Assembly (NCBI RefSeq): GCF_001276715.1
Contig: NZ_LIUQ01000006.1
Location: forward strand, 86,748-150,747
Length of the DNA stretch: 64,000 nt
Direction of reading: 5' to 3'
Origin: Planktothricoides sp. SR001
GTDB taxonomy: Bacteria; Cyanobacteriota; Cyanobacteriia; Cyanobacteriales; Laspinemataceae
A program made the translations under genes and the position numbers. Below are positions 1-64,000 of this stretch, piece after piece; within the stretch, counting starts at the first letter, position 1; every line of letters begins with the position of its first letter. The notes under the pieces are model-generated. The model was not told where the DNA came from, searched no databases, and worked only from the letters and a program-made list of their open reading frames with translations.

Positions 1-150
1 CTCTTCCCCCCACACCCTACACGACGGCGGCTTCTCCCTACACCCTACACCCTACACCCTACACGACGGCGGCTTCTCCCTACACCCTACACCCTACACG
101 ACGGCGGCTTCTCCCTACACCCTACACCCTACACCCTACACCCCGCTCCC
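1..150. repeat. Tandem repeat array, TACACCC/ACGACGGCGGCTT units
   Basis: The stretch is built from CCCTACA heptamers interrupted three times by the block ACGACGGCGGCTTCTCCC. It continues to the left edge of the window, so its full length is unknown. It lies just downstream of queC. No coding potential was seen. It fits the short tandem repeats common between cyanobacterial genes. Confidence 0.85.
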
Positions 151-152
151 CA

Positions 153-827
153 TTACCGATAAGGCAACGGATCCGATAAGCCCAATTCAGCAAAAGCCGC
201 TAACCGCAATTGGCAGGAGTCACAGACCCCACAAGCTTTTTCCTCTCCGGCATAACAAGACCAAGTATGTTGCCAAGGGACGCCCAATTTATTGCCTAAT
301 TGAATAATTTCGGTTTTGTGCAACTCCAGTAAGGGGCTGATAATAGCGATCGCCTGTCCTTCGCGACCTTGTTTTGTCCCCAGACGAAACACTTCCTGCA
401 TCGCTTGAATGTAATCTGGGCGACAATCGGGATATCCCGAATAGTCCAAAGCATTGACCCCAATATAGACTCGTTCGGCAGCGATCGCCTCCGCATAAGC
501 CAAAGCAAAACTGAGAAATATCGTATTTCGGGCTGGGACATAAGTCACCGGAATTTGACTTGCCATTTCCGAGAGCGATCGCCCTTCCGGCAAATCAATC
601 CCATCATCGGTTAACGCTGACCCCCCCCACTGCCGCAAATCAAAGGTAATCACCTGATGGGCCACCACTCCTGCGACCCTCGCGATCGCTGCTGCCGAAT
701 CCAACTCGCGGCGATGCCGTTGTTGGTAATCAAACGAAATTGCATAACATTCACAACCATCGGCCTTCGCTTGATACAGCACCGTCGAGGAATCAAGTCC
801 TCCCGACAATAAAATGACTGCTTTCAC
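153..827 (-). CDS. queC: 7-cyano-7-deazaguanine synthase QueC
   Basis: QueC converts 7-carboxy-7-deazaguanine, ATP and ammonia to preQ0 in the queuosine (tRNA wobble base) pathway. The 224-residue protein is normal length. The N-type ATP pyrophosphatase loop SGGLDSS is at residues 8-14, and the C-terminal zinc site is complete with Cys191, Cys199, Cys202 and Cys205 (CX7CX2CX2C). The ATG start gives the standard family N-terminus MKAVILLSGG. No other queuosine gene is adjacent, so it appears to be a single-gene unit. Confidence 0.96.
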   Translation of the reverse strand: MKAVILLSGGLDSSTVLYQAKADGCECYAISFDYQQRHRRELDSAAAIARVAGVVAHQVITFDLRQWGGSALTDDGIDLPEGRSLSEMASQIPVTYVPARNTIFLSFALAYAEAIAAERVYIGVNALDYSGYPDCRPDYIQAMQEVFRLGTKQGREGQAIAIISPLLELHKTEIIQLGNKLGVPWQHTWSCYAGEEKACGVCDSCQLRLAAFAELGLSDPLPYR

Positions 828-1120
828 GGATTTTCCTGTTAATACATTACAAATAGATCGGAATCTTTGGGATATATTACCAATTACTGATTAATCACAA
901 CCACCTGATGCCTTGGGCGCTGCGGAAAAAATCAGCATAAATACTCATCAACCAGCCCATTAGTCCCTTTGCTTAATATTTATTCACAATAATAACCGTA
1001 AATACCCTCTAATTTGATGCAATTTGTATCTTTTTGCAAAATTACTTCATATCTTTTTTGGGAAAACTTCGCTATAGTAGAAACATCGATAAAAAATCAA
1101 AGAAATCAAAGGTAATTATT

Positions 1121-1636
1121 ATGTCAACGATTCCTACATTTGAAAATAAACAACCCTTATGGCAAACCGTCGCCATCTTAACTTTAGGCTTCTGGCTCAG
1201 TGCTTTGCTCCTATTAGATGCGGTAATTATGCCCAGTATGTATGCCTCCGGCATGATGACTCAATCGGATTTTGCCTCAGCGGGTTATACAATGTTTTCA
1301 GTTTTTAATCGGATTGAATTAGTTTGTGCCGCCCTAGTTTTAACTGGACTTTTTACCACTTTAGCATTGCAAAAAGAAGGAGAAAATAAAAATTTAATCG
1401 CCATTATTTGCTCCCTGATGCTCATGGCTGTTGCGTTATTTGATACCTATGGCTTAACTCCTCAAATGAGTGCTTTGGGAATGCAGCTTAATCTGTTTGA
1501 CCCCGCCGCCCCAGCCCCCGTAGTAATGAATCAAATGCACGCCGGTTATTGGGTTTTAGAAATGCTGAAATTAGGCGCTGGAACCATTGTCTTGGGCTGG
1601 TTTATCCACCACCATGAACATTTGATTTCTGAATAG
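1121..1636 (+). CDS. DUF4149-like four-helix membrane protein
   Basis: An integral membrane protein of 171 residues with four predicted hydrophobic segments, starting around residues 14-34, 52-75, 84-104 and 140-157. The open frame extends upstream to a TTG at 1034, but those 29 residues are Lys/Ser-rich and unlikely. The ATG at 1121 has AAAGG about eight bases upstream and gives a plausible N-terminus, so I chose it. It resembles small cyanobacterial DUF4149-type proteins of unknown function; I recognise no catalytic motif. A strong bidirectional hairpin follows the stop. Confidence 0.75.
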   Translation: MSTIPTFENKQPLWQTVAILTLGFWLSALLLLDAVIMPSMYASGMMTQSDFASAGYTMFSVFNRIELVCAALVLTGLFTTLALQKEGENKNLIAIICSLMLMAVALFDTYGLTPQMSALGMQLNLFDPAAPAPVVMNQMHAGYWVLEMLKLGAGTIVLGWFIHHHEHLISE

Positions 1637-1681
1637 GTAAATGATTCAGTAAATCTGTGAAATATTAAACAATAATCAACA

Positions 1682-1713
1682 AAAACCCCGGCTTTTTATC
1701 AAGCCGGGGTTTT
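1682..1713. terminator. Bidirectional Rho-independent terminator
   Basis: AAAACCCCGGCTT, a short loop, then AAGCCGGGGTTTT form a GC-rich stem flanked by A and T runs. It lies between the ends of the convergent DUF4149-like gene (+) and the GDT1-family gene (-), so it can stop both transcripts. Confidence 0.88.
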
Positions 1714-1730
1714 GATTTTGGTGCGGAAAC

Positions 1731-2018
1731 TTAACTTTCTGATTCCTCGTTTTCTGGCCAGAGTAACTTGACAGCCATGATAGCAAAACCAATGGCGGCG
1801 ATCGCCTTCACTACACGAGTTGGCAACAGCAAAGCGGTTCCTTCTCCAAGTAAAACACCGATTAAAGTCGCCAATACCAAAGCCCCAGCGGTGCCCAAAA
1901 ACACCGCATTCGGATGTTTAGAACTGCCTCCGAGGGCGATCGCGGCTAATTGACTTTTGTCGCCTAACTCCGCCAAAAATACCGTAATAAAACTCAGTCC
2001 CAAAAGTTGCCAATCCAT
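1731..2018 (-). CDS. Half-size GDT1/TMEM165 (UPF0016) cation transporter subunit A
   Basis: The 95-residue membrane protein carries one copy of the family signature, Glu17-x-Gly-Asp-Lys-Ser (ELGDKS), in the first helix, with two more hydrophobic segments. GDT1/TMEM165 proteins move Mn2+ or Ca2+ in exchange for protons; the full-length cyanobacterial member Mnx of Synechocystis exports Mn. Full-size members have two such signatures, so a half-size protein must pair. The neighbour 16 bases upstream carries the second signature, which implies a heterodimer. Metal specificity cannot be read from sequence. Confidence 0.9.
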   Translation of the reverse strand: MDWQLLGLSFITVFLAELGDKSQLAAIALGGSSKHPNAVFLGTAGALVLATLIGVLLGEGTALLLPTRVVKAIAAIGFAIMAVKLLWPENEESES

Positions 2019-2034
2019 AGTTTAGTTGTAATAA

Positions 2035-2487
2035 TTAATGCAACACATCCCAAAGCAAGGTGGCGGAAATAAACAGCAACACCACTGCCGCCGAACGTTC
2101 TAAAGTTTTTGGGGACACACGAGTGGAGAGCCACTTTCCTAGCATCACCCCTAACAAACTCGTCGCAATCAAGGCACAAGCTGCACCCGCAAACACAACC
2201 CAAGGTTTTTCAGATTCAGCACTCATTAACAAAACCGCCAGTTGAGTTTTATCCCCAACCTCGGCAAAAAATATCGTTACAAAGGTTGAACCCAAAACCG
2301 CCACCGCACCAGGGTCAATGGTTGGGGTAAAGGGTTCGCTGGGTTCCGGATCCGTTTGCGGTTCCGGTAGATTTGACTGGGCGATCGCGGAGGAAGGGCG
2401 ATCGGACTCAATGACATCAATGGCATCAGCCGCTGTAGCATCAGTCACCGAAACACTAGAAAATTTAGGAGATGTATTCACGGGCAA
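2035..2487 (-). CDS. Half-size GDT1/TMEM165 (UPF0016) cation transporter subunit B
   Basis: This 150-residue protein has a Pro/Ser/Asp-rich soluble N-terminal tail (about residues 1-58) followed by three hydrophobic segments. The first contains Glu76-x-Gly-Asp-Lys-Thr (EVGDKT), the ion-binding signature. No ATG precedes the membrane part, so translation must start at TTG 2487 or GTG 2481. It is the first gene of a two-gene unit with subunit A, 16 bases apart. Likely role: partner of a heteromeric Mn/Ca exporter in the thylakoid or plasma membrane. The acidic tail is unusual for the family. Confidence 0.88.
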   Translation of the reverse strand: MPVNTSPKFSSVSVTDATAADAIDVIESDRPSSAIAQSNLPEPQTDPEPSEPFTPTIDPGAVAVLGSTFVTIFFAEVGDKTQLAVLLMSAESEKPWVVFAGAACALIATSLLGVMLGKWLSTRVSPKTLERSAAVVLLFISATLLWDVLH

Positions 2488-2643
2488 TTGTATTTAACGC
2501 TAGGAATTGGTCATCTTACTGCATCCGATCTTCCCAGATTCTCACCGGAAATGGCAACCCATCAAAAAATAGTCTTACGGATTCAGGGGATACCGAATCA
2601 GACCGAATCAGCACAGCAGGCATCATCATGGATTTAAATGGAT

Positions 2644-3039
2644 TTAATTGGATTTGCCATCACTGCCAAAATATTCCCGATAAAAACAAATTTTATCTTC
2701 GCGAACATCAAAAGAAACAGCGACGCGATTTTTATAAGGCTGTCCCCACATCGGCCCTTCATCCCGAAACTCAAAAACAACCGTATTTTCATTGCTGGTC
2801 ACGCGATCTAAGGTGACTGTCAATCCCTCACTGTAAGCCTCGGAAGCATATTGAAAAAACTCTCGGGCTCGTTCTTTTCCTTGATTTAATCCGTGGAATT
2901 GACCCACAGGAAACCAAAAACTAAAATCATCGGTTAGCATGGCTAAAAAAGGTTCCCATTCTCCCGTGGCTAACCCTTGGGTAAAATGGTTAAATGCTTG
3001 GTGAGCAATGGTGAGAGTGTTTTGTGATTTTTCGCTCAT
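2644..3039 (-). CDS. NTF2-like / SnoaL-like protein
   Basis: A compact protein of 131 residues with the pattern of NTF2-like cone folds: an N-terminal amphipathic helix pair, then FLAMLTDDFSFWFPVG, a FEFRDEG strand and a C-terminal FYREYFG strand. Members include ketosteroid isomerase-like enzymes and ligand-binding proteins; the substrate is unknown here. Two in-frame ATGs exist, at 3051 and 3039. The 3039 ATG has GGTGG upstream and begins MSEKSQN; the 3051 ATG has no visible ribosome site, so I prefer 3039. Confidence 0.75.
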   Translation of the reverse strand: MSEKSQNTLTIAHQAFNHFTQGLATGEWEPFLAMLTDDFSFWFPVGQFHGLNQGKERAREFFQYASEAYSEGLTVTLDRVTSNENTVVFEFRDEGPMWGQPYKNRVAVSFDVREDKICFYREYFGSDGKSN

Positions 3040-3154
3040 TATGGCCACCATTGAAAGTGATAATTATTTAAACTAATTCTTAGTTTAAATTAAATAATTA
3101 ATTAAATTATTTAAATGACTTAAATTACTTATACGAGATTTATTTGGGCTGATC

Positions 3155-3222
3155 TAGGGGCGCAATGCAAAGCACCCCAAGCGATCGCAATGTGCGGGGG
3201 CGCTTGGACGTAGCGCCCCTAC
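3155..3222. repeat. Small inverted-repeat element with GCGCCCCTA ends
   Basis: TAGGGGCGC at the left end pairs perfectly with GCGCCCCTA at the right end, 50 bases apart, and the interior holds a GCGATCGC-containing palindrome. It lies in the 280-base gap between the NTF2-like gene and the phosphatase gene. It resembles other 'TAGGGGCG' palindromes in this window. No coding potential. Confidence 0.6.
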
Positions 3223-3319
3223 CATGATTTTTTGTAAATGGTATAAACTCTCAGAAAATATCGCCCGCTCAGAACCCAGAAAAATTTCCCAGAAAAATGT
3301 CCCAAATTTACCGAAATCC

Positions 3320-3793
3320 TTAATCCTTCAAATCTAGGGATTCCAGCAATCCGTCACAAGCATCCATTAATAAATCAATGACGTGATTAAATCCTTCGGG
3401 GCCACCATAGTAAGGATCCGGGACTTCTTTCACATTATGGTTACGGCAAAAATCACACATCATTTTAACTTTATCCCGATATTTACTATGGGTATCTAAA
3501 GATAAAATGTCCCAATAATTATCGCGATCCATTGCTAAAATAAAGTCAAACTTTTCAAAATCTGATGCTTTAAATTGTCTGGCTTGACCTGTGAATTCCA
3601 TCCCGCGTTTTTTTGCCGTTGACACCATTCTTTTGTCGGGAGGAGAACCAATATGATAACTGGAAGTACCGGCGGAATCACAGACAATGCGATCGCCCAA
3701 ATTTCTCTCTTGAATCTTATGATTCATAATATTTTCGGCGGCGGGCGATCGGCAAATATTTCCTAGACAAACAAATAGTAACTTATACGGCAT
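3320..3793 (-). CDS. Low molecular weight protein tyrosine phosphatase
   Basis: A cytoplasmic phosphatase of 157 residues that removes phosphate from phosphotyrosine proteins. The P-loop CLGNICRS has nucleophile Cys9 and Arg15, and the general acid is Asp126 in VPDPYYGG. All catalytic residues are present and the length is typical. In bacteria these enzymes often oppose a BY-kinase in polysaccharide export, but no kinase of that type lies nearby. It appears to be a single-gene unit. Confidence 0.93.
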   Translation of the reverse strand: MPYKLLFVCLGNICRSPAAENIMNHKIQERNLGDRIVCDSAGTSSYHIGSPPDKRMVSTAKKRGMEFTGQARQFKASDFEKFDFILAMDRDNYWDILSLDTHSKYRDKVKMMCDFCRNHNVKEVPDPYYGGPEGFNHVIDLLMDACDGLLESLDLKD

Positions 3794-3946
3794 AATTTCC
3801 AGTAATCAACCTGATTTATTTTAGCAACTAAATTTGAGCCAATTCTCAAATAATTTTAATTTAATTATCCCCAAATAACTGGGTAAAGCCAGCATTTTTG
3901 ATGACTGATGACTGATAATTGTGCAGAGCATCGGAAATCATCAAAA

Positions 3947-4044
3947 ATGCTTCAACAATGCTTCAACAATGCTTCAACAATGCTTCAACAATGCTTCAAC
4001 AATGCTTCAACAATGCTTCAACAATGCTTTAACAATGCTTCAAC
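3947..4044. repeat. 11-bp tandem repeat (ATGCTTCAACA)
   Basis: Eight full copies of ATGCTTCAACA follow head to tail, with a ninth partial copy. The last full copy has one substitution (ATGCTTTAACA). The period of 11 is close to one helical turn and keeps a frame shift per copy, so the 111-residue open frame across it is not a gene. It lies between the phosphatase gene and ybaB. Confidence 0.95.
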
Positions 4045-4180
4045 GGAGTGAGTTCGGTCAAAATAAATCAGATGTATTTCGAGATCATCCCATCAAAAGA
4101 TCGATCCCATATCCTGAAAAGGGATTTGAAGCCAAGACATTGCCTCAAAAGCATTTTGCCGGAACTCACTGCGATTGGGA

Positions 4181-4531
4181 TTACAAGCCTGGGAGACTCA
4201 GCCCACCTGTCAGTTCTTCCATTTTCTCACGCATCGTCGTCGTAGACTTGATATAAGCGTCTTTCGCTGCTTGAGTCACCAGTTCAGAGACGACATCAGC
4301 ACCTTCTCCCATGACATCTGGGGAGATTTCCACCCGGCGGGGTTCCTGGTTGCCACTGACGATGACTTTCACCAAACCACCGCCCGCTTCTCCGGTGACT
4401 TCGAGTTCATCCAAATCTTCCTGAAGTTTTTTTGCTCCTTCTTGTACTTGTTGGGCTTTTTTGAATGCTTCGGTCAGTTCTTTCATTTTTCCCAGACCGA
4501 AACCAAATCCCTGTCCTTGTCCTTTTGACAT
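4181..4531 (-). CDS. YbaB/EbfC family nucleoid-associated protein
   Basis: A small DNA-binding protein of 116 residues. It has a Gly/Gln-rich N-terminal tail, a long amphipathic helix ([19 protein letters not shown]), the central [25 protein letters not shown] strand region and a C-terminal helix. This is the full YbaB/EbfC fold, which forms dimers that bind DNA non-specifically or at short palindromes. In many bacteria it sits next to dnaX-recR, but not here. The ATG start has GAG-rich sequence upstream. Confidence 0.93.
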
Positions 4532-4729
4532 AATGAGTTTTTTCTCTTCGGAGTTTAAGGTTACATCCAGTTATTTTAACTTACTAAAGATCACAAGCTT
4601 CTTTTCATGCATATAAAACCAGCTATAGGGCGGTCAGATCGGGCTGATTCTAGAGACGCCGATCGGAATACTGCTCTAAATCTGAGGCATCCCGACGGCA
4701 AGGGTGGATCTCCCCAAGGGCGATCGCCA

Positions 4730-4764
4730 AAATCGGGTGAGTCGTTTAACGACTCACCCGATTT
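4730..4764. terminator. Perfect 15-bp hairpin downstream of murB
   Basis: AAATCGGGTGAGTCG, loop TTTAA, then CGACTCACCCGATTT. The arms are perfectly complementary. It lies 51 bases beyond the murB stop and before the divergent ybaB promoter region. The flanking T run is short, so termination is likely but not certain. Confidence 0.7.
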
Positions 4765-4814
4765 CTGGAGGCTAATGCTGACTGAATTGTGGATAATAGC
4801 TACAAGCTTGAGAA

Positions 4815-5810
4815 TCAAGCCGTAAACTGACCCAAGATTCTGACTTCCGGTTCTAACTTTACAGACCAATGGTTTTCCACTTGTTCTTGGACGTAAAGAA
4901 TTAACCGATAGATATCCATCGCCTTGGCACCGCCACAGTTGAGAATAAAATTAGCATGACGCTCGGCAACCTGGGCAGAACCAATTTGATAACCTTTCAA
5001 ACCCATTTGCTCAATTAACCATCCAGCCCCATGTTGACCTCCAGGGTTGCGAAACACACTACCACAACTGGGCAAATGATAAGGCTGAGTCAGCCGTCGC
5101 TGTTCCAACTGTTCTGCTGTAGTGGCAGTCACTTTCGCGGGATCGGCTCCAGGTTTGAGTTGGAAGGTCGCTTCTGTCACCAAGCGATCGCCCCCTTGCA
5201 ACACCGAAGTCCGATAGCGATAACCCAAGTCTTTGAGTGACAACAATTCAACGGCTCCGTCTGGGGATAGGACTTGAGTATCCACCAGAATATCCGCCGC
5301 ACAACTCCCATGAGCGCCAGCATTCATCACCACCGCACCGCCGACAGTGCCGGGAATTCCCACAGCCCATTCCAAACCTTCCCACCCCAACTCAGCCGCT
5401 TTCCAAGCTAAACGGGCGATCGACTGACCTGCGGCCACTCGGACTTGACCTGTTTCTAGATCAAAATGAGTGTGACGCAGACCTTTAGTGCCAATCACCA
5501 AACCCGGTAAACCGCGATCGCTTACGAGTAAATTCGATCCAGCACCGAGCAAAGTAATCGGCAATTGTTGTTCCGTAGCCCAAGCGAAACTTTGTTTAAG
5601 TTCTTCGAGGTTTTTGGGTGAAACATACCATTGGGCAGGTCCACCTACTCGGAAGGAGGTTAAAGGGGCTAGTTTCACTTGCGATTTCAAGGGACATTTA
5701 GTTCCAGGCAAGTACATCGATTCTGGTTGTGTGTTGGTGGGAACACCGATCGTGGGATTTACCACCCGCCTCGTCTGATAAGAAACAGTCATAATATCCA
5801 AGTATTTCAA
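4815..5810 (-). CDS. murB: UDP-N-acetylenolpyruvoylglucosamine reductase MurB
   Basis: MurB reduces UDP-GlcNAc-enolpyruvate to UDP-MurNAc with NADPH and FAD in peptidoglycan synthesis. The 331-residue protein shows the FAD-binding blocks [11 protein letters not shown] and [18 protein letters not shown], the YRYRTS motif, the catalytic Ser in GSVFRNPGG and the C-terminal Glu in EPEVRILG. It has a longer N-terminus than most homologues; ATG 5792 is an alternative start and neither ATG has a good ribosome site. It lies 104 bases downstream of murC on the same strand, the usual cyanobacterial order. Confidence 0.95.
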
Positions 5811-5914
5811 TTAACAGCTGAACTAACAGCTACTTCATTTTTAGTGCAGATGCGATCGCTCGCATCTCTAACAGTTTGTTTTAGGCAGCTTTTGCGATCG
5901 GATTCAGGGGATGA

Positions 5915-7447
5915 TTAGGAGCAAGAACCAGCAGGGTGACAAAGCTCCATTTCCTGATAATACGCCATCAACTCAGGAATGATCTGATTTAAATTACCAG
6001 CACCCAGAAATAATGCTAAATCCCCTGGAACAAGTATTTTTTGGAGCAACTGAGACACCAACGGCAAAGAAGGTTGATAATGTACGTTCTGATGAACTGT
6101 TTTAATGATATCAGCAACATTAGCACCGCTCATGTTGTGGACATTTTTTTCCCCAGCGGCATAAATATCGCTGACCACGACCACATCTGCCGCTTGTAAA
6201 GATGCAGCAAATTCTGGCAGAAATGCTTCAGTTCGGCTGTAACGGTGGGGTTGAAAAATGGCCACAATCCGCTTTTGCCGAGATAATGGACTGCTGACGT
6301 GCAGTTGTGCTGCCTTCAGAGTGGCGCGAATTTCACTGGGGTGGTGGGCATAATCATCAACAAACAGAATATTGTGGTATTCACCGCGATGCTCAAAGCG
6401 ACGACGGGCACCCTGAAAAGAAGCGATCGCCTCACTAATTACGGCAAAATCCAAGCCTAGGTGACGACTGACCGCGACCACGGCCAGGGCATTACTCAAA
6501 TTATGTTCACCCAGCAAAGGCACAAACAATTCACCTAATATTTTACCGCGTTCCCAAACCTCGGCGGTGGTGCCATCGGCACCATAAACTACCGAAGACA
6601 CGGTGTAGTCGGGGTTAAAATCTGGGTTCAGACCGTAAGAAATCTTCGGTTTAATTTGTTCTCGCACCGTGGAACAGTCAATGCAGCCCACCAAATCAGT
6701 ACAGCGATCGCGAAACACCTGAAAAATCTGGATCACTTCTTCGAGGCTTTGATAATGATCTGGATGATCCAGTTCAATATTAGTAATCACGCCAATTTTG
6801 GCGCCAAACTTGACCAAAGATCCATCAGACTCATCCGCTTCCGCGACTAAAAATCGCCCGGTTCCGGCATAGGCATTGCCGCCCCAAGTATTGACCTCCC
6901 CACCCACGACAATGGTCGGATCCAGACCCGCCTTAAACAGGACATGGCTAATAGCGCTACTGGTAGTGGTTTTCCCATGAGTTCCGGCTACAGCAATACT
7001 TTGAGACTCCTGAATCAGGGCTGCCAACAAATCCGATCGGTGAAAAATCGGGCAGCCTAAATTGACCGCAGCTTGGTACTCAGGATTATCAGAGGCGATC
7101 GCTGTAGAACAAATCACCTGGGGCAAGGCACTATTCGCGGGTTTCGCTTCCTTCGATCGGGTCTGGGAATGTCCGTTTCTGCCGTCAGCATTTACCGCGA
7201 CTGGAGATCCGTTGTCTCCTAATCCCTGGAGTCTAGAAACGAAAAATTCTAAATTACTGGCATCTTGACGCCAAAATATATGAGCGCCAATTTCCTGGAG
7301 TCTTTCAGTAATATGGCTCGGACGAATATCCGAACCATACACTGGCAAATTCCGTTTAGCTAGAATATAAGCCAGGGCTGACATTCCAATTCCGCCGATG
7401 CCGAGAAAATGAAAAGGTCTACCGTTCAAATCGATTGAATTTGACAT
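5915..7447 (-). CDS. murC: UDP-N-acetylmuramate--L-alanine ligase MurC
   Basis: MurC adds L-Ala to UDP-MurNAc using ATP. Visible features are the N-terminal Rossmann loop GIGGIGMSALA, the ATP P-loop AGTHGKTTTSS, EADESDGS, the DDYAHHPSE motif and the C-terminal FLGAGNLNQI. ATG 7447 is chosen over an upstream codon at 7462 because AAGGAG lies six bases before it. An insertion of about 40 residues (roughly residues 75-115, rich in Gly, Asn, Ala and Ser) separates the first domain from the LPQVICSTAI strand; this is unusual in length. The protein has 510 residues. Confidence 0.95.
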   Translation of the reverse strand: MSNSIDLNGRPFHFLGIGGIGMSALAYILAKRNLPVYGSDIRPSHITERLQEIGAHIFWRQDASNLEFFVSRLQGLGDNGSPVAVNADGRNGHSQTRSKEAKPANSALPQVICSTAIASDNPEYQAAVNLGCPIFHRSDLLAALIQESQSIAVAGTHGKTTTSSAISHVLFKAGLDPTIVVGGEVNTWGGNAYAGTGRFLVAEADESDGSLVKFGAKIGVITNIELDHPDHYQSLEEVIQIFQVFRDRCTDLVGCIDCSTVREQIKPKISYGLNPDFNPDYTVSSVVYGADGTTAEVWERGKILGELFVPLLGEHNLSNALAVVAVSRHLGLDFAVISEAIASFQGARRRFEHRGEYHNILFVDDYAHHPSEIRATLKAAQLHVSSPLSRQKRIVAIFQPHRYSRTEAFLPEFAASLQAADVVVVSDIYAAGEKNVHNMSGANVADIIKTVHQNVHYQPSLPLVSQLLQKILVPGDLALFLGAGNLNQIIPELMAYYQEMELCHPAGSCS

Positions 7448-8638
7448 TTTAGCTCCTTGCACGCCACACCAATAACACGCGATATCATACCAATAATTGT
7501 TTTTCTCGGTTCAACTCCGCCATCATAGTTCAGTCATCACCGTAGGAAGATCCAGCCTCCATCAGCTTGAGCAATATCTTAAACGTTTATACGAGGACTG
7601 TGCTGCCATTTCCTGAACATTTTTAAATTTCTGGTTCTACAGTAACTTTAAAAACAGCTTTTATCCAACCCTGTCCTGAATGGGAGTTTTTACGATCGCA
7701 AAAAGCCCAATCCCTTAGCCAGCTATCTGCTTATTCTAATCCACTTCGATCGCTCGGCAACAAACCACTTTCCTTGGGGTCAAAGTCGGGGAATTTGTTG
7801 TGCAACGAGGGATGAAAACGCCAGATAAATATGCATTTGAGTCTACAGGATACCGATTGGCTCACCAATTCACTGTCACCAGAGAACAGATGGGAGCATT
7901 CTTGCTTGACCTAACATATATACAAAACCTATATTTTTTAAGTTTTTTCATTAGTTTATCTACGGTTTGACGGATCAAAGTTCGATCGGCTATCTCCGAC
8001 AGACTGCAACTGAGACTCAATGTTTCTGAATTATGCTCCATCGAGAGAGAAACATTCCGGCGTTCCGGCGATCGCCTGTCGTGAAATCAAGCATCATATG
8101 CAAAGGCGATCCCCCTAGTGCGGCAGTCTCCAAAGTAAAAACTGAAAAATACGAGAGTCAAAACTACCAAATGAATATGCATGCGATCGACGTGGTTGGT
8201 TGAGTTGGTCAGCCTTTGCGGTATGATCTGGGTCATTACTGAATCTTGACTTTTCTGGAATTATCCGAGGCTGATGCTAAACAAGCTCACCCGACTTAGA
8301 CGGGAGAATTGTGCATATAACTATGGGAATTAACCCATTCAGGATAAAATCCTGAATCAGGTGCGGATTTAACTGTCTGATTATTTAATCTCTGATTGTT
8401 TGAGGTGACTTGTGTGGATCTCGTCAAAAGGACTCCCTACCACCTGTTAAATTTCAGCAGGAAGTAGAGAAACGTGGCGCAAAACACCAAAGGAATCGGC
8501 AGAAGAAATCCAGGGATAGGGGACATCAGCCCTAAATTTCAGAAGCAAGCCAGATCATATCGCTCACAATTAATCAAACACAACAGTAGCTTCTGGCTAG
8601 TTGTGGATAGGGAAGTATAAAAATTTAGGAGGTATCTA
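7448..8638. other. Long non-coding gap between murC and gap2
   Basis: About 1.19 kb between the divergent murC and gap2 genes holds no convincing reading frame on either strand and no tRNA. It contains several GCGATCGC-type sites. The gap2 ribosome site AGGAGG lies at 8628-8633. A TATAAC hexamer near 8316 could be part of a gap2 promoter, which would leave a leader of roughly 300 bases. I recognise no known riboswitch. Confidence 0.5.
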
Positions 8639-9655
8639 GTGGTTAGAGTCGCGATTAACGGTTTTGGACGGATTGGACGTAATTTTCTGCGCTGCTGGCT
8701 CACCCGCACTGATAGTCAACTCGAAGTGGTTGGAATCAATGACACTTCAGACCCAAAAATCAACTCCCATCTGCTCAAATACGACACCATGTTGGGTAAG
8801 TTGAACGCTGATATCAGTGCGGATGAGAACTCCATTACGGTCAACGGCAAGACGATCAAATGCGTCTCCGATCGCAACCCCTTAAACTTGCCCTGGAAAG
8901 ACTGGGATATTGACTTAATTATCGAATCTACTGGGGTGTTTGTCAGCAAAGAGGGCGCCTCCAAGCATATTGAAGCGGGAGCCAAGAAAGTCCTGATTAC
9001 TGCTCCTGGAAAAGGGAGTGGCGTCGGCACTTATGTGATGGGGGTCAACCATCACGAGTACACCCACGAAGAGTACGCCGTTCTGAGCAACGCCAGTTGT
9101 ACTACCAACTGCTTGGCGCCAATCGTCAAAGTCCTCCACGAGCATTTCGGCATCATCAAAGGCACCATGACCACCACTCACAGCTATACCGGCGACCAGC
9201 GTCTCTTAGACGCCAGCCACCGGGATGTGCGTCGGGCCCGGGCTGCCGCGATGAACATTGTTCCCACCAGCACTGGGGCGGCTCAAGCCGTGGCTTTGGT
9301 TTACCCAGCGGTGGCCGGAAAACTCAATGGGATTGCCTTGCGGGTTCCTACTCCCAATGTGTCTGTGGTAGACTTCGTAGCCCAAGTTGAGAAGAAAACC
9401 TTTGTGGAAGAAGTCAATCAAGCCCTGCATGATGCCGCCCACGGTTCCCTGAAAGGAATTCTCGGATATACCGATGAACCTTTAGTTTCCAGTGATTACA
9501 AAGGAACTGATGAGTCTTCTATCGTAGACTCCAGCCTCACTTTGGTCATGGGTGGAGATATGGTGAAAGTGGTCGGCTGGTACGACAACGAATGGGGTTA
9601 TAGTCAGCGGGTGGTTGACCTGGCTGAACTGGTGGCCCAAAAGTGGGTCGCTTAA
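8639..9655 (+). CDS. gap2: Glyceraldehyde-3-phosphate dehydrogenase, Gap2 type
   Basis: The enzyme interconverts 1,3-bisphosphoglycerate and glyceraldehyde-3-phosphate. In cyanobacteria the Gap2 isoform accepts NADPH and serves the Calvin cycle. The 338 residues start with the Gap2-type Rossmann sequence [19 protein letters not shown], and the catalytic Cys154 sits in [12 protein letters not shown]. Translation begins at GTG, five bases after a perfect AGGAGG. The long leader upstream is unusual for a housekeeping gene. It converges with thiL. Confidence 0.96.
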
Positions 9656-9680
9656 AAATTGCTTAAAAAAGATTTGAGCT

Positions 9681-9715
9681 TTCTAGAGATTTGCTGACCA
9701 GTGACCTCTCTAGAA
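9681..9715. terminator. Hairpin between convergent gap2 and thiL
   Basis: TTCTAGAGA and TCTCTAGAA form a perfect nine-base stem with a 17-base loop. It overlaps the thiL stop codon and follows gap2 by 25 bases. It lacks a strong T run, so its role as terminator is tentative. Confidence 0.5.
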
Positions 9716-10744
9716 TTTGAAATGCTCAAATCCTTTTTGACCAGTTAAAGATTCTATATGATTAACACCGGCGCTGTGGACTAAACAGACGCCGGTTTCT
9801 TTTGTGATGGTGCCGATAATGGCACTCATCGGACCCAATGTTTCCACCAATGCCCGGGCAGTGGCTGGGGGTAAACAGAGGACGAGTTCAAAGTCTTCAC
9901 CTCCGTATAAAGCCCACTCTAGAGCTTTTGCCGGTGGCACCCAGTCTAATAAGGCCGGGAGTATTGGTATTTTGTCCGCCTGAATGATGGCTCCCGTGCC
10001 ACTGGTGCTGGCCATTTGGTAGACTGCATCCGCCAGACCATCGCTGCTGTCCATGCCACTGACGCGGATCGACGCTCCATCGCTCTGAGTTAAGGATAAC
10101 AAAATTGGCAAAATGTCCAGTCTGGGGATGGGGCGTTGATGCGATCGCACCAAAACTTGATAGTTTTCCGGGGTGAGTTGACCTTTTAACTCTGGGTTGA
10201 GCAGCAGTTCTAAACCAGCCCGCGACCCTCCATGTGCCCCAGTCACCACTATCGCATCTCCCGGTTGAGCCGTTGACCGCCGAATCACCTGTTTTGGCGA
10301 CCCTTGCCCCAACGCTGTAATCGCAATGGTAATCACCGCCGATCGCACCACATCCCCACCCAGAATCGGCGTGTGATAACGATTCAGGCAACTGACCATT
10401 CCCTGATAAAGTTCTTCCACCCAGCGGACGGGGGTTTGCCCTGGCAGTCCCAAGCCCACGGTAATGCCAATGGGTGCGGCGCCCATTGCTGCCAAATCCG
10501 ATAAGTTCGCAGCAGCGGCTCGCCAACCGACATCTTGGGCCGAAGTGGTGCGATCGCTAAAATGGACTCGATCCACTAACACATCGGTGGTCACGACCAG
10601 GTTTTCGCCGCGATCGGATTTCCAGGCGATCGCCGCTCCATCATCCCCAATAATCTCTGAGGGACAAAACTGGTGTAATCGTTGCAAAAGTCCCTGTTCG
10701 CCAATCTCGGCAACTTTCAGGGAATCTACATTATTGTTAACCAT
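9710..10744 (-). CDS. thiL: Thiamine-monophosphate kinase ThiL
   Basis: ThiL phosphorylates thiamine monophosphate to thiamine pyrophosphate with ATP, the last step of cofactor synthesis. The protein shows the AIR-synthase-like fold blocks: GDDGAAI, VVTTDVLVDRVHF, AAANLSDLAAMGAAP, the GGDVVRS metal site, SGMDSSDGLADA and YGGEDFELVLCLP. ATG 10744 is used rather than TTG 10750. Length (344 residues) is normal. It appears to be transcribed alone and converges on gap2. Confidence 0.95.
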   Translation of the reverse strand: MVNNNVDSLKVAEIGEQGLLQRLHQFCPSEIIGDDGAAIAWKSDRGENLVVTTDVLVDRVHFSDRTTSAQDVGWRAAAANLSDLAAMGAAPIGITVGLGLPGQTPVRWVEELYQGMVSCLNRYHTPILGGDVVRSAVITIAITALGQGSPKQVIRRSTAQPGDAIVVTGAHGGSRAGLELLLNPELKGQLTPENYQVLVRSHQRPIPRLDILPILLSLTQSDGASIRVSGMDSSDGLADAVYQMASTSGTGAIIQADKIPILPALLDWVPPAKALEWALYGGEDFELVLCLPPATARALVETLGPMSAIIGTITKETGVCLVHSAGVNHIESLTGQKGFEHFKF

Positions 10745-10890
10745 TACCAATTCCGCCGAATTTATTTAATTAAATTTTTCTTATTTTGATGTAATTAACA
10801 TAAAAATGTTTGATTTATTTTAGCATAAATAAAAATAAAATTACCAAAAATTAACCAATCAATTTTTATCATAAATAATTGATATATCAA

Positions 10891-11190
10891 TTATTTATTT
10901 CCTTGATGAAGTTTAGGAAAACGATAAAAAGAATCGCCATCAGCATCGACTTCTAAAGTAGCATCAAACGCTTTGGCTTGATGTTCTAAGTAGGCGCGAG
11001 TTACTTCCGCGTCCACTCTAGCAGTGGTGGCCAATTGAATCAGCGTAATGTGACCATTTTCTGATTCTAAAAGCTGATAAAATGCCTCATCAAGTCTTTG
11101 CATAATATTTTTTTTACTCATGGTATTCGATAGGAATAGAAATGATAATACTCCTATTCCGAACGCTACTAAAAATTCTAAAATTGGCAT
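10891..11190 (-). CDS. Small membrane-anchored protein with a winged-helix-like tail
   Basis: The 99-residue protein starts with a single hydrophobic helix (LEFLVAFGIGVLSFLFLSN, residues 4-22) and continues with a soluble domain of about 75 residues. The soluble part (LIQLATTARVDAEVTRAYLEHQ) looks like a helix-turn-helix or winged helix, then ends in a strand pair (LEVDADGDSFYRFPKL). Similar tails occur on cyanobacterial membrane proteins of unknown function. An upstream GTG/ATG would add 22 residues; the ATG at 11190 gives a normal membrane protein start. No function assigned. Confidence 0.7.
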   Translation of the reverse strand: MPILEFLVAFGIGVLSFLFLSNTMSKKNIMQRLDEAFYQLLESENGHITLIQLATTARVDAEVTRAYLEHQAKAFDATLEVDADGDSFYRFPKLHQGNK

Positions 11191-11310
11191 AGTATTTCTC
11201 TCTTGGTAGTAATAGATTAAATTCAATATTTTAAGCAATTGAAACCATTGAGACAATAATCATTATATAATAAAGCGATCGCTCCTTTGGTTCATTATAG
11301 CACTTCTCGG

Positions 11311-11379
11311 AGTTATGAAGTACCAAAAAAATTTGTCATTCCCGCGCAGGCGGGAATCCAGAAAACCTCTGTAATTCAT
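11311..11379. repeat. MITE-like element, copy 1 (ATGAAGTAC ends)
   Basis: A 69-base element runs from AGTTATGAAGTAC to GTAATTCAT and has the palindrome CATTCCCGC/GCGGGAATCC at its centre. The same arrangement, inverted, is present at 22697-22761. Sequence between the ends is strongly conserved between the copies (CATTCCCGCGC, GAATCCAGAAAA). It has no coding capacity. Confidence 0.8.
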
Positions 11380-11401
11380 CCAATAAGAAGCGCTATATCT
11401 C

Positions 11402-11562
11402 ATACCAAATCCGGTTCTCCTGTACGGGCGATTCGCTTTCTCGCCCATACGATTCCCTCGCATGAGCTATGGGAGGGAATCACCTAAAACGCTTCTTGAT
11501 TCCCGCGAAGGCGGGAATGACATATGGCTTGATAAACTGGTTTTGACAACCGTATTTGGTAT
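11402..11562. repeat. MITE-like element with ATACCAAATCCGGTT ends
   Basis: ATACCAAATCCGGTT at the left and AACCGTATTTGGTAT at the right are complementary at 14 of 15 positions and bound about 160 bases. The interior holds further small palindromes and a CCCGCGAAGGCGGGAATGACA block. This structure, without a gene, fits a miniature inverted-repeat element. It lies directly next to the ATGAAGTAC element. Confidence 0.7.
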
Positions 11563-11581
11563 CATCAGGCTTCAGGATTTC

Positions 11582-11623
11582 CACAAAAAAACCCGTTTTT
11601 TTTAACAAACGGGTTTTTTTGTG
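11582..11623 (-). terminator. Rho-independent terminator of the cyclophilin gene
   Basis: CACAAAAAAACCCGTTT pairs with AAACGGGTTTTTTTGTG, a perfect 17-base stem with A and T runs on both sides. It stands 130 bases downstream of the minus-strand cyclophilin gene. The repeat elements beyond it are therefore outside that transcript. Confidence 0.8.
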
Positions 11624-11680
11624 ACTAATCGCCGGGAATCTCCCTTTAGGGAAAATCAGAAGTTTTCCAGGGCGAAATCG

Positions 11681-11742
11681 TCAATGATATCTGAGGCAAT
11701 GTCTGAGGCAATGTCTGAGACAATGTCTGAGGCAATATCTGA
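11681..11742. repeat. 12-bp tandem repeat (ATGTCTGAGGCA)
   Basis: About five copies of a 12-base unit (ATGTCTGAGGCA, with A/G changes) lie immediately downstream of the cyclophilin stop codon. The period is a multiple of three, so an ancestral copy number change could have lengthened or shortened a protein tail; at present the array is outside the reading frame. Confidence 0.75.
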
Positions 11743-11752
11743 CATATCCTGC

Positions 11753-12904
11753 TTAGATACTTTGAGGAGACTGTAAATTTTCTGCCCCTTCAATGACTTT
11801 GGCCGAGAGAATTTTATCTCCCCGTTTCAGTTTCTCCAAAACCTCTTTACCTTCGGTGACAAAGCCAAAAACGCTATAGCGTCCATCGAGTAAATTCAAA
11901 CCAGCGGGAGTCAATTCTGGTTCAAACAAGAAAAAGAAAAACTGTGAAGAACCACCATCTGGTTCTTCTTCCGGTCTAGCCATTGCTAAAGCCCCATAAG
12001 CCGAGAAAGGAAGAACCGGCTTTTCCCGATATAGACCGGCATCTTCTAAGGTAATGCCATAAATCGGCTTATCGTAGCCTCGGAGTAAAATTTCCAAAGG
12101 AATATTGCGATATTCGCCAGTTTTTGGATCGATAAACCCTTCTTCTTTTCCCGGTGGATCTCCGGTTTGGAGGACATAAGAACCCTCGGCGCGAGTAAAT
12201 TCTAAACCGTCATAGAAACCGCGTTGCACCAGATCCACAAAATTACCCGCTGTAACCGGGGCACTGTAACCATCTACAACCATTGTTAGGTAACCGAACT
12301 CAGTTTCCATCTGCACCGTAGCGCGACCTTTTAACTGGGGTAGATGACTATATTCTGAAGGAACTTCAAAGGGAAATTCTTTCACCATTAATGACTCAAT
12401 TTCTCCCACCAAGTCTAAAAGTTGATTTCGCGCTTGCTGAGTGCTGGGTTTATTTTCAGCCACAACCGCTGTGCGTAACGAGTTGAGGTCTGCTTGGATT
12501 TGAGCAATCAGAGCCTGGGCTTCAGCTTGTTTCGCTTCGGGAATATCTTGGAGAATTTGATCGTCCTGAGTTTTCAGGATGACTTCTACCTTTGAGATAT
12601 AGCCCTCGATGGGTTTCCAGCGTTTAGCCCGCAGTTCGTCGGAGATACTTTCCAACAAGCTTTGGATTTTGCGGATGGGTTGATTGTCAATGGGTAAAGC
12701 GTAGCGTAACAGAGCTTTGGGATTGGTAATCGCATTTCCCGGTGGCAAAATGCTTTCACGCTTCTGAGGGGTTTGGCTACTGCCAGAGTCCCACCAAGCG
12801 GCAGCACTAAGACCGATGGATAAGTTGACTAGCAGCAGGAGCAATAGGCTAGTTTTCAGCCAACTTTTTAATAAATTTGTGATTTTTTTGCTCGAAAAAG
12901 GCAT
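11753..12904 (-). CDS. Lumenal cyclophilin-type peptidyl-prolyl isomerase (CYP38/TLP40-like)
   Basis: The 383-residue protein begins with a signal-like helix (SWLKTSLLLLLLVNLSIGLSAAAWW), then a helical bundle region (about residues 50-190) and a C-terminal cyclophilin domain (GRATVQMETEFG, FVDLVQRGFYDGLEFTR, SSQFFFFLF, GRYSVFGFVTEG). This layout matches plant CYP38/TLP40 and the cyanobacterial homologue, which assist photosystem II assembly in the thylakoid lumen. ATG 12904 is preferred to GTG 12952 because it places the signal near the N-terminus. The catalytic Arg/Phe pattern of active cyclophilins is degenerate. Confidence 0.88.
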   Translation of the reverse strand: MPFSSKKITNLLKSWLKTSLLLLLLVNLSIGLSAAAWWDSGSSQTPQKRESILPPGNAITNPKALLRYALPIDNQPIRKIQSLLESISDELRAKRWKPIEGYISKVEVILKTQDDQILQDIPEAKQAEAQALIAQIQADLNSLRTAVVAENKPSTQQARNQLLDLVGEIESLMVKEFPFEVPSEYSHLPQLKGRATVQMETEFGYLTMVVDGYSAPVTAGNFVDLVQRGFYDGLEFTRAEGSYVLQTGDPPGKEEGFIDPKTGEYRNIPLEILLRGYDKPIYGITLEDAGLYREKPVLPFSAYGALAMARPEEEPDGGSSQFFFFLFEPELTPAGLNLLDGRYSVFGFVTEGKEVLEKLKRGDKILSAKVIEGAENLQSPQSI

Positions 12905-13211
12905 GGATTGGTTTTTGAGATCAACAAAGGCGTCTATGAAATCTTCCCACACCGCGCCGGTCGATTCATGGAATTCGGTGGATTATTCTGGCAAAATCTT
13001 GGCGATCGCCACCATTAGTCACCATTATTGGTGATTCTTGGTGATTCTTGGTGATTCTTGGGGGCTGAATGACTCCCGTTTTTCGATTTTATAACAAATT
13101 TTTAATAATTAATCGGTAATAATAGCCAAAAAACATTAAGTAGGTTAAATGAGTAATCGTGTACGCTCGCGGTACAATAAAATGCCGATTGTTCTCCCCT
13201 AGATAAAATTA
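12905..13211. other. Divergent promoter region between cyclophilin gene and efp
   Basis: A 307-base gap between divergent genes. It contains a 10-base tandem repeat (GTGATTCTTG, three copies at 13031-13060). Beyond it the sequence is AT-rich (13080-13140) and probably holds the efp promoter; I see no clear matched -35/-10 pair. Confidence 0.5.
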
Positions 13212-13769
13212 ATGATTTCCAGTAACGATTTTCGACCAGGCGTCACGATTGAATTAGATGGGGCGGTTTGGCGGGTGGTAGAATTTCTCCACGTGAAGCC
13301 CGGTAAAGGTTCTGCCTTTGTGCGAACCAAGCTAAAAAACGTGCAGAGTGGGAGCGTTGTTGAGCGGACGTTCCGCGCTGGGGAAACTGTCCCTCAAGCC
13401 ACCTTAGAAAAACGTACCATGCAGCATACCTATAAAGAGGGCGAACAGTTCGTCTTTATGGATATGGAAACTTACGAAGAAGCCCGCTTGAATCCAGACC
13501 AGATTGGAGATCGCGTTAAGTATCTCACAGAAAGTATGGAAGTGAATGTGATTACCTGGAACGGCCAAGTCCTAGAAGTGGAACTACCCAATTCTGTAGT
13601 TTTAGAAGTGACCCAAACCGATCCAGGAGTTAAAGGTGACACGGCAACAGGTGGCACCAAGCCCGCGATTGTTTCCACAGGCGCTCAAGTAATGGTTCCT
13701 TTGTTTATTTCTATTGGCGAGCGGATCAAAATTGATACGCGCAATGATAGCTACTTGGGTCGTGAATAA
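13212..13769 (+). CDS. efp: Translation elongation factor P
   Basis: EF-P relieves ribosome stalling at polyproline. The protein is 185 residues, the usual length, with a KOW-like N-terminal domain and two OB domains. The tip of the first domain reads [12 protein letters not shown] with Lys32 at the position that is post-translationally modified in some bacteria. The C-terminal signature [12 protein letters not shown] is complete. It lies 219 bases upstream of accB on the same strand, a widely conserved gene pair. Confidence 0.97.
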
Positions 13770-13988
13770 TCAGCCGCTTGGCTTGTGATTCATTGCTTGT
13801 GATTCAGTAAATGTTTAGAGTAAGGCGATCGGCAGGCCGCGAGGCTGGCACTCGGAATCAGTTGAGTTTAAGCATCGACGCTGATGTTTGCTCATCAGGG
13901 CGAAAGCCACAGAATTGTTTGATCTCCGAAAGCCAGAACTTTTCCCGCTCACCGATCGATCGCGCCATATGAAGGGGTCAAATCAACT

Positions 13989-14558
13989 GTGGAATTGGAC
14001 TTAAACCAACTCCGAGAGCTAATCGCCGCTTTAGATCAAACTGATATTTCCGAGATGATCTTAAAAAGCGGCGATTTGGAACTCACGGTGCGTAAAGGGA
14101 TTGCTGATGGGGAACGAGTCTTTCCTCCGGTGGCTCCCAAGTTACAAATTACAGATAAAGTGATGGGTGTTCCAGAAGATATCTCTTCTGTTTCTGGGGC
14201 AACGGTTCCCGCAACACCCATTTCGCCCATGCCTTCGGCGGCGGCTGGCGAACCGAGCCTGAAAGCAGGTGCCTCATCTCCAGGCACCCCCGCCGCACCC
14301 CCATCCCTAGACAATAAGTGGGTAGTGGTGACTGCCCCGATGGTGGGTACTTTCTATCGCGCCCCAGCCCCAGACGAGCCTCCTTTTGTCAAGGTTGGCG
14401 ATCGCGTCAGCATTGGTCAAACGGTCTGCATTATTGAAGCAATGAAGCTGATGAATGAGATCGAGGCCGAAGTGTCTGGTCAAGTGATGGAAATTGTGGT
14501 TGATAATGCCCAGCCGGTGGAATATGAGCAAGTTTTAATGCGGATTCAACCGGATTAA
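13989..14558 (+). CDS. accB: Biotin carboxyl carrier protein of acetyl-CoA carboxylase
   Basis: AccB carries the carboxybiotin group for malonyl-CoA synthesis. The 189-residue protein has an N-terminal helical segment, a Pro/Ala-rich linker (residues 55-105) and the biotinyl domain, with the target Lys153 in the EAMKLM motif. Translation starts at GTG; ATG codons further down are inside the conserved N-terminus. It follows efp, as in many bacteria. Confidence 0.96.
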   Translation: MELDLNQLRELIAALDQTDISEMILKSGDLELTVRKGIADGERVFPPVAPKLQITDKVMGVPEDISSVSGATVPATPISPMPSAAAGEPSLKAGASSPGTPAAPPSLDNKWVVVTAPMVGTFYRAPAPDEPPFVKVGDRVSIGQTVCIIEAMKLMNEIEAEVSGQVMEIVVDNAQPVEYEQVLMRIQPD

Positions 14559-14581
14559 TATCAATTGACTATTTAAGAAAT

Positions 14582-14627
14582 CACCTCGGTATTGATTCGA
14601 TCTGCCGGGGTGGATTGATTTTTTTAG
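14582..14627 (+). terminator. Terminator after accB
   Basis: CACCTCGG pairs with CCGGGGTG (one G-T pair) across a 15-base loop. The stem is followed by GATTGATTTTTTT. It stands 24 bases after the accB stop. Confidence 0.65.
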
Positions 14628-14683
14628 GGCTGATTTTTGGCCAGAGTCTATCAATATGCTGAATTCTGACGAATATTTATTAC

Positions 14684-14715
14684 TTGATTGTTATAAAAAC
14701 GATCGATGCTATAAT
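14684..14715 (+). promoter_or_regulatory. Predicted promoter of the ArsR-family gene
   Basis: TGCTATAAT gives an extended -10 element (TG one base before TATAAT, hexamer at 14710-14715). A weak -35 TTGATT lies at 14684 with a 20-base spacer. The element ends 30 bases before the start codon of the ArsR-family gene. The short leader leaves room for an autoregulatory operator. Confidence 0.55.
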
Positions 14716-14745
14716 TTGCCCGTGGGTACTTTGAGATAAACTTGC

Positions 14746-15096
14746 ATGAAAGGAACGCCGCCTGTTCCCCCAGAAGTGATTCAACACGTGGCTGAATATT
14801 TCAGCATTTTGAGCGAGCCAATGCGTCTAAAGCTCTTAAATTTGCTGCGCGATGAGGAAAAATGCGTGCAAGAGTTAGTCGCCGCCACTGAGACCAGTCA
14901 AGCGAATGTTTCCAAGCATTTGAAAGTGATGCTACAAGCGGGAATTTTGACCCGTCGTAGCGAAGGAACTTCTGCTTATTATCGAGTAGAGGATCCCCTA
15001 ATTTTTGAATTATGTAAGTTAGTTTGCGATCGCCTCGCTTTGAGGATTGAACAGCAGGCTCGCCATTTTCGCAACATCAGCCTCAATGGAAAATAA
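14746..15096 (+). CDS. ArsR/SmtB-family transcriptional regulator
   Basis: A winged-helix repressor of 116 residues. The core reads FSILSEPMRLKLLNLL, then the recognition helix region ELVAATETSQANVSKHLK (residues 43-60) and the wing GILTRRSEGTSAYYRVE. Cys40 sits in the ArsR-like EKCVQEL position and Cys90 and Cys94 in the last helix, so a thiol or metal sensing role is possible. The SmtB-type metal residues of helix 5 are not complete. No metal transporter is adjacent, so targets are unknown. A terminator follows directly. Confidence 0.9.
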   Translation: MKGTPPVPPEVIQHVAEYFSILSEPMRLKLLNLLRDEEKCVQELVAATETSQANVSKHLKVMLQAGILTRRSEGTSAYYRVEDPLIFELCKLVCDRLALRIEQQARHFRNISLNGK

Positions 15097-15099
15097 TCA

Positions 15100-15125
15100 G
15101 GGCGCTTTCTTCAAGCGCCCTTAAT
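15100..15125 (+). terminator. Terminator of the ArsR-family gene
   Basis: GGGCGCTT and AAGCGCCC form a perfect eight-base stem with a five-base loop, starting four bases after the stop codon and followed by TTAATT. Confidence 0.75.
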
Positions 15126-15162
15126 TCCCTCGCGATTTTTGATCGCCATTACCGAAAATTGT

Positions 15163-15843
15163 TTACGGTTGAAACTCAGATTCAAATATCTGCCGAGTCA
15201 GCGGTTGAGGGACTTCCAATCCTTCACCCCCTAAAACTGTTAGGGGTTCACCGGCTACGGAAATCCACACGGGAGCATTCGGATCTAAACTGGTAGCGGT
15301 GTAAAGCACCTGCTGGAGTCTACCAATCATGGAGTTACTGCCACCGCCATCTTTAAATTCTTGGGACAAATCAACATGAATCCCATCAGGTTTAACGGTC
15401 AGGCTACGCAGTTGAGTCCCTTGAGGAATATTGCTGAAAGCGTCAGACTGATTCTCCTGGTTGCTAAGTAACTGCTGAAATGCCCCGGTTAATATTTCTG
15501 CGGGTTCAGATTTCCCCTGCATCTTGATGGGCACCGGCACCAGTTCAGATTTGAGACCGTTATCTTTCAACAGATAGATGTCTACCGATTTGCTGGCGTT
15601 GGGGGCGCTGGCATTGGTGTTGGGGGCGATCACTTCTGGGGGCACCGTTGTTGCTTGATTGTTCGGTGTCACTGATGGTTGCGATGTTTCCACCGGGTTT
15701 GGTTTGGTGACGGGAGACTCGGATTTCTGAGAAGTCCAGAGCCATCCAGCGGTGGCGCCACCAGCGATTAATACGAGGGCAGAAATACCCGCAAGAAATT
15801 TGAAGTCGGCAGGTGTTTTATTAATTTTTTGTTGCTCTTCCAT
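15163..15843 (-). CDS. GerMN-domain lipid- or membrane-anchored protein
   Basis: The 226-residue protein has one membrane helix (FLAGISALVLIAGGATAGWLW, residues 16-36), a Ser/Pro/Thr-rich linker and a GerMN domain (about 88-200). The domain shows the features VDIYLLKDNG, ILTGAFQQLLS, GIHVDLSQEF and MIGRLQQVLYT. GerMN domains occur in spore germination proteins of Bacillus and in cell-envelope proteins of other bacteria; its role in cyanobacteria is unknown. It is transcribed separately from the DUF2993 gene upstream. Confidence 0.88.
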   Translation of the reverse strand: MEEQQKINKTPADFKFLAGISALVLIAGGATAGWLWTSQKSESPVTKPNPVETSQPSVTPNNQATTVPPEVIAPNTNASAPNASKSVDIYLLKDNGLKSELVPVPIKMQGKSEPAEILTGAFQQLLSNQENQSDAFSNIPQGTQLRSLTVKPDGIHVDLSQEFKDGGGSNSMIGRLQQVLYTATSLDPNAPVWISVAGEPLTVLGGEGLEVPQPLTRQIFESEFQP

Positions 15844-16067
15844 TTCTGGTTTTTTCTCCTTTGGGATGGCACAGAATCTAGGGTGGGAATTTAAATTAGT
15901 ATTCAGTCAAAGCGCCTTGCATTCCCAGTATAAATATCAAGCTGTGAGAATTATGGCAGCGATCGCTAATTTCAAATCTCACGTTTCAAATATCACGTTA
16001 CATTATAGCAATATGCTGAGAGAACTGGTAAATAATACAAAGCTTTTCGATCCGCATCCTGAAAATT

Positions 16068-16892
16068 TCATCGCTGATTCAGAGTGGCTGCTACTTTGGC
16101 ATTATCGATCCGCAGAAAACTGACAATCTCTATTTGTTCGCCATTCATATTTAACTGGATCACTCGCGCTTGGAGTCCTTGGGAGTCAAAAGAGGTTAAA
16201 TCCAGCTTTTGATTCACGAATTTAGCGAGCACCCGACTTATATTAGCTGGGGCTTCCTCATCATTCAACCACAGCTTTGGGTTAACCAAATTTATTTTAG
16301 ATCCCTCGACTACCCTTACCTCTGATTCTATCCTCACTGTTAAGCGATCGTTGTCTCTTTGATCTTGAATTTCTGCTTGCAAGCTTAATCGATTTTCTCC
16401 TAAAAAATCAATCTCAGGATTTACCAGTTGATACCGTTGTAACAGTGATTCTGCTTCCGTGCCCTCGCTAAATGTCCCTTGACCCTGACGGAGTTGTTCT
16501 AATACCGCAGGCGATCGCAGGGCTTGATTTAAGTCTGCCTCCGTAAGCACTAACCGGATCGCCCCTTGTAAAGGTTGGCGCAGAAATTGCGGCACAGACC
16601 CTTGATTTTCTGCCCGCAAACGTTCCAGATCCACGTCCAAGGGATCCGTTTCAAATTCTATGGTGTCAATCCGAAATTCTGGAGTTAGGTATAACCCACG
16701 ACCGGCAAACCGCAGTCGGTCTATTTTGCCTTGGAGTAACTGATAATTGGGAGTATTATCTACTCGGACTTCTAATTCTTCCGCTGCGTAAAGTTGATCC
16801 AGGACAGCTTTTTCCGCAACGCGATCGAAAACAGCCCCAACTGGGGAAACCAAGGTAAGCAGACCGGAAACGATAATGTTGATAATTTGCAT
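16068..16892 (-). CDS. DUF2993 (LmeA-like) phospholipid-binding protein
   Basis: The 274-residue protein begins with a short hydrophobic segment and shows the DUF2993 pattern: VRVDNTPNYQLLQGKIDRLRFAG region near residue 42, FRIDTIEFETDPLDVD, LTEADLNQAL and a C-terminal strand with LRIDNAKVAA. DUF2993 proteins such as mycobacterial LmeA bind phospholipids and act in the cell envelope. The cellular target here is unknown. The ATG start fits the family. Confidence 0.87.
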   Translation of the reverse strand: MQIINIIVSGLLTLVSPVGAVFDRVAEKAVLDQLYAAEELEVRVDNTPNYQLLQGKIDRLRFAGRGLYLTPEFRIDTIEFETDPLDVDLERLRAENQGSVPQFLRQPLQGAIRLVLTEADLNQALRSPAVLEQLRQGQGTFSEGTEAESLLQRYQLVNPEIDFLGENRLSLQAEIQDQRDNDRLTVRIESEVRVVEGSKINLVNPKLWLNDEEAPANISRVLAKFVNQKLDLTSFDSQGLQARVIQLNMNGEQIEIVSFLRIDNAKVAATLNQR

Positions 16893-17202
16893 AAATTCAA
16901 TGGCGTTTTTGCCAGTGGGTTTACATCATTTTATAACAAAATGGAAACTCAATGCAAAGTCTAGGCACTGTGTATATACTGTCTATAATATAGGTAGAGG
17001 GTAAACCTGGTGTTTTTTGGGCTTGTTTTGCCTTGAAATTAGTTTAATTTAAATTAAATAAGTGAATATAAATTATTCTAGCCTAGAATAATTTATATGC
17101 TCATATTTTAAATTATATTCAATATTTTTTAAAGCTTACATAATATTTAGTAGGGATATACTATTATGGTAGTGCGATAATTACACAGATCGATTAGATA
17201 AT
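16893..17202. other. AT-rich intergenic gap with a 29-bp palindrome
   Basis: The 310-base gap between divergent genes is very AT-rich from 17040 on. At 17068-17096 two 14-base arms (ATAAATTATTCTAG and CTAGAATAATTTAT) flank a single base. A palindrome this tight could be an operator for either flanking gene or a cruciform site. No gene seen. Confidence 0.6.
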
Positions 17203-18093
17203 ATGATTATTAGTGCCAGCCGACGGACTGATATTCCTGCCTTTTACCATCAATGGTTTATGAATCGCATTCGTGCGGGCTACTGCCTGGTGCCTAATCC
17301 CTTTAATCGCCAGCAAGTTTCCCGGATTGATTTAACTCCAGAAAATGTAGAAGTTATCGTTTTCTGGACGCGCAACCCGAAACCTTTGTTGTCATCCTTA
17401 CGAGAGTTAGATGAACGGGGATATAAATATTATTTTCAGTTTACAATTATGAATAATCCCCGGTTTCTAGACCAGAATAACATTCCCTGGGAACGGGCGA
17501 TCGCCACATTTCACGAATTAGTCCAGGCGATCGGCTACCGCAAAGTTATTTGGCGCTACGATCCGATTGTTTTTAGTTCGGCAACCGATATCGAGTTTCA
17601 TCTTCAGCAATTCGGCGATATTGCCGATAGATTATTCCCCGCCGCTACTCGGTGCGTTTTGAGTTTTATGGATCGGTACGCTAAAAATAATCCTCGTCTG
17701 AAAACAATTGAACGAGAACAAAATATTAAAATTATTAATTTTGCAGATATCCCGGAAGTCAAGGACAAGTTTTTGCCAGAAATATCAAAAATTGCCTATA
17801 AATATGGGATAAGGCTTTTTAGCTGTGCGGAATGTTGTGATTTATCCGCCTATGGCATTCAGCATGGTAAATGTATCGATGATGATTATATTAAGGAGGT
17901 GTTTGACATAGACGTGAATCATCAAAAAGATCTGGGTCAACGAGAAGCTTGTGGTTGTGTCCAAAGCCGAGATATTGGTATGTATGATACTTGCTTGTTT
18001 GGCTGTCAGTATTGCTATGCAACGACCAGTTTTGATCGCGCCCGCGAAAATTACCGAAAACACGATCCTAACTCACCTGTTTTAGTGGAATAG
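17203..18093 (+). CDS. DUF1848 protein with a C-terminal radical-SAM-like Cys motif
   Basis: The 296-residue protein starts IISASRRTDIPAFY, the family hallmark of DUF1848, and shows VFWTRNPKPL, VIWRYDPIV and several Cys clusters. Near the C-terminus lies CLFGCQYCYAT (Cys264, Cys268, Cys271; CX3CX2C), the signature used by radical SAM enzymes to bind a 4Fe-4S cluster. A second Cys group (CAECC) precedes it. Having this motif at the C-terminus instead of the N-terminus is a feature of DUF1848. The reaction is unknown. The gene stands alone. Confidence 0.88.
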   Translation: MIISASRRTDIPAFYHQWFMNRIRAGYCLVPNPFNRQQVSRIDLTPENVEVIVFWTRNPKPLLSSLRELDERGYKYYFQFTIMNNPRFLDQNNIPWERAIATFHELVQAIGYRKVIWRYDPIVFSSATDIEFHLQQFGDIADRLFPAATRCVLSFMDRYAKNNPRLKTIEREQNIKIINFADIPEVKDKFLPEISKIAYKYGIRLFSCAECCDLSAYGIQHGKCIDDDYIKEVFDIDVNHQKDLGQREACGCVQSRDIGMYDTCLFGCQYCYATTSFDRARENYRKHDPNSPVLVE

Positions 18094-18190
18094 TCGCATA
18101 TTTTAAAATTTTTAATTAAGTTGGGCGATCGCAGAATATTCTACATATTTGCAATTCATTTTAACTAATAAATTTAGATTAATTTTATAC

Positions 18191-19540
18191 TCAAATAATT
18201 TTGTGTAAACTGATAAAAAGACACTGGATATCTTTACTCCGAGGGACTAACCTACCTTTACTGGTCAAAAGATGTTTTTTAATAATTTGTGGCAGATTTG
18301 GGCAAGCTTTAATGTTAAGGTTATCAATTGGTGGGCAATATATTTCAAAGTCACCTCTATTTTTTACTTTTTTTTCCAATTCATCAACGATGGTGACATT
18401 TTGACTGTAATTGCATAAGTCTATAATCACCATCGCCCCTCCCACAGGAATTTCATCTAACAAAAAATTCAAATTAAATTGAACTGTGTATACATTATAA
18501 ATCTCATTTAGGCAATTTTGAAAAACAAATAACCGGCTTCTTTTAATGCTCTGCTTAACTGACTGAAGCGAATTAAATTCACATAAATCCAGGTAATTAC
18601 TATTTACTGTTAAATCTCCATACCAGTATTCGGGGACAATAAATTTCTCAGTAATCTCTCTGCTTAAAGACCACTGAGCGCCAGCAAGATCATATACATT
18701 TACCACTAATTTTTTGATAAATTGATAATTTTCTGACAATAGTTTACTTAACCCAACTATTTCTGGACAAGGACCAGCGCCAAACAAGCATACTTCTAGG
18801 GTTTCATCTGTGAAGCATTTAAATAGATTTTGACGATGAATCATTTCTAATATTTGGTAATTCATGTAAGCATAGTGGGGATAATAACGGATTAAATAAG
18901 CGGCTTGAATTGACGGATCCCCATAATTGACTTGAACCTGATTGAATCTATAAGCAGACCACAATTCTTCTGCCGCTGGTTGGAGTGATTCTAAATAATT
19001 TTCAAATGTTTTGTGTTTTTGGGGGTCATAAAAAACTAGCGATTTCTCTAATCCCTCTAAAATGTAATTGTATAATCCGGTACTCTTAATGGGTTTATCT
19101 TTAGGTTTAACCCAACGTTTAGCCGGGATTTTTTTCTCTTTAGTTTCCAGATTGAAGATTACATCTTGCAGAGTGTCTCGCTGGAGTTTTAGAGAATTAA
19201 TCTCTTCTTTTAGCCGGTCGATCTCTTTTAGTTTTGCGTTGACTTCTTGTTCAACTTTTGTTTTAGAACGAGTTTTATTATTAATGACTTTGACCAGGTT
19301 GGTCTTTTTCTCTGTCAGGCTTGATATTTGACTTTCCAGGCTTTTTACTTTTTCGGTCTGTCCCTGAAGCTTTTGACGTTCTTTTTCTGAGATTTTGCTT
19401 AAAACTAACCCACTACTCAGGGTGCTAATGGTGGCGATCGCACCGATCGCCGCACTTTTAGTCACATTTTTCTCGACAACTAAGCCGCAGCTAAAAGCAA
19501 TAGTAAAACTTAAGGTTCCCAGTAAAAGTAAATTTTTCAT
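18191..19540 (-). CDS. Membrane-anchored coiled-coil protein with a methyltransferase-like domain
   Basis: I do not recognise a family for this 449-residue protein. Its parts are clear: one or two N-terminal hydrophobic segments (residues 4-22 and 28-48), a long heptad-rich coiled coil (about 50-137, LESQISSLTEKKTN, EINSLKLQRDTLQ), and a globular C-terminal half. The latter carries LFGAGPCPE (252-260), which matches the SAM-binding glycine loop of class I methyltransferases, and an acidic residue after a strand at VNVYDLAG (Asp284). Codon use is more AT-rich than its neighbours, which suggests transfer. Function unknown. Confidence 0.7.
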   Translation of the reverse strand: MKNLLLLGTLSFTIAFSCGLVVEKNVTKSAAIGAIATISTLSSGLVLSKISEKERQKLQGQTEKVKSLESQISSLTEKKTNLVKVINNKTRSKTKVEQEVNAKLKEIDRLKEEINSLKLQRDTLQDVIFNLETKEKKIPAKRWVKPKDKPIKSTGLYNYILEGLEKSLVFYDPQKHKTFENYLESLQPAAEELWSAYRFNQVQVNYGDPSIQAAYLIRYYPHYAYMNYQILEMIHRQNLFKCFTDETLEVCLFGAGPCPEIVGLSKLLSENYQFIKKLVVNVYDLAGAQWSLSREITEKFIVPEYWYGDLTVNSNYLDLCEFNSLQSVKQSIKRSRLFVFQNCLNEIYNVYTVQFNLNFLLDEIPVGGAMVIIDLCNYSQNVTIVDELEKKVKNRGDFEIYCPPIDNLNIKACPNLPQIIKKHLLTSKGRLVPRSKDIQCLFISLHKII

Positions 19541-19623
19541 CAGCCCAATGATGATTTAGCGGAATAACTTCCATCTTACCAGGTTAAGGGCGATCGCCGC
19601 CAACCATTTAATTTTATAATTTG

Positions 19624-19693
19624 GTAGGGTGCGTTAGACCCGCGACTATTTATGCTAAATAAATTTAACCTTGAATCGGGTCGTAACGCACCG
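19624..19693. repeat. GTGCGTTA inverted-repeat element, copy 1
   Basis: GGTGCGTTA at the left and TAACGCACC at the right bound about 70 bases, with a nested GACCCG/CGGGTC pair. Two related copies lie between the ABC permease genes at 42112-42181 and 42217-42287. Non-coding; it resembles a widespread cyanobacterial intergenic palindrome. Confidence 0.75.
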
Positions 19694-19770
19694 CTTAATC
19701 CTCGATAAAAATATGCGATCGCCCCTACCTTTTCATATTTAGGACAAGGCATTGTTTTAATTGTCGATTT

Positions 19771-19977
19771 TTAATCTAAGGCGGCATATTGTAAGGAAAA
19801 AGAGGTGATATCAAGCTGATCTTGTTCAGTCCAAGTATTACTTTTATCAACTCCTGCAATGTTTTGCTGACTGATATCGTTTAAAATCATGGCGGCCAAA
19901 CGCAGGCGATCGCTCACTGATAGCGTCCCCACGATATTCTGGTAAATCTCTGTAATTTTTTTATCTGTATTTAGCAT
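19771..19977 (-). CDS. Small antitoxin-like protein
   Basis: The 68-residue protein (MLNTDKKITEIYQNIVGTLS...) contains LSVSDRLRLAAMILNDIS, a pattern common in short cyanobacterial proteins often annotated as antitoxin-like. No toxin gene is adjacent, so it is either an orphan or not an antitoxin. A frame of this length with a conserved pattern supports expression. Low certainty on role. Confidence 0.6.
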   Translation of the reverse strand: MLNTDKKITEIYQNIVGTLSVSDRLRLAAMILNDISQQNIAGVDKSNTWTEQDQLDITSFSLQYAALD

Positions 19978-20409
19978 ATCTATTTCCTGCTCCGAATCAT
20001 TTCCAGCCCAGAAACCTTCTCAGGGCAATCTTTCTATGAGGGCGAAGCGTGAGGGTAATAAATGCTTGGTTTTTGCCTGTAGGGGCGAAGCATAAAGCCC
20101 TTCGGGCATGGCTTCGCTTACCGGGCAGTTAATTCTCTCTTGTTACAATCAAGATAATTACCCGAATGCTTCGCCCTTACGCCCTTATGCTTCGCCCCTA
20201 CATAATGGCATGAACCCCGTAGGGGCGAAGCATCCCGGCAGATATGTTATCGGTAAAAACCAGCAACCTATTCCCGGGATGCTTCGCCCTGGAATTGTTC
20301 AACCCCGTAGAGGGCGAAGCATTCCGGTAATATATCCTCCGTTTCAGCCAAAAATCATTCGCCGGAATGCTTCGCCCCTACAGAACCACACCCCAACCCC
20401 ACCGAACCC
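19978..20409. repeat. Array of GGGCGAAGCAT palindromes downstream of the WD40 kinase
   Basis: The gap contains at least five copies of GGGCGAAGCAT or its complement ATGCTTCGCCC. Pairs such as GTAGGGGCGAAGCATCCCGG ... CCGGGATGCTTCGCCC at 20218-20290 and AGGGCGAAGCATTCCGG ... CCGGAATGCTTCGCCCCTAC at 20306-20382 form stem-loops. No gene was found; the apparent frames here are made of repeat. A related array flanks the other end of the kinase gene. Confidence 0.85.
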
Positions 20410-22125
20410 CTACAACCGCCACAACCGCACCACACCATCCTCACCCCCAGAAGCCAGAATTTTACCATCAGGACTGAAGCTGACGATATTTCCCTGGAGT
20501 AGGCGCAGTTGCCGTCCCGTAGCCACATCCCACAGTCGCACTGTTTTATCATCACTCCCAGAAGCCAGGGTTTGGCCATCAGGACTGAAGCTGACGCTAT
20601 ACACACTCTTTGTATGTCCCTGGAGTCGGCGCAGTTGCCGTCCCGTAGCCACATCCCACAGTCGCACTGTTTTATCATCACTCCCAGAAGCCAGGGTTTT
20701 ACCATCAGGACTGAAGGCTATGCTATTCACATCGTCTGTATGTCCCTGGAGTACGCGCAGTTCCTGTCCCGTAGCCACATCCCACAGTCGCACTGTTGTA
20801 TCATGACTCCCAGAAGCCAGGGTTTGACCATCTAGACTGAAGACTACGCTCCACACACTCTCTGTATGTCCAGTGAGTTGGCGCAGTTGCCGTCCCGTCG
20901 CCACATCCCACAACCGCACGGTTTTATCCCCACTCCCAGAAGCCAGGATTTTGCCATTGGGGCTGAAGGCTACGCTTTTCACGTCGTCTGTATGTCCGGT
21001 GAGTTGACGGAGGAACTTTCCAGTAGCTAAATCCCACAGATAAATATGTTCGTATGTATTTAAAGCCAACAGCCGCCCGTCAGCAGTCACCGCCCCACCC
21101 GAAGCCGGACAGTCAATTTCCCAGAGGGCTTCCCCCGTCCGCAGGTTAAATAGGGCTGCACCGCGACCAGCAATGACTATGGTTAATTCCTGGTTCAGGG
21201 CAACCACTTCTCTGACTTTTCCCCGTCCCAGTCGGGCCACCATGCCTTGGGCTTTCATTTCTGGCAGCATAAAATAGCCGCGTAAATCTAATGCTAATTT
21301 TGCCGATGTTGCCCCTGTTTGCAGCAAAGCCAGAAAATCCCGCATGGTTTGGGGTCGGTCTGCCGCTTCCAAGGCCATTGCTTGAATAATCGCTGCCTGC
21401 AACTTATCGCTAATCTGGGGATTATGCTGTTTTGGCGGTATCAAAGCCTGGTTATCTTTCCGTTCTAAAGCAGGAGTGGGTAGCTCTCCTGTCACCGCAT
21501 AATATAAGGAGGCACCGAGAGTGTAAACATCCACCGTGGGTAAACCACTGCCCCTAACAATTTGCTCATAAGGGGCAAATGCGCGATTATATGCGTCACG
21601 GGTATTGCTCACCATCGGGGCAATATCCCCCGCAATGCCAAAATCAATCAATACTGCCCGGTTTTGATTCGCCACCATAATATTGAGGGCGTGGGCGTCC
21701 CGATGCACAATGCCGATTTCATGGGACACAACCAACGCCTCGGCAATTTGGCGAATACACTCCACCGCCTGGGTTTCCGGGAGGGGGCCGCGTTCTTGTA
21801 CCAGGTCGAATAAACTACCCCCCGGCACCAAATCCATCACCAAACAGGGGATACTATCTTCGGTAAATAAGTCGCTGACCCGCACAATGGAAGGATGAGC
21901 TTGTTGGCTCAGTTGGGCGAGCATTTGCCCTTCTTTGCGAAAACGCTGCTCATATCTGGGATAGGCGGGGTCCTTGCGGAGCATGGCGTTGGGGGTTTTC
22001 AGCACTACTTGATGCTTGAGTTCAAGATGCTGCGCTTTGTAGGTGACACCGAAACCGCCTTGCCCGATCATCGCCTCAATTTGATAGGGGCGGGTTTTGA
22101 GTTTATGTCCGGGTTGCCAATACAC
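20410..22125 (-). CDS. Serine/threonine protein kinase with WD40 repeats
   Basis: The 571-residue protein has an N-terminal Hanks-type kinase domain: glycine loop GQGGFG (21-26), Lys43 in VVLK, Glu65, HRD at 141-143, Asn148 and DFG at 161-163. The catalytic loop reads HRDAHALN instead of HRDxKPxN, so the usual lysine is lost. A C-terminal WD40 propeller (about 340-571) has at least five repeats with GHTDDVKSVAFSP and ASGSDDKTVRLWDVATG; adjacent repeats are nearly identical in DNA, which indicates recent amplification. No transmembrane helix was seen, so it is cytoplasmic. Substrates unknown. Confidence 0.93.
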   Translation of the reverse strand: MYWQPGHKLKTRPYQIEAMIGQGGFGVTYKAQHLELKHQVVLKTPNAMLRKDPAYPRYEQRFRKEGQMLAQLSQQAHPSIVRVSDLFTEDSIPCLVMDLVPGGSLFDLVQERGPLPETQAVECIRQIAEALVVSHEIGIVHRDAHALNIMVANQNRAVLIDFGIAGDIAPMVSNTRDAYNRAFAPYEQIVRGSGLPTVDVYTLGASLYYAVTGELPTPALERKDNQALIPPKQHNPQISDKLQAAIIQAMALEAADRPQTMRDFLALLQTGATSAKLALDLRGYFMLPEMKAQGMVARLGRGKVREVVALNQELTIVIAGRGAALFNLRTGEALWEIDCPASGGAVTADGRLLALNTYEHIYLWDLATGKFLRQLTGHTDDVKSVAFSPNGKILASGSGDKTVRLWDVATGRQLRQLTGHTESVWSVVFSLDGQTLASGSHDTTVRLWDVATGQELRVLQGHTDDVNSIAFSPDGKTLASGSDDKTVRLWDVATGRQLRRLQGHTKSVYSVSFSPDGQTLASGSDDKTVRLWDVATGRQLRLLQGNIVSFSPDGKILASGGEDGVVRLWRL

Positions 22126-22870
22126 GATATTTGCCTCTGGGTTCGCTGCTGGGTCAGGTTCTTTTATTTATTGTGCCACGGGTTGACGATGGTGATGGTT
22201 TCTGTAGGGGCGAAGCATTCGGGCAGTTAATTCTGGATTTGAACAGTTAATTCTTTACCCGAATGCAACGCCGCCCTTACCAGCAGTTAATTCTGGATTT
22301 GAAAAGTTAATTCTTTACCCGAATGCAACGCCGCCCTTACCAGCAGTTAATTCTCGATTTGAACAGTTAATTCTTTACCCGAATCCTTCGCCCTGACCGT
22401 TAATTCTGGGTTGGAACTCACACGGCTGGTAAGGGCAAAGCATGACCGTATTAAAATTAATCGGTTAACCAAGAAATATCTGCGGTCATGCTTTGCCCCT
22501 ACAGTTGTAGGGGGGTTGTAGGGGCGAAGCATTCTGGCAGTTAATTCTGGATTTGAACAGTTAATTCTTTACCCGAATGCAACGCCGCCCTGACCGGCAG
22601 TTAATTCTGGATTTGAACACACACCGCATATCAGGGCAAAGCATGACCGGATTAAAATTAATTTTTTAACCGACAAATAAAGCGGTTATTGTCCGAATGA
22701 AGTACAGAGTTTTTCTGGATTCCCGCGCGGGAATGACAGTTTTTTTTTGTACTTCATAACTATGACAATTGCTATATCTGCGGTCATGGTTTGCCCCTAC
22801 AGGAATTAGTAACCAAAAATGGTATGATTATTATCAATTAATTATTTTAACCTATAAAATCTGAATAATC
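22126..22870. repeat. Palindrome and tandem-repeat array upstream of the WD40 kinase
   Basis: The gap is almost wholly repeat. A 60-base unit (GCAGTTAATTCTGGATTTG...) recurs with exact 60-base period at about 22222-22401 and once more near 22529-22600. A different palindrome (GGCAAAGCATGACCG ... CGGTCATGCTTTGCCCCTAC) is at 22436-22501; a second copy at 22636-22801 is interrupted. Single GTAGGGGCGAAGCATTC ends are present at 22205 and 22520. No gene was seen. Confidence 0.85.
22697..22761. repeat. MITE-like element, copy 2 (ATGAAGTAC ends), nested in another palindrome
   Basis: ATGAAGTAC and GTACTTCAT are perfect inverted ends around 65 bases, with GGATTCCCGC/GCGGGAATGACAG at the core. It is the inverse of the element at 11311-11379. 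It lies within a disrupted copy of the GCAAAGCATGACCG palindrome, so it seems to have inserted there. Confidence 0.8.
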
Positions 22871-22872
22871 AA

Positions 22873-22901
22873 CCCGCTGATTCAAATACTGAATCAGCGG
22901 G
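22873..22901 (-). terminator. Hairpin beyond eno
   Basis: CCCGCTGATTCA and TGAATCAGCGGG form a perfect 12-base stem with a five-base loop. It lies 73 bases after the minus-strand eno stop. A second stem (ACCCCGGTTTTT / AAAAACCGGAGT, 22935-22964) is closer to the stop; the two together could terminate eno. Confidence 0.6.
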
Positions 22902-22973
22902 CAAAATTTAAGCTGATATTTTAGCAGTAGAATTACCCCGGTTTTTACCGAAAAAAACCGGAGTTTTTGACTA

Positions 22974-24636
<1,663 letters not shown>

Positions 24637-25062
24637 ATGCGAATGCTACACACGATGTTGCGAGTCGGCAACTTGGAAAAATCTCTGGACTTTTACTGCA
24701 ATGTGCTGGGGATGAAGCTTTTACGCCAAAAAGACTATCCGGGGGGCGAGTTTACCCTGGCGTTTGTGGGCTATGGGGATGAGTCAGACCATACGGTGAT
24801 TGAGTTGACTTATAACTGGGGGGTTGAGAAGTACGACCTGGGAAATGCTTATGGTCATATTGCTTTAGGCGTTGATGATATTTATGATACCTGCGAGCAG
24901 ATTAAAGCCCAAGGAGGAAAAGTGACTCGCGAACCTGGGCCGATGAAGCACGGATCCACGGTGATTGCTTTTGTGGAAGATCCCGATGGTTACAAGATTG
25001 AGTTGATTCAACTCGGCACTCAAGGAACTGCTACGACTAAATCAGCGGTGGCTACGGTTTAG
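24637..25062 (+). CDS. gloA: Lactoylglutathione lyase (glyoxalase I)
   Basis: The enzyme converts the hemithioacetal of methylglyoxal and glutathione to S-lactoylglutathione. The 141-residue protein has the two beta-alpha-beta units of the fold: [18 protein letters not shown], then [18 protein letters not shown] with a metal-binding Glu, then [10 protein letters not shown] with metal-binding His and [12 protein letters not shown] with a second Glu. It may be co-transcribed with ddl, which starts 142 bases downstream. Confidence 0.95.
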
Positions 25063-25204
25063 TCCGGGCTGGATCTTAGGTAATTGATAATTGATAATTA
25101 TCAATTATGTTATACCCTCGCCGATCGCCTGTTATGCTAGGCTATCTCGGATAATGTGTGGTTGGGGGTGTACGGACTTCAGTCAAAGAGAGGAAAAGGA
25201 AAGT

Positions 25205-26272
25205 ATGACAAAATTGCGGGTGGGTCTGTTGTTTGGCGGTCGTTCCGGGGAGCATGAAGTCTCGATTATCTCAGCGCGGGCGATCGCTCGTGGACTGAGA
25301 GAGGGCGGCAATGGTGATAAATATGAAATGCTGCCGTTTTATGTGCAGAAAAATGGCTTGTGGCAAGGCCCAGCGGTGGCGCAACAGGTGCTAGAAACCG
25401 GAGAGGCGATCGCCTGTTCAGAAATTATCGAGCGGCGATCGCAGTTATGGCAATTTCCCCCTGCTGCCGCAGAAGTGGATGTTTGGTTTCCCATCATCCA
25501 CGGGCCAAACGGCGAAGATGGCACCATTCAAGGATTATTGACCTTAATGCAAGCGCCATTTGTGGGTAGTGGGGTCACGGGTTCGGCGGTGGGTATGGAT
25601 AAATTAGCCATGAAAGATGCCTTTGCTCAGGCTGGTTTGTCCCAAGTTAAATATATGAGTGTTAGTCGCTCAGAGGTTTGGTCAAATCCTTGTGTCTTTC
25701 CCAAACTTTGCGACAAAATCGAGGAAACTTTGGGCTATCCTTGTTTCGTGAAACCGGCCAACTTGGGTTCTTCCGTGGGCATTTCCAAGGTGCGATCGCG
25801 CTCTGAACTGGAAGCCGCTTTAGACAAAGCCGCCACCTTTGACCGCCGTTTGATTGTGGAAGCCGGAGTTGTCGCCAGAGAGGTAGAATGTGCGGTATTA
25901 GGAAATGACCAGCCAAAAGCCTCTGTGGTGGGAGAAATTACTTATCAAAGTGATTTTTACGACTACGAAACCAAATATACCGACGGTAAAGCGCAACTGC
26001 ATATTCCGGCAGCATTAAGCCCGGACGTGACCACGCAAATTCAAGAAATGGCGGTCAAAGCCTTTTTAGCCATTGATTGTGCGGGTTTGGCGAGAATGGA
26101 CTTCTTTTATGTAGAAGCAACTGGCGAAATCTTGATTAATGAAGTGAACACCCTGCCCGGTTTTACTTCTTTGAGTATGTATCCCCAGCTTTGGGCGGCC
26201 ACGGGCATTCCGTTTCCAGAATTAGTCAATCGCCTGATTCAACTGGCTTTAGAACGACATCCCGCGAGTTAA
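25205..26272 (+). CDS. ddl: D-alanine--D-alanine ligase
   Basis: Ddl joins two D-Ala with ATP for peptidoglycan precursors. The 355-residue protein has the ATP-grasp fold: [71 protein letters not shown] and [17 protein letters not shown] with the Mg-binding Glu and Asn. An upstream open frame adds 38 residues, but ATG 25205 follows AAGGA at a good distance and gives the normal N-terminus. Confidence 0.96.
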
Positions 26273-26611
26273 CCAGTTAATTTTTCCCGGAATTTTTCCC
26301 GGAATTTTTCCCCCTATTGTTTCCGAGGGGAGTCAAGGGAATTCCCCCCGGAATTGTTAACCTGATTAATAGTTCAGGGTGAAATTTGTTCGGGAATCTG
26401 CTCTGGGATCGTTGATAATTGATGCTTGAGCATGGATATTTGATCTTTAACCGCTTAGTTTAACGGCTTAAAGGTTAATCGGTTATTTCAATTCATTTAT
26501 TTCAATTCATTGCCAGATCATTGCCAGATCATTGCCAGATCATTGCCAGAAATTAATTGCCATACTACTGCCAGAATTAATTGCCAGACTTAATTGCCAG
26601 ACTCCAGACTA
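26273..26611. repeat. Tandem TTGCCAGATCA and CCCGGAATTTTT repeats
   Basis: The gap begins with two CCCGGAATTTTT repeats after ddl (26287-26311) and ends with an 11-base TTGCCAGATCA unit repeated about four times (26511-26550), then decays into spaced TTGCCAGA copies up to the next start codon. The repeats run up to the likely ribosome site of the next gene. No gene seen. Confidence 0.8.
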
Positions 26612-27310
26612 ATGATGAATTACCCAAACTCGCAATCATTCTTCTCCCGATCGCCCACCATTGAACCCTTGAATTCCATATCAAGTTGGAGCGATCTAGA
26701 CTGGTACGATCGCGACTCTTACCAGCAGCGGCAGCTAAAACGCTTGCAAGCTTTAGTGCCTCCAGTGTCACCGCCCCCTTTGCAGTTAGGCCACCTGACG
26801 CCAAACCAAGAATATCAGCTACAGCGGTTGCGCCGTTTAACGGTAAACCAGATCGAAGAAAACCAGTCCATTCCTACTTTTCAGCATTGGCGAGCGGCTC
26901 GTGCTTCTCGTCAATTGAACCCGCTGCCTCCTACCACTGAGGTTTCTGTGAGGCGATCGCTCAGTGCCTCACCGCAGGTCATCGAAAGACCCCGCAAAAT
27001 CCGAGTTCGTCGTCCGGCCCGAAGAGTCGCCAGATCCTACCCCAGGTTAAGGGTATTTTTAAACCTAATGACCCGCTATGGCTGGGCTGTTTGTGGCGCA
27101 ACTTGGATGATTTTAATCATTAGCGGTGGGTTAGCCGGTAAGGTGTTAATCAACCCTGAATATGCCACGACTTATTCCGCTTCTTATGAGTCACCGGCTA
27201 GTCAAATTCAAAGTCAGCCAGCAGAAAACTCTTGGTTATCATATAGTGCGATCGCTCTCGGTGGTGCTGGCGTGACTTGGCTAATTTCTCAATGCTTCAA
27301 AGCGGATTAA
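26612..27310 (+). CDS. Hypothetical Arg/Pro-rich protein with two membrane segments
   Basis: The 232-residue protein has a long soluble N-terminal region rich in Gln, Arg and Pro (PPVSPPPLQLG near 53-63, RPRKIRVRRPARRVARSYPRLR near 130-151), then two hydrophobic segments (about 159-178 and 213-228). The basic patch just before the first helix predicts a cytoplasmic N-terminus. I recognise no family. Two in-frame ATGs (26612, 26615) are equally possible; the upstream TTG is inside a repeat. Confidence 0.65.
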   Translation: MMNYPNSQSFFSRSPTIEPLNSISSWSDLDWYDRDSYQQRQLKRLQALVPPVSPPPLQLGHLTPNQEYQLQRLRRLTVNQIEENQSIPTFQHWRAARASRQLNPLPPTTEVSVRRSLSASPQVIERPRKIRVRRPARRVARSYPRLRVFLNLMTRYGWAVCGATWMILIISGGLAGKVLINPEYATTYSASYESPASQIQSQPAENSWLSYSAIALGGAGVTWLISQCFKAD

Positions 27311-27587
27311 TCAATCCCCACCAGCAAACACCATCCGCATCACCTCTATATTTACTAGGGGTGATTTCCTTTTAACTTGATTAAGTTGATTAAGTTGATA
27401 TTTTAACCAATGAATATAACCATTGAATTGTCAATTTCAGCAGTTTCATTGGCCAACAAAAGCCCGCCAGCCAGCCTTTTAAATAATCAAAAATAATTGA
27501 AACTATTAAATAAAAATAACAGCAATTGTTCCCAATTGTCATAATTGTCATATAATAGAGTTTACCTACAAAAAAATCATAACCCAA

Positions 27588-28073
27588 ATGAGCGAAACAA
27601 TTCACGACCTTACCGTTAAGACCATCGCCGGGGAAGATAAATCCCTCAAAGACTATGCAGGCAATGTATTGCTAATTGTTAACTTAGCTTCTTACTGCGG
27701 CTATACTCCTCAATATGCTGGTCTGGAAAAACTGCACCAGAAATATAAAGATTCTGGCTTACGGGTCTTGGGATTTCCTTGCAATGATTATGGTGCCCAA
27801 GAACCAGGAACTAATCAGGAAATTGTCCAATTCTGCACCAAAAATTATGGTGTTACTTTTGATCTCTTTGATAAAGTTCATGCCAAAGGGTCGCAGCAAC
27901 ATCCCCTTTATACTATGTTAACCAGTCAGGGCAAACCACCGGGAGATGTTTCTTGGAATTTTGAGAAATTTCTGGTTAATAAAAAAGGTGAAGTGGTAGG
28001 GCGCTATCGTAGTAGCGTCACCCCCGAGTCAGCGGAGTTGACTGGGGCAATTGAGCGAGAATTGCACCAGTAA
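27588..28073 (+). CDS. Glutathione peroxidase family protein (Cys type)
   Basis: A thiol peroxidase of 161 residues. The active site reads NLASYCGYTPQY, with Cys in place of selenocysteine, followed by GFPCNDYGAQEPG and WNFEKFLVNKKG, which supply the Gln and Trp of the catalytic triad. Cyanobacterial members reduce lipid hydroperoxides using NADPH or thioredoxin. The ATG start follows a short AT-rich promoter region. It appears to be a single-gene unit. Confidence 0.93.
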   Translation: MSETIHDLTVKTIAGEDKSLKDYAGNVLLIVNLASYCGYTPQYAGLEKLHQKYKDSGLRVLGFPCNDYGAQEPGTNQEIVQFCTKNYGVTFDLFDKVHAKGSQQHPLYTMLTSQGKPPGDVSWNFEKFLVNKKGEVVGRYRSSVTPESAELTGAIERELHQ

Positions 28074-28215
28074 TTTTGTTATTGGTTGTTAGTTATTAGT
28101 TATTAGGGGCTGTTGGTTATTAGGGGTTGTTGCTCTCGAATAACCAATATCTAATAACCAATATCTAACAACTAATATTTAACAACCAATATTTAACAAC
28201 CAATATCTAATAAAA
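28074..28215. repeat. AT-rich short tandem repeats (TTGTTAGTTATTAG / TAACAACCAATAT)
   Basis: The first half carries GGTTGTTAGTTATTAG-like units and the second half the complementary CCAATATCTAATAA units, so the whole can fold into a long imperfect hairpin. Related arrays occur at 24431, 36300, 44838, 45310 and 46770. No gene seen. Confidence 0.8.
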
Positions 28216-28225
28216 AATACCTAAA

Positions 28226-28293
28226 GATCAGAAAGAGCACCGACGACTGGCCGTGTTTCGTCTCGGTGCTCTAACTGGTTCGCTCCTCACACT
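28226..28293 (-). ncRNA. Candidate small RNA with own promoter and terminator
   Basis: On the minus strand a promoter-like pair stands 7-10 bases before a short sequence that ends in a GC-rich hairpin. The hairpin arms are AGAGCACCGA and TCGGTGCTCT (10 perfect pairs) and are followed by TTCTGATCTTT. The predicted transcript is about 70 bases with a 5' single-stranded part containing GTGAGGAG. The reverse strand of that part reads CTCCTCACAC, close to the Yfr1 core, but its structure there does not fit Yfr1. A 20-codon frame starting at GTG also spans it. Expression is inferred only. Confidence 0.45.
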
Positions 28294-28299
28294 AATCGC

Positions 28300-28329
28300 A
28301 GTATAGCGAATAGTTACCCGATTTGTCAC
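28300..28329 (-). promoter_or_regulatory. Sigma-70-like promoter of the candidate small RNA
   Basis: Read on the minus strand, GTGACA (28324-28329) and TATACT (28300-28305) are separated by 18 bases. They match five of six -35 bases and five of six -10 bases of the consensus. No protein gene starts downstream in a suitable place. Confidence 0.5.
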
Positions 28330-28402
28330 CCCCTTGGGCAAAAATTATCAAGTTTTTTTCGAGTCTTGGGAGGAATTTTTTGCTTGTCTGATGGTTCGGT
28401 GG

Positions 28403-29395
28403 TTACATCTCTTGGGGGGGCAAAATCCCTAAACCTTTTTCTAGTAAGAGTTTTAAGACAATTTGCGTGGTTAAAATTAAGCCTAATCTGGCTTGTGCCA
28501 AAGCCAAATTTTCGGTTTTAATTTTGCTCCAGATGGGATTGGCAGCATAAAATATAAGTAAATCTTGACTTAAATCAGTGGCTAATTTCACCATAAGCTT
28601 GGTGACAATCTCACTTTTGCAAGTTGAGAGGGTATCTAGGGTCGTGATTAATTGGGAAATTAGGGTGCGTTCCGTTAGGTGGATCGGACGCAGTTGGTTT
28701 CGATCGCTTAACCAGGGGATAGGATTGGGGTTGATAATTTGCAGATCGGTGCTATGTTCCGACAAGCTGGACTCAGACAGGCTGATTAGTTGCTCCCGAT
28801 CGCCCAAGCGCAGCAGCGAGCAACATCGAGCGTGGGTGTATTCCAGTAGAAAGAGATTATTTGTGAGATTATTTGTGGCATCCAATGTGGCATAGATTTT
28901 TTGCCAGTTTTGACTTTGGTGTGGGTTCTCTGAACCGTGAGTTTGGCTGGGCCATTGGCTGAGACGTTGCAACCAGGTGGCTAACCCTGGTTCGCTGAGA
29001 TGGAATTGAATCCAACCGTCACGAATATGAACGGTGAAATCGGGGGAAGGCTCGATTAAAGAACCGATCGCCTCGGCAATTTCTGCCGGGGCTTTTTGCT
29101 GGGCTTTTTCCTGGGCTTTTTGCAGGGTCTTTTGCAATTTGAAGGCGATCGCGGAAATATAGATGACTTTTTCTACGTCTTTGGTGCGGTTTAATGGCAT
29201 CGTTGAGGGCGTCAATATTGGCATTTGATTGTCAATAGCAGGCGATCGCGTTGCTAACAAATAATCAGAGGTGGCATTGATTAAGCGATCGCAAAATCGC
29301 GATTTCAGGGAGAATAAATCAATCGCTGCCCAAAATTCCTCTGGCCACTTTTGGGCATGGCTGGCCAAATTATCTTGATTCTGTGATTTATTCAT
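28403..29395 (-). CDS. Stand-alone DALR anticodon-binding domain protein (ArgS C-terminus-like)
   Basis: The C-terminal half of this 330-residue protein has the all-helical DALR domain found at the end of arginyl-tRNA synthetase: FLLEYTHARCCSLLRLG and RLGLILTTQIVLKLLLEKGLGILPPQEM-type end. The N-terminal half has no HIGH or KMSKS motif and no Rossmann catalytic core, so it cannot be an active synthetase. Such proteins are present in cyanobacteria, with unknown role; tRNA binding is the obvious guess. ATG start near an AT-rich region. Confidence 0.82.
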   Translation of the reverse strand: MNKSQNQDNLASHAQKWPEEFWAAIDLFSLKSRFCDRLINATSDYLLATRSPAIDNQMPILTPSTMPLNRTKDVEKVIYISAIAFKLQKTLQKAQEKAQQKAPAEIAEAIGSLIEPSPDFTVHIRDGWIQFHLSEPGLATWLQRLSQWPSQTHGSENPHQSQNWQKIYATLDATNNLTNNLFLLEYTHARCCSLLRLGDREQLISLSESSLSEHSTDLQIINPNPIPWLSDRNQLRPIHLTERTLISQLITTLDTLSTCKSEIVTKLMVKLATDLSQDLLIFYAANPIWSKIKTENLALAQARLGLILTTQIVLKLLLEKGLGILPPQEM

Positions 29396-29470
29396 TTTGT
29401 TGGTGACTAATGGTGGGTGACTAATGATTAGTGACTAAACATGGGGGCGATCGCTGCTCGATTGCCGCTC

Positions 29471-29508
29471 GAATAGCCGGGGCAATTTATGAATTGCCCC
29501 GGCTATTC
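29471..29508. terminator. Perfect 17-bp hairpin after the PstS-like gene
   Basis: GAATAGCCGGGGCAATT, loop of four, then AATTGCCCCGGCTATTC. It lies 40 bases beyond the stop of the PstS-like gene. The long GC stem fits a terminator or an mRNA-stabilising end, although no T run follows. Confidence 0.6.
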
Positions 29509-29547
29509 AGGGGATGCAACAATCTTTAGGGATTGATTTTGAAAAAA

Positions 29548-30621
29548 TTAACGAATTCTCACAAATCCAGCTTTTTCAATTAAATCTTGTCCTTGGTCAC
29601 TTAAAAGTAACTGAGCATAAGCTTCACCCGCTTGCTGGTCGATTTGCCCATTTTGTTTGACGATGATAAACAATCTGCGGGTAATCGGATATGCTCCACT
29701 TTGAAAAGCAGCTTGATTTAATTGATTCCGCTTAGTTGGGCATTCTTCCCGGGACACCCAAGGCTCTTGATACGGAGGAATAAATTCTGCCTCTTGATTG
29801 GTGATCGCGATTGATTTTATCTGACATTGCGGGACAACTTGCGGCGCCGAACCATAGTAAATTGCCCCCAAATTATTCGCCACTAGGCGCAAAGCTTCAG
29901 TGGTTGTGGGGATAAAAGAAACATTATCAGCAAACTTTTCTCCATTCAGAATATTATCGATGAAAAACTCTACGCTGCCGCTGTCTTCCGGTCTGCGAGA
30001 ATAAGCAACAATGGCTAAGTTTGATCCGCCTACTTCGTTCCAATTGGTAATTTTGCCGGTATAAATTTGTTTAAGCTGGGTGACAGTTAAGCCGGGAATA
30101 TTCAGAGTTGGGTTGACGGCGATCGCAATGCCATCAATAGCCACAGGAATTTGTTTCAAAGTAAACCCTTTTTGTTGAGCTTGTTCATATTCTGTATCTT
30201 TAATTGATCGCGAAGACTGAACAAAGGCTAATTGATCGTTTAATAGCATCTCAATGCCAGTCGTAGACCCCGGAGGTTTTGTCGGATGTTGGGTATAACG
30301 CAGCTTAAAGTCAGGCCAAACAACTTGAATTAAAGCATCGACTTCTTGGCGGATCGGCGACCAAGAGGTACTGCCCCCATAGCTGACTAATGCCTGGGGA
30401 ACATTTTGTATTTGGGCAAAAGTTTTAACTGGGCTAAAATTTGAGCTAGGGGAATTTTGATTATAGCCTTGAGCAGGGGTTGTCTGGGAATTAGAATCTG
30501 TTCCCCTGGGGTCGGAGGCGCGGTTTTTTAGACCCGTAAACCACCAAACTCCACCGCCTGCTAAACCTACGGTAATTAGCAGGGCTAAGACCAGAATCGT
30601 GGTGTCGTTTTTTTGAGACAT
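29548..30621 (-). CDS. PstS-like phosphate-binding protein, membrane anchored
   Basis: A phosphate-type solute-binding protein of 357 residues with an N-terminal membrane anchor (TTILVLALLITVGLAGGGVWWF, about 7-28), a Ser/Gln-rich linker and a PBP-like domain. The ligand loop reads SYGGSTSWSPI and the domain contains FVQSSRSI, IAVNPTLNIPGLT, TGKITNWNEVGG and RRPEDSGSVEFF. ATG 30621 is chosen over TTG 30666, which would put 15 polar residues before the anchor. No Pst permease genes are adjacent, so it may act as a sensor or an accessory binding protein. Confidence 0.88.
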   Translation of the reverse strand: MSQKNDTTILVLALLITVGLAGGGVWWFTGLKNRASDPRGTDSNSQTTPAQGYNQNSPSSNFSPVKTFAQIQNVPQALVSYGGSTSWSPIRQEVDALIQVVWPDFKLRYTQHPTKPPGSTTGIEMLLNDQLAFVQSSRSIKDTEYEQAQQKGFTLKQIPVAIDGIAIAVNPTLNIPGLTVTQLKQIYTGKITNWNEVGGSNLAIVAYSRRPEDSGSVEFFIDNILNGEKFADNVSFIPTTTEALRLVANNLGAIYYGSAPQVVPQCQIKSIAITNQEAEFIPPYQEPWVSREECPTKRNQLNQAAFQSGAYPITRRLFIIVKQNGQIDQQAGEAYAQLLLSDQGQDLIEKAGFVRIR

Positions 30622-31602
30622 AAGTGATGATTGTTTGACGCTAGAGGCTATTGGCAGATTAAGCAAAGGGGATGTTTTCCATGATTTATCCCCATTTGTA
30701 AATACGTTTATAGTAGCGATTTGTCTCCCTTAATAGCGATTCGCATTTTTTGCTTGTTCTGAATTTTCAGATTTTTTTGATGCGATCTCCTGGTAGTTGC
30801 AAGCTGGCTGGGATATTACGCTGCTTTGGTTCAAAAAATAGTTTCTTTAGCTGATAAATTGGGTTTATTTAAAATTTTATCGATTTTTAATCAAATTTAA
30901 CCAAAAATTTACCGAAAAAACTATTGACAAGTTATCCAAAATTAATTTATTATAAAATCATCGTAAGACTTTATAATGGGAATAGTATGCGCCCATATAT
31001 ATAACCCATATATATACCTGATTGGCAGCGGATAGGGGTTGGCAGCGGATAGGTTGACTATTTTCTGAATCGGATAGCGGTTGGTTGGCAGCTTATTTCT
31101 CTACCCCAAGCAATAAACCGGGTTTCTTTGAAAGCATTCCACAGATAACTGCTGATATTCAAAACCGAAACCCGGTTTCTGGGCTATTTGGGTTGACTAC
31201 TTTCTGAATCGGATAGCGATCGCTTTTCAGATAGCCCTGATATTATTTACAAACCGTCAACCCATCAACTATTCCATCCGCTGCCAACGGAATATCCCAT
31301 CAACTATCCCATCAACTATTCCATCCGCTGCCAACGGAATATCCCATCAACTATCCCATCAACTATCCCATCCGCTGCCAACCCCTACGGAAAGAAACCC
31401 GGTTTTCTCTTTGTGGGCGATCGCCTACAGAGTTATGCTAATTTTTGCTAGATATAGCAATCCTAAGTCGTCTAGCATAGAATAGAAGCCACTGGCTGTC
31501 TCTACTTATCTCTTCCATTCTCTCACAATTCATCTAGGGTTTCGATATATTGGTTATTTTAACCTAAACTGATTTTTTATTCTAGACATAATTAAAAATG
31601 AT
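30622..31602. repeat. Repeat-rich non-coding gap with ACCCGGTTTCT and GGCAGCGGATAG repeats
   Basis: No gene is visible in this gap. Left of centre, GTTGGCAGCGGATAG occurs twice (31021-31055), and right of centre its complement ATCCGCTGCCAAC occurs three times (31275-31382) within ATCCCATCAACTAT units. Direct copies of TTGACTA(T/C)TTTCTGAATCGG lie at 31055 and 31193. ACCGGGTTTCT/AAACCCGGTTT palindromes lie at 31116, 31164 and 31396. A TTGACA (30924) with TATTAT 18 bases downstream resembles a + strand promoter that reads into the repeats. Confidence 0.75.
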
Positions 31603-31603
31603 A

Positions 31604-31628
31604 AAAAGGTGGGTATTGCCCACCTTTT
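31604..31628 (-). terminator. Rho-independent terminator of the alpha/beta hydrolase gene
   Basis: AAAAGGTGGG, loop TATTG, then CCCACCTTTT. Perfect ten-base stem with A and T runs, 89 bases beyond the stop of the minus-strand hydrolase gene. Confidence 0.75.
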
Positions 31629-31716
31629 GTTGCTCTTGATGCTTAATGTTGATGCCTAATTGCTCCGCATCAAGCTGTTTCACCAAGGAAACACTATTTC
31701 CTTTAATGACGAACAA

Positions 31717-32601
31717 TTACAGATTGTTGAGCCAATCTAAAATTAACGGATTGACCACTTCTGGCCGTTCGTCATGGGGACAGTGGCCGGTTTTGGGAAT
31801 GGAAACAAATTTAATGGGTTGAGATCGCGCAAACTCTTGGAAAATTCGCCCGCCACTCACCGGAGTCCAGGGGTCATCTTCGCCCCACAAAACTAAGAGG
31901 GGACATTTGACCAAGGGTAATAATTCCGTGGGTTGTGGGCCAGGAGGGGCGGTGACAATGGAGGCAAAAACTTTTTGCGCCCCTGGATCGCAAGAGGGTT
32001 GATAAAGTAATTCGACTAATTCGTTGGTAATAGCAGATTTGTTGCCGTAAACTTGCCGCAAGGTGTTGCGGATGCGATGTTTTTGGCGAATGCGGTCAAA
32101 GAGAAATGGCCCTAACCCTGGGGAACTGACCACATTAGTAAAGATGGTCATAATTTGCCGCAGGGGAAAATGCAGTTCTTCAGGACGGTGATTTAAGCCA
32201 CCGGCACAGTTTAGCAATACCCCACCAGCGACGATTTCGGGATGATTAGCGGCGATCGCCAAACTCAGCAGCGCCCCAATAGAGTTGCCAATAAATACAG
32301 CGGGTTCTTGAATATGTTCATGCCAGAAATCTTTGAGCAATTGTTGCCACAGTTCCACGGAATAGTCCACTGGGGCTTTATCGGAACCGCCAAATCCCAA
32401 TAAGTCCAGAGCAAAAACCCGATAACCCCCCTCAGCCAAGGCGGGAATATTCTTACGCCAATGTCCAATGGAGGCACCGAACCCATGCACCAAAACTAGG
32501 GGCAGACCTGTGCCTTTGACGATGTATTTAATTTGATGGTTTTGCCACTCCCAGGTGAGTGGTTCCAAGGTACTGGGTGAGGTAAGTGGTTCTGCAATCA
32601 C
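31717..32601 (-). CDS. Alpha/beta hydrolase
   Basis: A soluble hydrolase of 294 residues. The oxyanion segment is LVLVHGFGAS, the nucleophile elbow GNSIGA with Ser107, the acid in VLWGEDDPWTP and the base in TGHCPHDERP. The pattern fits the epoxide hydrolase/haloperoxidase-like family that is common in cyanobacteria and includes chlorophyll-related esterases; the substrate is unknown. No co-transcribed gene. Confidence 0.87.
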   Translation of the reverse strand: MIAEPLTSPSTLEPLTWEWQNHQIKYIVKGTGLPLVLVHGFGASIGHWRKNIPALAEGGYRVFALDLLGFGGSDKAPVDYSVELWQQLLKDFWHEHIQEPAVFIGNSIGALLSLAIAANHPEIVAGGVLLNCAGGLNHRPEELHFPLRQIMTIFTNVVSSPGLGPFLFDRIRQKHRIRNTLRQVYGNKSAITNELVELLYQPSCDPGAQKVFASIVTAPPGPQPTELLPLVKCPLLVLWGEDDPWTPVSGGRIFQEFARSQPIKFVSIPKTGHCPHDERPEVVNPLILDWLNNL

Positions 32602-32921
32602 GGTCAGTTATGAAGTTTTGTAAAGGATATTTGATTATCATAAAGCTTTGATGCAGATGTGTTGCTACGTCGGGGGACTGCCGTCGGATGAGGTTCTCGA
32701 GGAGATGAGGTTCGGGAGGGGATGAGGTTCGGGAGGGGACAGCGATCGCGCTACCTTTCCTTGGTTCTACCATGCTCTACAACGCGACAAAAGATCGAGA
32801 AAAGCGGCCATTGGATGTGAAAATAAATCTATGGTGAATGGCTCTGACCCTCGTCTTCACGGGGGCAGGCTTATATTCAAGTCAGAGTCATTGATCGGAA
32901 GATTGCAAGGAAATCAGAAAG
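32602..32921. other. Divergent intergenic gap before cyanoP
   Basis: The gap holds a short GC-rich direct repeat (GATGAGGTTCGGGAGGGG, with a shorter relative at 32690) and no gene. Promoters of the hydrolase and of cyanoP must lie here; no convincing -10 was identified. Confidence 0.5.
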
Positions 32922-33464
32922 ATGCTTAAACGAATTGCTGCCATTATTCTCGTTGTTTTGACTATTAGCTTAACAGGTTGTGTGAGTTCACCGACCACAG
33001 GTTTAAAACCTTATGTGAATAGCTATAAAGGTTATGAATTTTTGTATCCGAATGGATGGGTTGAGGTGCCGGTGAAAAATGGCCCAGATGTGGTGTTCAA
33101 AGATTTAATTGAGTCGAGCGAAAATGTCAGCGTGGTGATTTCTCAAATTCCAGAAAATGAAAAACTTCAGGATATTGGCGATCCTTCAACGGTGGGATAT
33201 AAAATCTTGCAGAAAGCGATCGCCCCTGAAGGTTCTGGAAGACAAGCAGAGTTAATCAATGCCACTGCCATAGAAAAGAAAGACAAAACTTATTATATCT
33301 TAGAATATGCGGTAAAATTGGCCAACCAAGATCGCCATGATATTGCCAGTGTGGCGATTAGTCGCGGTAAACTATTCAGCTTTAATGTGTCTACCACCGC
33401 AAATCGCTGGCAAAAAACTGCGGAAACTTTAAAGCAAGTGGTGGCTTCTTTCTCCGTTTATTAA
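32922..33464 (+). CDS. CyanoP lipoprotein (PsbP family)
   Basis: A PsbP-domain protein of 180 residues with a signal peptide ending in the lipobox LTGC (Cys20), so it is tethered to the lumenal side of the thylakoid membrane. The fold begins GLKPYVNSYKGYEFLYPNGW, the PsbP family signature, with PDVVFKDLIESSENVSVVIS and a C-terminal NRWQKTAETLKQVVASF. CyanoP associates with photosystem II assembly intermediates. It is followed by a long palindrome. Confidence 0.92.
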   Translation: MLKRIAAIILVVLTISLTGCVSSPTTGLKPYVNSYKGYEFLYPNGWVEVPVKNGPDVVFKDLIESSENVSVVISQIPENEKLQDIGDPSTVGYKILQKAIAPEGSGRQAELINATAIEKKDKTYYILEYAVKLANQDRHDIASVAISRGKLFSFNVSTTANRWQKTAETLKQVVASFSVY

Positions 33465-33514
33465 TTTCAATTTTTTGGTGGTATTTCTGGTGGGCAAAAG
33501 CCCACCATTGAAAA

Positions 33515-33579
33515 AGAAACCGGGTTTCTGTGAAATATCTTCTAGGTGGCGAAGATATTTTGACAGAAACCCGGTTTCT
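33515..33579. terminator. 65-bp near-perfect palindrome between cyanoP and glgB
   Basis: AGAAACCGGGTTTCT and AGAAACCCGGTTTCT bound GAAATATCTTC and GAAGATATTT arms around a short TAGGTGGC loop. It sits between the ends of convergent cyanoP and glgB and can serve as terminator for both. The outer arms are themselves copies of the ACCCGGTTTCT palindrome family seen at 31.1-31.4 kb. Confidence 0.7.
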
Positions 33580-33594
33580 AGGTTTTATGAGAAC

Positions 33595-35913
33595 TTATTG
33601 ATTCTGACTTTCTGCTAACAAAGCTTTACGGGCTTCTTCGGTTTTTTGGCGATCGAGTTTGAACATCACCACCGCCAAAGGAGGCAAGCAAAGATCCAAA
33701 GAATAGCGACGATTGTGCATCCACCATTCATCAGCCCATTTACCGCCTAGGTTGCCCATATTGCTGCCGCCGAATTCTTTAGCATCGCTGTTAAAGATTT
33801 CGGTATAAAAACCGTGTTCGGGTACGCCAACCCGGTAATGGCTGTGGGGTTGAGGGGTGAAGTTACAAACTGTCAAAATAAATTCATCGGAGTCTTTAGC
33901 GCGGCGAATAAAAGAAACTACGCTATGACGGTTATCGCTGCAATCAATCCACTCAAACCCTTCCTGAGCAAAATCCCAAGTATAAAGGGCGGGTTGTTGG
34001 CGATAAAGCCGGTTTAATTCACTAAAGAAGCGCTTAGTTTGTTGGTGGGGTTCATACTGCAACAGTTGCCATTCCAAGTCACCCCAGACATTCCACTCAC
34101 TCCATTGGCCAAATTCCATGCCCATAAACATGGTTTTCTTCCCTGGGTGGGCGTACATATAGGCAAATAAGCAGCGCAGGTTAGCGAATTTCTGCCAGCG
34201 ATCGCCCGGCATCTTGCCAATAATATTGCTCTTACCGTGAACCACTTCATCGTGAGATAACGCCAGCATGAAATTCTCGCTGTGGTTATACCACATACTG
34301 AAGGTGACGTTATTTTGGTGGAACTGGCGGAACCAAGGATCCATGCTGAAATAGTCCAGCATATCGTGCATCCAGCCCATATTCCACTTGAGGTTAAAGC
34401 CCAAACCGCCCACATAAGTCGGCCAGGAAACCATCGGCCAAGCGGTGGACTCTTCCGCCACAGAAAGTGTCCCTGGGAAATAACTGAAAATCAGGTGATT
34501 AACCTGCCGCAGGAAATCAGCCGCTTCAATATTTTCCCGTCCGCCATATTGGTTGGCAACCCATTCCCCTGGTTTCCGGGCATAGTCCAGATACAGCATA
34601 GACGCCACTGCATCCACCCGAATGCCGTCAATGTGGTATTTGTCAAACCAGAATAGGGCATTGGCATAGAGGAAGTTCCGCACTTCGTTGCGGTTGTAGT
34701 TAAATACCAAGGTGCCCCATTCTTTGTGCTCGCCTTTGCGCGGGTCGGCGTGTTCATAGAGGTGAGTCCCATCAAAGAAGGCTAAACCGTGACCATCTTT
34801 GGGGAAGTGACCGGGCACCCAGTCTACCAATACCCCAATGCCGTTTTGGTGGCACTGATCCACGAAGTACATGAAGTCTTCGGGACTGCCGTAGCGAGAA
34901 GTGGGAGCAAAGTAGCCGGTGACTTGGTAGCCCCAGGAGCCATCAAAGGGGTGTTCGGCAATGGGTAGCAGTTCGATATGAGTGTAGCCGAGTTCTTTGA
35001 CGTAAGGAATGAGGCGATCGGCGAGTTCCCGGTAGGTGAGAAAACGAGCGGTGGTTTTCAGTTCCGACACAACCACTACGGGTTCTTCGGTGCCGTCGGG
35101 TTTAACCGCTGGTTCCGCTGAAGCTGCGTGTAGCCAAGAACCTAAATGGCATTCATAGACGGCAACGGGCTGAGTTAAGGCATCGGTGTGACGCCGTTTT
35201 TCCATCCAGTCGCGATCGGTCCAGGTGTAGGTTTCTAAGTCCGTAACGATCGAGGCAGTTTTGGGGCGGGGTTCTTGTTGGAAACCGTAGGGATCGGATT
35301 TTTCGTAAATATGACCTTCATTATTCTTAATTTCATATTTGTAGGCTTCCCCTACCCCAATTTGAGGAATGAACAACTCCCAAATCCCGTTGCCGATTTT
35401 CCGCATTTGGTGTTTGCGACCGTCCCAGGAGTTAAAATCTCCCAAAATTGATACGTTGCGAGCATTGGGAGCCCAAACGGCGAAATATACCCCTTTGACT
35501 CCTTCAACCACCATTGGATGGGCGCCTAGTTTTTCATAGATGCGGTGATGGTTGCCTTCGGCAAATAAATGGATGTCAAAGTCCGTGAGTTTGGAAGACC
35601 GGAAGGCATAAGGATCGTAGATGACCCGTTCGCGATCGCCTTCTTTGACCCGTAGCTGATAGTTAGAAAGTTCGGTTGTTTCGATGGTGCATTCAAAGAA
35701 GTGAGCATTATGCACCGATTGCATGGAATATTCTTTTCTGACTTCTGGGAGTACGACCCAGACTGCTTCGGCGTTGGGTAGATAAGCTCGCACCACCCAG
35801 CTTGTTACTTTGCCATTTTCTTCAATCGGATGAGGCCCAAGGATTTGAAAGGGGTCTTGATGTTGGTTCCATACAATACTGTTAACTTGATCGGGAGTAA
35901 TGGTTATGGACAT
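33595..35913 (-). CDS. glgB: 1,4-alpha-glucan branching enzyme
   Basis: GlgB introduces alpha-1,6 branches in glycogen. The 772-residue protein has an N-terminal domain and CBM48 (about 1-240, [21 protein letters not shown]), the GH13 barrel with [10 protein letters not shown], the nucleophile Asp in [15 protein letters not shown] (about residue 431), the acid Glu in [10 protein letters not shown] (about 486) and [10 protein letters not shown], then a C-terminal beta domain. All catalytic residues are present. It is transcribed alone. Confidence 0.97.
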
Positions 35914-36356
35914 GAACCTACCTAATTATGAAGTTTACTAATGTGAGAAAAGATAAGTTGCCTCTTGATCTTGTTTATAAAAACATCTCATTGTTATGAG
36001 TTTTCAGCGATTTCTCACTTAATTTATCCCACGTTTGGGGATAAATTTGTTTTATGTGAGAAATTGTTACAAGCCTAGGCAAGCTCCAGTGGTCATCGGT
36101 TTTCCGGTTGAGGACAGGGACAGGAGAAAACCTAACCCTATACGGGTAGAGGCAAAACCCCTGCAAAACGGCATGAACCGTTGCTGGGTGATGAGACGAT
36201 ATTCTCATACACCAGAGATATTAAATAATGTAAAGGAAAATGGCTACAATCGATCTTTAGTAGGTGACAAGCCGGTGGCTAGGGGTCGGTCAGGGGATAT
36301 ATTGCTCAACTACAAACAACAAATAACAAGTAACAATTAACAAATAACAAATAGCA
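35914..36356. other. Intergenic gap upstream of glgB
   Basis: The gap holds AT-rich promoter sequence near glgB and, at its right end (36305-36355), AACAACAAATAACAA short repeats. I see no gene, RNA or clear promoter. Confidence 0.5.
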
Positions 36357-36803
36357 CTAAAGAGGGAACATCTGCCGCAGTAAGTAGCGGATGGGAAATT
36401 TATTGATAATGTGGCTGGTGGCCGAGAATGCTGATGTTCCAGTAGGGAGGTTGGGATTGTCAGTCCAGAGTTCTGGTTGTTGTAGCTGGAGTTTTGCATA
36501 TTCCGCAGGGGTGATGGGTTGACCATCAATGGGCGATCGCGCTTCGGTGATGATCTCTGTGCGTAAAATTTCTTCCGGCAGGTCTTCTGGAGGCGGTAAG
36601 GCGATCGCGGGGGTGGGGAGGAGGAAGCAGAGGAGCAGGGGAGCGGGGGGGCAGGGGAGCCGCCAACGAGCGGGGGGGCAGGGGAGCCGCCAACGAGCAG
36701 GGGAGCCCGCCATCGGCAGGGGGGCAGGAGCCCTAGGGACAGGGCAATGCGGTGTCCTAGGCGCTATGAGACGAGATAATATGGGACGATTAACCATTTT
36801 CAT
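36357..36803 (-). CDS. Hypothetical secreted protein with a repeat-expanded signal region
   Basis: The 148-residue protein has a basic N-terminus, then a nine-residue repeat (RWRLPCPPA, twice, plus a related PMAGSPA unit) encoded by a 27-base GC-rich tandem repeat (36643-36696), then the hydrophobic segment PLLLCFLLPTPAIA and a short mature part (PPPEDLPEEILRTEIITEA...). The mature part fits a conserved cyanobacterial hypothetical. The start ATG overlaps the stop codon of the upstream GST gene (TAATG), so the two are translationally coupled. The tandem repeat lies in the signal-peptide n-region. Confidence 0.65.
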   Translation of the reverse strand: MKMVNRPILSRLIAPRTPHCPVPRAPAPLPMAGSPARWRLPCPPARWRLPCPPAPLLLCFLLPTPAIALPPPEDLPEEILRTEIITEARSPIDGQPITPAEYAKLQLQQPELWTDNPNLPTGTSAFSATSHIINKFPIRYLLRQMFPL

Positions 36804-37468
36804 TACAAACCAGGGGGTAGGGGTTCATTGCAATTGTGATGGATTTGGGCAATGCGTTCAAATAGCCAGGGGTATTTTTGCCGATATTCAGGAATGAGGG
36901 CAAGGGGACTGAGAAGGGCTGCGGCAGCAATGTCGGCTACGGAGAGGCGATCGCCCACTAAGTAGGGACGGGTTTGCCAGCGTTCTTGTAATACCGCGAA
37001 GGCGGTTGTGAGGCGATCTCTGGCAAGGGCGACCGCTGCGGGAGTAATGCCATATTGTTGGCGGACGATGGTAATCACCAGTTGGCTGGAAAAGGAAGGG
37101 TCAATCGCTTTGCCTTCTCCAGCGCGATAATCATAGTAAACAAACCGGGTAGCGGTGCCAATACTTTCATCAAGCCAATCTTCTAACATCCAGGCTTCGG
37201 TGTCTAGGGTGCTGCCTAGAGATAATGGCGGTTCGGGACTATAAGCTTCGAGAAATTTCAAAATTTGGGTCGAGTCCCCAATGGCTTTGGGTTGCCCGTC
37301 AACCTCTGGCAAGAGTACCGGGGTAGTGGTTAACCCTGTCAGAGGTTTAATCTTGAGGGCGTGTAATCCTGGGGTTAAATTGTTAACGGTATAAGATATT
37401 TTTTTATAACCGAGTGCGAGTCGGGCTTTCCGACAGTAATGAGAGGTACTAAATTGCAATAGCAGCAT
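36803..37468 (-). CDS. Glutathione S-transferase family protein
   Basis: A 221-residue protein with the thioredoxin-like N-terminal domain (LLLQFSTSHYCRKARLALGY, then TTPVLLPEVDGQPKAIGDSTQILKFLEAY with the Ser of the glutathione site) and an all-helical C-terminal domain (RPYLVGDRLSVADIAAAALLSP). ATG 37468 is preferred to an upstream codon at 37501 because it gives the typical N-terminal strand. It overlaps the following gene by one base. Confidence 0.87.
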   Translation of the reverse strand: MLLLQFSTSHYCRKARLALGYKKISYTVNNLTPGLHALKIKPLTGLTTTPVLLPEVDGQPKAIGDSTQILKFLEAYSPEPPLSLGSTLDTEAWMLEDWLDESIGTATRFVYYDYRAGEGKAIDPSFSSQLVITIVRQQYGITPAAVALARDRLTTAFAVLQERWQTRPYLVGDRLSVADIAAAALLSPLALIPEYRQKYPWLFERIAQIHHNCNEPLPPGL

Positions 37469-37651
37469 TGATAGATTCCTGGGGATGGCCGAGGGATTCA
37501 CTCCTATATATTAGGGCTATATTACGGCGAAAAATTAACCCAAAATTTACAAATCTTAAATCTTTGTCAGATTTGCGAAAAGCGGATGACGATTCCTGTA
37601 GAGAAAGGCTAGGCTATTAATCAGCCTAATCCTTCATATCCTACAGCAGCT

Positions 37652-38602
37652 ATGGCAAAAGAACTGGCGATCGATACTCGCGGACTGACTAAGCAATTTG
37701 ACCGACAAATTGCCGTCAATGATGTAGATTTACAGGTAGCTTGTGGCGAAGTTTATGGACTCATTGGCCCCAACGGCGCAGGCAAAACGACACTAATTAG
37801 AATGTTAGCCACTGCGGAAGAACCCACTACTGGAGAAATCTATATTAATGGGGAACGTTTATTAAGAGATAATTCTAATCCGACCCTGAAACAACGGCTG
37901 GGATTTTTGCCCGATGATTTTCCTCTTTATGATGACCTCACTGTTTGGGATTATCTCGACTATTTTGCCCGTCTTTATCACTTAAGACAACCCCGGCGCC
38001 GTCAACGGCTTTATGATGTACTAGAATTGGTGCAACTCAGCAATAAACGCAATAGCTTAATTTCTACCCTATCGCGAGGGATGAAACAACGCCTCAGTTT
38101 AGCCAGAACCATTATCCATGAACCAATACTTTTACTATTAGATGAACCTGTCTCTGGGTTAGATCCGATCGCCCGGATGCAGTTTCGGGAAATTATCAAA
38201 ATTCTCCGAGAAGCGGGGATGACAATTTTAATTTCTTCTCACGTTCTCAGCGACTTAGCGGAACTTTGCACCTCCGTAGGCATTATGGAACTTGGCTATC
38301 TGGTGGAAAGTGCGCCCCTGAAAGAACTTTATCAAAGATTAAGTGGCCAGCAAATTATTATCTCTACTTTGGGTAAATTAGAAGCATTAGAGTCTGAATT
38401 GCGTAATCATCCCCAAATAGACGGCTGGGAAATTCTTTCCGATCGCAACAGTCTGCGGGTGCAATTTTCCGGTAATCCAGAAGATAGCGCTAAATTGCTG
38501 CGATCGCTCGTAGAAAGTGGCATTGCTCTCACGGAATTTCATTGCACCCAAGAAGACCTAGAAACCATTTTTCTCAAATTAGGACATAAGCAAGCCTCTT
38601 AA
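37652..38602 (+). CDS. ABC transporter ATP-binding protein
   Basis: The ATPase of an ABC exporter, 316 residues. Walker A GPNGAGKTT (39-47), signature LSRGMKQRLSLA (140-151), Walker B ILLLLDEPVSGLD (159-171). The region after Walker A contains LGFLPDDFPLYDDLTVWDYL, a variation typical of drug or polymer export ATPases. A C-terminal extension of about 80 residues follows. It is the first gene of a run with three permease genes on the same strand, 140 bases upstream of the first. Substrate unknown. Confidence 0.93.
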   Translation: MAKELAIDTRGLTKQFDRQIAVNDVDLQVACGEVYGLIGPNGAGKTTLIRMLATAEEPTTGEIYINGERLLRDNSNPTLKQRLGFLPDDFPLYDDLTVWDYLDYFARLYHLRQPRRRQRLYDVLELVQLSNKRNSLISTLSRGMKQRLSLARTIIHEPILLLLDEPVSGLDPIARMQFREIIKILREAGMTILISSHVLSDLAELCTSVGIMELGYLVESAPLKELYQRLSGQQIIISTLGKLEALESELRNHPQIDGWEILSDRNSLRVQFSGNPEDSAKLLRSLVESGIALTEFHCTQEDLETIFLKLGHKQAS

Positions 38603-38742
38603 GGCAGGAGTGCGGAGGGGCAGAGGGGCAGGGGTAGGGAAACGGCAATGTCGGATTAAATGTCGGATTAACAGTTAGCCCCAGTTTCTAACCCAGCAAC
38701 CAAGAACAAATAACCGACAAAAAGTATCTGGAACAAATAAGT

Positions 38743-40311
38743 ATGTTCACAATTACAATGATTGACAAAATAATCGATATAGTCGGTGACTGGAATGCCC
38801 AGTTATTTCGAGAACTAAAAGGAAGATTAACCCTGCGGAACTTAATCTGGGTCGGAGGAGGTTCTTTAGGCTTTCAATTTCTACTCTTTACCGCATTATC
38901 TGACTCAAAATGTATTAAATATGAAAATAATCACTCCCTCGGTTATTGTGTAGAATATGTTTGGGAAATTAAATGGTTATTAATATTTCAATTTCTTTAT
39001 TGGATGCTTTCCTTGATCTTATTCTGCGGTGGAGTTTACCTGCTGGTGCGTGATTTAACTCAAGAACAACGTGGGGGTACGCTGAATTTTATTCGCTTAA
39101 GTCCTCAGTCCAGCCATAAAATTTTTATCGGCAAATTATTAGGGGTGCCGATATTAGTTTATCTGACAATTTTACTGGCAGTTCCGTTACATTTAATTTC
39201 CGCGATCGCTGCGGGAATTCCGCTCGGATGGTTGGTCAGTTTATATGCTATAGTTTTGGTGGGGGCTATTTTTCTTTTTTCCTTGGCTATGCTGACTATT
39301 TTGTTTAGTAGCGCCGAACATCAAGAAAGCGCCTTGGCTATCGTGAGTTTTTGTTTAGGGTCATCGTATTTAGCCATAATTTTTACCCGATTTTCCTGGT
39401 CTAGCCTGACATATTATGGTTGGGAAAGCTGGCAATGGTTTGCTTTACCAATTGGCAACCATTTAGGGTTAATGACTCTCTGGACATTGATGACTGTTGG
39501 GACGGTTGCGTATTGGATTTGGCAAAGTTTAAATCGCCGATTTAATCATCCTCATTGCACCTTAATCAGCAAAAAACAAAGTTACTGGATCGTGGGCAGT
39601 TTTCAAGTATGGCTACTAGGATTACTTTGGCCATTCATGTCGGTAATTAAAGATGATAAAAGCTTATTATTCACTTTACTGCCGATTTCCATTATTAACC
39701 TAGGCTTTCTCTTAATTATTGCCGCCATAATTTGTCCGCAAAGACCAACTCTGATTGATTGGTCACGATATCGAAATCAAAATCAAAATTTCTGGCAAGG
39801 AACAAGCGCTGGGGAAAAACAGAATTTATGGGCAGATTTAATCTTAGGAGAAAAAAGTCCCGCCCCAGCAGCGATCGCTCTTAATATCGGCATTAGCAGC
39901 TTAATTTTGATCCCTTTTTGGATCTTAGTCAATAGCAGTATTTCTAACTCAATGCAAGCGATCGCCGCTTGGGTGATGAGCGTTAATTTAATCTTAATTT
40001 ATGCCCTAATTATTCAGCTAGGGCTATTAATGAAAAGCCAACAAAGAGCCGGTTTAACCTTAATTGAATTAACTAGCGCTATCTTTTTACCGATACTAAT
40101 TTTATTAGCGGTAGAAAACAAATCTCCGGTGTTGTGGATGTTTTCGGTATTTGGTATAGCTTGGGCAGCGGTGCCAGAAGCCCCCGCGATCGCGATCGGT
40201 TTTGTTATATTAGGTCAATGGTTAGTCATTGCCGGATTGAGTTTTGGTTTAACCAAAAAATTGCATCATCTCGGTGCCTCTGACTCTCAAAAATTACTTA
40301 CGTCAGTATAG
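38743..40311 (+). CDS. ABC transporter permease, paralogue 1 of 3
   Basis: A membrane protein of 522 residues with about 12 hydrophobic segments in two halves. The soluble N-terminus has AQLFRELKGRL, the first half contains NFIRLSPQSSHKIFIGKLLGVP, and the start of the second half reads NRRFNHPHCTLISKKQSYW, with GEKSPAPAAIALN further on. The same motifs recur in the next two genes. A short poly-Cys or Trp-rich loop lies between helices 1 and 2. Start ATG 38743 or 38758. The gene probably forms an export complex with the upstream ATPase. Confidence 0.88.
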   Translation: MFTITMIDKIIDIVGDWNAQLFRELKGRLTLRNLIWVGGGSLGFQFLLFTALSDSKCIKYENNHSLGYCVEYVWEIKWLLIFQFLYWMLSLILFCGGVYLLVRDLTQEQRGGTLNFIRLSPQSSHKIFIGKLLGVPILVYLTILLAVPLHLISAIAAGIPLGWLVSLYAIVLVGAIFLFSLAMLTILFSSAEHQESALAIVSFCLGSSYLAIIFTRFSWSSLTYYGWESWQWFALPIGNHLGLMTLWTLMTVGTVAYWIWQSLNRRFNHPHCTLISKKQSYWIVGSFQVWLLGLLWPFMSVIKDDKSLLFTLLPISIINLGFLLIIAAIICPQRPTLIDWSRYRNQNQNFWQGTSAGEKQNLWADLILGEKSPAPAAIALNIGISSLILIPFWILVNSSISNSMQAIAAWVMSVNLILIYALIIQLGLLMKSQQRAGLTLIELTSAIFLPILILLAVENKSPVLWMFSVFGIAWAAVPEAPAIAIGFVILGQWLVIAGLSFGLTKKLHHLGASDSQKLLTSV

Positions 40312-40323
40312 AGACAAATCACC

Positions 40324-42051
40324 ATGAATCTAAAAAAATTTGTTGAAAAATGGCTGGACAGTTTGAGTGATATCAATCCCCAACTCTTTCGAGAAGTCAA
40401 AGGGCGACTGAAAACCCGCAATGTGGCGATCGCTGCGGCAATTTCCCTCGTAAGTCAGATAATTCTAGTGGGGACTTACGGCAGCCAATTACCCAACAGC
40501 CTAAATACATACTATTCCCATTACTACTGCTTAGAAACTTACCGCGAAATAAACTCTGGATATGTATGTTTAACAGATACTTCTGGCCAAGTGCTAATTA
40601 ACTGGGATTTATGGTGGCTAGACATATTTTTGTGGCTCAGTTTTGCAGCGGTTTTCGCCCTCTTTGTGGCGGGGACATATATGCTAATCAGCGACCTAGC
40701 CAAAGAAGAAAAAAATGGCACCCTAAATTTTATCCGCGTCAGTCCTCGGTCTACCCAAACAATTTTGCTGGGTAAACTATTCGGCGTACCAATATTACTT
40801 TATCTGGGGGTTTTATTGGCCATACCGCTGCATACTTGGGCTGGATTATCCGCACAAATTCCCTTGGGATTAATCATCGGTTTTGATATCGCTGTAATTG
40901 CTGGCTGCATCTTCTTCTATAGTTTAGCCATGCTATTTGGGCTAACCACTGCTTACTTAGGTGGATTTCAAACCTGGTTAGGCAGTGGTTTAGTCTTTGG
41001 CTGCCTCGCATTCACATCTGTAGAACTAGAGCGAGAATCAACCCCAGTCTTTTATGCACCTATGGATTGGCTAAATTTATTCAATCCCGCCATATTACTG
41101 CCAAACTTAGTTGCTAAGAATCTAGCCAGCTTACAACCCGCAGAGCATTATTTTAACTACGGTAATTTATCTTCTTGGCAATGGTTTTATTGGCCGTTAG
41201 GTGCTTCGGCGATCGCTATTTTTTGCCTCATGGTGGTAAATTACTGCCTCTGGACTTATGCTATCTGGCAAGGGCTTTCTCGTCGCTTCCCCAACCCCAC
41301 CGCCACGATAATTAGTAAGCGCCAAAGTTATAACCTGGTTGCTCTGTTTCAATTAGCGATGCTAGGTTTTGCTCTGCAAGAAGGACAACCTTATGAATAT
41401 AGCGAATTTATTAGAGCTTTTTCTGAGAATTTGGGTTATATATTACTCTTAAATCTACTGCTGTTTATTGGGTTGATCGCGGCGCTTTCTCCTCACCGGC
41501 AAACGGTACAAGATTGGGCGCGATATTCTCACAGCAACAGTTTTAAATCCCTGTGGCAGGATTTGGTTTGGGGTGAAAAAAGTCCGGCGATTGTGGCGAT
41601 CGCGCTTAATGCTATTTTTGCCGCTGGTTTATTAGTCCCTTGGATTTTGCTATGGCCTAATGAAACAATCAAAACCGCTGCTTTAGGGAATCTCTTATTA
41701 TTCATTAGTTCGATTACCATTTACGCAGTCATTGCCCAGTTAATGTTATTAATGAAAACCCAGAAACGAGGCATTTGGGCAGCCAGCATTGTAGAGACAT
41801 TAACTGTTTTGCCTCTAATGGTTTTTGTCTTGTTTTCCCTGGAACCCGATGACCAACCATTTCTCTGGCTATTTTCCGCCTTTTATTGGGCGGCCACAGA
41901 ACATATTTCATTCAATTATGTGCTGTTAGCTTTTGTGGGGCAATTTGCCATTTTAGGTGGTTTAACTTTGGTGTTGAAACGGCGAGTGAATCATTTGGGT
42001 CAGTCAGCCACTCAAGCCTTGCTGAAACCAGTGAAATTGCCTACAATTTAA
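40324..42051 (+). CDS. ABC transporter permease, paralogue 2 of 3
   Basis: The 575-residue paralogue begins 12 bases after the first permease and repeats its plan: PQLFREVKGRL, NFIRVSPRSTQTILLGKLFGVP, SRRFPNPTATIISKRQSY and WGEKSPAIVAIALN. It is longer because of an insertion of about 50 residues in the middle, around LGSGLVFGCLAFTSVELERES. Translational coupling with gene 1 is likely. Confidence 0.88.
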   Translation: MNLKKFVEKWLDSLSDINPQLFREVKGRLKTRNVAIAAAISLVSQIILVGTYGSQLPNSLNTYYSHYYCLETYREINSGYVCLTDTSGQVLINWDLWWLDIFLWLSFAAVFALFVAGTYMLISDLAKEEKNGTLNFIRVSPRSTQTILLGKLFGVPILLYLGVLLAIPLHTWAGLSAQIPLGLIIGFDIAVIAGCIFFYSLAMLFGLTTAYLGGFQTWLGSGLVFGCLAFTSVELERESTPVFYAPMDWLNLFNPAILLPNLVAKNLASLQPAEHYFNYGNLSSWQWFYWPLGASAIAIFCLMVVNYCLWTYAIWQGLSRRFPNPTATIISKRQSYNLVALFQLAMLGFALQEGQPYEYSEFIRAFSENLGYILLLNLLLFIGLIAALSPHRQTVQDWARYSHSNSFKSLWQDLVWGEKSPAIVAIALNAIFAAGLLVPWILLWPNETIKTAALGNLLLFISSITIYAVIAQLMLLMKTQKRGIWAASIVETLTVLPLMVFVLFSLEPDDQPFLWLFSAFYWAATEHISFNYVLLAFVGQFAILGGLTLVLKRRVNHLGQSATQALLKPVKLPTI

Positions 42052-42111
42052 GATGTAAATGTCGTGGGTTAATCACTGCTTGAAAATTGTAGTTTTGCTT
42101 AATGTCAATTT

Positions 42112-42287
42112 GGTGCGTTACGTCGCTATTTTAAAAGTTAACGGTTTTTATATCAGTTAAGTTAGCGACTAACGCACCCTACCCGTTACTGAACCCAACC
42201 TACGCTAAATAAAGATGGTGCGTTACGGCGCTATTTTGAAAATTAACGGTTTTTATATGAATAGAATTAGCGCCTAACGCACCCTAC
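42112..42287. repeat. Two tandem GGTGCGTTA inverted-repeat elements, copies 2 and 3
   Basis: Two elements of about 70 bases lie head to tail, each with GGTGCGTTACG at the left and CTAACGCACCCTAC at the right. Their interiors share TTTTGAAAATTAACGG-like sequence and TTTTTATAT, so they arose by duplication. A looser copy is at 19624-19693. They fill the gap between permease genes 2 and 3. Confidence 0.85.
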
Positions 42288-42299
42288 TAACCACTAACT

Positions 42300-43847
42300 A
42301 TGACCCAAAAAAATACCATGAATATTTCATTATTAGATCCCATCGGCGAATGGAATCCGCAAATATTCCGTGAATTCAAAGGACGGCTGAACAATCGGAA
42401 CGTTTTCCTCGGTATTGGTGCATCTCTGGCGATTCAGCTTTTGTTATTACTTTACTTCTGGGTACAACTGCCCTCCAGAAAAATAGAACTTTATCATCCC
42501 TATTGTACGGAACCAGAGGGTTTTTGTACGATTAATTGGCCGGAGTGGTGGAAAGATTTACACCATAGTTTTAGTTGGATTTTGGTTTTGACTCTGGTGG
42601 TGGGTGGAGTTTATTTATTAGTCTCAAATTTAGCTGAAGAACAGCGGCGCGGCACTTTAAATTTTATTCGCCTAAGTCCTCAGTCAACCTATAATATTCT
42701 CTTGGGCAAAATGGTGGGAGTTCCCATCATTATTTTCTTAGGGGCTGCGGTGGCTTTGCCTTTGCATATTTGGTCAGCGATCGCGGCTGATTTTTCTGTA
42801 CCTTTGCTACTGAGTTTCTATGTACTCTTAGGGGCAATTTGCGGTTTCTTCTACAGCCTGGGAATGCTTTACGTTTTTCTGGGCGGAACTCAAGGGGCGA
42901 TCACCGCAGGCACAGCTACTTTTTGCCTTTGGTTATCTCTATATACGGATTTCGGCATTTTATATGATTACTACATGGAATTTCAAGACTTGCAATGGTT
43001 TTGGACTGCGATCGCCGATAATATCTTCGCATTCCGAGGATTTGCTATCTTCAATTGTCTTCTGTGGATTTATTGGATTTGGCGAGGGTTAAACCGCCGC
43101 TTTAAAAATACCACCGCGACAATTTTTAGCAAAAAAGAGAGTTACAGCTTAGTCGCTTGTTTTGAGATTAATTTACTAGGTTTTGTTCTACCCCAAATCA
43201 ACCTATTTCCACCCAGCACTTATGTTTTTGAAAACAGCATAATTGCCCTTGCTTTAATCAACTTATGCTGGTTTATGGGTTTGATTGCTATGCTGTCTCC
43301 CCATCGCCAAACTTTGCAAGATTGGGCGCGATATTCCCATACTCAAAATTTGAAATATTCCTGGCAAGATTGGATATTTGGTGAAAAAAGTCCTGCCCCA
43401 GTAGCGATCGCGATTAATCTTGGCATCACAATCGGTATTTTCCTGCCTTGGATTTTGTTATATCCCATAGATAGCAAAGAACAAATATGGGTGATCGCGG
43501 GTATTTTCATTTCTTGTACATTAATGTTGATCTATGCGGTATTGGCTCAACTCATCCTGTTAATTAAAAACAATAAACGGGCAATTTGGGCAACTTCAAG
43601 TATCGGCATCGCCATGATATTTCCCTTATTGCTTTTAGGGATATTCCAGGTTAATCCAGACTATGTTCCCGAATTGTATCTGTTTACCCCACTCCCATTT
43701 TTAGGCACTGAATATATCTCATTAAACGGTTTTCTCGGAGTAGTCGTCAGTCATTGCAGTATTATTGCCGCTTTAACCTGTAAACTGAAACAACAACTTC
43801 GTCTAGCCGGTGAGTCACAAATAAAAGCCCTTTTAGCTGGTGATTAA
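42300..43847 (+). CDS. ABC transporter permease, paralogue 3 of 3
   Basis: The third paralogue, 515 residues, again shows PQIFREFKGRL, NFIRLSPQSTYNILLGKMVGVP, NRRFKNTTATIFSKKESY and GEKSPAPVAIAINLG, with about 12 hydrophobic segments. ATG start at 42300, second ATG 15 bases on. It follows two repeat elements, so it may have its own transcript. Each permease could be an alternative partner for one ATPase, or the three could form a larger assembly. Confidence 0.88.
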   Translation: MTQKNTMNISLLDPIGEWNPQIFREFKGRLNNRNVFLGIGASLAIQLLLLLYFWVQLPSRKIELYHPYCTEPEGFCTINWPEWWKDLHHSFSWILVLTLVVGGVYLLVSNLAEEQRRGTLNFIRLSPQSTYNILLGKMVGVPIIIFLGAAVALPLHIWSAIAADFSVPLLLSFYVLLGAICGFFYSLGMLYVFLGGTQGAITAGTATFCLWLSLYTDFGILYDYYMEFQDLQWFWTAIADNIFAFRGFAIFNCLLWIYWIWRGLNRRFKNTTATIFSKKESYSLVACFEINLLGFVLPQINLFPPSTYVFENSIIALALINLCWFMGLIAMLSPHRQTLQDWARYSHTQNLKYSWQDWIFGEKSPAPVAIAINLGITIGIFLPWILLYPIDSKEQIWVIAGIFISCTLMLIYAVLAQLILLIKNNKRAIWATSSIGIAMIFPLLLLGIFQVNPDYVPELYLFTPLPFLGTEYISLNGFLGVVVSHCSIIAALTCKLKQQLRLAGESQIKALLAGD

Positions 43848-43903
43848 TCGATGACTTACCCAAATTAAATTTTTCTGTTCTAGGGTCAATGTAGGGGTTA
43901 ATT

Positions 43904-43929
43904 TAGGGGTCAATGGCCATTGACCCCTA
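43904..43929. repeat. Perfect palindrome with TAGGGGTCAATGG arms, intergenic copy
   Basis: TAGGGGTCAATGG is followed directly by its reverse complement. The same palindrome occurs inside the GNAT gene at 49348-49375. A half copy precedes it at 43892. Confidence 0.9.
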
Positions 43930-44027
43930 CAAACAACAAACAACAAACAAACCAGAAATAACCTTGTATTTGTAACAGCGAGCGAAATTTTCGTACAATT
44001 GCCATAAACGGTAATTGTGAGGATACT

Positions 44028-44837
44028 GTGATTTTAAGGTTATTGTGTGTACTGATTGTTACTGTGGGGATTTGGCTGGTAAATATAGTGCCGGTAATGG
44101 CCAAATCAGAAAATCCCACCACCGAAACCCAAATTATTCAAGCGGAAGAGTTGGTCAGTCAAGCTATGTCCGCGACTAATGCCGGAGACTTTGCCACGGC
44201 AGAGGCTTATTGGACGGAAATTTTACAAATGTTTCCCGAAAATCCGGCAATTTGGAGTAACCGAGGCAATTCTAGGGTTAGCCAGAATAAGTTGGCAGAG
44301 GCGATCGCGGACTATAACAAGTCTATAGAACTTTATCCCAATGCCCCGGATGCCTATCTCAACCGGGGCACCGCGTGGGAAGGGTTGGGGCGCTATGAAG
44401 AGGCGATCGCGGACTATAACCATGTCCTAGAACTCAACCCCGAAGATCCCGCAGCCTACAATAACCGAGGCAATGCGGAAGCGGGTTTAGGACAATGGCA
44501 AGCGGCTGTGGCTGACTATGAAAAAGCCAGTGAATTAGCCCCCGAATATGCCTTTGCCCGCGCAAACTATGCCCTGGCCCTGTATCAGCTTGGGGAAAAG
44601 TCCGAAGCCTTGCGGCAGATGAAAAACTTAGTCCGCAAATACCCCAAATTTGCCGATATGCGGGCAGCCCTTAGCGCCGCCCTGTGGTCAGAAGGCAAAA
44701 TTGGCGAAGCCGAAAGTAACTGGGTGGCAGCAGCAGGATTAGATCGCCGTTACCAAGACCTCACTTGGGTGAGTCAGATTCGCCGTTGGCCTCCGGCAAT
44801 GGTCGCCGCTTTGCAAAAATTTATTGAAATTAAGTAA
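44028..44837 (+). CDS. TPR-repeat protein, secreted or lumenal
   Basis: The 269-residue protein has a signal peptide (LRLLCVLIVTVGIWLVNIVPVMA) and about five tetratricopeptide repeats: AIWSNRGNSRVSQNKLAEAIADYNKSIEL, AYLNRGTAWEGLGRYEEAIADYNHVLELNP and AYNNRGNAEAGLGQWQAAVADYEKA are clear. TPRs are protein-protein contact modules. The start is GTG 44028 with TGAGGA upstream. It is independent of the ABC genes by a gap of 180 bases. Partner unknown. Confidence 0.88.
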   Translation: MILRLLCVLIVTVGIWLVNIVPVMAKSENPTTETQIIQAEELVSQAMSATNAGDFATAEAYWTEILQMFPENPAIWSNRGNSRVSQNKLAEAIADYNKSIELYPNAPDAYLNRGTAWEGLGRYEEAIADYNHVLELNPEDPAAYNNRGNAEAGLGQWQAAVADYEKASELAPEYAFARANYALALYQLGEKSEALRQMKNLVRKYPKFADMRAALSAALWSEGKIGEAESNWVAAAGLDRRYQDLTWVSQIRRWPPAMVAALQKFIEIK

Positions 44838-45050
44838 TTGTTGTTGGTTGTTGGTTGTTGGTTGTTGGTTGTTGTTGGTTGTTCGTTGTTCGTTGTTCGT
44901 TATTAGTAGGGTGGGCAAAATTTTGCCCACCCTACCAATGGAATAATCTGGAACAAACAACAAAAAACAATTAACAACCAACAATTAACAAACAACAACC
45001 AACTAAATCCAATTCCAGTCAATTTCGTTGTTTTTTTAATAGAATAAACG
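44838..45050. repeat. TTGTTGG heptamer array with an embedded palindrome
   Basis: About six TTGTTGG units follow the TPR gene stop directly and are succeeded by TTGTTCG units. At 44906-44935 there is a perfect 30-base palindrome with GTAGGGTGGGCAAAA arms; the same palindrome is in the lipase gene at 50677-50706. Complementary AACAACCAAC runs lie at 44955-45000. Confidence 0.85.
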
Positions 45051-45221
45051 ATGAAAAATAGCAAAATTATTGTATAAAAACACCCTGATGGTTATGTTGC
45101 CTATCCTTTAGGTATCAAGGGAGTTGTAGTCGGTCAAGGGGATACATATCAAGAGGATCTCAATGATGTGCGATCTGCTATTTTATTTCATGTTGAGACT
45201 TTTGGAAAATCGGTAAGCTGA
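45051..45221 (+). pseudogene. Decayed HicB-like antitoxin gene
   Basis: The + strand frame from ATG 45051 reads KNSKIIV, then a TAA at 45075-45077, then KHPDGYVAYPLGIKGVVVGQ and DTYQEDLNDVRSAILFHVET. This is the typical core of cyanobacterial HicB-like proteins (partial RNase H fold). After FGKSVS a stop follows; a tail EIIEAFAK is found one frame over at 45226. An in-frame stop and a probable frameshift mark it as a pseudogene. No HicA toxin gene is adjacent. Confidence 0.75.
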
Positions 45222-45225
45222 ATAA

Positions 45226-45429
45226 GAAATTATTGAAGCTTTTGCAAAATAATGGATTGATACCCCCCACCATTAAAACCCTTATAGGCTTTTTAGCCTG
45301 GGAAAGTAACAAGTCTATTGTTATTGGTTATTAGTTGTTAGTTATTAGTTCTGAAAATTCGACCACGAACAACTAACAAGCAACAACCAATAACTAACAA
45401 CTAACAACGAAAGAATCCCTACCCAATAA
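45226..45429. repeat. Short-repeat gap (TTAGTTATTAGTT / AACAACTAACAA)
   Basis: The gap between the HicB-like remnant and the HAD gene holds TTATTGGTTATTAGTTG and complementary ACAACTAACAAGCAAC units, a long imperfect inverted repeat. No gene seen. Confidence 0.75.
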
Positions 45430-46281
45430 CTAACAACCAATAACTAATTTTTGAATTAATTCTGGGGTTAATTCTTGGACGTTGCTCAGGACCACAGCGG
45501 CGCCCGCTTTTTCTAGGTTTTGAATATAGGCTTCCCGGCGATCGCTCGTGACATGAGGGGGCAAGACTCCCACCCCGACCCAAAAGCGATTCCGCGCCAG
45601 CGGATCCCTGCGGGAATCGCCTTGTTGTTCCTTAGCTTTCTGCACCGTCCACATATCCGCCACCGTATCGCCGACATAGATCACTGGAGTCGTTTTTGAG
45701 ATGGGATACTGTTGTTGCAGTTGGGCTAAAACGGCAAAAAGTCCGGTGGGGTCGGGCTTTCCGGGGGCATCTTCCATCGCTACAACCACGGGATTTTCCA
45801 GCCCTAACGCCCCTTCTAGCACATAAGCAACTTCTGCCCGCATTGCCCCACTAAAAAATCCCCAAGGAATTCCCGCATTTGTGAGACTGGCTAAGTAACT
45901 GGGTTGTAATAGTAAAGGTTCTTGGGTGATGTAGCCATTCATGTTCACCGGGTCGGTGCCGCGATACCGGGATTGAAAAAATGCCACTAAGGTTTCAAAG
46001 TCAAGATTTATTTCCCCACGGCTTTGACCTTGCCGTTCAAAATAGCGATAGATTAATTCTTGGGAAGCTTCCCAGTCATTATTCCAGATGCCTTCTGATT
46101 TGAGTTGGTCGATATCCCCAGGGGTGGGGCGGTATGTCGGGCGGTATTTGGCGGCGGTGAAGTGTTCCACGGTATCCGCGATCGCCCGTCGGTATGACCC
46201 ACTCACGTCCCTGACCACCCCATCGATATCAAAAACCGCGATCGCGATCGCCCGGTCGCCTCTAGTTGATTCCCCGCTCAC
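45430..46281 (-). CDS. HAD-superfamily hydrolase (TIGR01548-like)
   Basis: A phosphatase-like protein of 283 residues. Motif I is VFDIDGVVRD with nucleophile Asp, motif II FFSGAMRAEV, motif III near KPDPTGLF and motif IV VIYVGDTVADMW. It matches the cyanobacterial HAD-IA group annotated as hypothetical. GTG start with a GGAGG site eight bases upstream. The sequence around residues 216-231 (GDSRRDPLARN) is encoded by an inverted repeat at 45586-45620 and looks inserted. Substrate unknown. Confidence 0.87.
   Translation of the reverse strand: MSGESTRGDRAIAIAVFDIDGVVRDVSGSYRRAIADTVEHFTAAKYRPTYRPTPGDIDQLKSEGIWNNDWEASQELIYRYFERQGQSRGEINLDFETLVAFFQSRYRGTDPVNMNGYITQEPLLLQPSYLASLTNAGIPWGFFSGAMRAEVAYVLEGALGLENPVVVAMEDAPGKPDPTGLFAVLAQLQQQYPISKTTPVIYVGDTVADMWTVQKAKEQQGDSRRDPLARNRFWVGVGVLPPHVTSDRREAYIQNLEKAGAAVVLSNVQELTPELIQKLVIGC
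45586..45620. repeat. Inverted repeat inside the HAD gene
   Basis: GCGATTCC at the left and GGAATCGC at the right are perfectly complementary and enclose a GCGCCAGCGGATCCCTGCG core. The 35-base element codes for GDSRRDPLARN-like residues, which are out of keeping with the flanking conserved blocks. Confidence 0.65.
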
Positions 46282-46336
46282 TGATTTCCTCCCAAAAAAA
46301 TAATTGCTGTATAACTGCGCTATTCACAAAAATTGT

Positions 46337-46357
46337 TGTACAATAGAGAATTGTACA
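46337..46357. promoter_or_regulatory. TGTACAAT palindrome in a divergent promoter region
   Basis: TGTACAAT, five bases, then ATTGTACA. The eight-base arms are perfectly complementary. It lies midway between the starts of the divergent HAD and PSRP-3 genes (55 and 38 bases away), which suits an operator or overlapping promoter region. Regulator unknown. Confidence 0.5.
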
Positions 46358-46394
46358 TTTGTAAAATAGTCACCGCATTGTCCGGGAGGTTTGA

Positions 46395-46694
46395 TTGTCA
46401 AAATTCATTCTAAAGGTTCTCTGGCTAGAGGACAACGTAGCCCTTGCGGTAGATCAAGTTGTTGGTCAAGGCACCAGTCCATTAACTCGTTACTTCTTTT
46501 GGCCTCGCAATGATGCCTGGGAAGAACTGAAGAATGAACTCGAAGGCAAGCACTGGATCGCCGAAGTCGATCGCGTCGAGTTACTCAATAAAGCTACAGA
46601 AGTAATTAACTATTGGCAAGAAGAAGGCAGACGGCTTCCTTTATCCTCTGCTCAAGGTAAATTTCCAGAACTTCAATTTACTGGTAGCAGTTGA
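46395..46694 (+). CDS. ycf65: Ribosomal protein PSRP-3 / Ycf65
   Basis: A 99-residue protein of the small ribosomal subunit, conserved in cyanobacteria and plastids. The signatures [60 protein letters not shown] are clear. The start is TTG 46395 with a near-perfect GGGAGG five bases before it, so this non-ATG start is well supported. It is transcribed alone. Confidence 0.95.
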
Positions 46695-46769
46695 TCTAGC
46701 TTTCCGAGAATCTTTTTACAGCGGATATCCCTTGGTAATTGAAAATAGGGGGACATCCGCTGATTATTT

Positions 46770-46866
46770 TTTTGGTGGTTGGTGGTTGGTGCTTGGTGGT
46801 TGGTGGTTGCTGAACAAACAACAAACAACAAACAACAATCAACAATCAACAATCAACAATCAACAA
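46770..46866. repeat. Short-repeat run before the deacetylase gene end
   Basis: GGTTGGTGGTTGGTGC units are followed by ACAATCAACAATCAAC units, again a near-complementary pair of arrays. It ends at the stop codon of the deacetylase gene. No gene seen. Confidence 0.75.
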
Positions 46867-47979
46867 TCAACAATTATGTTGAAAATTTGGCTGCACCAGG
46901 GGCAGATTCGCTTTTTGCGATACTTCGCGAGCATACTGCTGCATCGTCACAATTGTGAAGCGATCGGACATTAAATTAAGCACTTGACTGAGGATTTCTA
47001 TTTTCTTTGCCGAGGGCAGTTTCATCGCCGGGAAAAATGCCAACTCTGGGGCATCATCATAACCAAGAAAATCCAAAGGATGAAGCAATAAAGACGGTTG
47101 CACTCCGGTTAAGCGGCATAACAACATGGCTATCCGAAAATAAAGTAAGGCTAACCCCGTTGAAAATTGACTCAGATAGAGAATATAGCTGACATGAATT
47201 GGCACTTTAAAAATGGGCATAGTAGTGACAGGAATTTCCACAATTTCCCCGGCATCCAGATGCCAATGATAGGGTTTTAAGGGTCGAAATCCTTCGGCGA
47301 GACTGCCAAATAATGCTTTGCGTTTGCGTTGTTCTTCCGGGTCTAATTTGGTGGTGAGGAAATAATAAGCCCGGGCAAGCGGGCCGAGAAAAGTGGGGAA
47401 AGTTGAGGCATCATATTCATAGCCTTGTCTTTTCAAAACCTGTAAAGTGTTTTGGGAAATACTGAAACCAGGGCCGCGAAATCCAATGGGACGTTTGCCC
47501 GTGACTTGCTTAATCTGCTGTTGGGCTATGACAATTTCTTGTTCAATTTCTGCCTCGGAATAAAGATGTAACCACGGTTCGTGATTAAAGGAATGATTGC
47601 CAATTTCATGGCCTGCATCGGCGATCGCTTTTAGGGCTTGGTGGTTTTTTTTCAATGCCGCATCTTGACCGACAATAAAGACAGTAATGGTCTGATTTCT
47701 GGCTTTGAGAAATTCCAGGAACCGAGGCACAACAATATCCAAGTAGGAGGGGAAGGTTTCCCAGCCGCGATCGCCGTGAGTTTTCATATATGACCATTTG
47801 TTATCCAGGTCTAGGGATAAGCTGGCGTAGGGTTTGTTATTTTGTTGCTTATTTTTATTTTTGTTCATGGTTTTAATCTCAGGAATGGGGTTTCTCTTCG
47901 TAATTTTTGCCTCCTCACCCAGATCCAGATTTGGTGAAAACACCCGCTTTTTGGTCGTTTTTGCTTTGGATGAAGTCAT
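46867..47979 (-). CDS. Polysaccharide deacetylase family protein
   Basis: The catalytic NodB-type domain (about residues 48-330) has the metal and acid residues in ASLSLDLDNKW (two Asp) and AGHEIGNHSFNHEP (the HxxNHS His pair), plus FRGPGFS. The family removes N- or O-acetyl groups from sugars such as GlcNAc. No signal peptide is present, so it probably acts in the cytoplasm on a precursor. The start is uncertain: ATG 47979 overlaps the upstream gene by 65 bases; ATG 47868 avoids that. It is the last gene of a long minus-strand operon. Confidence 0.87.
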   Translation of the reverse strand: MTSSKAKTTKKRVFSPNLDLGEEAKITKRNPIPEIKTMNKNKNKQQNNKPYASLSLDLDNKWSYMKTHGDRGWETFPSYLDIVVPRFLEFLKARNQTITVFIVGQDAALKKNHQALKAIADAGHEIGNHSFNHEPWLHLYSEAEIEQEIVIAQQQIKQVTGKRPIGFRGPGFSISQNTLQVLKRQGYEYDASTFPTFLGPLARAYYFLTTKLDPEEQRKRKALFGSLAEGFRPLKPYHWHLDAGEIVEIPVTTMPIFKVPIHVSYILYLSQFSTGLALLYFRIAMLLCRLTGVQPSLLLHPLDFLGYDDAPELAFFPAMKLPSAKKIEILSQVLNLMSDRFTIVTMQQYAREVSQKANLPLVQPNFQHNC

Positions 47980-49009
47980 GCCAAGATAGACCCAACCGGG
48001 TGGCGAGGAAAAATCCGATCGCGGTGAGACTGAAGAACATGAGAATTCTCAGGGTGATGGCAAAAGCCACGATCGCATCTGGGGGAATGGCGTAGAGTCC
48101 CAGTCCGAATCTGATGGCGGCTTCAAATGGGCCTAAGTAACCGGGGGACGAGGGAATGGCGATCGCTAATGCCACAACCCCTTGGACGAACAAAGCCCCC
48201 ATTGGGCCGGGGGTATTAATGCCAAAGGCCAACATCAGGAACCAGTAGGTCATGCCGGTCATGCCCCAAATACAGAAACTCTCCATCACCGCCATAATGC
48301 CCCGTTGAGGATAGCGGAGGGCTTCGAGTCCACTGAGTAGACTGCGGACGATCGCCTCAATTCGGGGGGCATGGCGACCCAGACCGACGACTCGGCTAAC
48401 TTTGCCGACGAATTCCGCGATCGCCAAAGGCCATCTAGCGGCGGATAAGAACATTACACAGGCGATCGCTAACACCAGCGCGATCCAGCCAACGGGCAAA
48501 GAGGAGAAATTTCCCGGTTGTACGGCCCCAAGGTGACTAGCTTGGGTCACGGACAACAGGGCAATTAATAATAAGAGAAAGGCGACCACCGCATCCAGCA
48601 ACCGTTCGGCGAAGATGCTTCCCAGGGCTGCCCCCAAAGGAACGCCGCCAAATCGGTGCAGAATTAAAGAACGAATCACCTCTCCCGCATGGGCTGGGAG
48701 AATAGCATTACCGGCAAAGCCAATGAACACCGCAGATTGACGGATTTTAAAGGACCCTGGGTCGTGGTGTGCCCCCAGCAAGGTGCCCCAACGTCTTGCC
48801 CGAATGGAAAAGGAACTGATAAAGGTGATTAACCCCAGCAGCACCCATTCTCCTTGGGATTGTTGCACCGCTTGCCATACCACCCCTGGGGATACACCCC
48901 GTAATGCCCAGACTAAAAAGACAATGGTGATGATTAGACCCAATAGTCCGTATAGCCAGCGACGAACGGAAGTCTCTCTTTTTTTCAGGGAATCTTGTTT
49001 TTCTTTCAT
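47915..49009 (-). CDS. LPG-synthase-type (UPF0104, TIGR00374) membrane protein
   Basis: The 364-residue protein has about eight hydrophobic segments and the pattern IRARRWGTLLGAH, GFAGNAILPAHAGEVIR and AERLLDAVVAFLLLL, which identify the flippase-like domain also seen in lysylphosphatidylglycerol synthases. Members are thought to move lipid-linked molecules across the membrane. It follows GNAT by one base and overlaps the deacetylase frame. In this operon a lipid carrier or glycolipid is the likely substrate. Confidence 0.87.
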   Translation of the reverse strand: MKEKQDSLKKRETSVRRWLYGLLGLIITIVFLVWALRGVSPGVVWQAVQQSQGEWVLLGLITFISSFSIRARRWGTLLGAHHDPGSFKIRQSAVFIGFAGNAILPAHAGEVIRSLILHRFGGVPLGAALGSIFAERLLDAVVAFLLLLIALLSVTQASHLGAVQPGNFSSLPVGWIALVLAIACVMFLSAARWPLAIAEFVGKVSRVVGLGRHAPRIEAIVRSLLSGLEALRYPQRGIMAVMESFCIWGMTGMTYWFLMLAFGINTPGPMGALFVQGVVALAIAIPSSPGYLGPFEAAIRFGLGLYAIPPDAIVAFAITLRILMFFSLTAIGFFLATRLGLSWHDFIQSKNDQKAGVFTKSGSG

Positions 49010-49010
49010 A

Positions 49011-49730
49011 TCAGTTCCCCTTGTTTAAAGCTTGAAAGCTTGGTTGCGCCGGATCTGCTTTTGCCGTGTTTCGCCAGACAAAATCCACACTGGGAAGTCG
49101 CCAACCAGGGACTTGGGTGCGATCGAGATGCCATCCCAATCCGTGATAAAACAGTTTGGCGGGAGTATTGTCCGCGTCAACGATCGCTCGAATTTGGCAA
49201 ATTCCTGCCTCTTGAATCTGGCTTACAGCCCGGTTGAAAAGATCCTGGGAAATTTGTAAACCAGATTGTCTAATAAATTTTGGATTTCGGTAAGCAGGCA
49301 GTACCCCAAAAGAAAGCAGTTCTCCCTCCAGTGCTTCTGCTTCACCAGTAGGGGTCAATGGCCATTGACCCCTACTCCTCATAATTTGCCATGCTTCCCA
49401 AATCGCCGCCAGTCGCTTAGGTTCCCGCAGCACCGAAGTGCCAATGATCCAGATTAATCGCCACCAATGGCGTCGGAGGCCAATTCTCATAAACCGGGCT
49501 GAGTCTGGTGTGGCGACGATAAATCCGGCGGGTTGACCGTCGATATAGGCCACGGCACCACAAATTAAACCCTCGCGGGGCAATATATGATAGTAAAATT
49601 GCTCCATAAATCCCTTACCCAATAAGACAATTGGGCTACTGGGGATTAGCTCTTGATGCAGTCGAGCGAGAACTTGCACGGGTGCAGGGGTGTTTCGATC
49701 AAAGGGAACAAGTTGGTAAGAGATACTCAT
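49011..49730 (-). CDS. GNAT-family N-acetyltransferase
   Basis: A protein of 239 residues with the GNAT fold: GAVAYIDGQPAGFIVATPDSARF, then the acetyl-CoA block LLSFGVLPAYRNPKFIRQSGLQIS and a C-terminal ICQIRAIVDADNTPAKLFYHGLGW. The latter matches the motif of acyl-CoA binding and the conserved Asn-Tyr stretch. Residues about 119-128 (RGQWPLTPTG) are encoded by a perfect palindrome and look inserted. It overlaps the lipase stop codon (TAATG). Confidence 0.87.
   Translation of the reverse strand: MSISYQLVPFDRNTPAPVQVLARLHQELIPSSPIVLLGKGFMEQFYYHILPREGLICGAVAYIDGQPAGFIVATPDSARFMRIGLRRHWWRLIWIIGTSVLREPKRLAAIWEAWQIMRSRGQWPLTPTGEAEALEGELLSFGVLPAYRNPKFIRQSGLQISQDLFNRAVSQIQEAGICQIRAIVDADNTPAKLFYHGLGWHLDRTQVPGWRLPSVDFVWRNTAKADPAQPSFQALNKGN
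49348..49375. repeat. 28-bp perfect palindrome inside the GNAT gene
   Basis: GTAGGGGTCAATGG followed by its exact reverse complement. The same sequence sits between genes at 43904-43929. Inside GNAT it codes for RGQWPLTPTG in frame. Confidence 0.9.
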
Positions 49731-50743
49731 TAACGCCTCTCCTGTCCGTCGCGGACACTAAGCATACTGGCTACCAGACGAATTAGATCCGGGTCTTGGG
49801 GCAGGGGATCGTGGCCGACGCGACCTTGAAATAAGTAGTTGCCGGGACTGGTTTCTTGCACCGGGACTCCCGCAGGGATGGGGATGGGCAGTCCTCCAGC
49901 CCCATCAATTACGGCACTATTTTCTGGTTTAATCCAACCATCGGGTTCAATTCGCACGGAGAGATATAAAATCTCTCGGTCTGTGTCTGGGGGAATGGTT
50001 TTGACTTCTGGGGAATCAACTCCCAGTCCGAAGGGAGTTTCATCAATCGGGGCGCAGGGGGTGCCATTGAGTGCCACCTGCAAGGGACTGTCCTCCGCAG
50101 AAGTGGCAAAGGCTGGACACATTTGTTGATTCCCTGCTCCGGAATAACCGCAGAGGGCATTGGTGCCATGATTAGCCCCGGCAAGGGAAATCCAAGTGCG
50201 TACCCGTTCTGGATGCAGTTTGGCGATGTACCAGCGACTGCTTACCGCCCCCATACTGTGCGCTACGATATCCACCTTCACGGGTATCGGTTCGATATTT
50301 TTTGGGACGTTAGATTTTTGTTTGGCGGCATCTCTGGCGGCTGCCTGGGCTTTGGCCAACATCGACTCCACCGCAGGGGCAATGAAGGTTTCGGCGGCGC
50401 GATCGTTTGCCCCATCATTGGGCTGGATCTCCACGGCGTAAAGATATGCCGATGGATAACCAATTTCTTGCAGATGTTTGATCATGGGCTGCCATGTGCT
50501 TGAACTTAAGCCGGAACCGTGGACAAATAGCACCGGGGTACGAGAATAGTCAGGAAAGTCGTTAGTCGATTTCGGGGTTGGGGAATACCCCTTTGCCCCC
50601 GCTTCAAAGGGAGGGGAAATGTTGGCTTTGGAAGCACAGCCGAGGATCGTGCTGAGAATACAGGCGATCGCTATCCGTAGGGTGGGCAAAATTTTGCCCA
50701 CCCTACCCTCGGTTGAGGCTTGGATTTGATTCATGGGATTCAT
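49730..50743 (-). CDS. Alpha/beta hydrolase, triacylglycerol lipase-like lipoprotein
   Basis: The 337-residue protein begins with a signal region and a probable lipobox (ILGCAS, Cys about 36), then TPVLFVHGSGLSSSTW, VDIVAHSMGAVSSRW with nucleophile Ser and NHGTNALCGYSG. This fits bacterial lipases. Its N-terminus is unusual because GRVGKILPTL is encoded by a perfect palindrome (50677-50706) that occurs elsewhere between genes. The start overlaps the upstream stop (ATGA) and ATG 50734 is an alternative. It may act on a lipid made by the operon. Confidence 0.87.
   Translation of the reverse strand: MNPMNQIQASTEGRVGKILPTLRIAIACILSTILGCASKANISPPFEAGAKGYSPTPKSTNDFPDYSRTPVLFVHGSGLSSSTWQPMIKHLQEIGYPSAYLYAVEIQPNDGANDRAAETFIAPAVESMLAKAQAAARDAAKQKSNVPKNIEPIPVKVDIVAHSMGAVSSRWYIAKLHPERVRTWISLAGANHGTNALCGYSGAGNQQMCPAFATSAEDSPLQVALNGTPCAPIDETPFGLGVDSPEVKTIPPDTDREILYLSVRIEPDGWIKPENSAVIDGAGGLPIPIPAGVPVQETSPGNYLFQGRVGHDPLPQDPDLIRLVASMLSVRDGQERR
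50677..50706. repeat. 30-bp perfect palindrome inside the lipase gene
   Basis: GTAGGGTGGGCAAAA plus its exact reverse complement. An identical copy lies at 44906-44935 between genes. Its length is a multiple of three, so it inserts ten residues without shifting the frame. Confidence 0.93.
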
Positions 50744-51375
50744 AAACGACTCCTGATTGGTTTTGCCGGATTTCCCGCTACAACGGTATAAGGTTCTACG
50801 GCCTTGGTGACAACCGCCCCCGCCCCAACCACACTCCCTTGACCGATATCGTTCATCACCACTGCATTGGCCCCGATCCAGCAGTCATCGCCAATTTGAA
50901 TTCGCCGTAGTTGGCCACCTTGTAAGGCGATGGGAATGTCGGTGCGATCGAAATTGTGATAGCGGGAACCACTCAAAAGTTGGCAACCGTCGGCAATCAA
51001 AACATAAGACCCAATATCGCAATAATGAATCGTAATATGGTTGCCAATATTGACATTGCTGCCGATTTTAATATTGCGATAAGTCAATATTGTGCCAAAG
51101 CCGATCGCCACATTTTTCCCACACCAGGTTAAAGTCCAGCGGTAGAACTCATATCGGATAATTACCCCGAATAAATAAGGGACAATTGCTAACAATTCAG
51201 AAACCGTGCGAAAGATAAAATCCGATTTTCGAGATAACCAGGCTAAAGGTAATACTAATGGCCAAGAAAGTATCCCTGCAATTTTCATCGCTATACGGAG
51301 ATTTTTGGGCTGGGAAAACTGGTGATATTCCACTGGGGTATAGCGATCGCTGACAATTGGTTCAACCAGTTTCAA
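50740..51375 (-). CDS. Hexapeptide-repeat acyltransferase (CatB/LbH type)
   Basis: The 211-residue protein starts with a helical, partly hydrophobic region (KIAGILSWPLVLPLAWL) and continues with a left-handed beta-helix built from hexapeptide repeats (IGFGTI, IGSNVN, IGNHIT, IGSYVL, IGDDCW, IGANAV, IGQGSV). It ends with VVTKAVEPYTVVAGNPAKPI, the typical acetyltransferase C-terminus. It likely O- or N-acylates a sugar. It overlaps the AMP-ligase gene by 14 bases and the lipase gene by four. Confidence 0.88.
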   Translation of the reverse strand: MKLVEPIVSDRYTPVEYHQFSQPKNLRIAMKIAGILSWPLVLPLAWLSRKSDFIFRTVSELLAIVPYLFGVIIRYEFYRWTLTWCGKNVAIGFGTILTYRNIKIGSNVNIGNHITIHYCDIGSYVLIADGCQLLSGSRYHNFDRTDIPIALQGGQLRRIQIGDDCWIGANAVVMNDIGQGSVVGAGAVVTKAVEPYTVVAGNPAKPIRSRL

Positions 51376-52708
51376 TGTCCCTCCTCATTTTCTTAAACCG
51401 TTCGCTATGCATCCAATCATTTGCCAAAACGACTTTTTGGGGAATTTTAAATTTAGGCATTGTTTTTTGACAAAAACTCCACATTCGTTTTCTAAATTCT
51501 GGGAGGCTTTCATTGGTACTTAGTTTAACTTTGGCCTTAACAATTTGCCCGGTAATTGGGTTTTTTTCCGCGCAAACGGCCACATCGTCCACTCCGTCCA
51601 TTAACTGAAGAACACTTTCGACTTCTGCGGGGTAAACTTTTTCCCCACCCACATTAATCATTTCTGATTTTCGGCCTAAAAATCTAATATATTCTCCGTC
51701 AACTTCTACCGCATCACCAGTTTTTAACCAGCCATCTTCCGTAAAAGGACTCGGTGCATTCATGTAGCCCAACATGGCGGATTTTGCTTTAATTTCTAGC
51801 TGACCATCCACGATGCGAGTTTCAAATCCTTCGCCCCCAACTTTTACCCACAAAGAATCAGAAGATTTTGACTTTGATCGCATAATGCCAATTTCTGATA
51901 ATCCATAGGTTTGTAATAATCTAACATTGGGAAATAGTTGGTTAAATCGTTTTAAGGTGGTTTCTGCCATGACTTCCGTGCCATAAGTCACCAGCTTAAG
52001 ACTAGAAAGATCATAGCGTTTGTATGCTTCACTCAACAATATTAAATTAATAAAAGTGGGTGAAGTGGGCAATAATTCTAGCTTGTATTTTTCAATGGCT
52101 TGGCAAACTACATCCGGCGACCTATCTTCAATACTAACCACTAATCCCCCATTGGCTAAACTATAAAATAAGGTATTAATTCCGCCGATATGATCGAAGA
52201 GTAAAAAAGTCAGGGTGCGTAAAAATTGGCGTGGTTCTTTAAATTTTTCTAACAGCGGCACAAAATCATGGACGGTCGCTTTACTTTTTCCCGTAGAACC
52301 GGAGGAAAAGAGAATCAGTCCCGGTCTGCTTTGCTGTTTCAGTTTTAGCAAAAGTTCGTGAGTGGCAGTGATGGGCGTTTCCTCAATTTCCACTGCTTCT
52401 AAATCACTGACTTTAATGATTTTTTCTACCTCAGCAATTTCCCGAAATTCCGCTTTTTTCATGTCTACAGAACTACTCAGGGGAACAATGATGCAGTTCT
52501 GTTCGATTAAAACTAACAACAAGGCGATCGCGTTGGGCGAAAAATCTGCTTCCAAGCTGACCACTAACCCTTCAATTCCCCTAAGTTTTTCGCGCCAATC
52601 GGCGATCGCATTTAACAGCCAATCGTAGGAAAATAGCTGGTTTCGCCAGACGAGCGCCTCTTGTTCTCGATGGCGATTAAATATGTCAATTAAAAAGTCA
52701 ATATACAC
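51362..52708 (-). CDS. AMP-dependent acyl ligase (acyl-CoA/ACP synthetase-like)
   Basis: A 448-residue ligase, shorter than classic acyl-CoA synthetases. The AMP-binding core reads LILFSSGSTGKSKATVH (131-147), with LLQTYGLSEIG, GEGFETRIVDGQLEIK, KTGDAVEVDGEYIRFLGRKS and INVGGEKVYPAEVE. The C-terminal catalytic Lys region (RFKKMRRD) is present but not canonical. GTG start with GGAGG eight bases before. In this operon it would charge an acid onto the ACP encoded upstream. Confidence 0.9.
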   Translation of the reverse strand: MYIDFLIDIFNRHREQEALVWRNQLFSYDWLLNAIADWREKLRGIEGLVVSLEADFSPNAIALLLVLIEQNCIIVPLSSSVDMKKAEFREIAEVEKIIKVSDLEAVEIEETPITATHELLLKLKQQSRPGLILFSSGSTGKSKATVHDFVPLLEKFKEPRQFLRTLTFLLFDHIGGINTLFYSLANGGLVVSIEDRSPDVVCQAIEKYKLELLPTSPTFINLILLSEAYKRYDLSSLKLVTYGTEVMAETTLKRFNQLFPNVRLLQTYGLSEIGIMRSKSKSSDSLWVKVGGEGFETRIVDGQLEIKAKSAMLGYMNAPSPFTEDGWLKTGDAVEVDGEYIRFLGRKSEMINVGGEKVYPAEVESVLQLMDGVDDVAVCAEKNPITGQIVKAKVKLSTNESLPEFRKRMWSFCQKTMPKFKIPQKVVLANDWMHSERFKKMRRDIETG

Positions 52709-52831
52709 TTAAAAACCTCCATAATTTTTGGTTAAATTAATTTATTTCAAACATCCTTATGACTTACGCAACGACTCTATAAGTAGGTGAACATAATTAA
52801 TTTCACTTTTCTTTCCCCGCCGATAGGCTGT

Positions 52832-52858
52832 GGATTCCCGCCTTCGCGGGAATGACAG
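52832..52858. repeat. CCCGC/GCGGG palindromic repeat, partial
   Basis: GGATTCCCGC and GCGGGAATGACAG form the same core as the ATGAAGTAC elements at 11.3 and 22.7 kb but without their ends. It lies between the unknown 166-residue gene and the AMP-ligase gene, breaking an otherwise compact operon. Confidence 0.75.
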
Positions 52859-52934
52859 TTTTTTTCTCATTGGGTCTGTGGTTATTTCTGCCCGTCTACT
52901 TATATGGGATATTGGTACGTTACGCTTTGCGCTT

Positions 52935-53435
52935 TCACACCCTACCGATTTCATGCGTAATTCCTGATTCAGCCATTCGATGTTTGACCGGAATTTTGGT
53001 AATTTTTTCTGATTTATAGGCAAGGGTTACGCAACTTATGCCTTTAATTTTGGCGGCAATTTCCCTGACGCGATCGATTAAGTGCATTAGTAACATTTCA
53101 TTACCATGAATCCCCACCGCAGAATAGTCTTCTCGCACCACGATATGCAAAATCGCCATATTGTCAGGATTTTCGCGCATATAAGCAATCATCCCCAGCA
53201 ATTGCCGATCGGCTTTTTGACCATTCAGGGCAAATAATGCTTGCACCATTGAGAAAGAACCCACCCCAATTCTCAGGCGATCGCCATCCCGGTAAATTTT
53301 CGGTTGACCATAGCGTTCTACCGCTGAAATTACCTCATTTCTGACTTTTTCTTGTTGGGGGTTGAAAAACATCAGCTTTTCTAAATCATCATAATAATCA
53401 CTATTCAGCACCGAGGAAAAAATGATTTTACTCAT
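52935..53435 (-). CDS. Unknown 166-residue protein in the acyl operon
   Basis: The protein has no recognised motif. It contains a mixed alpha/beta pattern (KIYRDGDRLRIGVGSF, AILHIVVREDYSAVG, HLIDRVREIAAKIKGISCVTLAY) that could be a GNAT-like or thioesterase-like fold. The last 13 residues run into repeat sequence, so the stop may be displaced. It lies 62 bases downstream of the SDR gene and 226 bases upstream of the AMP-ligase gene, so it is likely part of the same operon. Function unknown. Confidence 0.7.
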   Translation of the reverse strand: MSKIIFSSVLNSDYYDDLEKLMFFNPQQEKVRNEVISAVERYGQPKIYRDGDRLRIGVGSFSMVQALFALNGQKADRQLLGMIAYMRENPDNMAILHIVVREDYSAVGIHGNEMLLMHLIDRVREIAAKIKGISCVTLAYKSEKITKIPVKHRMAESGITHEIGRV

Positions 53436-53497
53436 CTTCAGCTTCTCCAGTAATTAACAATGAGAAACCGTTCAATAATCAATGATAATCTCAAAAA

Positions 53498-54196
53498 TTA
53501 GACGCCCCCTAAAAACAGATTTTGACCTGTAACTAAGCCACTTTCTTTTTTGAGATAAAAGTCAATCACATTAGCCACATCTTCACAGGTTCCCAAACGG
53601 TGAATCGCTTGTTTGGCAAGTAACTGGTCAATTTTTTCTTTCGGGACAGCCCGAATTAAATCCGTCTCAATGGGTACGGGACCCACGGAATTAACCGTAA
53701 TGCCAAATTCCGCAAATTCTCTGGCTAAAACTTCCGTTAAAGAAAGCACTGCTGCTTTTGATGCCACATAAATCGCTTCTCCTGCTAATTTCAGGGGTAC
53801 GGCGATCGTGGTGAAATTCACGATGCGACCATACTTATTTTTTTTCATTAATTTAGCCGCTTCTCGACAAAAGAGAAAAGTGCCGACCACATTCGTATCT
53901 AACAGTTTGTGAACTGTGGAAACGGGAGTGAGCAAAGAATGATTCATAGAAGCCATTCCCGCATTATTAATTAAATGATCTAGCCGACCATAAGTTTGGC
54001 GTAAATCGGCAAAAATTGCCTGAACCGCTTTTTCATCCGCAACATCCGCGACGTAATGAATATAACCGTCTAATTTCCAATCGATTTCCCCGCGACTGCA
54101 ACCAATGACATGATGTCCTTGGGCGACATAGTGTTCGGCTAAAAATTTGCCAATTCCTTTGCGAGTTCCGGTAATCAAAGTAATCGGATGATCCAT
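53498..54196 (-). CDS. Short-chain dehydrogenase/reductase (FabG-like)
   Basis: The 232-residue enzyme has the nucleotide loop TGTRKGIG (9-16), NNAG (77-80) and the catalytic Tyr143-x3-Lys147 (YVASK). The usual catalytic Ser is replaced by Thr in NFTTIAV (about 127-133). FabG-like SDRs reduce 3-oxoacyl-ACP. It starts six bases after the ACP gene, implying joint translation. Confidence 0.92.
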   Translation of the reverse strand: MDHPITLITGTRKGIGKFLAEHYVAQGHHVIGCSRGEIDWKLDGYIHYVADVADEKAVQAIFADLRQTYGRLDHLINNAGMASMNHSLLTPVSTVHKLLDTNVVGTFLFCREAAKLMKKNKYGRIVNFTTIAVPLKLAGEAIYVASKAAVLSLTEVLAREFAEFGITVNSVGPVPIETDLIRAVPKEKIDQLLAKQAIHRLGTCEDVANVIDFYLKKESGLVTGQNLFLGGV

Positions 54197-54201
54197 ATTA
54201 T

Positions 54202-54537
54202 TTACGTTTCCGTAGGAATTAAACTACTGGCATATTCAGCTAGAGAACTGATATTACGATAGGGGCTGTGCTTTTGGGACATGGCTTTTTCATCCGCGAG
54301 ACTCACAGTAACTCCATATTTATCGGCGATCGCTTCTTCCACCGCGACCACCAGGGAGACCAGTCCCAAGGAATCAAATAAGCCGTGCTTACCAAACAGC
54401 GGAGTATTTTCGTCTAAATTATCAGAAATTTCTATATCTTGTTCCTCGGCAATGTCCCGAACATTGGCCAAAATTAGGGAGACAATTTCCGAAGTTATAG
54501 TAGATTTCTCCAATGTGGTCAAGGGTTGATTACTCAT
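54202..54537 (-). CDS. Acyl carrier protein-like protein
   Basis: The protein has 111 residues, longer than normal ACPs (about 80) because of an N-terminal extension and an insert after the last helix (ADEKAMSQKHSPYRN). The phosphopantetheine site is GLFDSLGLVSLV with Ser56. It is the first gene of the nine-gene operon, so its acyl load is presumably specific to this pathway, not to fatty acid synthesis. The upstream region carries the shared 50-base element. Confidence 0.9.
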   Translation of the reverse strand: MSNQPLTTLEKSTITSEIVSLILANVRDIAEEQDIEISDNLDENTPLFGKHGLFDSLGLVSLVVAVEEAIADKYGVTVSLADEKAMSQKHSPYRNISSLAEYASSLIPTET

Positions 54538-54604
54538 GGATTACTCCTTTTCGGGTGAGTCGGTGAACTGCGATCGCCTTGCCGACGAATCGCTGAAAAT
54601 TTCT

Positions 54605-54654
54605 ATATCCCTATGAAAAACCCGATTCATCTAGCTGTGTTGCCAGTTTGGCAT
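54605..54654 (-). promoter_or_regulatory. Shared 50-bp element, copy A
   Basis: Read on the + strand, the element has ATATCCCTATGAAAAAC on the left and GTGTTGCCAGTTTGGCAT on the right, separated by 15 bases. The right part is a near palindrome (TGCCA-TTTGGCA type). A second copy of the same length lies upstream of the aminotransferase gene at 63881-63930, and 35 of 50 positions agree. It lies 68 bases before the ACP start, so it is likely promoter or operator. Confidence 0.65.
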
Positions 54655-54778
54655 TATGTTACAAAAATTTACTTTTTTTGCAATTTGGTACTTGACTGAC
54701 TCAAGCGATCGCGATTTTTCAATTGCCATAGCCCAGGCAGGTCGCTGGGTTGAATTTTAATTATTTTTGAGCTAATAA

Positions 54779-56398
54779 TTATTTAAGTGACCATAATCTT
54801 AACTTATTTACAGATGCCAATTTTCCATCACTAGAGGCTTCAAATTTAGCAATTAATCCTGGAGAGGGATAAAATAAAAGTAAATCGCTATTCCCATAGT
54901 CTACGGTGCTGGTATCAGAAATATTTGCGTCAGTTTTTTCAGGGTTAAACATATGAAGAGTTTTGGGAGTAAACAACTGCAATTTTAACTTTGATTTGTC
55001 CAATTTATGATAGTAAATTAAATTCCAGATTACCCACAATTTCGTGTCGCTGATTACAACTGGATTTTGATATTGATTTATTTGCTCCACAATTTCAGTA
55101 TAGTCATTGCCAACCTCCTTATTCCACCAAGTTTTTGACGGCAGACTAATCGCCCCAGATAAAATTCCTGATGCAATCAATCCTAATAAAATAATATGAC
55201 AGAGCCTTTGAGGGATTTTTTTCTGACTTAGTTGGTAGGATAAAAAATCCGCTATGGATATTTCTATACCCATAACAACCGGAAACAAATATCTTTTGTT
55301 GGTTAGTAGAACTCCAGAAGTTGAATTTAAATCTCTGAACACTGTCACCAGTAAGATAAACCAGGTAAAAATTACCAAAAAGGCGGAAATTTTTAGAGGA
55401 TTTTTACAAATAGTCACCCAAAAAGCATAGCAGATAAATGCCAAGACGAGGGAATTTAAGATCAGCATCACAGAAATTTTCAGAACCGAGTCTGAATAGC
55501 CAGAGCCGAAATCGATAATAATTCTAGGCAGAATCCCGATTAAGCGCTTGGCTATAACAAAGATAGAAGCCCCGGGTTGCTCTCGATAATACTCTTGAAA
55601 TTTTAGGATCAATAAAATCCAGGGAGAAAACGCCAACATCCCCCCAACAGATGCTATCAAATAAGCCATCAAGATTTTACTCAGTCGAAACCGTTCTAAG
55701 ATCAGAAGATAAATTCCATGCCCGACGGCCACAAATACAGAAAATAGATGTGTGTATAGACTGGCAGTCAAAGCGATCGCATATATGCCCCAATTGAGCG
55801 GTTTATTAATCCTGATGGCTCGGAGTAAACAGGCACTAGAAAGTAAAATTGTCACTGCCCATAAGATATATGGTCTCGCTTCTTGGGCGTATAAAACTTG
55901 ATAAGGACATACAGCGGTAAGGGCGATCGCAATCCATCCGACTAATGATGAATTAAACAATTCCCAACATAGCCAATAGATCGCTGGAAATACGAATAAA
56001 CTAATCACAGCAGAAAGCGCTCTTATAGCGGCGATCGAGTCACCAAAAACTCCCACCCAACAGCGCACCAGGGCAAAGTACAGTGGTGGCATCAAAGGAG
56101 TATCTTTTGCTAGAGCATTCACGGTATCAATGACGTTATTTCCCGGAAAAATACCCTGATATTTTTGGAAGTCTTCAACTTGAATAATTTCCCCGGTAAA
56201 AAGACTGGCCATTAACTCCGTTGATGTATGACCAGAAATCCACAGAGAAGTAAAAGCTTCATCGCCCCAATAAATTTTTTGCTCCAGGTTAGCAAATCTA
56301 AAAAAAATGCCGATTGCTAAAGCGGAGATAATGATAAATCTTAGCCATTTAGGGTTAATTTGGCAATGATTATTTAAAAAAATATTCATTGTTTTCAT
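54779..56398 (-). CDS. GT-C type membrane glycosyltransferase, paralogue 1
   Basis: The 539-residue protein has about 11 hydrophobic segments and a catalytic Asp46-Glu47 (YWGDEAFTSLW) in the first outward loop, the hallmark of GT39/GT83-type enzymes that use lipid-linked sugars. A second characteristic segment is VCPYQVLYAQEARPYIL. It shares an almost identical block with the next gene. It is 241 bases upstream of the ACP operon start and may be the last gene of the second operon. Confidence 0.88.
   Translation of the reverse strand: MKTMNIFLNNHCQINPKWLRFIIISALAIGIFFRFANLEQKIYWGDEAFTSLWISGHTSTELMASLFTGEIIQVEDFQKYQGIFPGNNVIDTVNALAKDTPLMPPLYFALVRCWVGVFGDSIAAIRALSAVISLFVFPAIYWLCWELFNSSLVGWIAIALTAVCPYQVLYAQEARPYILWAVTILLSSACLLRAIRINKPLNWGIYAIALTASLYTHLFSVFVAVGHGIYLLILERFRLSKILMAYLIASVGGMLAFSPWILLILKFQEYYREQPGASIFVIAKRLIGILPRIIIDFGSGYSDSVLKISVMLILNSLVLAFICYAFWVTICKNPLKISAFLVIFTWFILLVTVFRDLNSTSGVLLTNKRYLFPVVMGIEISIADFLSYQLSQKKIPQRLCHIILLGLIASGILSGAISLPSKTWWNKEVGNDYTEIVEQINQYQNPVVISDTKLWVIWNLIYYHKLDKSKLKLQLFTPKTLHMFNPEKTDANISDTSTVDYGNSDLLLFYPSPGLIAKFEASSDGKLASVNKLRLWSLK
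55711..56318. repeat. Homogenised tract shared with the neighbouring glycosyltransferase, copy 1
   Basis: This 608-base part of paralogue 1 aligns without gaps to 57557-58164 in paralogue 2. I counted six differences. Outside the tract the genes diverge clearly, both at the N-terminus and in the C-terminal half. The pattern fits recent gene conversion. Confidence 0.85.
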
Positions 56399-56582
56399 AG
56401 TTATCCTCGGTCTAAAATCAGACCAAATTTTATTTATAAAAATCGCATTTTTTGTTTATTGTGTTGAAAATTGCCTTGATTTTTTATGACGAATGTATCT
56501 AGAAAATATATCCGTTTATTAGGATATAAATCTCACCCATACTTCAGACAGGGGTAAAGTAAGACAATATTTTTGATTCACT

Positions 56583-58253
56583 TTAGGATATATTATTTTT
56601 CTGGCTTAGAGATGTAACATTCCATAAAAAATTTACATTTTTTACAGATTCAACAGCCCAATTATGAGTATTTTTTAATTTATTAATCAACTCCTTAGAT
56701 GGCCAGAATAAAAATATTTTTTGATTTTCATCGTCCCTGGCTGTATTCTTCCCAGTAACTCTTGATTTCATGTTAATGTTTTGAGCAAAGTCAAACATTT
56801 CTAGGGTTTCGGGGGTAAACAATTGAAACTGTAGATTTGAAGTATCCAAGTTAGGATAGTAAATTAAATTCCACATCGCCCATAAGTAACTATCACTAAT
56901 AATGAGGGCATTTTGAGATTGATTTATCTTCTCGACAATTCGAGGATATTGAATTGGGATTGGCTTATTCCACCAAGTTTCGGCTGGCAAGCTAACGGCA
57001 GAAGATAATATACCTGATGCAATTAATGATACGAAAACAATTCGGTATTTTTTATGATTTGTTTGATTGCCTTGAAGCCAAATATATATCAAATAAGCCA
57101 CAGATATTTGTACATATAAAATAACCGGAAACAAATATCTTGGACTGGTTAGAAGCACTTGAGATACTTTGATTAAATCCCTCAAAACGGCTAGAGGCAG
57201 GATTGGCAGACTCGACAGAAGCACAAAACCCCATATTTTCACAGGATTATGAAAAATTAAAAACCAAAAGCTATAACCAATTAGTATAATAATAATACTG
57301 CTCATTATCGTCATTATAATAAGTGTTATAACTGAGTCTGAATAATCCGATCCGAAATCGATAAAGCATCGAGTAAACAAACCGATTAAGCGCTTGGATA
57401 AAGTAAAAATAGAAGCACCAGAACTATCTGGATAATACTGTTGAAATTTTATGATGCATAAAAACCAAGGGAAAAATAAGAGGACTGCTGCCAAAGAAGA
57501 TAGCAAATAGTTGATCGATATTTTATTCAAGCGAAACCGGTGAATTATGAGAAGATAAATTCCCTGCCCGACGGCCACAAATACAGAAAATAGATGCGTG
57601 TATAGACTGGCAGTCAAAGCGATCGCATATATGCCCCAATTGAGCGGTTTATTAATCCTGATGGCTCGGAGTAAACAGGCACTAGAAAGTAAAATTGTCA
57701 CTGCCCATAAGATATATGGTCTCGCTTCTTGGGCGTATAAAACTTGATAAGGACATACAGCGGTAAGGGCGATCACAATCCATCCGACTAATGATGAATT
57801 AAACAATTCCCAACATAGCCAATAGATCGCTGGAAATACGAATAAACTAATCACAGCAGAAAGCGCTCTTATAGCGGCGATCGAGTCACCAAAAACTCCC
57901 ACCCAACAGCGCACCAGGGCAAAGTACAGTGGTGGCATCAAAGGAGTATCTTTTGCTAGAGCATTCACGGTATCAATGACGTTATTTCCCGGAAAAATAC
58001 CCTGATATTTTTGGAAGTCTTCAACTTGAATAATTTCCCCGGTAAAAAGACTGGCCATTAACTCCGTTGATGTATGACCAGAAATCCACAGAGAAGTAAA
58101 AGCTTCATCGCCCCAGTAAATTTTTTGCTCCAGGTTAGCAAACCTAAAAAAAATGCCGATCGCTAAAACTACAACTAATAAAAACTTAAATGAATTAGGC
58201 AAAAATTGCCAATTTTCATTAGTCGTTAATCTGATTTTTATCGTGTTTTTCAT
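56583..58253 (-). CDS. GT-C type membrane glycosyltransferase, paralogue 2
   Basis: A 556-residue paralogue with the same plan and catalytic Asp49-Glu50 (YWGDEAFTSLW). Residues about 33-235 are nearly identical to paralogue 1, whereas the C-terminal half, which probably determines acceptor choice, is divergent. It follows the methyltransferase gene by 82 bases. The presence of two copies suggests two similar transfers. Confidence 0.88.
   Translation of the reverse strand: MKNTIKIRLTTNENWQFLPNSFKFLLVVVLAIGIFFRFANLEQKIYWGDEAFTSLWISGHTSTELMASLFTGEIIQVEDFQKYQGIFPGNNVIDTVNALAKDTPLMPPLYFALVRCWVGVFGDSIAAIRALSAVISLFVFPAIYWLCWELFNSSLVGWIVIALTAVCPYQVLYAQEARPYILWAVTILLSSACLLRAIRINKPLNWGIYAIALTASLYTHLFSVFVAVGQGIYLLIIHRFRLNKISINYLLSSLAAVLLFFPWFLCIIKFQQYYPDSSGASIFTLSKRLIGLFTRCFIDFGSDYSDSVITLIIMTIMSSIIIILIGYSFWFLIFHNPVKIWGFVLLSSLPILPLAVLRDLIKVSQVLLTSPRYLFPVILYVQISVAYLIYIWLQGNQTNHKKYRIVFVSLIASGILSSAVSLPAETWWNKPIPIQYPRIVEKINQSQNALIISDSYLWAMWNLIYYPNLDTSNLQFQLFTPETLEMFDFAQNINMKSRVTGKNTARDDENQKIFLFWPSKELINKLKNTHNWAVESVKNVNFLWNVTSLSQKNNIS
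57557..58164. repeat. Homogenised tract shared with the neighbouring glycosyltransferase, copy 2
   Basis: The counterpart of 55711-56318. Of the six differences, two change residues (His/Gln and Ala/Val) and four are silent or near the borders. Boundaries are sharp at both ends. Confidence 0.85.
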
Positions 58254-58335
58254 ATAAAACTACCGATTTTTTTAGCTAAGGATAAAATTGTTAATTTTTC
58301 AGGGATTGTGATTGATCTTAGTCGGGAGCGATCGG

Positions 58336-59004
58336 TTAAATTTTCTTCTTAAGACGAGGGCAAAGTTTTAAGCCAGTGTAAAGACAGAACAGACCACTGT
58401 CAAATCTAGGTACGGTAGTTTTTTGTTGAATGGTAAAATATTTCAGCAAAGTAGGAATTAATGATTGACGGCGATCGCCATAGTCATTTTTCGCACTTTT
58501 TCCCGTAAGAAGTTTTAATCCGATATCCACAATTTTTGAAGCACCTGGAGTCACAACAACTAGAGAACCTCCCGGCTTGAGAACTCGCTGCATTTCCTGA
58601 GAAGCTGCATCTAAATTATCAATAAATTCAAGACTGCTAACGGCCACTAAACAGTCAAAAAAATTATTTTTAAATGGGAGTAATGTGGCACTACCCGAAT
58701 AAAGTTTTGCTGAAATATTAAATTCGGCCAAAACTTTATTCACTGATGCTTGTTTTTGGTGAATATCAATTCCGTACAGTTCCCGACAGCGATCGCTTAA
58801 TTCAGGCATAAAGACACCACTGCCATAACCGACTTCTAAAAGTCGATTGACCCTTTCTTTGGCCAACAAAGATATAATCAGATTAAATCTTTGACGTTGA
58901 ATCCAGCCTAAAATAGGTCGATAGTTCCAATCAGCATGATCGACGGCACCAGTTTTTAACAAGGTCTCTGGTGGTAAAAGTTTTATGGAAGATAGCTGGT
59001 TCAT
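58336..59004 (-). CDS. Class I SAM-dependent methyltransferase
   Basis: The 222-residue protein has the motif I loop LLEVGYGSGVF, acidic GIDIHQKQ, DCLVAVSSLEFI and LKPGGSLVVVTPGAS, which identify a Methyltransf_11-type enzyme. In a sugar cluster it probably methylates a sugar or lipid headgroup. AAGGAGGTGA before the ATG is a near-perfect ribosome site, so this gene is well translated. Confidence 0.9.
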   Translation of the reverse strand: MNQLSSIKLLPPETLLKTGAVDHADWNYRPILGWIQRQRFNLIISLLAKERVNRLLEVGYGSGVFMPELSDRCRELYGIDIHQKQASVNKVLAEFNISAKLYSGSATLLPFKNNFFDCLVAVSSLEFIDNLDAASQEMQRVLKPGGSLVVVTPGASKIVDIGLKLLTGKSAKNDYGDRRQSLIPTLLKYFTIQQKTTVPRFDSGLFCLYTGLKLCPRLKKKI

Positions 59005-59034
59005 ATATTCACCTCCTTGTGGTGGTTTTCAAGG

Positions 59035-60399
59035 TTAAATAGGCAGAGTAAAAAGCTGTTGACTTACTTTTTCCGCAAGCTGAATGGTTTCATTCACATT
59101 CAATGTGCCGTTGAGAATATGCGCGGTGTTGATAATATGTAATCCGGGGATAGAGGTGTTAATTTGCGGCAACATTTCTGAGTAATTTAGGGTAGAAATT
59201 GCCAGGACATACCGGACTTTCGAGACTTGGAAACAGAGGATGTCCCTGGGGTCAAACTCCGGATACATCCTTTGCAGACCTTGAATGAATTTTGCTTTAA
59301 TTTCTGAATCAGATAAAGCAAAATCCGGGTCGTTTTGGGTGACATATTTCGGCAGGTAAACCAAAGCATTGCCGTGGAAGTTTTGGAGATCGACTAAGGC
59401 GGACATTTCAATTACCCCGGTAAAGGGAACCCAGTCCTCAGTAATGTTGGTGACATAGAAGTCAGATAAAGGCTTCTTCAATAGCAGAGAAGCACAAATA
59501 ATTCCCTGATATTGAATGGCTTTGAGTCGATTGATTTCATCAGCGGTTAAGTCCGGGCAAATTTGCGCGGCAATTGGGGCAGCGCAGGTGACAATTACGC
59601 GATCGCACCTTGCTTCATGCCCATTGTCAAACTGAATCTTGATGCCTTGGTTAAATCGCTCAATTCTTGTCACCCGATGACCGAGTTCTATCTTAACATT
59701 TTCTGCCGCTAAAACTTGGGCAAAGCGATCGATAATTTTGGCATATCCACCGGGAACATAGCCAAACATTTCTTTTTTCAATCCGGTACGACGGGCCGCA
59801 TATAGTCGGGCAATAATTGCCCAAATAAAGGAAGCAGACGCGATTTTATAGTTCTCTCCCAGCTTCGATCGCAGTAGGGGCAACCAAATTTTCTCAAACA
59901 CCGACTTGCCCGACCAGCGGATTAGCCAATCACTCACAGATATTTTTTCTAGTTTTTGCCAATTTTTAATTTTTGACCCATAGAGAATGGTTAAAGCAAA
60001 GCGGATTTTACCGAGTAACCCTAGGGGAAAATCTCGAAGAAATTCGATACTATTAGAAATCGAATATAACTTGCCATTGGTATATAAGCCGGTGCGAGTT
60101 TCCACCCATTGCATTTCGGCGGCTAAACCCAGTTCATCTAACAGATTTTTTAAATAAGTATCTGACAACAAGGTGACATGATAATGGCGATCCCAAACTA
60201 AATCACCCAGTTGCCAAGCACTTGCCAATCCACCTAAATAATTGGCACTTTCAAATAAGGTGACATTTTTGCCTTGTTGCACCAGACGATGGGCTAAAGT
60301 CATGCCCAGCATCCCACCACCGATAATTGCCCAACTTTCTGTTTTGGGATGTTCTATCTGGGGATTTTTTATGGTAGATGATAAATTGCGATCGCTCAT
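59035..60399 (-). CDS. FAD-dependent oxidoreductase (protoporphyrinogen oxidase/UGM-like)
   Basis: A 454-residue flavoprotein with the FAD dinucleotide loop AIIGGGMLGMTLA and ESANYLGGLASAW, and the C-terminal LHIINTAHILNGTLNVNETI. It belongs to the amine-oxidase/UDP-galactopyranose-mutase-like family common in polysaccharide clusters; I see no residue that fixes the substrate. It sits 30 bases upstream of the methyltransferase gene. Confidence 0.87.
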   Translation of the reverse strand: MSDRNLSSTIKNPQIEHPKTESWAIIGGGMLGMTLAHRLVQQGKNVTLFESANYLGGLASAWQLGDLVWDRHYHVTLLSDTYLKNLLDELGLAAEMQWVETRTGLYTNGKLYSISNSIEFLRDFPLGLLGKIRFALTILYGSKIKNWQKLEKISVSDWLIRWSGKSVFEKIWLPLLRSKLGENYKIASASFIWAIIARLYAARRTGLKKEMFGYVPGGYAKIIDRFAQVLAAENVKIELGHRVTRIERFNQGIKIQFDNGHEARCDRVIVTCAAPIAAQICPDLTADEINRLKAIQYQGIICASLLLKKPLSDFYVTNITEDWVPFTGVIEMSALVDLQNFHGNALVYLPKYVTQNDPDFALSDSEIKAKFIQGLQRMYPEFDPRDILCFQVSKVRYVLAISTLNYSEMLPQINTSIPGLHIINTAHILNGTLNVNETIQLAEKVSQQLFTLPI

Positions 60400-60435
60400 C
60401 GGTTATGCTCCTACTTTTCCGGTCTTGTAATCATT

Positions 60436-61059
60436 TCAAACGGGAGGAGTAAGTTCTGTCACCACTTGATGTTTTACAGAGTATTTTAATCCGCAAACAG
60501 AACAAGTAACCTCGTCAAATTGTTCTGTTTCATGGGTGAAACGAAGCAAAGGTTCTCCACAGCGACACACGCAACCAATGGACTTCGCTGGATGGCCAAT
60601 TGCCAGATGAAAATCCGGGATTGATTTAGTCACCAAAGACCCCATGCCAATCATCGCAAAACGACCAATTTCCAGGTTATTACCAATGGTACAACCGGCA
60701 CCAATGGTTGCTCCTTCTTTGACCAGAGTTGGCAAAGTATGGTCATCGGGATCGGAGGTTCTTAACTGTTTTAAATCTGAAGTGGTGGCTCTGGGAAAGC
60801 GGTCATTAGTAAAGGTAGTTGAGGCTGAAATCATCACTCCATCTTCTATGGTGACAGCGGTGCAAATATAGACAAAAGCGTTTATTTTCACGCGATCGCC
60901 AATCGTCACCCCATAAGCAATATAACTTTTTTCCCCAATAATACATTCTTCGCCAATTTGAGTGGAGTGACGAATATGCACATTGTCCCAGATAGATGTT
61001 TTTTCGCCAATTGTCACCCCTAATTCAATGTTGGCTGTGGGATGAATTTTAACCGTCAT
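60436..61059 (-). CDS. WbpD/WlbB-like sugar N-acetyltransferase with a zinc-ribbon tail
   Basis: The 207-residue protein is a left-handed beta-helix of hexapeptide repeats (IGEKTS, IGEECI, IGEKSY, IGDRVK, IGAGCT, IGNNLE, IGRFAM) with the tail SIPDFHLAIGHPAKSIGCVC. This matches enzymes that N-acetylate UDP-2-acetamido-3-amino sugars. The C-terminal CRCG plus CSVCG form a small zinc ribbon. ATG start with GAGG upstream. Confidence 0.9.
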   Translation of the reverse strand: MTVKIHPTANIELGVTIGEKTSIWDNVHIRHSTQIGEECIIGEKSYIAYGVTIGDRVKINAFVYICTAVTIEDGVMISASTTFTNDRFPRATTSDLKQLRTSDPDDHTLPTLVKEGATIGAGCTIGNNLEIGRFAMIGMGSLVTKSIPDFHLAIGHPAKSIGCVCRCGEPLLRFTHETEQFDEVTCSVCGLKYSVKHQVVTELTPPV

Positions 61060-61180
61060 ATCAAAACCTCATGGGTTACTCAAGGATAATTTTTTTCTGA
61101 TTTTTATCCAAACAATAATTACGCTTTAGGATTGATGGTTGATCCATCAGATATGGTGGGTATTTACCCCTAGGGAATGT

Positions 61181-61199
61181 TGGTGGGCATAGCCCACCA
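61181..61199. terminator. TGGTGGGC hairpin between dehydrogenase and acetyltransferase genes
   Basis: TGGTGGGC, loop of three, GCCCACCA, 15 bases beyond the dehydrogenase stop. The stem is short and no T run follows. Could attenuate read-through in this operon. Confidence 0.4.
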
Positions 61200-61213
61200 T
61201 AAACAGGTGAAAA

Positions 61214-62245
61214 TTAAGCTGCTGATTGCAAGCGATCGATTCTGAATTTAATATTTTCTTGATGTCCGACTTTTGTCCACTTGCTGTTTTCTAGTGCTGC
61301 ATAAGCGGCTTCAATTACTTCTACAGATGCCAGAGCATCTTCGTGATTAATTAACAGATTTTCTTCATCTTTAATGCCTTTAGCAAAATTTTCAATTTGA
61401 CTGCGGAATGCCTGTACTTTGTCGTAGCCATTGCCAAATTTAATCCAATCTTTACTATAACTTTGACGGTATTTAGATTCTTGCCAGCCGACAGAAATTG
61501 TTCCTTGAGAACCGTAAATTCGGATATAGTAATCGAGTTCTTTGTTGATACTCCAAGAAAGATCGATATTGCCGACAACACCGCTGACACTTTTAGCAAA
61601 GATACGCACCGTATCTTCAACTGGCAAACCTTGAATTCGTTTGGCTTCGACTACCTGTACTTCTGCCAATCTTCCGAGGAAATAGCGCATAATATCAATG
61701 GAGTGAGTGCCGTTATCAATTAACACCCCGCCCCCAGAAATTTCTGGTTTGGCATTCCAACGAGATGACATATCAACCCGCGAGGTAAAAGCATTTTCAA
61801 ATAAGACAATTTCCCCTAAAATTCCCGAAGATACAATGCTTTTTGCTTTGATGACATCTTCGACGTAGCGGAATTTTGAAGCCATTGTGAGTTTTACTCC
61901 GGCTTTTTGCGCTGCATCCACCATTCTCCGAGCACTTGCAAGGTCAATACTCAGGGGTTTTTCGCACAAAACAGGAATCTGACTTTCTAAAAAATGTATG
62001 GCAATTGCCTCATGGGTGACAGGAGGGGTGCAGATAATTACTGCGTCGAGTTCTGACGCTTCACCCATTGCTTGATATGATTCGTAACTGGGGCATCCTA
62101 ATCTTTCGCCGAGGGCTTGGGCAGCTTCGGTTCTCAGATCGGCAACTCCCACAAGTTCAGCGGTTTCACTGGCTTCAAATGCTTGAGCATAAGCTTGGGC
62201 GATCGCCCCTGCCCCAACCAGTCCAAATTTAGTTTTTGTCGTCAT
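61214..62245 (-). CDS. Gfo/Idh/MocA-family dehydrogenase (WbpB-like)
   Basis: A 343-residue oxidoreductase with the nucleotide loop GLVGAGAIAQAYAQAF, the EKP motif in VLCEKPLS and the C-terminal half with GGGVLIDNGTHSIDIMRYFLG, the acid and His of the catalytic site. In an acetamido sugar pathway it would oxidise the C3 position before amination by the DegT enzyme. It follows the aminotransferase gene by 213 bases. Confidence 0.92.
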   Translation of the reverse strand: MTTKTKFGLVGAGAIAQAYAQAFEASETAELVGVADLRTEAAQALGERLGCPSYESYQAMGEASELDAVIICTPPVTHEAIAIHFLESQIPVLCEKPLSIDLASARRMVDAAQKAGVKLTMASKFRYVEDVIKAKSIVSSGILGEIVLFENAFTSRVDMSSRWNAKPEISGGGVLIDNGTHSIDIMRYFLGRLAEVQVVEAKRIQGLPVEDTVRIFAKSVSGVVGNIDLSWSINKELDYYIRIYGSQGTISVGWQESKYRQSYSKDWIKFGNGYDKVQAFRSQIENFAKGIKDEENLLINHEDALASVEVIEAAYAALENSKWTKVGHQENIKFRIDRLQSAA

Positions 62246-62458
62246 AATGATTAACCTGTTTTTTATTAAAAATTTATGCTGAGTTGCTAATAGCTAATCG
62301 AGATTAATTTGTTGAAAACTATCGGCGATTAGCCCGGTTTTTTTGGGGCAAACCATTCCGTAATTTAAGATGCTTAACGATCACTTAATCGCCGCAATGC
62401 TTCGCCCCGATTATACTGGGATGAGCCCCTTGGCTATTGGTGAAATAACTAACCTTAA

Positions 62459-63691
62459 TTAGCGATTTACCAGTAATTCCACCGCGTTGAGAATTTCGCT
62501 GGCAATATAGTCAACATGATCGTTGGTGTAACGCTCGTTCCAAGGTAATACGAGCACGCTTTCTAATCCGGCAAAAGTACCGGCAAATCGGGCGCGATCG
62601 TAGTCAACGGCTTCGGGTCGGGCTAAGGTAAAGGGATAGCGAGAATTCCCAAAGGTGCGTTGTTTTTGGAAAATTTCGCACATAAAAGCAGGTTTCTGGA
62701 TATATCGAGGCGCTGAGAAAATGCCTTTTTCTTTTAGTAGTTTCGCTAATCCTACGGGGCCATTGGGAATGACTTCACTGTCAACCCGTAGACAATATTT
62801 CCAGTAAGTGTGAATGTTACGCGGATCAGCCCAAGGGGTTTCAATTCCGGCAATATCTTGCAATTTTTCTGTCAGTTTGTTGGCGGTGGTGATGCGACTG
62901 GAAATCACTCCATCTAATTTCTTGAGTTGGGCAACCGCAACAGCCCCTTGTAATTCGCTGATGCGATAATTTAGGGCTAAAAAGTAGTGGTCTGGATTTG
63001 GATCTCCGTAACCCCAAGCTTTGTTGATAAATAAGTACATCCGACGGGCTAAAGCGTCATCGTTGGTGACAACAAATCCACCTTCCCCAGTAGTAATATG
63101 TTTACCTTGTTGTAAACTGAAACAACCAATGGTTCCCAGAGTGCCAACGTGCTGATGATTATGTTTGGCACCGTAAGCCTGAGCACAGTCTTCAATCACG
63201 GGAATATTGCGAGATTTCGCGAGTTCAATAATCTCGCTCATGTTGCAAGGATTGCCGAATAAATGAGTGACGATGATGGCTTTGGTGCGATCGCTTAAAC
63301 AAGGCTCAATGGTTTCTGCGGTCACATTCCAAGTTTTCGGATCAACATCGGCAAAAACGGGAATTGCTCCTTGATAAATAATCGGAGTTAAGCCTCCCAT
63401 ATCGGTGATGGAAGTGGTGACAATTTCATCTCCGGGTTCTGGATCGATCGCCGCTACCGCTACATGAATGGCTGCGGTTCCAGAGGCACAAGCGTAAGCG
63501 TGTTTTACCCCCAGGCGATCGGCAAATTTTTGTTCTAATTCTTTAACAAAATTTCCTTTGGTGCTGGTCAAAGTTCCACTGCGGATCGCCTCAGCGACCA
63601 AGGCGATTTCTTCATCGCCCAGGGTTCTACCAGAAGCTTCTTGATCGGAAGGTAATGTGATAGTTTTTTGTTTGGTAATTTCTGCAACCAT
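62459..63691 (-). CDS. DegT/DnrJ/EryC1/StrS sugar aminotransferase (WbpE-like)
   Basis: A PLP-dependent sugar aminotransferase of 410 residues. The signature region has CASGTAAIHVAV, IPVIEDCAQAYGA with the Asp that holds the pyridine nitrogen, and FSLQQGKHITTGEGGF with the Schiff-base Lys. It ends in WNERYTNDHVDYIA. It is the first gene of the second operon; AGGAG precedes the ATG by nine bases. With the dehydrogenase and the acetyltransferase it forms a three-enzyme set that makes a 3-acetamido sugar nucleotide. Confidence 0.94.
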   Translation of the reverse strand: MVAEITKQKTITLPSDQEASGRTLGDEEIALVAEAIRSGTLTSTKGNFVKELEQKFADRLGVKHAYACASGTAAIHVAVAAIDPEPGDEIVTTSITDMGGLTPIIYQGAIPVFADVDPKTWNVTAETIEPCLSDRTKAIIVTHLFGNPCNMSEIIELAKSRNIPVIEDCAQAYGAKHNHQHVGTLGTIGCFSLQQGKHITTGEGGFVVTNDDALARRMYLFINKAWGYGDPNPDHYFLALNYRISELQGAVAVAQLKKLDGVISSRITTANKLTEKLQDIAGIETPWADPRNIHTYWKYCLRVDSEVIPNGPVGLAKLLKEKGIFSAPRYIQKPAFMCEIFQKQRTFGNSRYPFTLARPEAVDYDRARFAGTFAGLESVLVLPWNERYTNDHVDYIASEILNAVELLVNR

Positions 63692-64000
63692 GATGTCAAA
63701 CTCCTAGGTTTTAAATCGGTGTAAATTAATTTGATTGCTTTTTGATTTTTTTGATTATTAAAAAAAGTATAAAAAATCCGTTGAATCAATCGGCAATAGC
63801 CAACTTAATTTTTGGCTGGGTTTTGCTAAATTGACAGATTTTTTAGACTCAACAGCGATCGCCATTGATGGGAACGCCAGATATTTCTATGAAACACTAT
63901 TTTTCTAAATCCGTGTTGCCAAATTGGCATATTTTTGGAAAACCTTTGGGAAAAACCCGTTATTTTTAAAAAAACCAGCTTCCTGGTATTCAAGTCAGCC
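63692..64000. other. Upstream region of the second operon, right edge of the window
   Basis: The region is AT-rich and holds the shared 50-base element, one GCGATCGC-type site and no gene. It continues beyond the window. Confidence 0.5.
63881..63930 (-). promoter_or_regulatory. Shared 50-bp element, copy B
   Basis: Read on the + strand, ATATTTCTATGAAACAC on the left and GTGTTGCCAAATTGGCAT on the right, with the same 15-base separation as copy A. TGCCAAATTGGCA is a perfect palindrome here. It lies 190 bases before the DegT start. The identical spacing between conserved blocks in two copies argues for function. Confidence 0.65.

Follow-up and report, generated by a model that had tools for sequence, protein, structure and literature searches.

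A Yfr2-family (Cyano-1) small RNA on the minus strand of a Planktothricoides sp. SR001 contig

Background

Yfr2 RNAs are known from almost all cyanobacteria. They form a described and expressed family (PMC2662882, PMC6778093, PMC6974561) characterised by the Cyano-1 motif (PMC8400943). In the available portions of PMC2662882 its members appear as abundant separate RNAs whose conserved 5' end is unpaired and whose long stem carries a 12-nt loop and, 4 nt away from this, a bulge; the stretch between both conserved motifs is described as unconserved. The available portions of PMC6778093 report that Yfr2 and Yfr1 bind one another, that Yfr2 lifts the repression exerted by Yfr1 in an E. coli reporter and wins in competition against an mRNA target, and that Yfr2 bound by Yfr1 is protected from cleavage by RNase E. 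In the same source Prochlorococcus Yfr2 pulled down 404 peaks on 302 mRNAs plus many antisense RNAs, so that Yfr1 need not be its sole partner. For Nostoc, gel shifts show an interaction of Yfr2 with Yfr1 (PMC6974561). As far as the excerpts of both sources go, yfr2 genes are said to occupy unconserved loci (PMC6778093) and to lack synteny (PMC2662882).

We have analysed a stretch of 64,000 nt from Planktothricoides sp. SR001 (the window; "own genome" refers to the same assembly). The minus-strand element at 28226-28329 is real and is a Yfr2-family (Rfam Cyano-1, RF01701) small RNA, that is, not a new candidate but a member of an already known family. It shares with Yfr2 the single-stranded 5' GUGUGAGGAG tail (28292-28283), a long stem with a bulge 4 nt from its 12-nt GAAACANGG loop, compensatory changes that maintain the helix, a predicted promoter of its own with conserved hexamers and complementarity to Yfr1. 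Yfr2 is described as accumulating separately at about 80 nt; the RNA predicted here has about 68 nt. The element differs from Rfam Cyano-1 in that it scores under the cut-off and falls in a subclass with a conserved CGAAC flank, inner stem and synteny. Yfr1 (RF01116), which bears the pyrimidine motif between two stems, is a different RNA and the complementary partner of the element.

Results

Anatomy of the element

The features are the following (types A and B are defined below).

28324..28329, minus strand: -35 box GTGACA; type A loci keep (T/G/A)TGACA
28300..28305, minus strand: -10 box TATACT; begins at -13 from GTGTG in 59 of 81 type A loci
28226..28293, minus strand: yfr2 (Cyano-1, type A) small RNA, predicted transcript, from cmscan with RF01701, our model R1 and covariation
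28283..28292, minus strand: 5' tail GUGUGAGGAG (DNA GTGTGAGGAG), exact complement of the Yfr1 core CUCCUCACAC
28278..28281, minus strand: GAAC, predicted by cofolding to pair with Yfr1 GUUC beyond an A.C mismatch (C28282)
28229..28277, minus strand: hairpin, all parts; 16 pairs, two-sided changes in 12
28277-28275 with 28231-28229, minus strand: outer helix
28272-28260 with 28247-28234, minus strand: main helix with bulge G28244
28248..28259, minus strand: 12-nt loop GAAACACGGCCA with the family motif GAAACANGG
28223..28234, minus strand: interrupted U tract, likely terminator tail, judged from the sequence
28403..29395, minus strand: arginyl-tRNA-synthetase paralogue with N-terminal and DALR domains, catalytic domain apparently missing; 330 codons

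The two boxes named in a first-pass annotation of this DNA, GTGACA (28329-28324) and TATACT (28305-28300), are present with the 18-base spacer that it gave, and so is its perfect ten-base hairpin (28272-28263/28243-28234, 6 of 10 pairs G-C), followed by TTTCTGATCTTT. Past the one-base bulge at 28244, three further pairs (28262-28260/28247-28245) lead to the 12-nt loop. Transcription is predicted to start 7 nt past the -10 box, and GTGTGAGGAG would lie at or beside the 5' end of the transcript; the 3' end is uncertain, around 28223-28229. Because the U tract is interrupted, we treat the hairpin as a putative terminator only. It was absent from the output of the terminator scan, since its loop exceeds the limit of that scan. 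The single strand folds moderately better than shuffled sequences (z -2.24), with GUGUGAGGAG unpaired in the 69-nt form and partly paired with downstream bases in the 77-nt form. Between 24000 and 33000 we found 18 promoter-like sites against 16.3 ± 4.3 in shuffles, and on composition alone the promoter match is no better than chance.

The element is flanked by a glutathione peroxidase gene (27588-28073, plus strand) and by the 330-codon ORF at 28403-29395, whose end lies 74 nt before the -35 box on the same strand; the earlier statement of a minus strand free of nearby protein genes is thus mistaken. The stretch 28078-28224, from the glutathione peroxidase gene to the yfr2 3' end, holds AT-rich tandem heptamer-like repeats (GTTATTA; AACCAATATCTAAC).

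Family assignment

At Rfam gathering scores nothing matched anywhere in the window. With a relaxed threshold, cmscan placed RF01701 at 28296-28229 (39.4 bits, E 1.7e-5) over all 69 model positions, the sole credible Rfam match within 28100-28450. The score falls 1.6 bits short of the gathering score of 41 bits, which we treat as a limitation of the cut-off because 19 of 20 loci of the same subclass also lie below it. Membership was accepted despite this because the structure, the conservation and the defining features of the family are all present. The own genome has one good yfr2 copy.

A Yfr1-like RNA on the plus strand, which carries CTCCTCACAC and folds well (z -4.23), was considered and rejected. 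That sequence merely complements the Yfr2 5' end, the own-genome Yfr1 lies elsewhere (62.6 bits), and the promoter and the loop are on the minus strand. RF01116 gave no match at E <= 10 in the stretch searched, and the pyrimidine core CTCCTCACAC is found there on the opposite strand only.

Conservation, covariation and promoter

The check for conservation in related genomes that had been proposed came out in favour of the element, with blastn matches in 47 of the 59 genomes searched (the own genome among the 59) and a hairpin that covaries. In an alignment of 55 distinct sequences (A1), 98.2% of the cells were paired in the named structure and two-sided changes were found in 12 of its 16 pairs (84 such cells). 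None of 500 shuffles reached this covariation and slid structures had 34-60% of cells paired, a control that somewhat favours the named structure since this was drawn from one of the A1 sequences. The 5' tail is invariant in A1, but its motif also helped to select most of the A1 loci.

The promoter is conserved as well. Upstream of 81 type A loci the best -35/-10 pair had a mean score of 9.94 of 12 versus 6.75 in a control taken another 60 nt upstream, and TGACAAA occurred in 42 of the 81 regions versus none in the control. This conservation raises promoter and hairpin above a chance pattern and, with the covariation and the family membership, bears out the original proposal of a small RNA that has a promoter of its own and a hairpin at its 3' end. 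Blastn against phages and plasmids gave no match to the element. Three pattern matches in viral contigs (L157-L159) lack the Yfr2 fold and were taken as chance, so that viral carriage through them was discarded.

Two subclasses of Yfr2

A pattern combining the two Yfr2 motifs was found in at least 118 stretches of genomes with titles; of the 80 such stretches listed, 77 were cyanobacterial and three (Nocardia, Pleomorphomonas and Natrinema) we read as chance. Sorting these loci, together with those of the relatives, by rules of our own gave 85 of type A (after removing two duplicates of the window copy), 65 of type B and 25 others, which include chance matches. This sample is biased, since about one third of the type A loci were found by similarity to the window and both exact motifs were required throughout. 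Type A, the form in the window, reads GUGUGAGGAG-CGAAC, ...CCGAGAC-loop-GUCGUCGG..., and type B reads GGGGUSGAAACACGG...ACUCCC and often comes in two or three tandem copies. CGAAC follows GAGGAG in 81 of the 85 type A loci; among the 65 of type B there is one UGAAC, and common words are CAAGU and UAAGU. Arrays of three type B copies within about 1 kb were seen at six loci (L039, L051, L054, L057, L069 and L132; Nostoc-like loci and others).

Our type A covariance model (R1), which gives 100.8 bits to the window copy (itself included in the model), matched in 250 of 290 genomes of the class at E <= 0.01, the lower-scoring of which need not be type A. Among 20 listed genomes without a match, 19 belong to one family of small genomes (f34), apparently Prochlorococcus and marine Synechococcus. 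The two-motif pattern itself occurred in 229 of the 290 genomes, and its reversed control once overall. Only 1 of 20 type A loci passes the Rfam gathering score, indicating that routine annotation misses most of the subclass. There thus appear to be two kinds of Yfr2, one syntenic and with a consensus-like promoter, the other variable and often in tandem. Apart from the original description of the family (Gierga 2009), the placing of the window RNA in a type A subclass with conserved stem and 5' flank looks new.

Synteny with a synthetase-like protein gene

The neighbour in the window belongs to an ORF family that precedes the RNA on the same strand in 68 of the 85 type A loci (8 of the other 17 have at most 1500 nt of upstream sequence), at a distance of 54-250 nt in 67 of the 85, and in none of the 65 type B loci or the 25 others. 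The other flank is poorly kept, with glutathione peroxidase in three loci only (L001, L002, L124). In the class sample, counting the best 150 places of each search (type A model and protein), 99 genomes had both a type A RNA and the lone protein among the matches listed. The RNA follows the gene on the same strand within 65-758 nt in 80 of them, both are apart on one contig in 7, and 12 have them on different contigs. Six of the 150 protein places had been excluded by hand, five being frames of at least 600 codons, probably the synthetase itself, and one having four stops; a place with a single stop was retained. The linked cases span 15 families (counted by eye). The lack of synteny stated in the excerpts cited above does not hold for type A, and its conserved synteny looks new. 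Our literature search found no reported link of Yfr2 to DALR or to arginyl-tRNA synthetase, and nothing on DALR anticodon domains with cyanobacteria.

In Pfam the window protein matched only DALR_1 (PF05746, 39.5 bits); among 51 aligned relatives DALR_1 was found in 45 and Arg_tRNA_synt_N in 18. The NCBIfam argS model gave 43.5 bits against a cut-off of 261.65, and in a profile search of solved chains 9 of 9 were arginyl-tRNA synthetases. In the predicted structure (pLDDT 88.7, pTM 0.88), residues 26-330 align with an arginyl-tRNA synthetase over the whole span of the enzyme (best Z 20.0, rmsd 4.5, 256 of 590 aligned); Foldseek gave no match under E 0.001, and its top entry, at 0.0038, was arginyl-tRNA synthetase. 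With about 250 residues fewer than that enzyme, the protein seems to lack the catalytic domain, and it may best be described as an arginyl-tRNA-synthetase paralogue without it. Its mRNA, in the window copy, has no GAGGAG-like site just before the start codon that would make it a target of Yfr1.

We know of no partner of the cyanobacterial protein. The closest described likenesses, at the domain level, are human DALRD3 and other lone DALR proteins, which like the neighbour have the anticodon-binding DALR domain of arginyl-tRNA synthetase without the enzyme. In the available part of PMC7237682, DALRD3 works with a methyltransferase, together with which it binds arginine tRNAs, indicating that lone DALR proteins can be RNA-binding adaptors.

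Yfr1 and its predicted pairing

We located six exact occurrences of the 10-mer CTCCTCACAC in the own genome. One of them complements the window element and another is Yfr1 (RF01116, 62.6 bits, E 1.2e-10), between guaB and trxA, which is its usual location according to the excerpt of PMC6778093. Two places are the complement of GTGTGAGGAG just before start codons (L033 and L035), which makes these mRNAs predicted targets of Yfr1 and competitors of Yfr2. The last two read CTCCTCACAC, one within the coding sequence of tuf (L034) and one at L037. The L033 site (C15:59619) belongs to a 375-codon ORF that we read as a Gfo/Idh-type oxidoreductase, and the L035 site (C87:76343) to an ORF of at least 498 codons. 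At L037 there is an IsrR antisense RNA (RF01419, 121.4 bits; 753-930, minus strand), opposite an ORF which we take to be of the CP43/IsiA type. Yfr1 was found in all 59 genomes of the relatives search (56 above cut-off) and in 281 of the 290 class genomes (274 above cut-off).

The purine-rich GTGAGGAG had been proposed to pair with pyrimidine stretches of mRNAs. The chemistry of this proposal stands, but the best-supported partner is Yfr1, through its core CUCCUCACAC. Cofolding the predicted 69-nt RNA with the own-genome Yfr1 gave a gain of -21.8 kcal/mol, which none of 500 shuffles reached (-5.5 ± 2.9 kcal/mol). By plain duplex energy, which leaves self-folding aside, the pair does not stand out, 123 of 500 shuffles being as low. 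The best pairing has 10 bp, the A.C mismatch and four further pairs (Yfr1 GUUC with GAAC); replacing GAAC by a word that cannot pair weakens it by 6.6 kcal/mol (from -21.2 to -14.6). Two type B tails reach -19.8 and -21.3 kcal/mol through other pairs, so this extension gives type A no greater strength.

In one set of 26 listed Yfr1 copies GUUCA precedes CUCCUCACAC in every one; over all the copies listed, those outside f34 have GUUCA and those in f34 other flanks, mostly CACA. Coevolution of Yfr1 and Yfr2 over the 4-bp extension was considered and dropped, since the flank change in f34 would count as a single event in the tree at most, and Yfr1 has kept GUUCA in lineages where type A copies have lost GAAC (L213, L215, L216). 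A pairing of the loop GAAACA with UGUUUC in the first stem of Yfr1 was also set aside, the f34 Yfr1 copies listed having no UGUUUC. In two f34 genomes (L202, L203) the strand opposite Yfr1 shows a second Yfr1-like core CTCCTCACAC flanked by GTGTGAGGAG, both strands thus bearing core and anti-core in one palindrome-like stretch.

The cyanobacterial endosymbiont of the diatom Epithemia turgida (NZ_AP012549.1) is non-photosynthetic. It has one type A and one type B Yfr2 (L048, L079) and also keeps the synthetase-like neighbour and Yfr1 (61.6 bits). If both RNAs are truly kept without photosynthesis, the pair would serve something else.

Discussion

The element is very probably a yfr2 gene with a consensus-like sigma-70 promoter whose RNA of about 68 nt ends in a 3' hairpin and sequesters Yfr1. 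The promoter would drive an RNA beginning at or next to GUGUGAGGAG, the hairpin with its 12-nt GAAACANGG loop would probably also terminate transcription, and the single-stranded 5' end would pair with the CUCCUCACAC core of Yfr1, which would then be kept from blocking ribosome-binding sites. Sequestration, published for Prochlorococcus and supported by the gel shift in Nostoc, is the best-supported action. Expression, binding and competition presumably carry over from these relatives to Planktothricoides, in whose own DNA the sequence, structure, conservation, Yfr1 and the predicted pairing were observed.

Yfr2 could also act mainly by direct pairing of its loop or tail with mRNAs and antisense RNAs, with Yfr1 mainly protecting or inactivating it. 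The 404 peaks on 302 mRNAs, the many antisense RNAs and the protection from RNase E (PMC6778093, in excerpt) fit this reading, as does the conservation of a loop motif that is dispensable for pairing with the Yfr1 core. We consider it unlikely, however, given that the tail exactly complements that core, that Yfr1 is nearly universal and that Yfr2 relieved Yfr1 repression in the reporter assay of the same source. Far less probable is that the hairpin mainly terminates the mRNA of the synthetase-like gene, the small RNA being a by-product. Such a role would explain the synteny, on the same strand and 54-250 nt downstream in 67 of the 85 type A loci, but a separate and strongly conserved promoter lies between gene and hairpin, a terminator needs neither the conserved 5' tail nor the loop, type A also occurs without the gene, and Yfr2 is elsewhere abundant as separate RNAs (PMC2662882, in excerpt). 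Mere coincidence of a functionless promoter-like site with a hairpin would agree with the lack of enrichment of such sites between 24000 and 33000 (18 versus 16.3 expected); it is refuted by the conservation, the covariation, the family match and the conserved promoter, and we give it practically no credence.

More speculatively, type A Yfr2 and the adjacent paralogue could form an RNA-protein pair, in which both tRNA-contacting domains would bind the conserved Yfr2 hairpin roughly in the manner of a tRNA and the protein, as chaperone, stabiliser or sensor, would set the free Yfr2 available for Yfr1 sequestration, coupling arginine or nitrogen status to the Yfr1 regulon. We regard this as rather doubtful. 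Against binding of the hairpin, the lone protein is absent from the matches listed for 47 of the 146 genomes in which a type A match is listed, and the Thermosynechococcus copy without the neighbour (L100) shares the core stem and the loop. An inherited neighbourhood, or the Yfr2 hairpin ending the upstream mRNA, explains the synteny without binding. If the pair did exist, cyanobacteria would have recruited an RNA-binding protein of the tRNA world to serve a regulatory RNA.

Taken singly, the element is a known small RNA that was overlooked by automatic annotation here. The wider value lies in a syntenic Yfr2 subclass that is largely invisible at the Rfam cut-off, next to an uncharacterised tRNA-synthetase-like protein.
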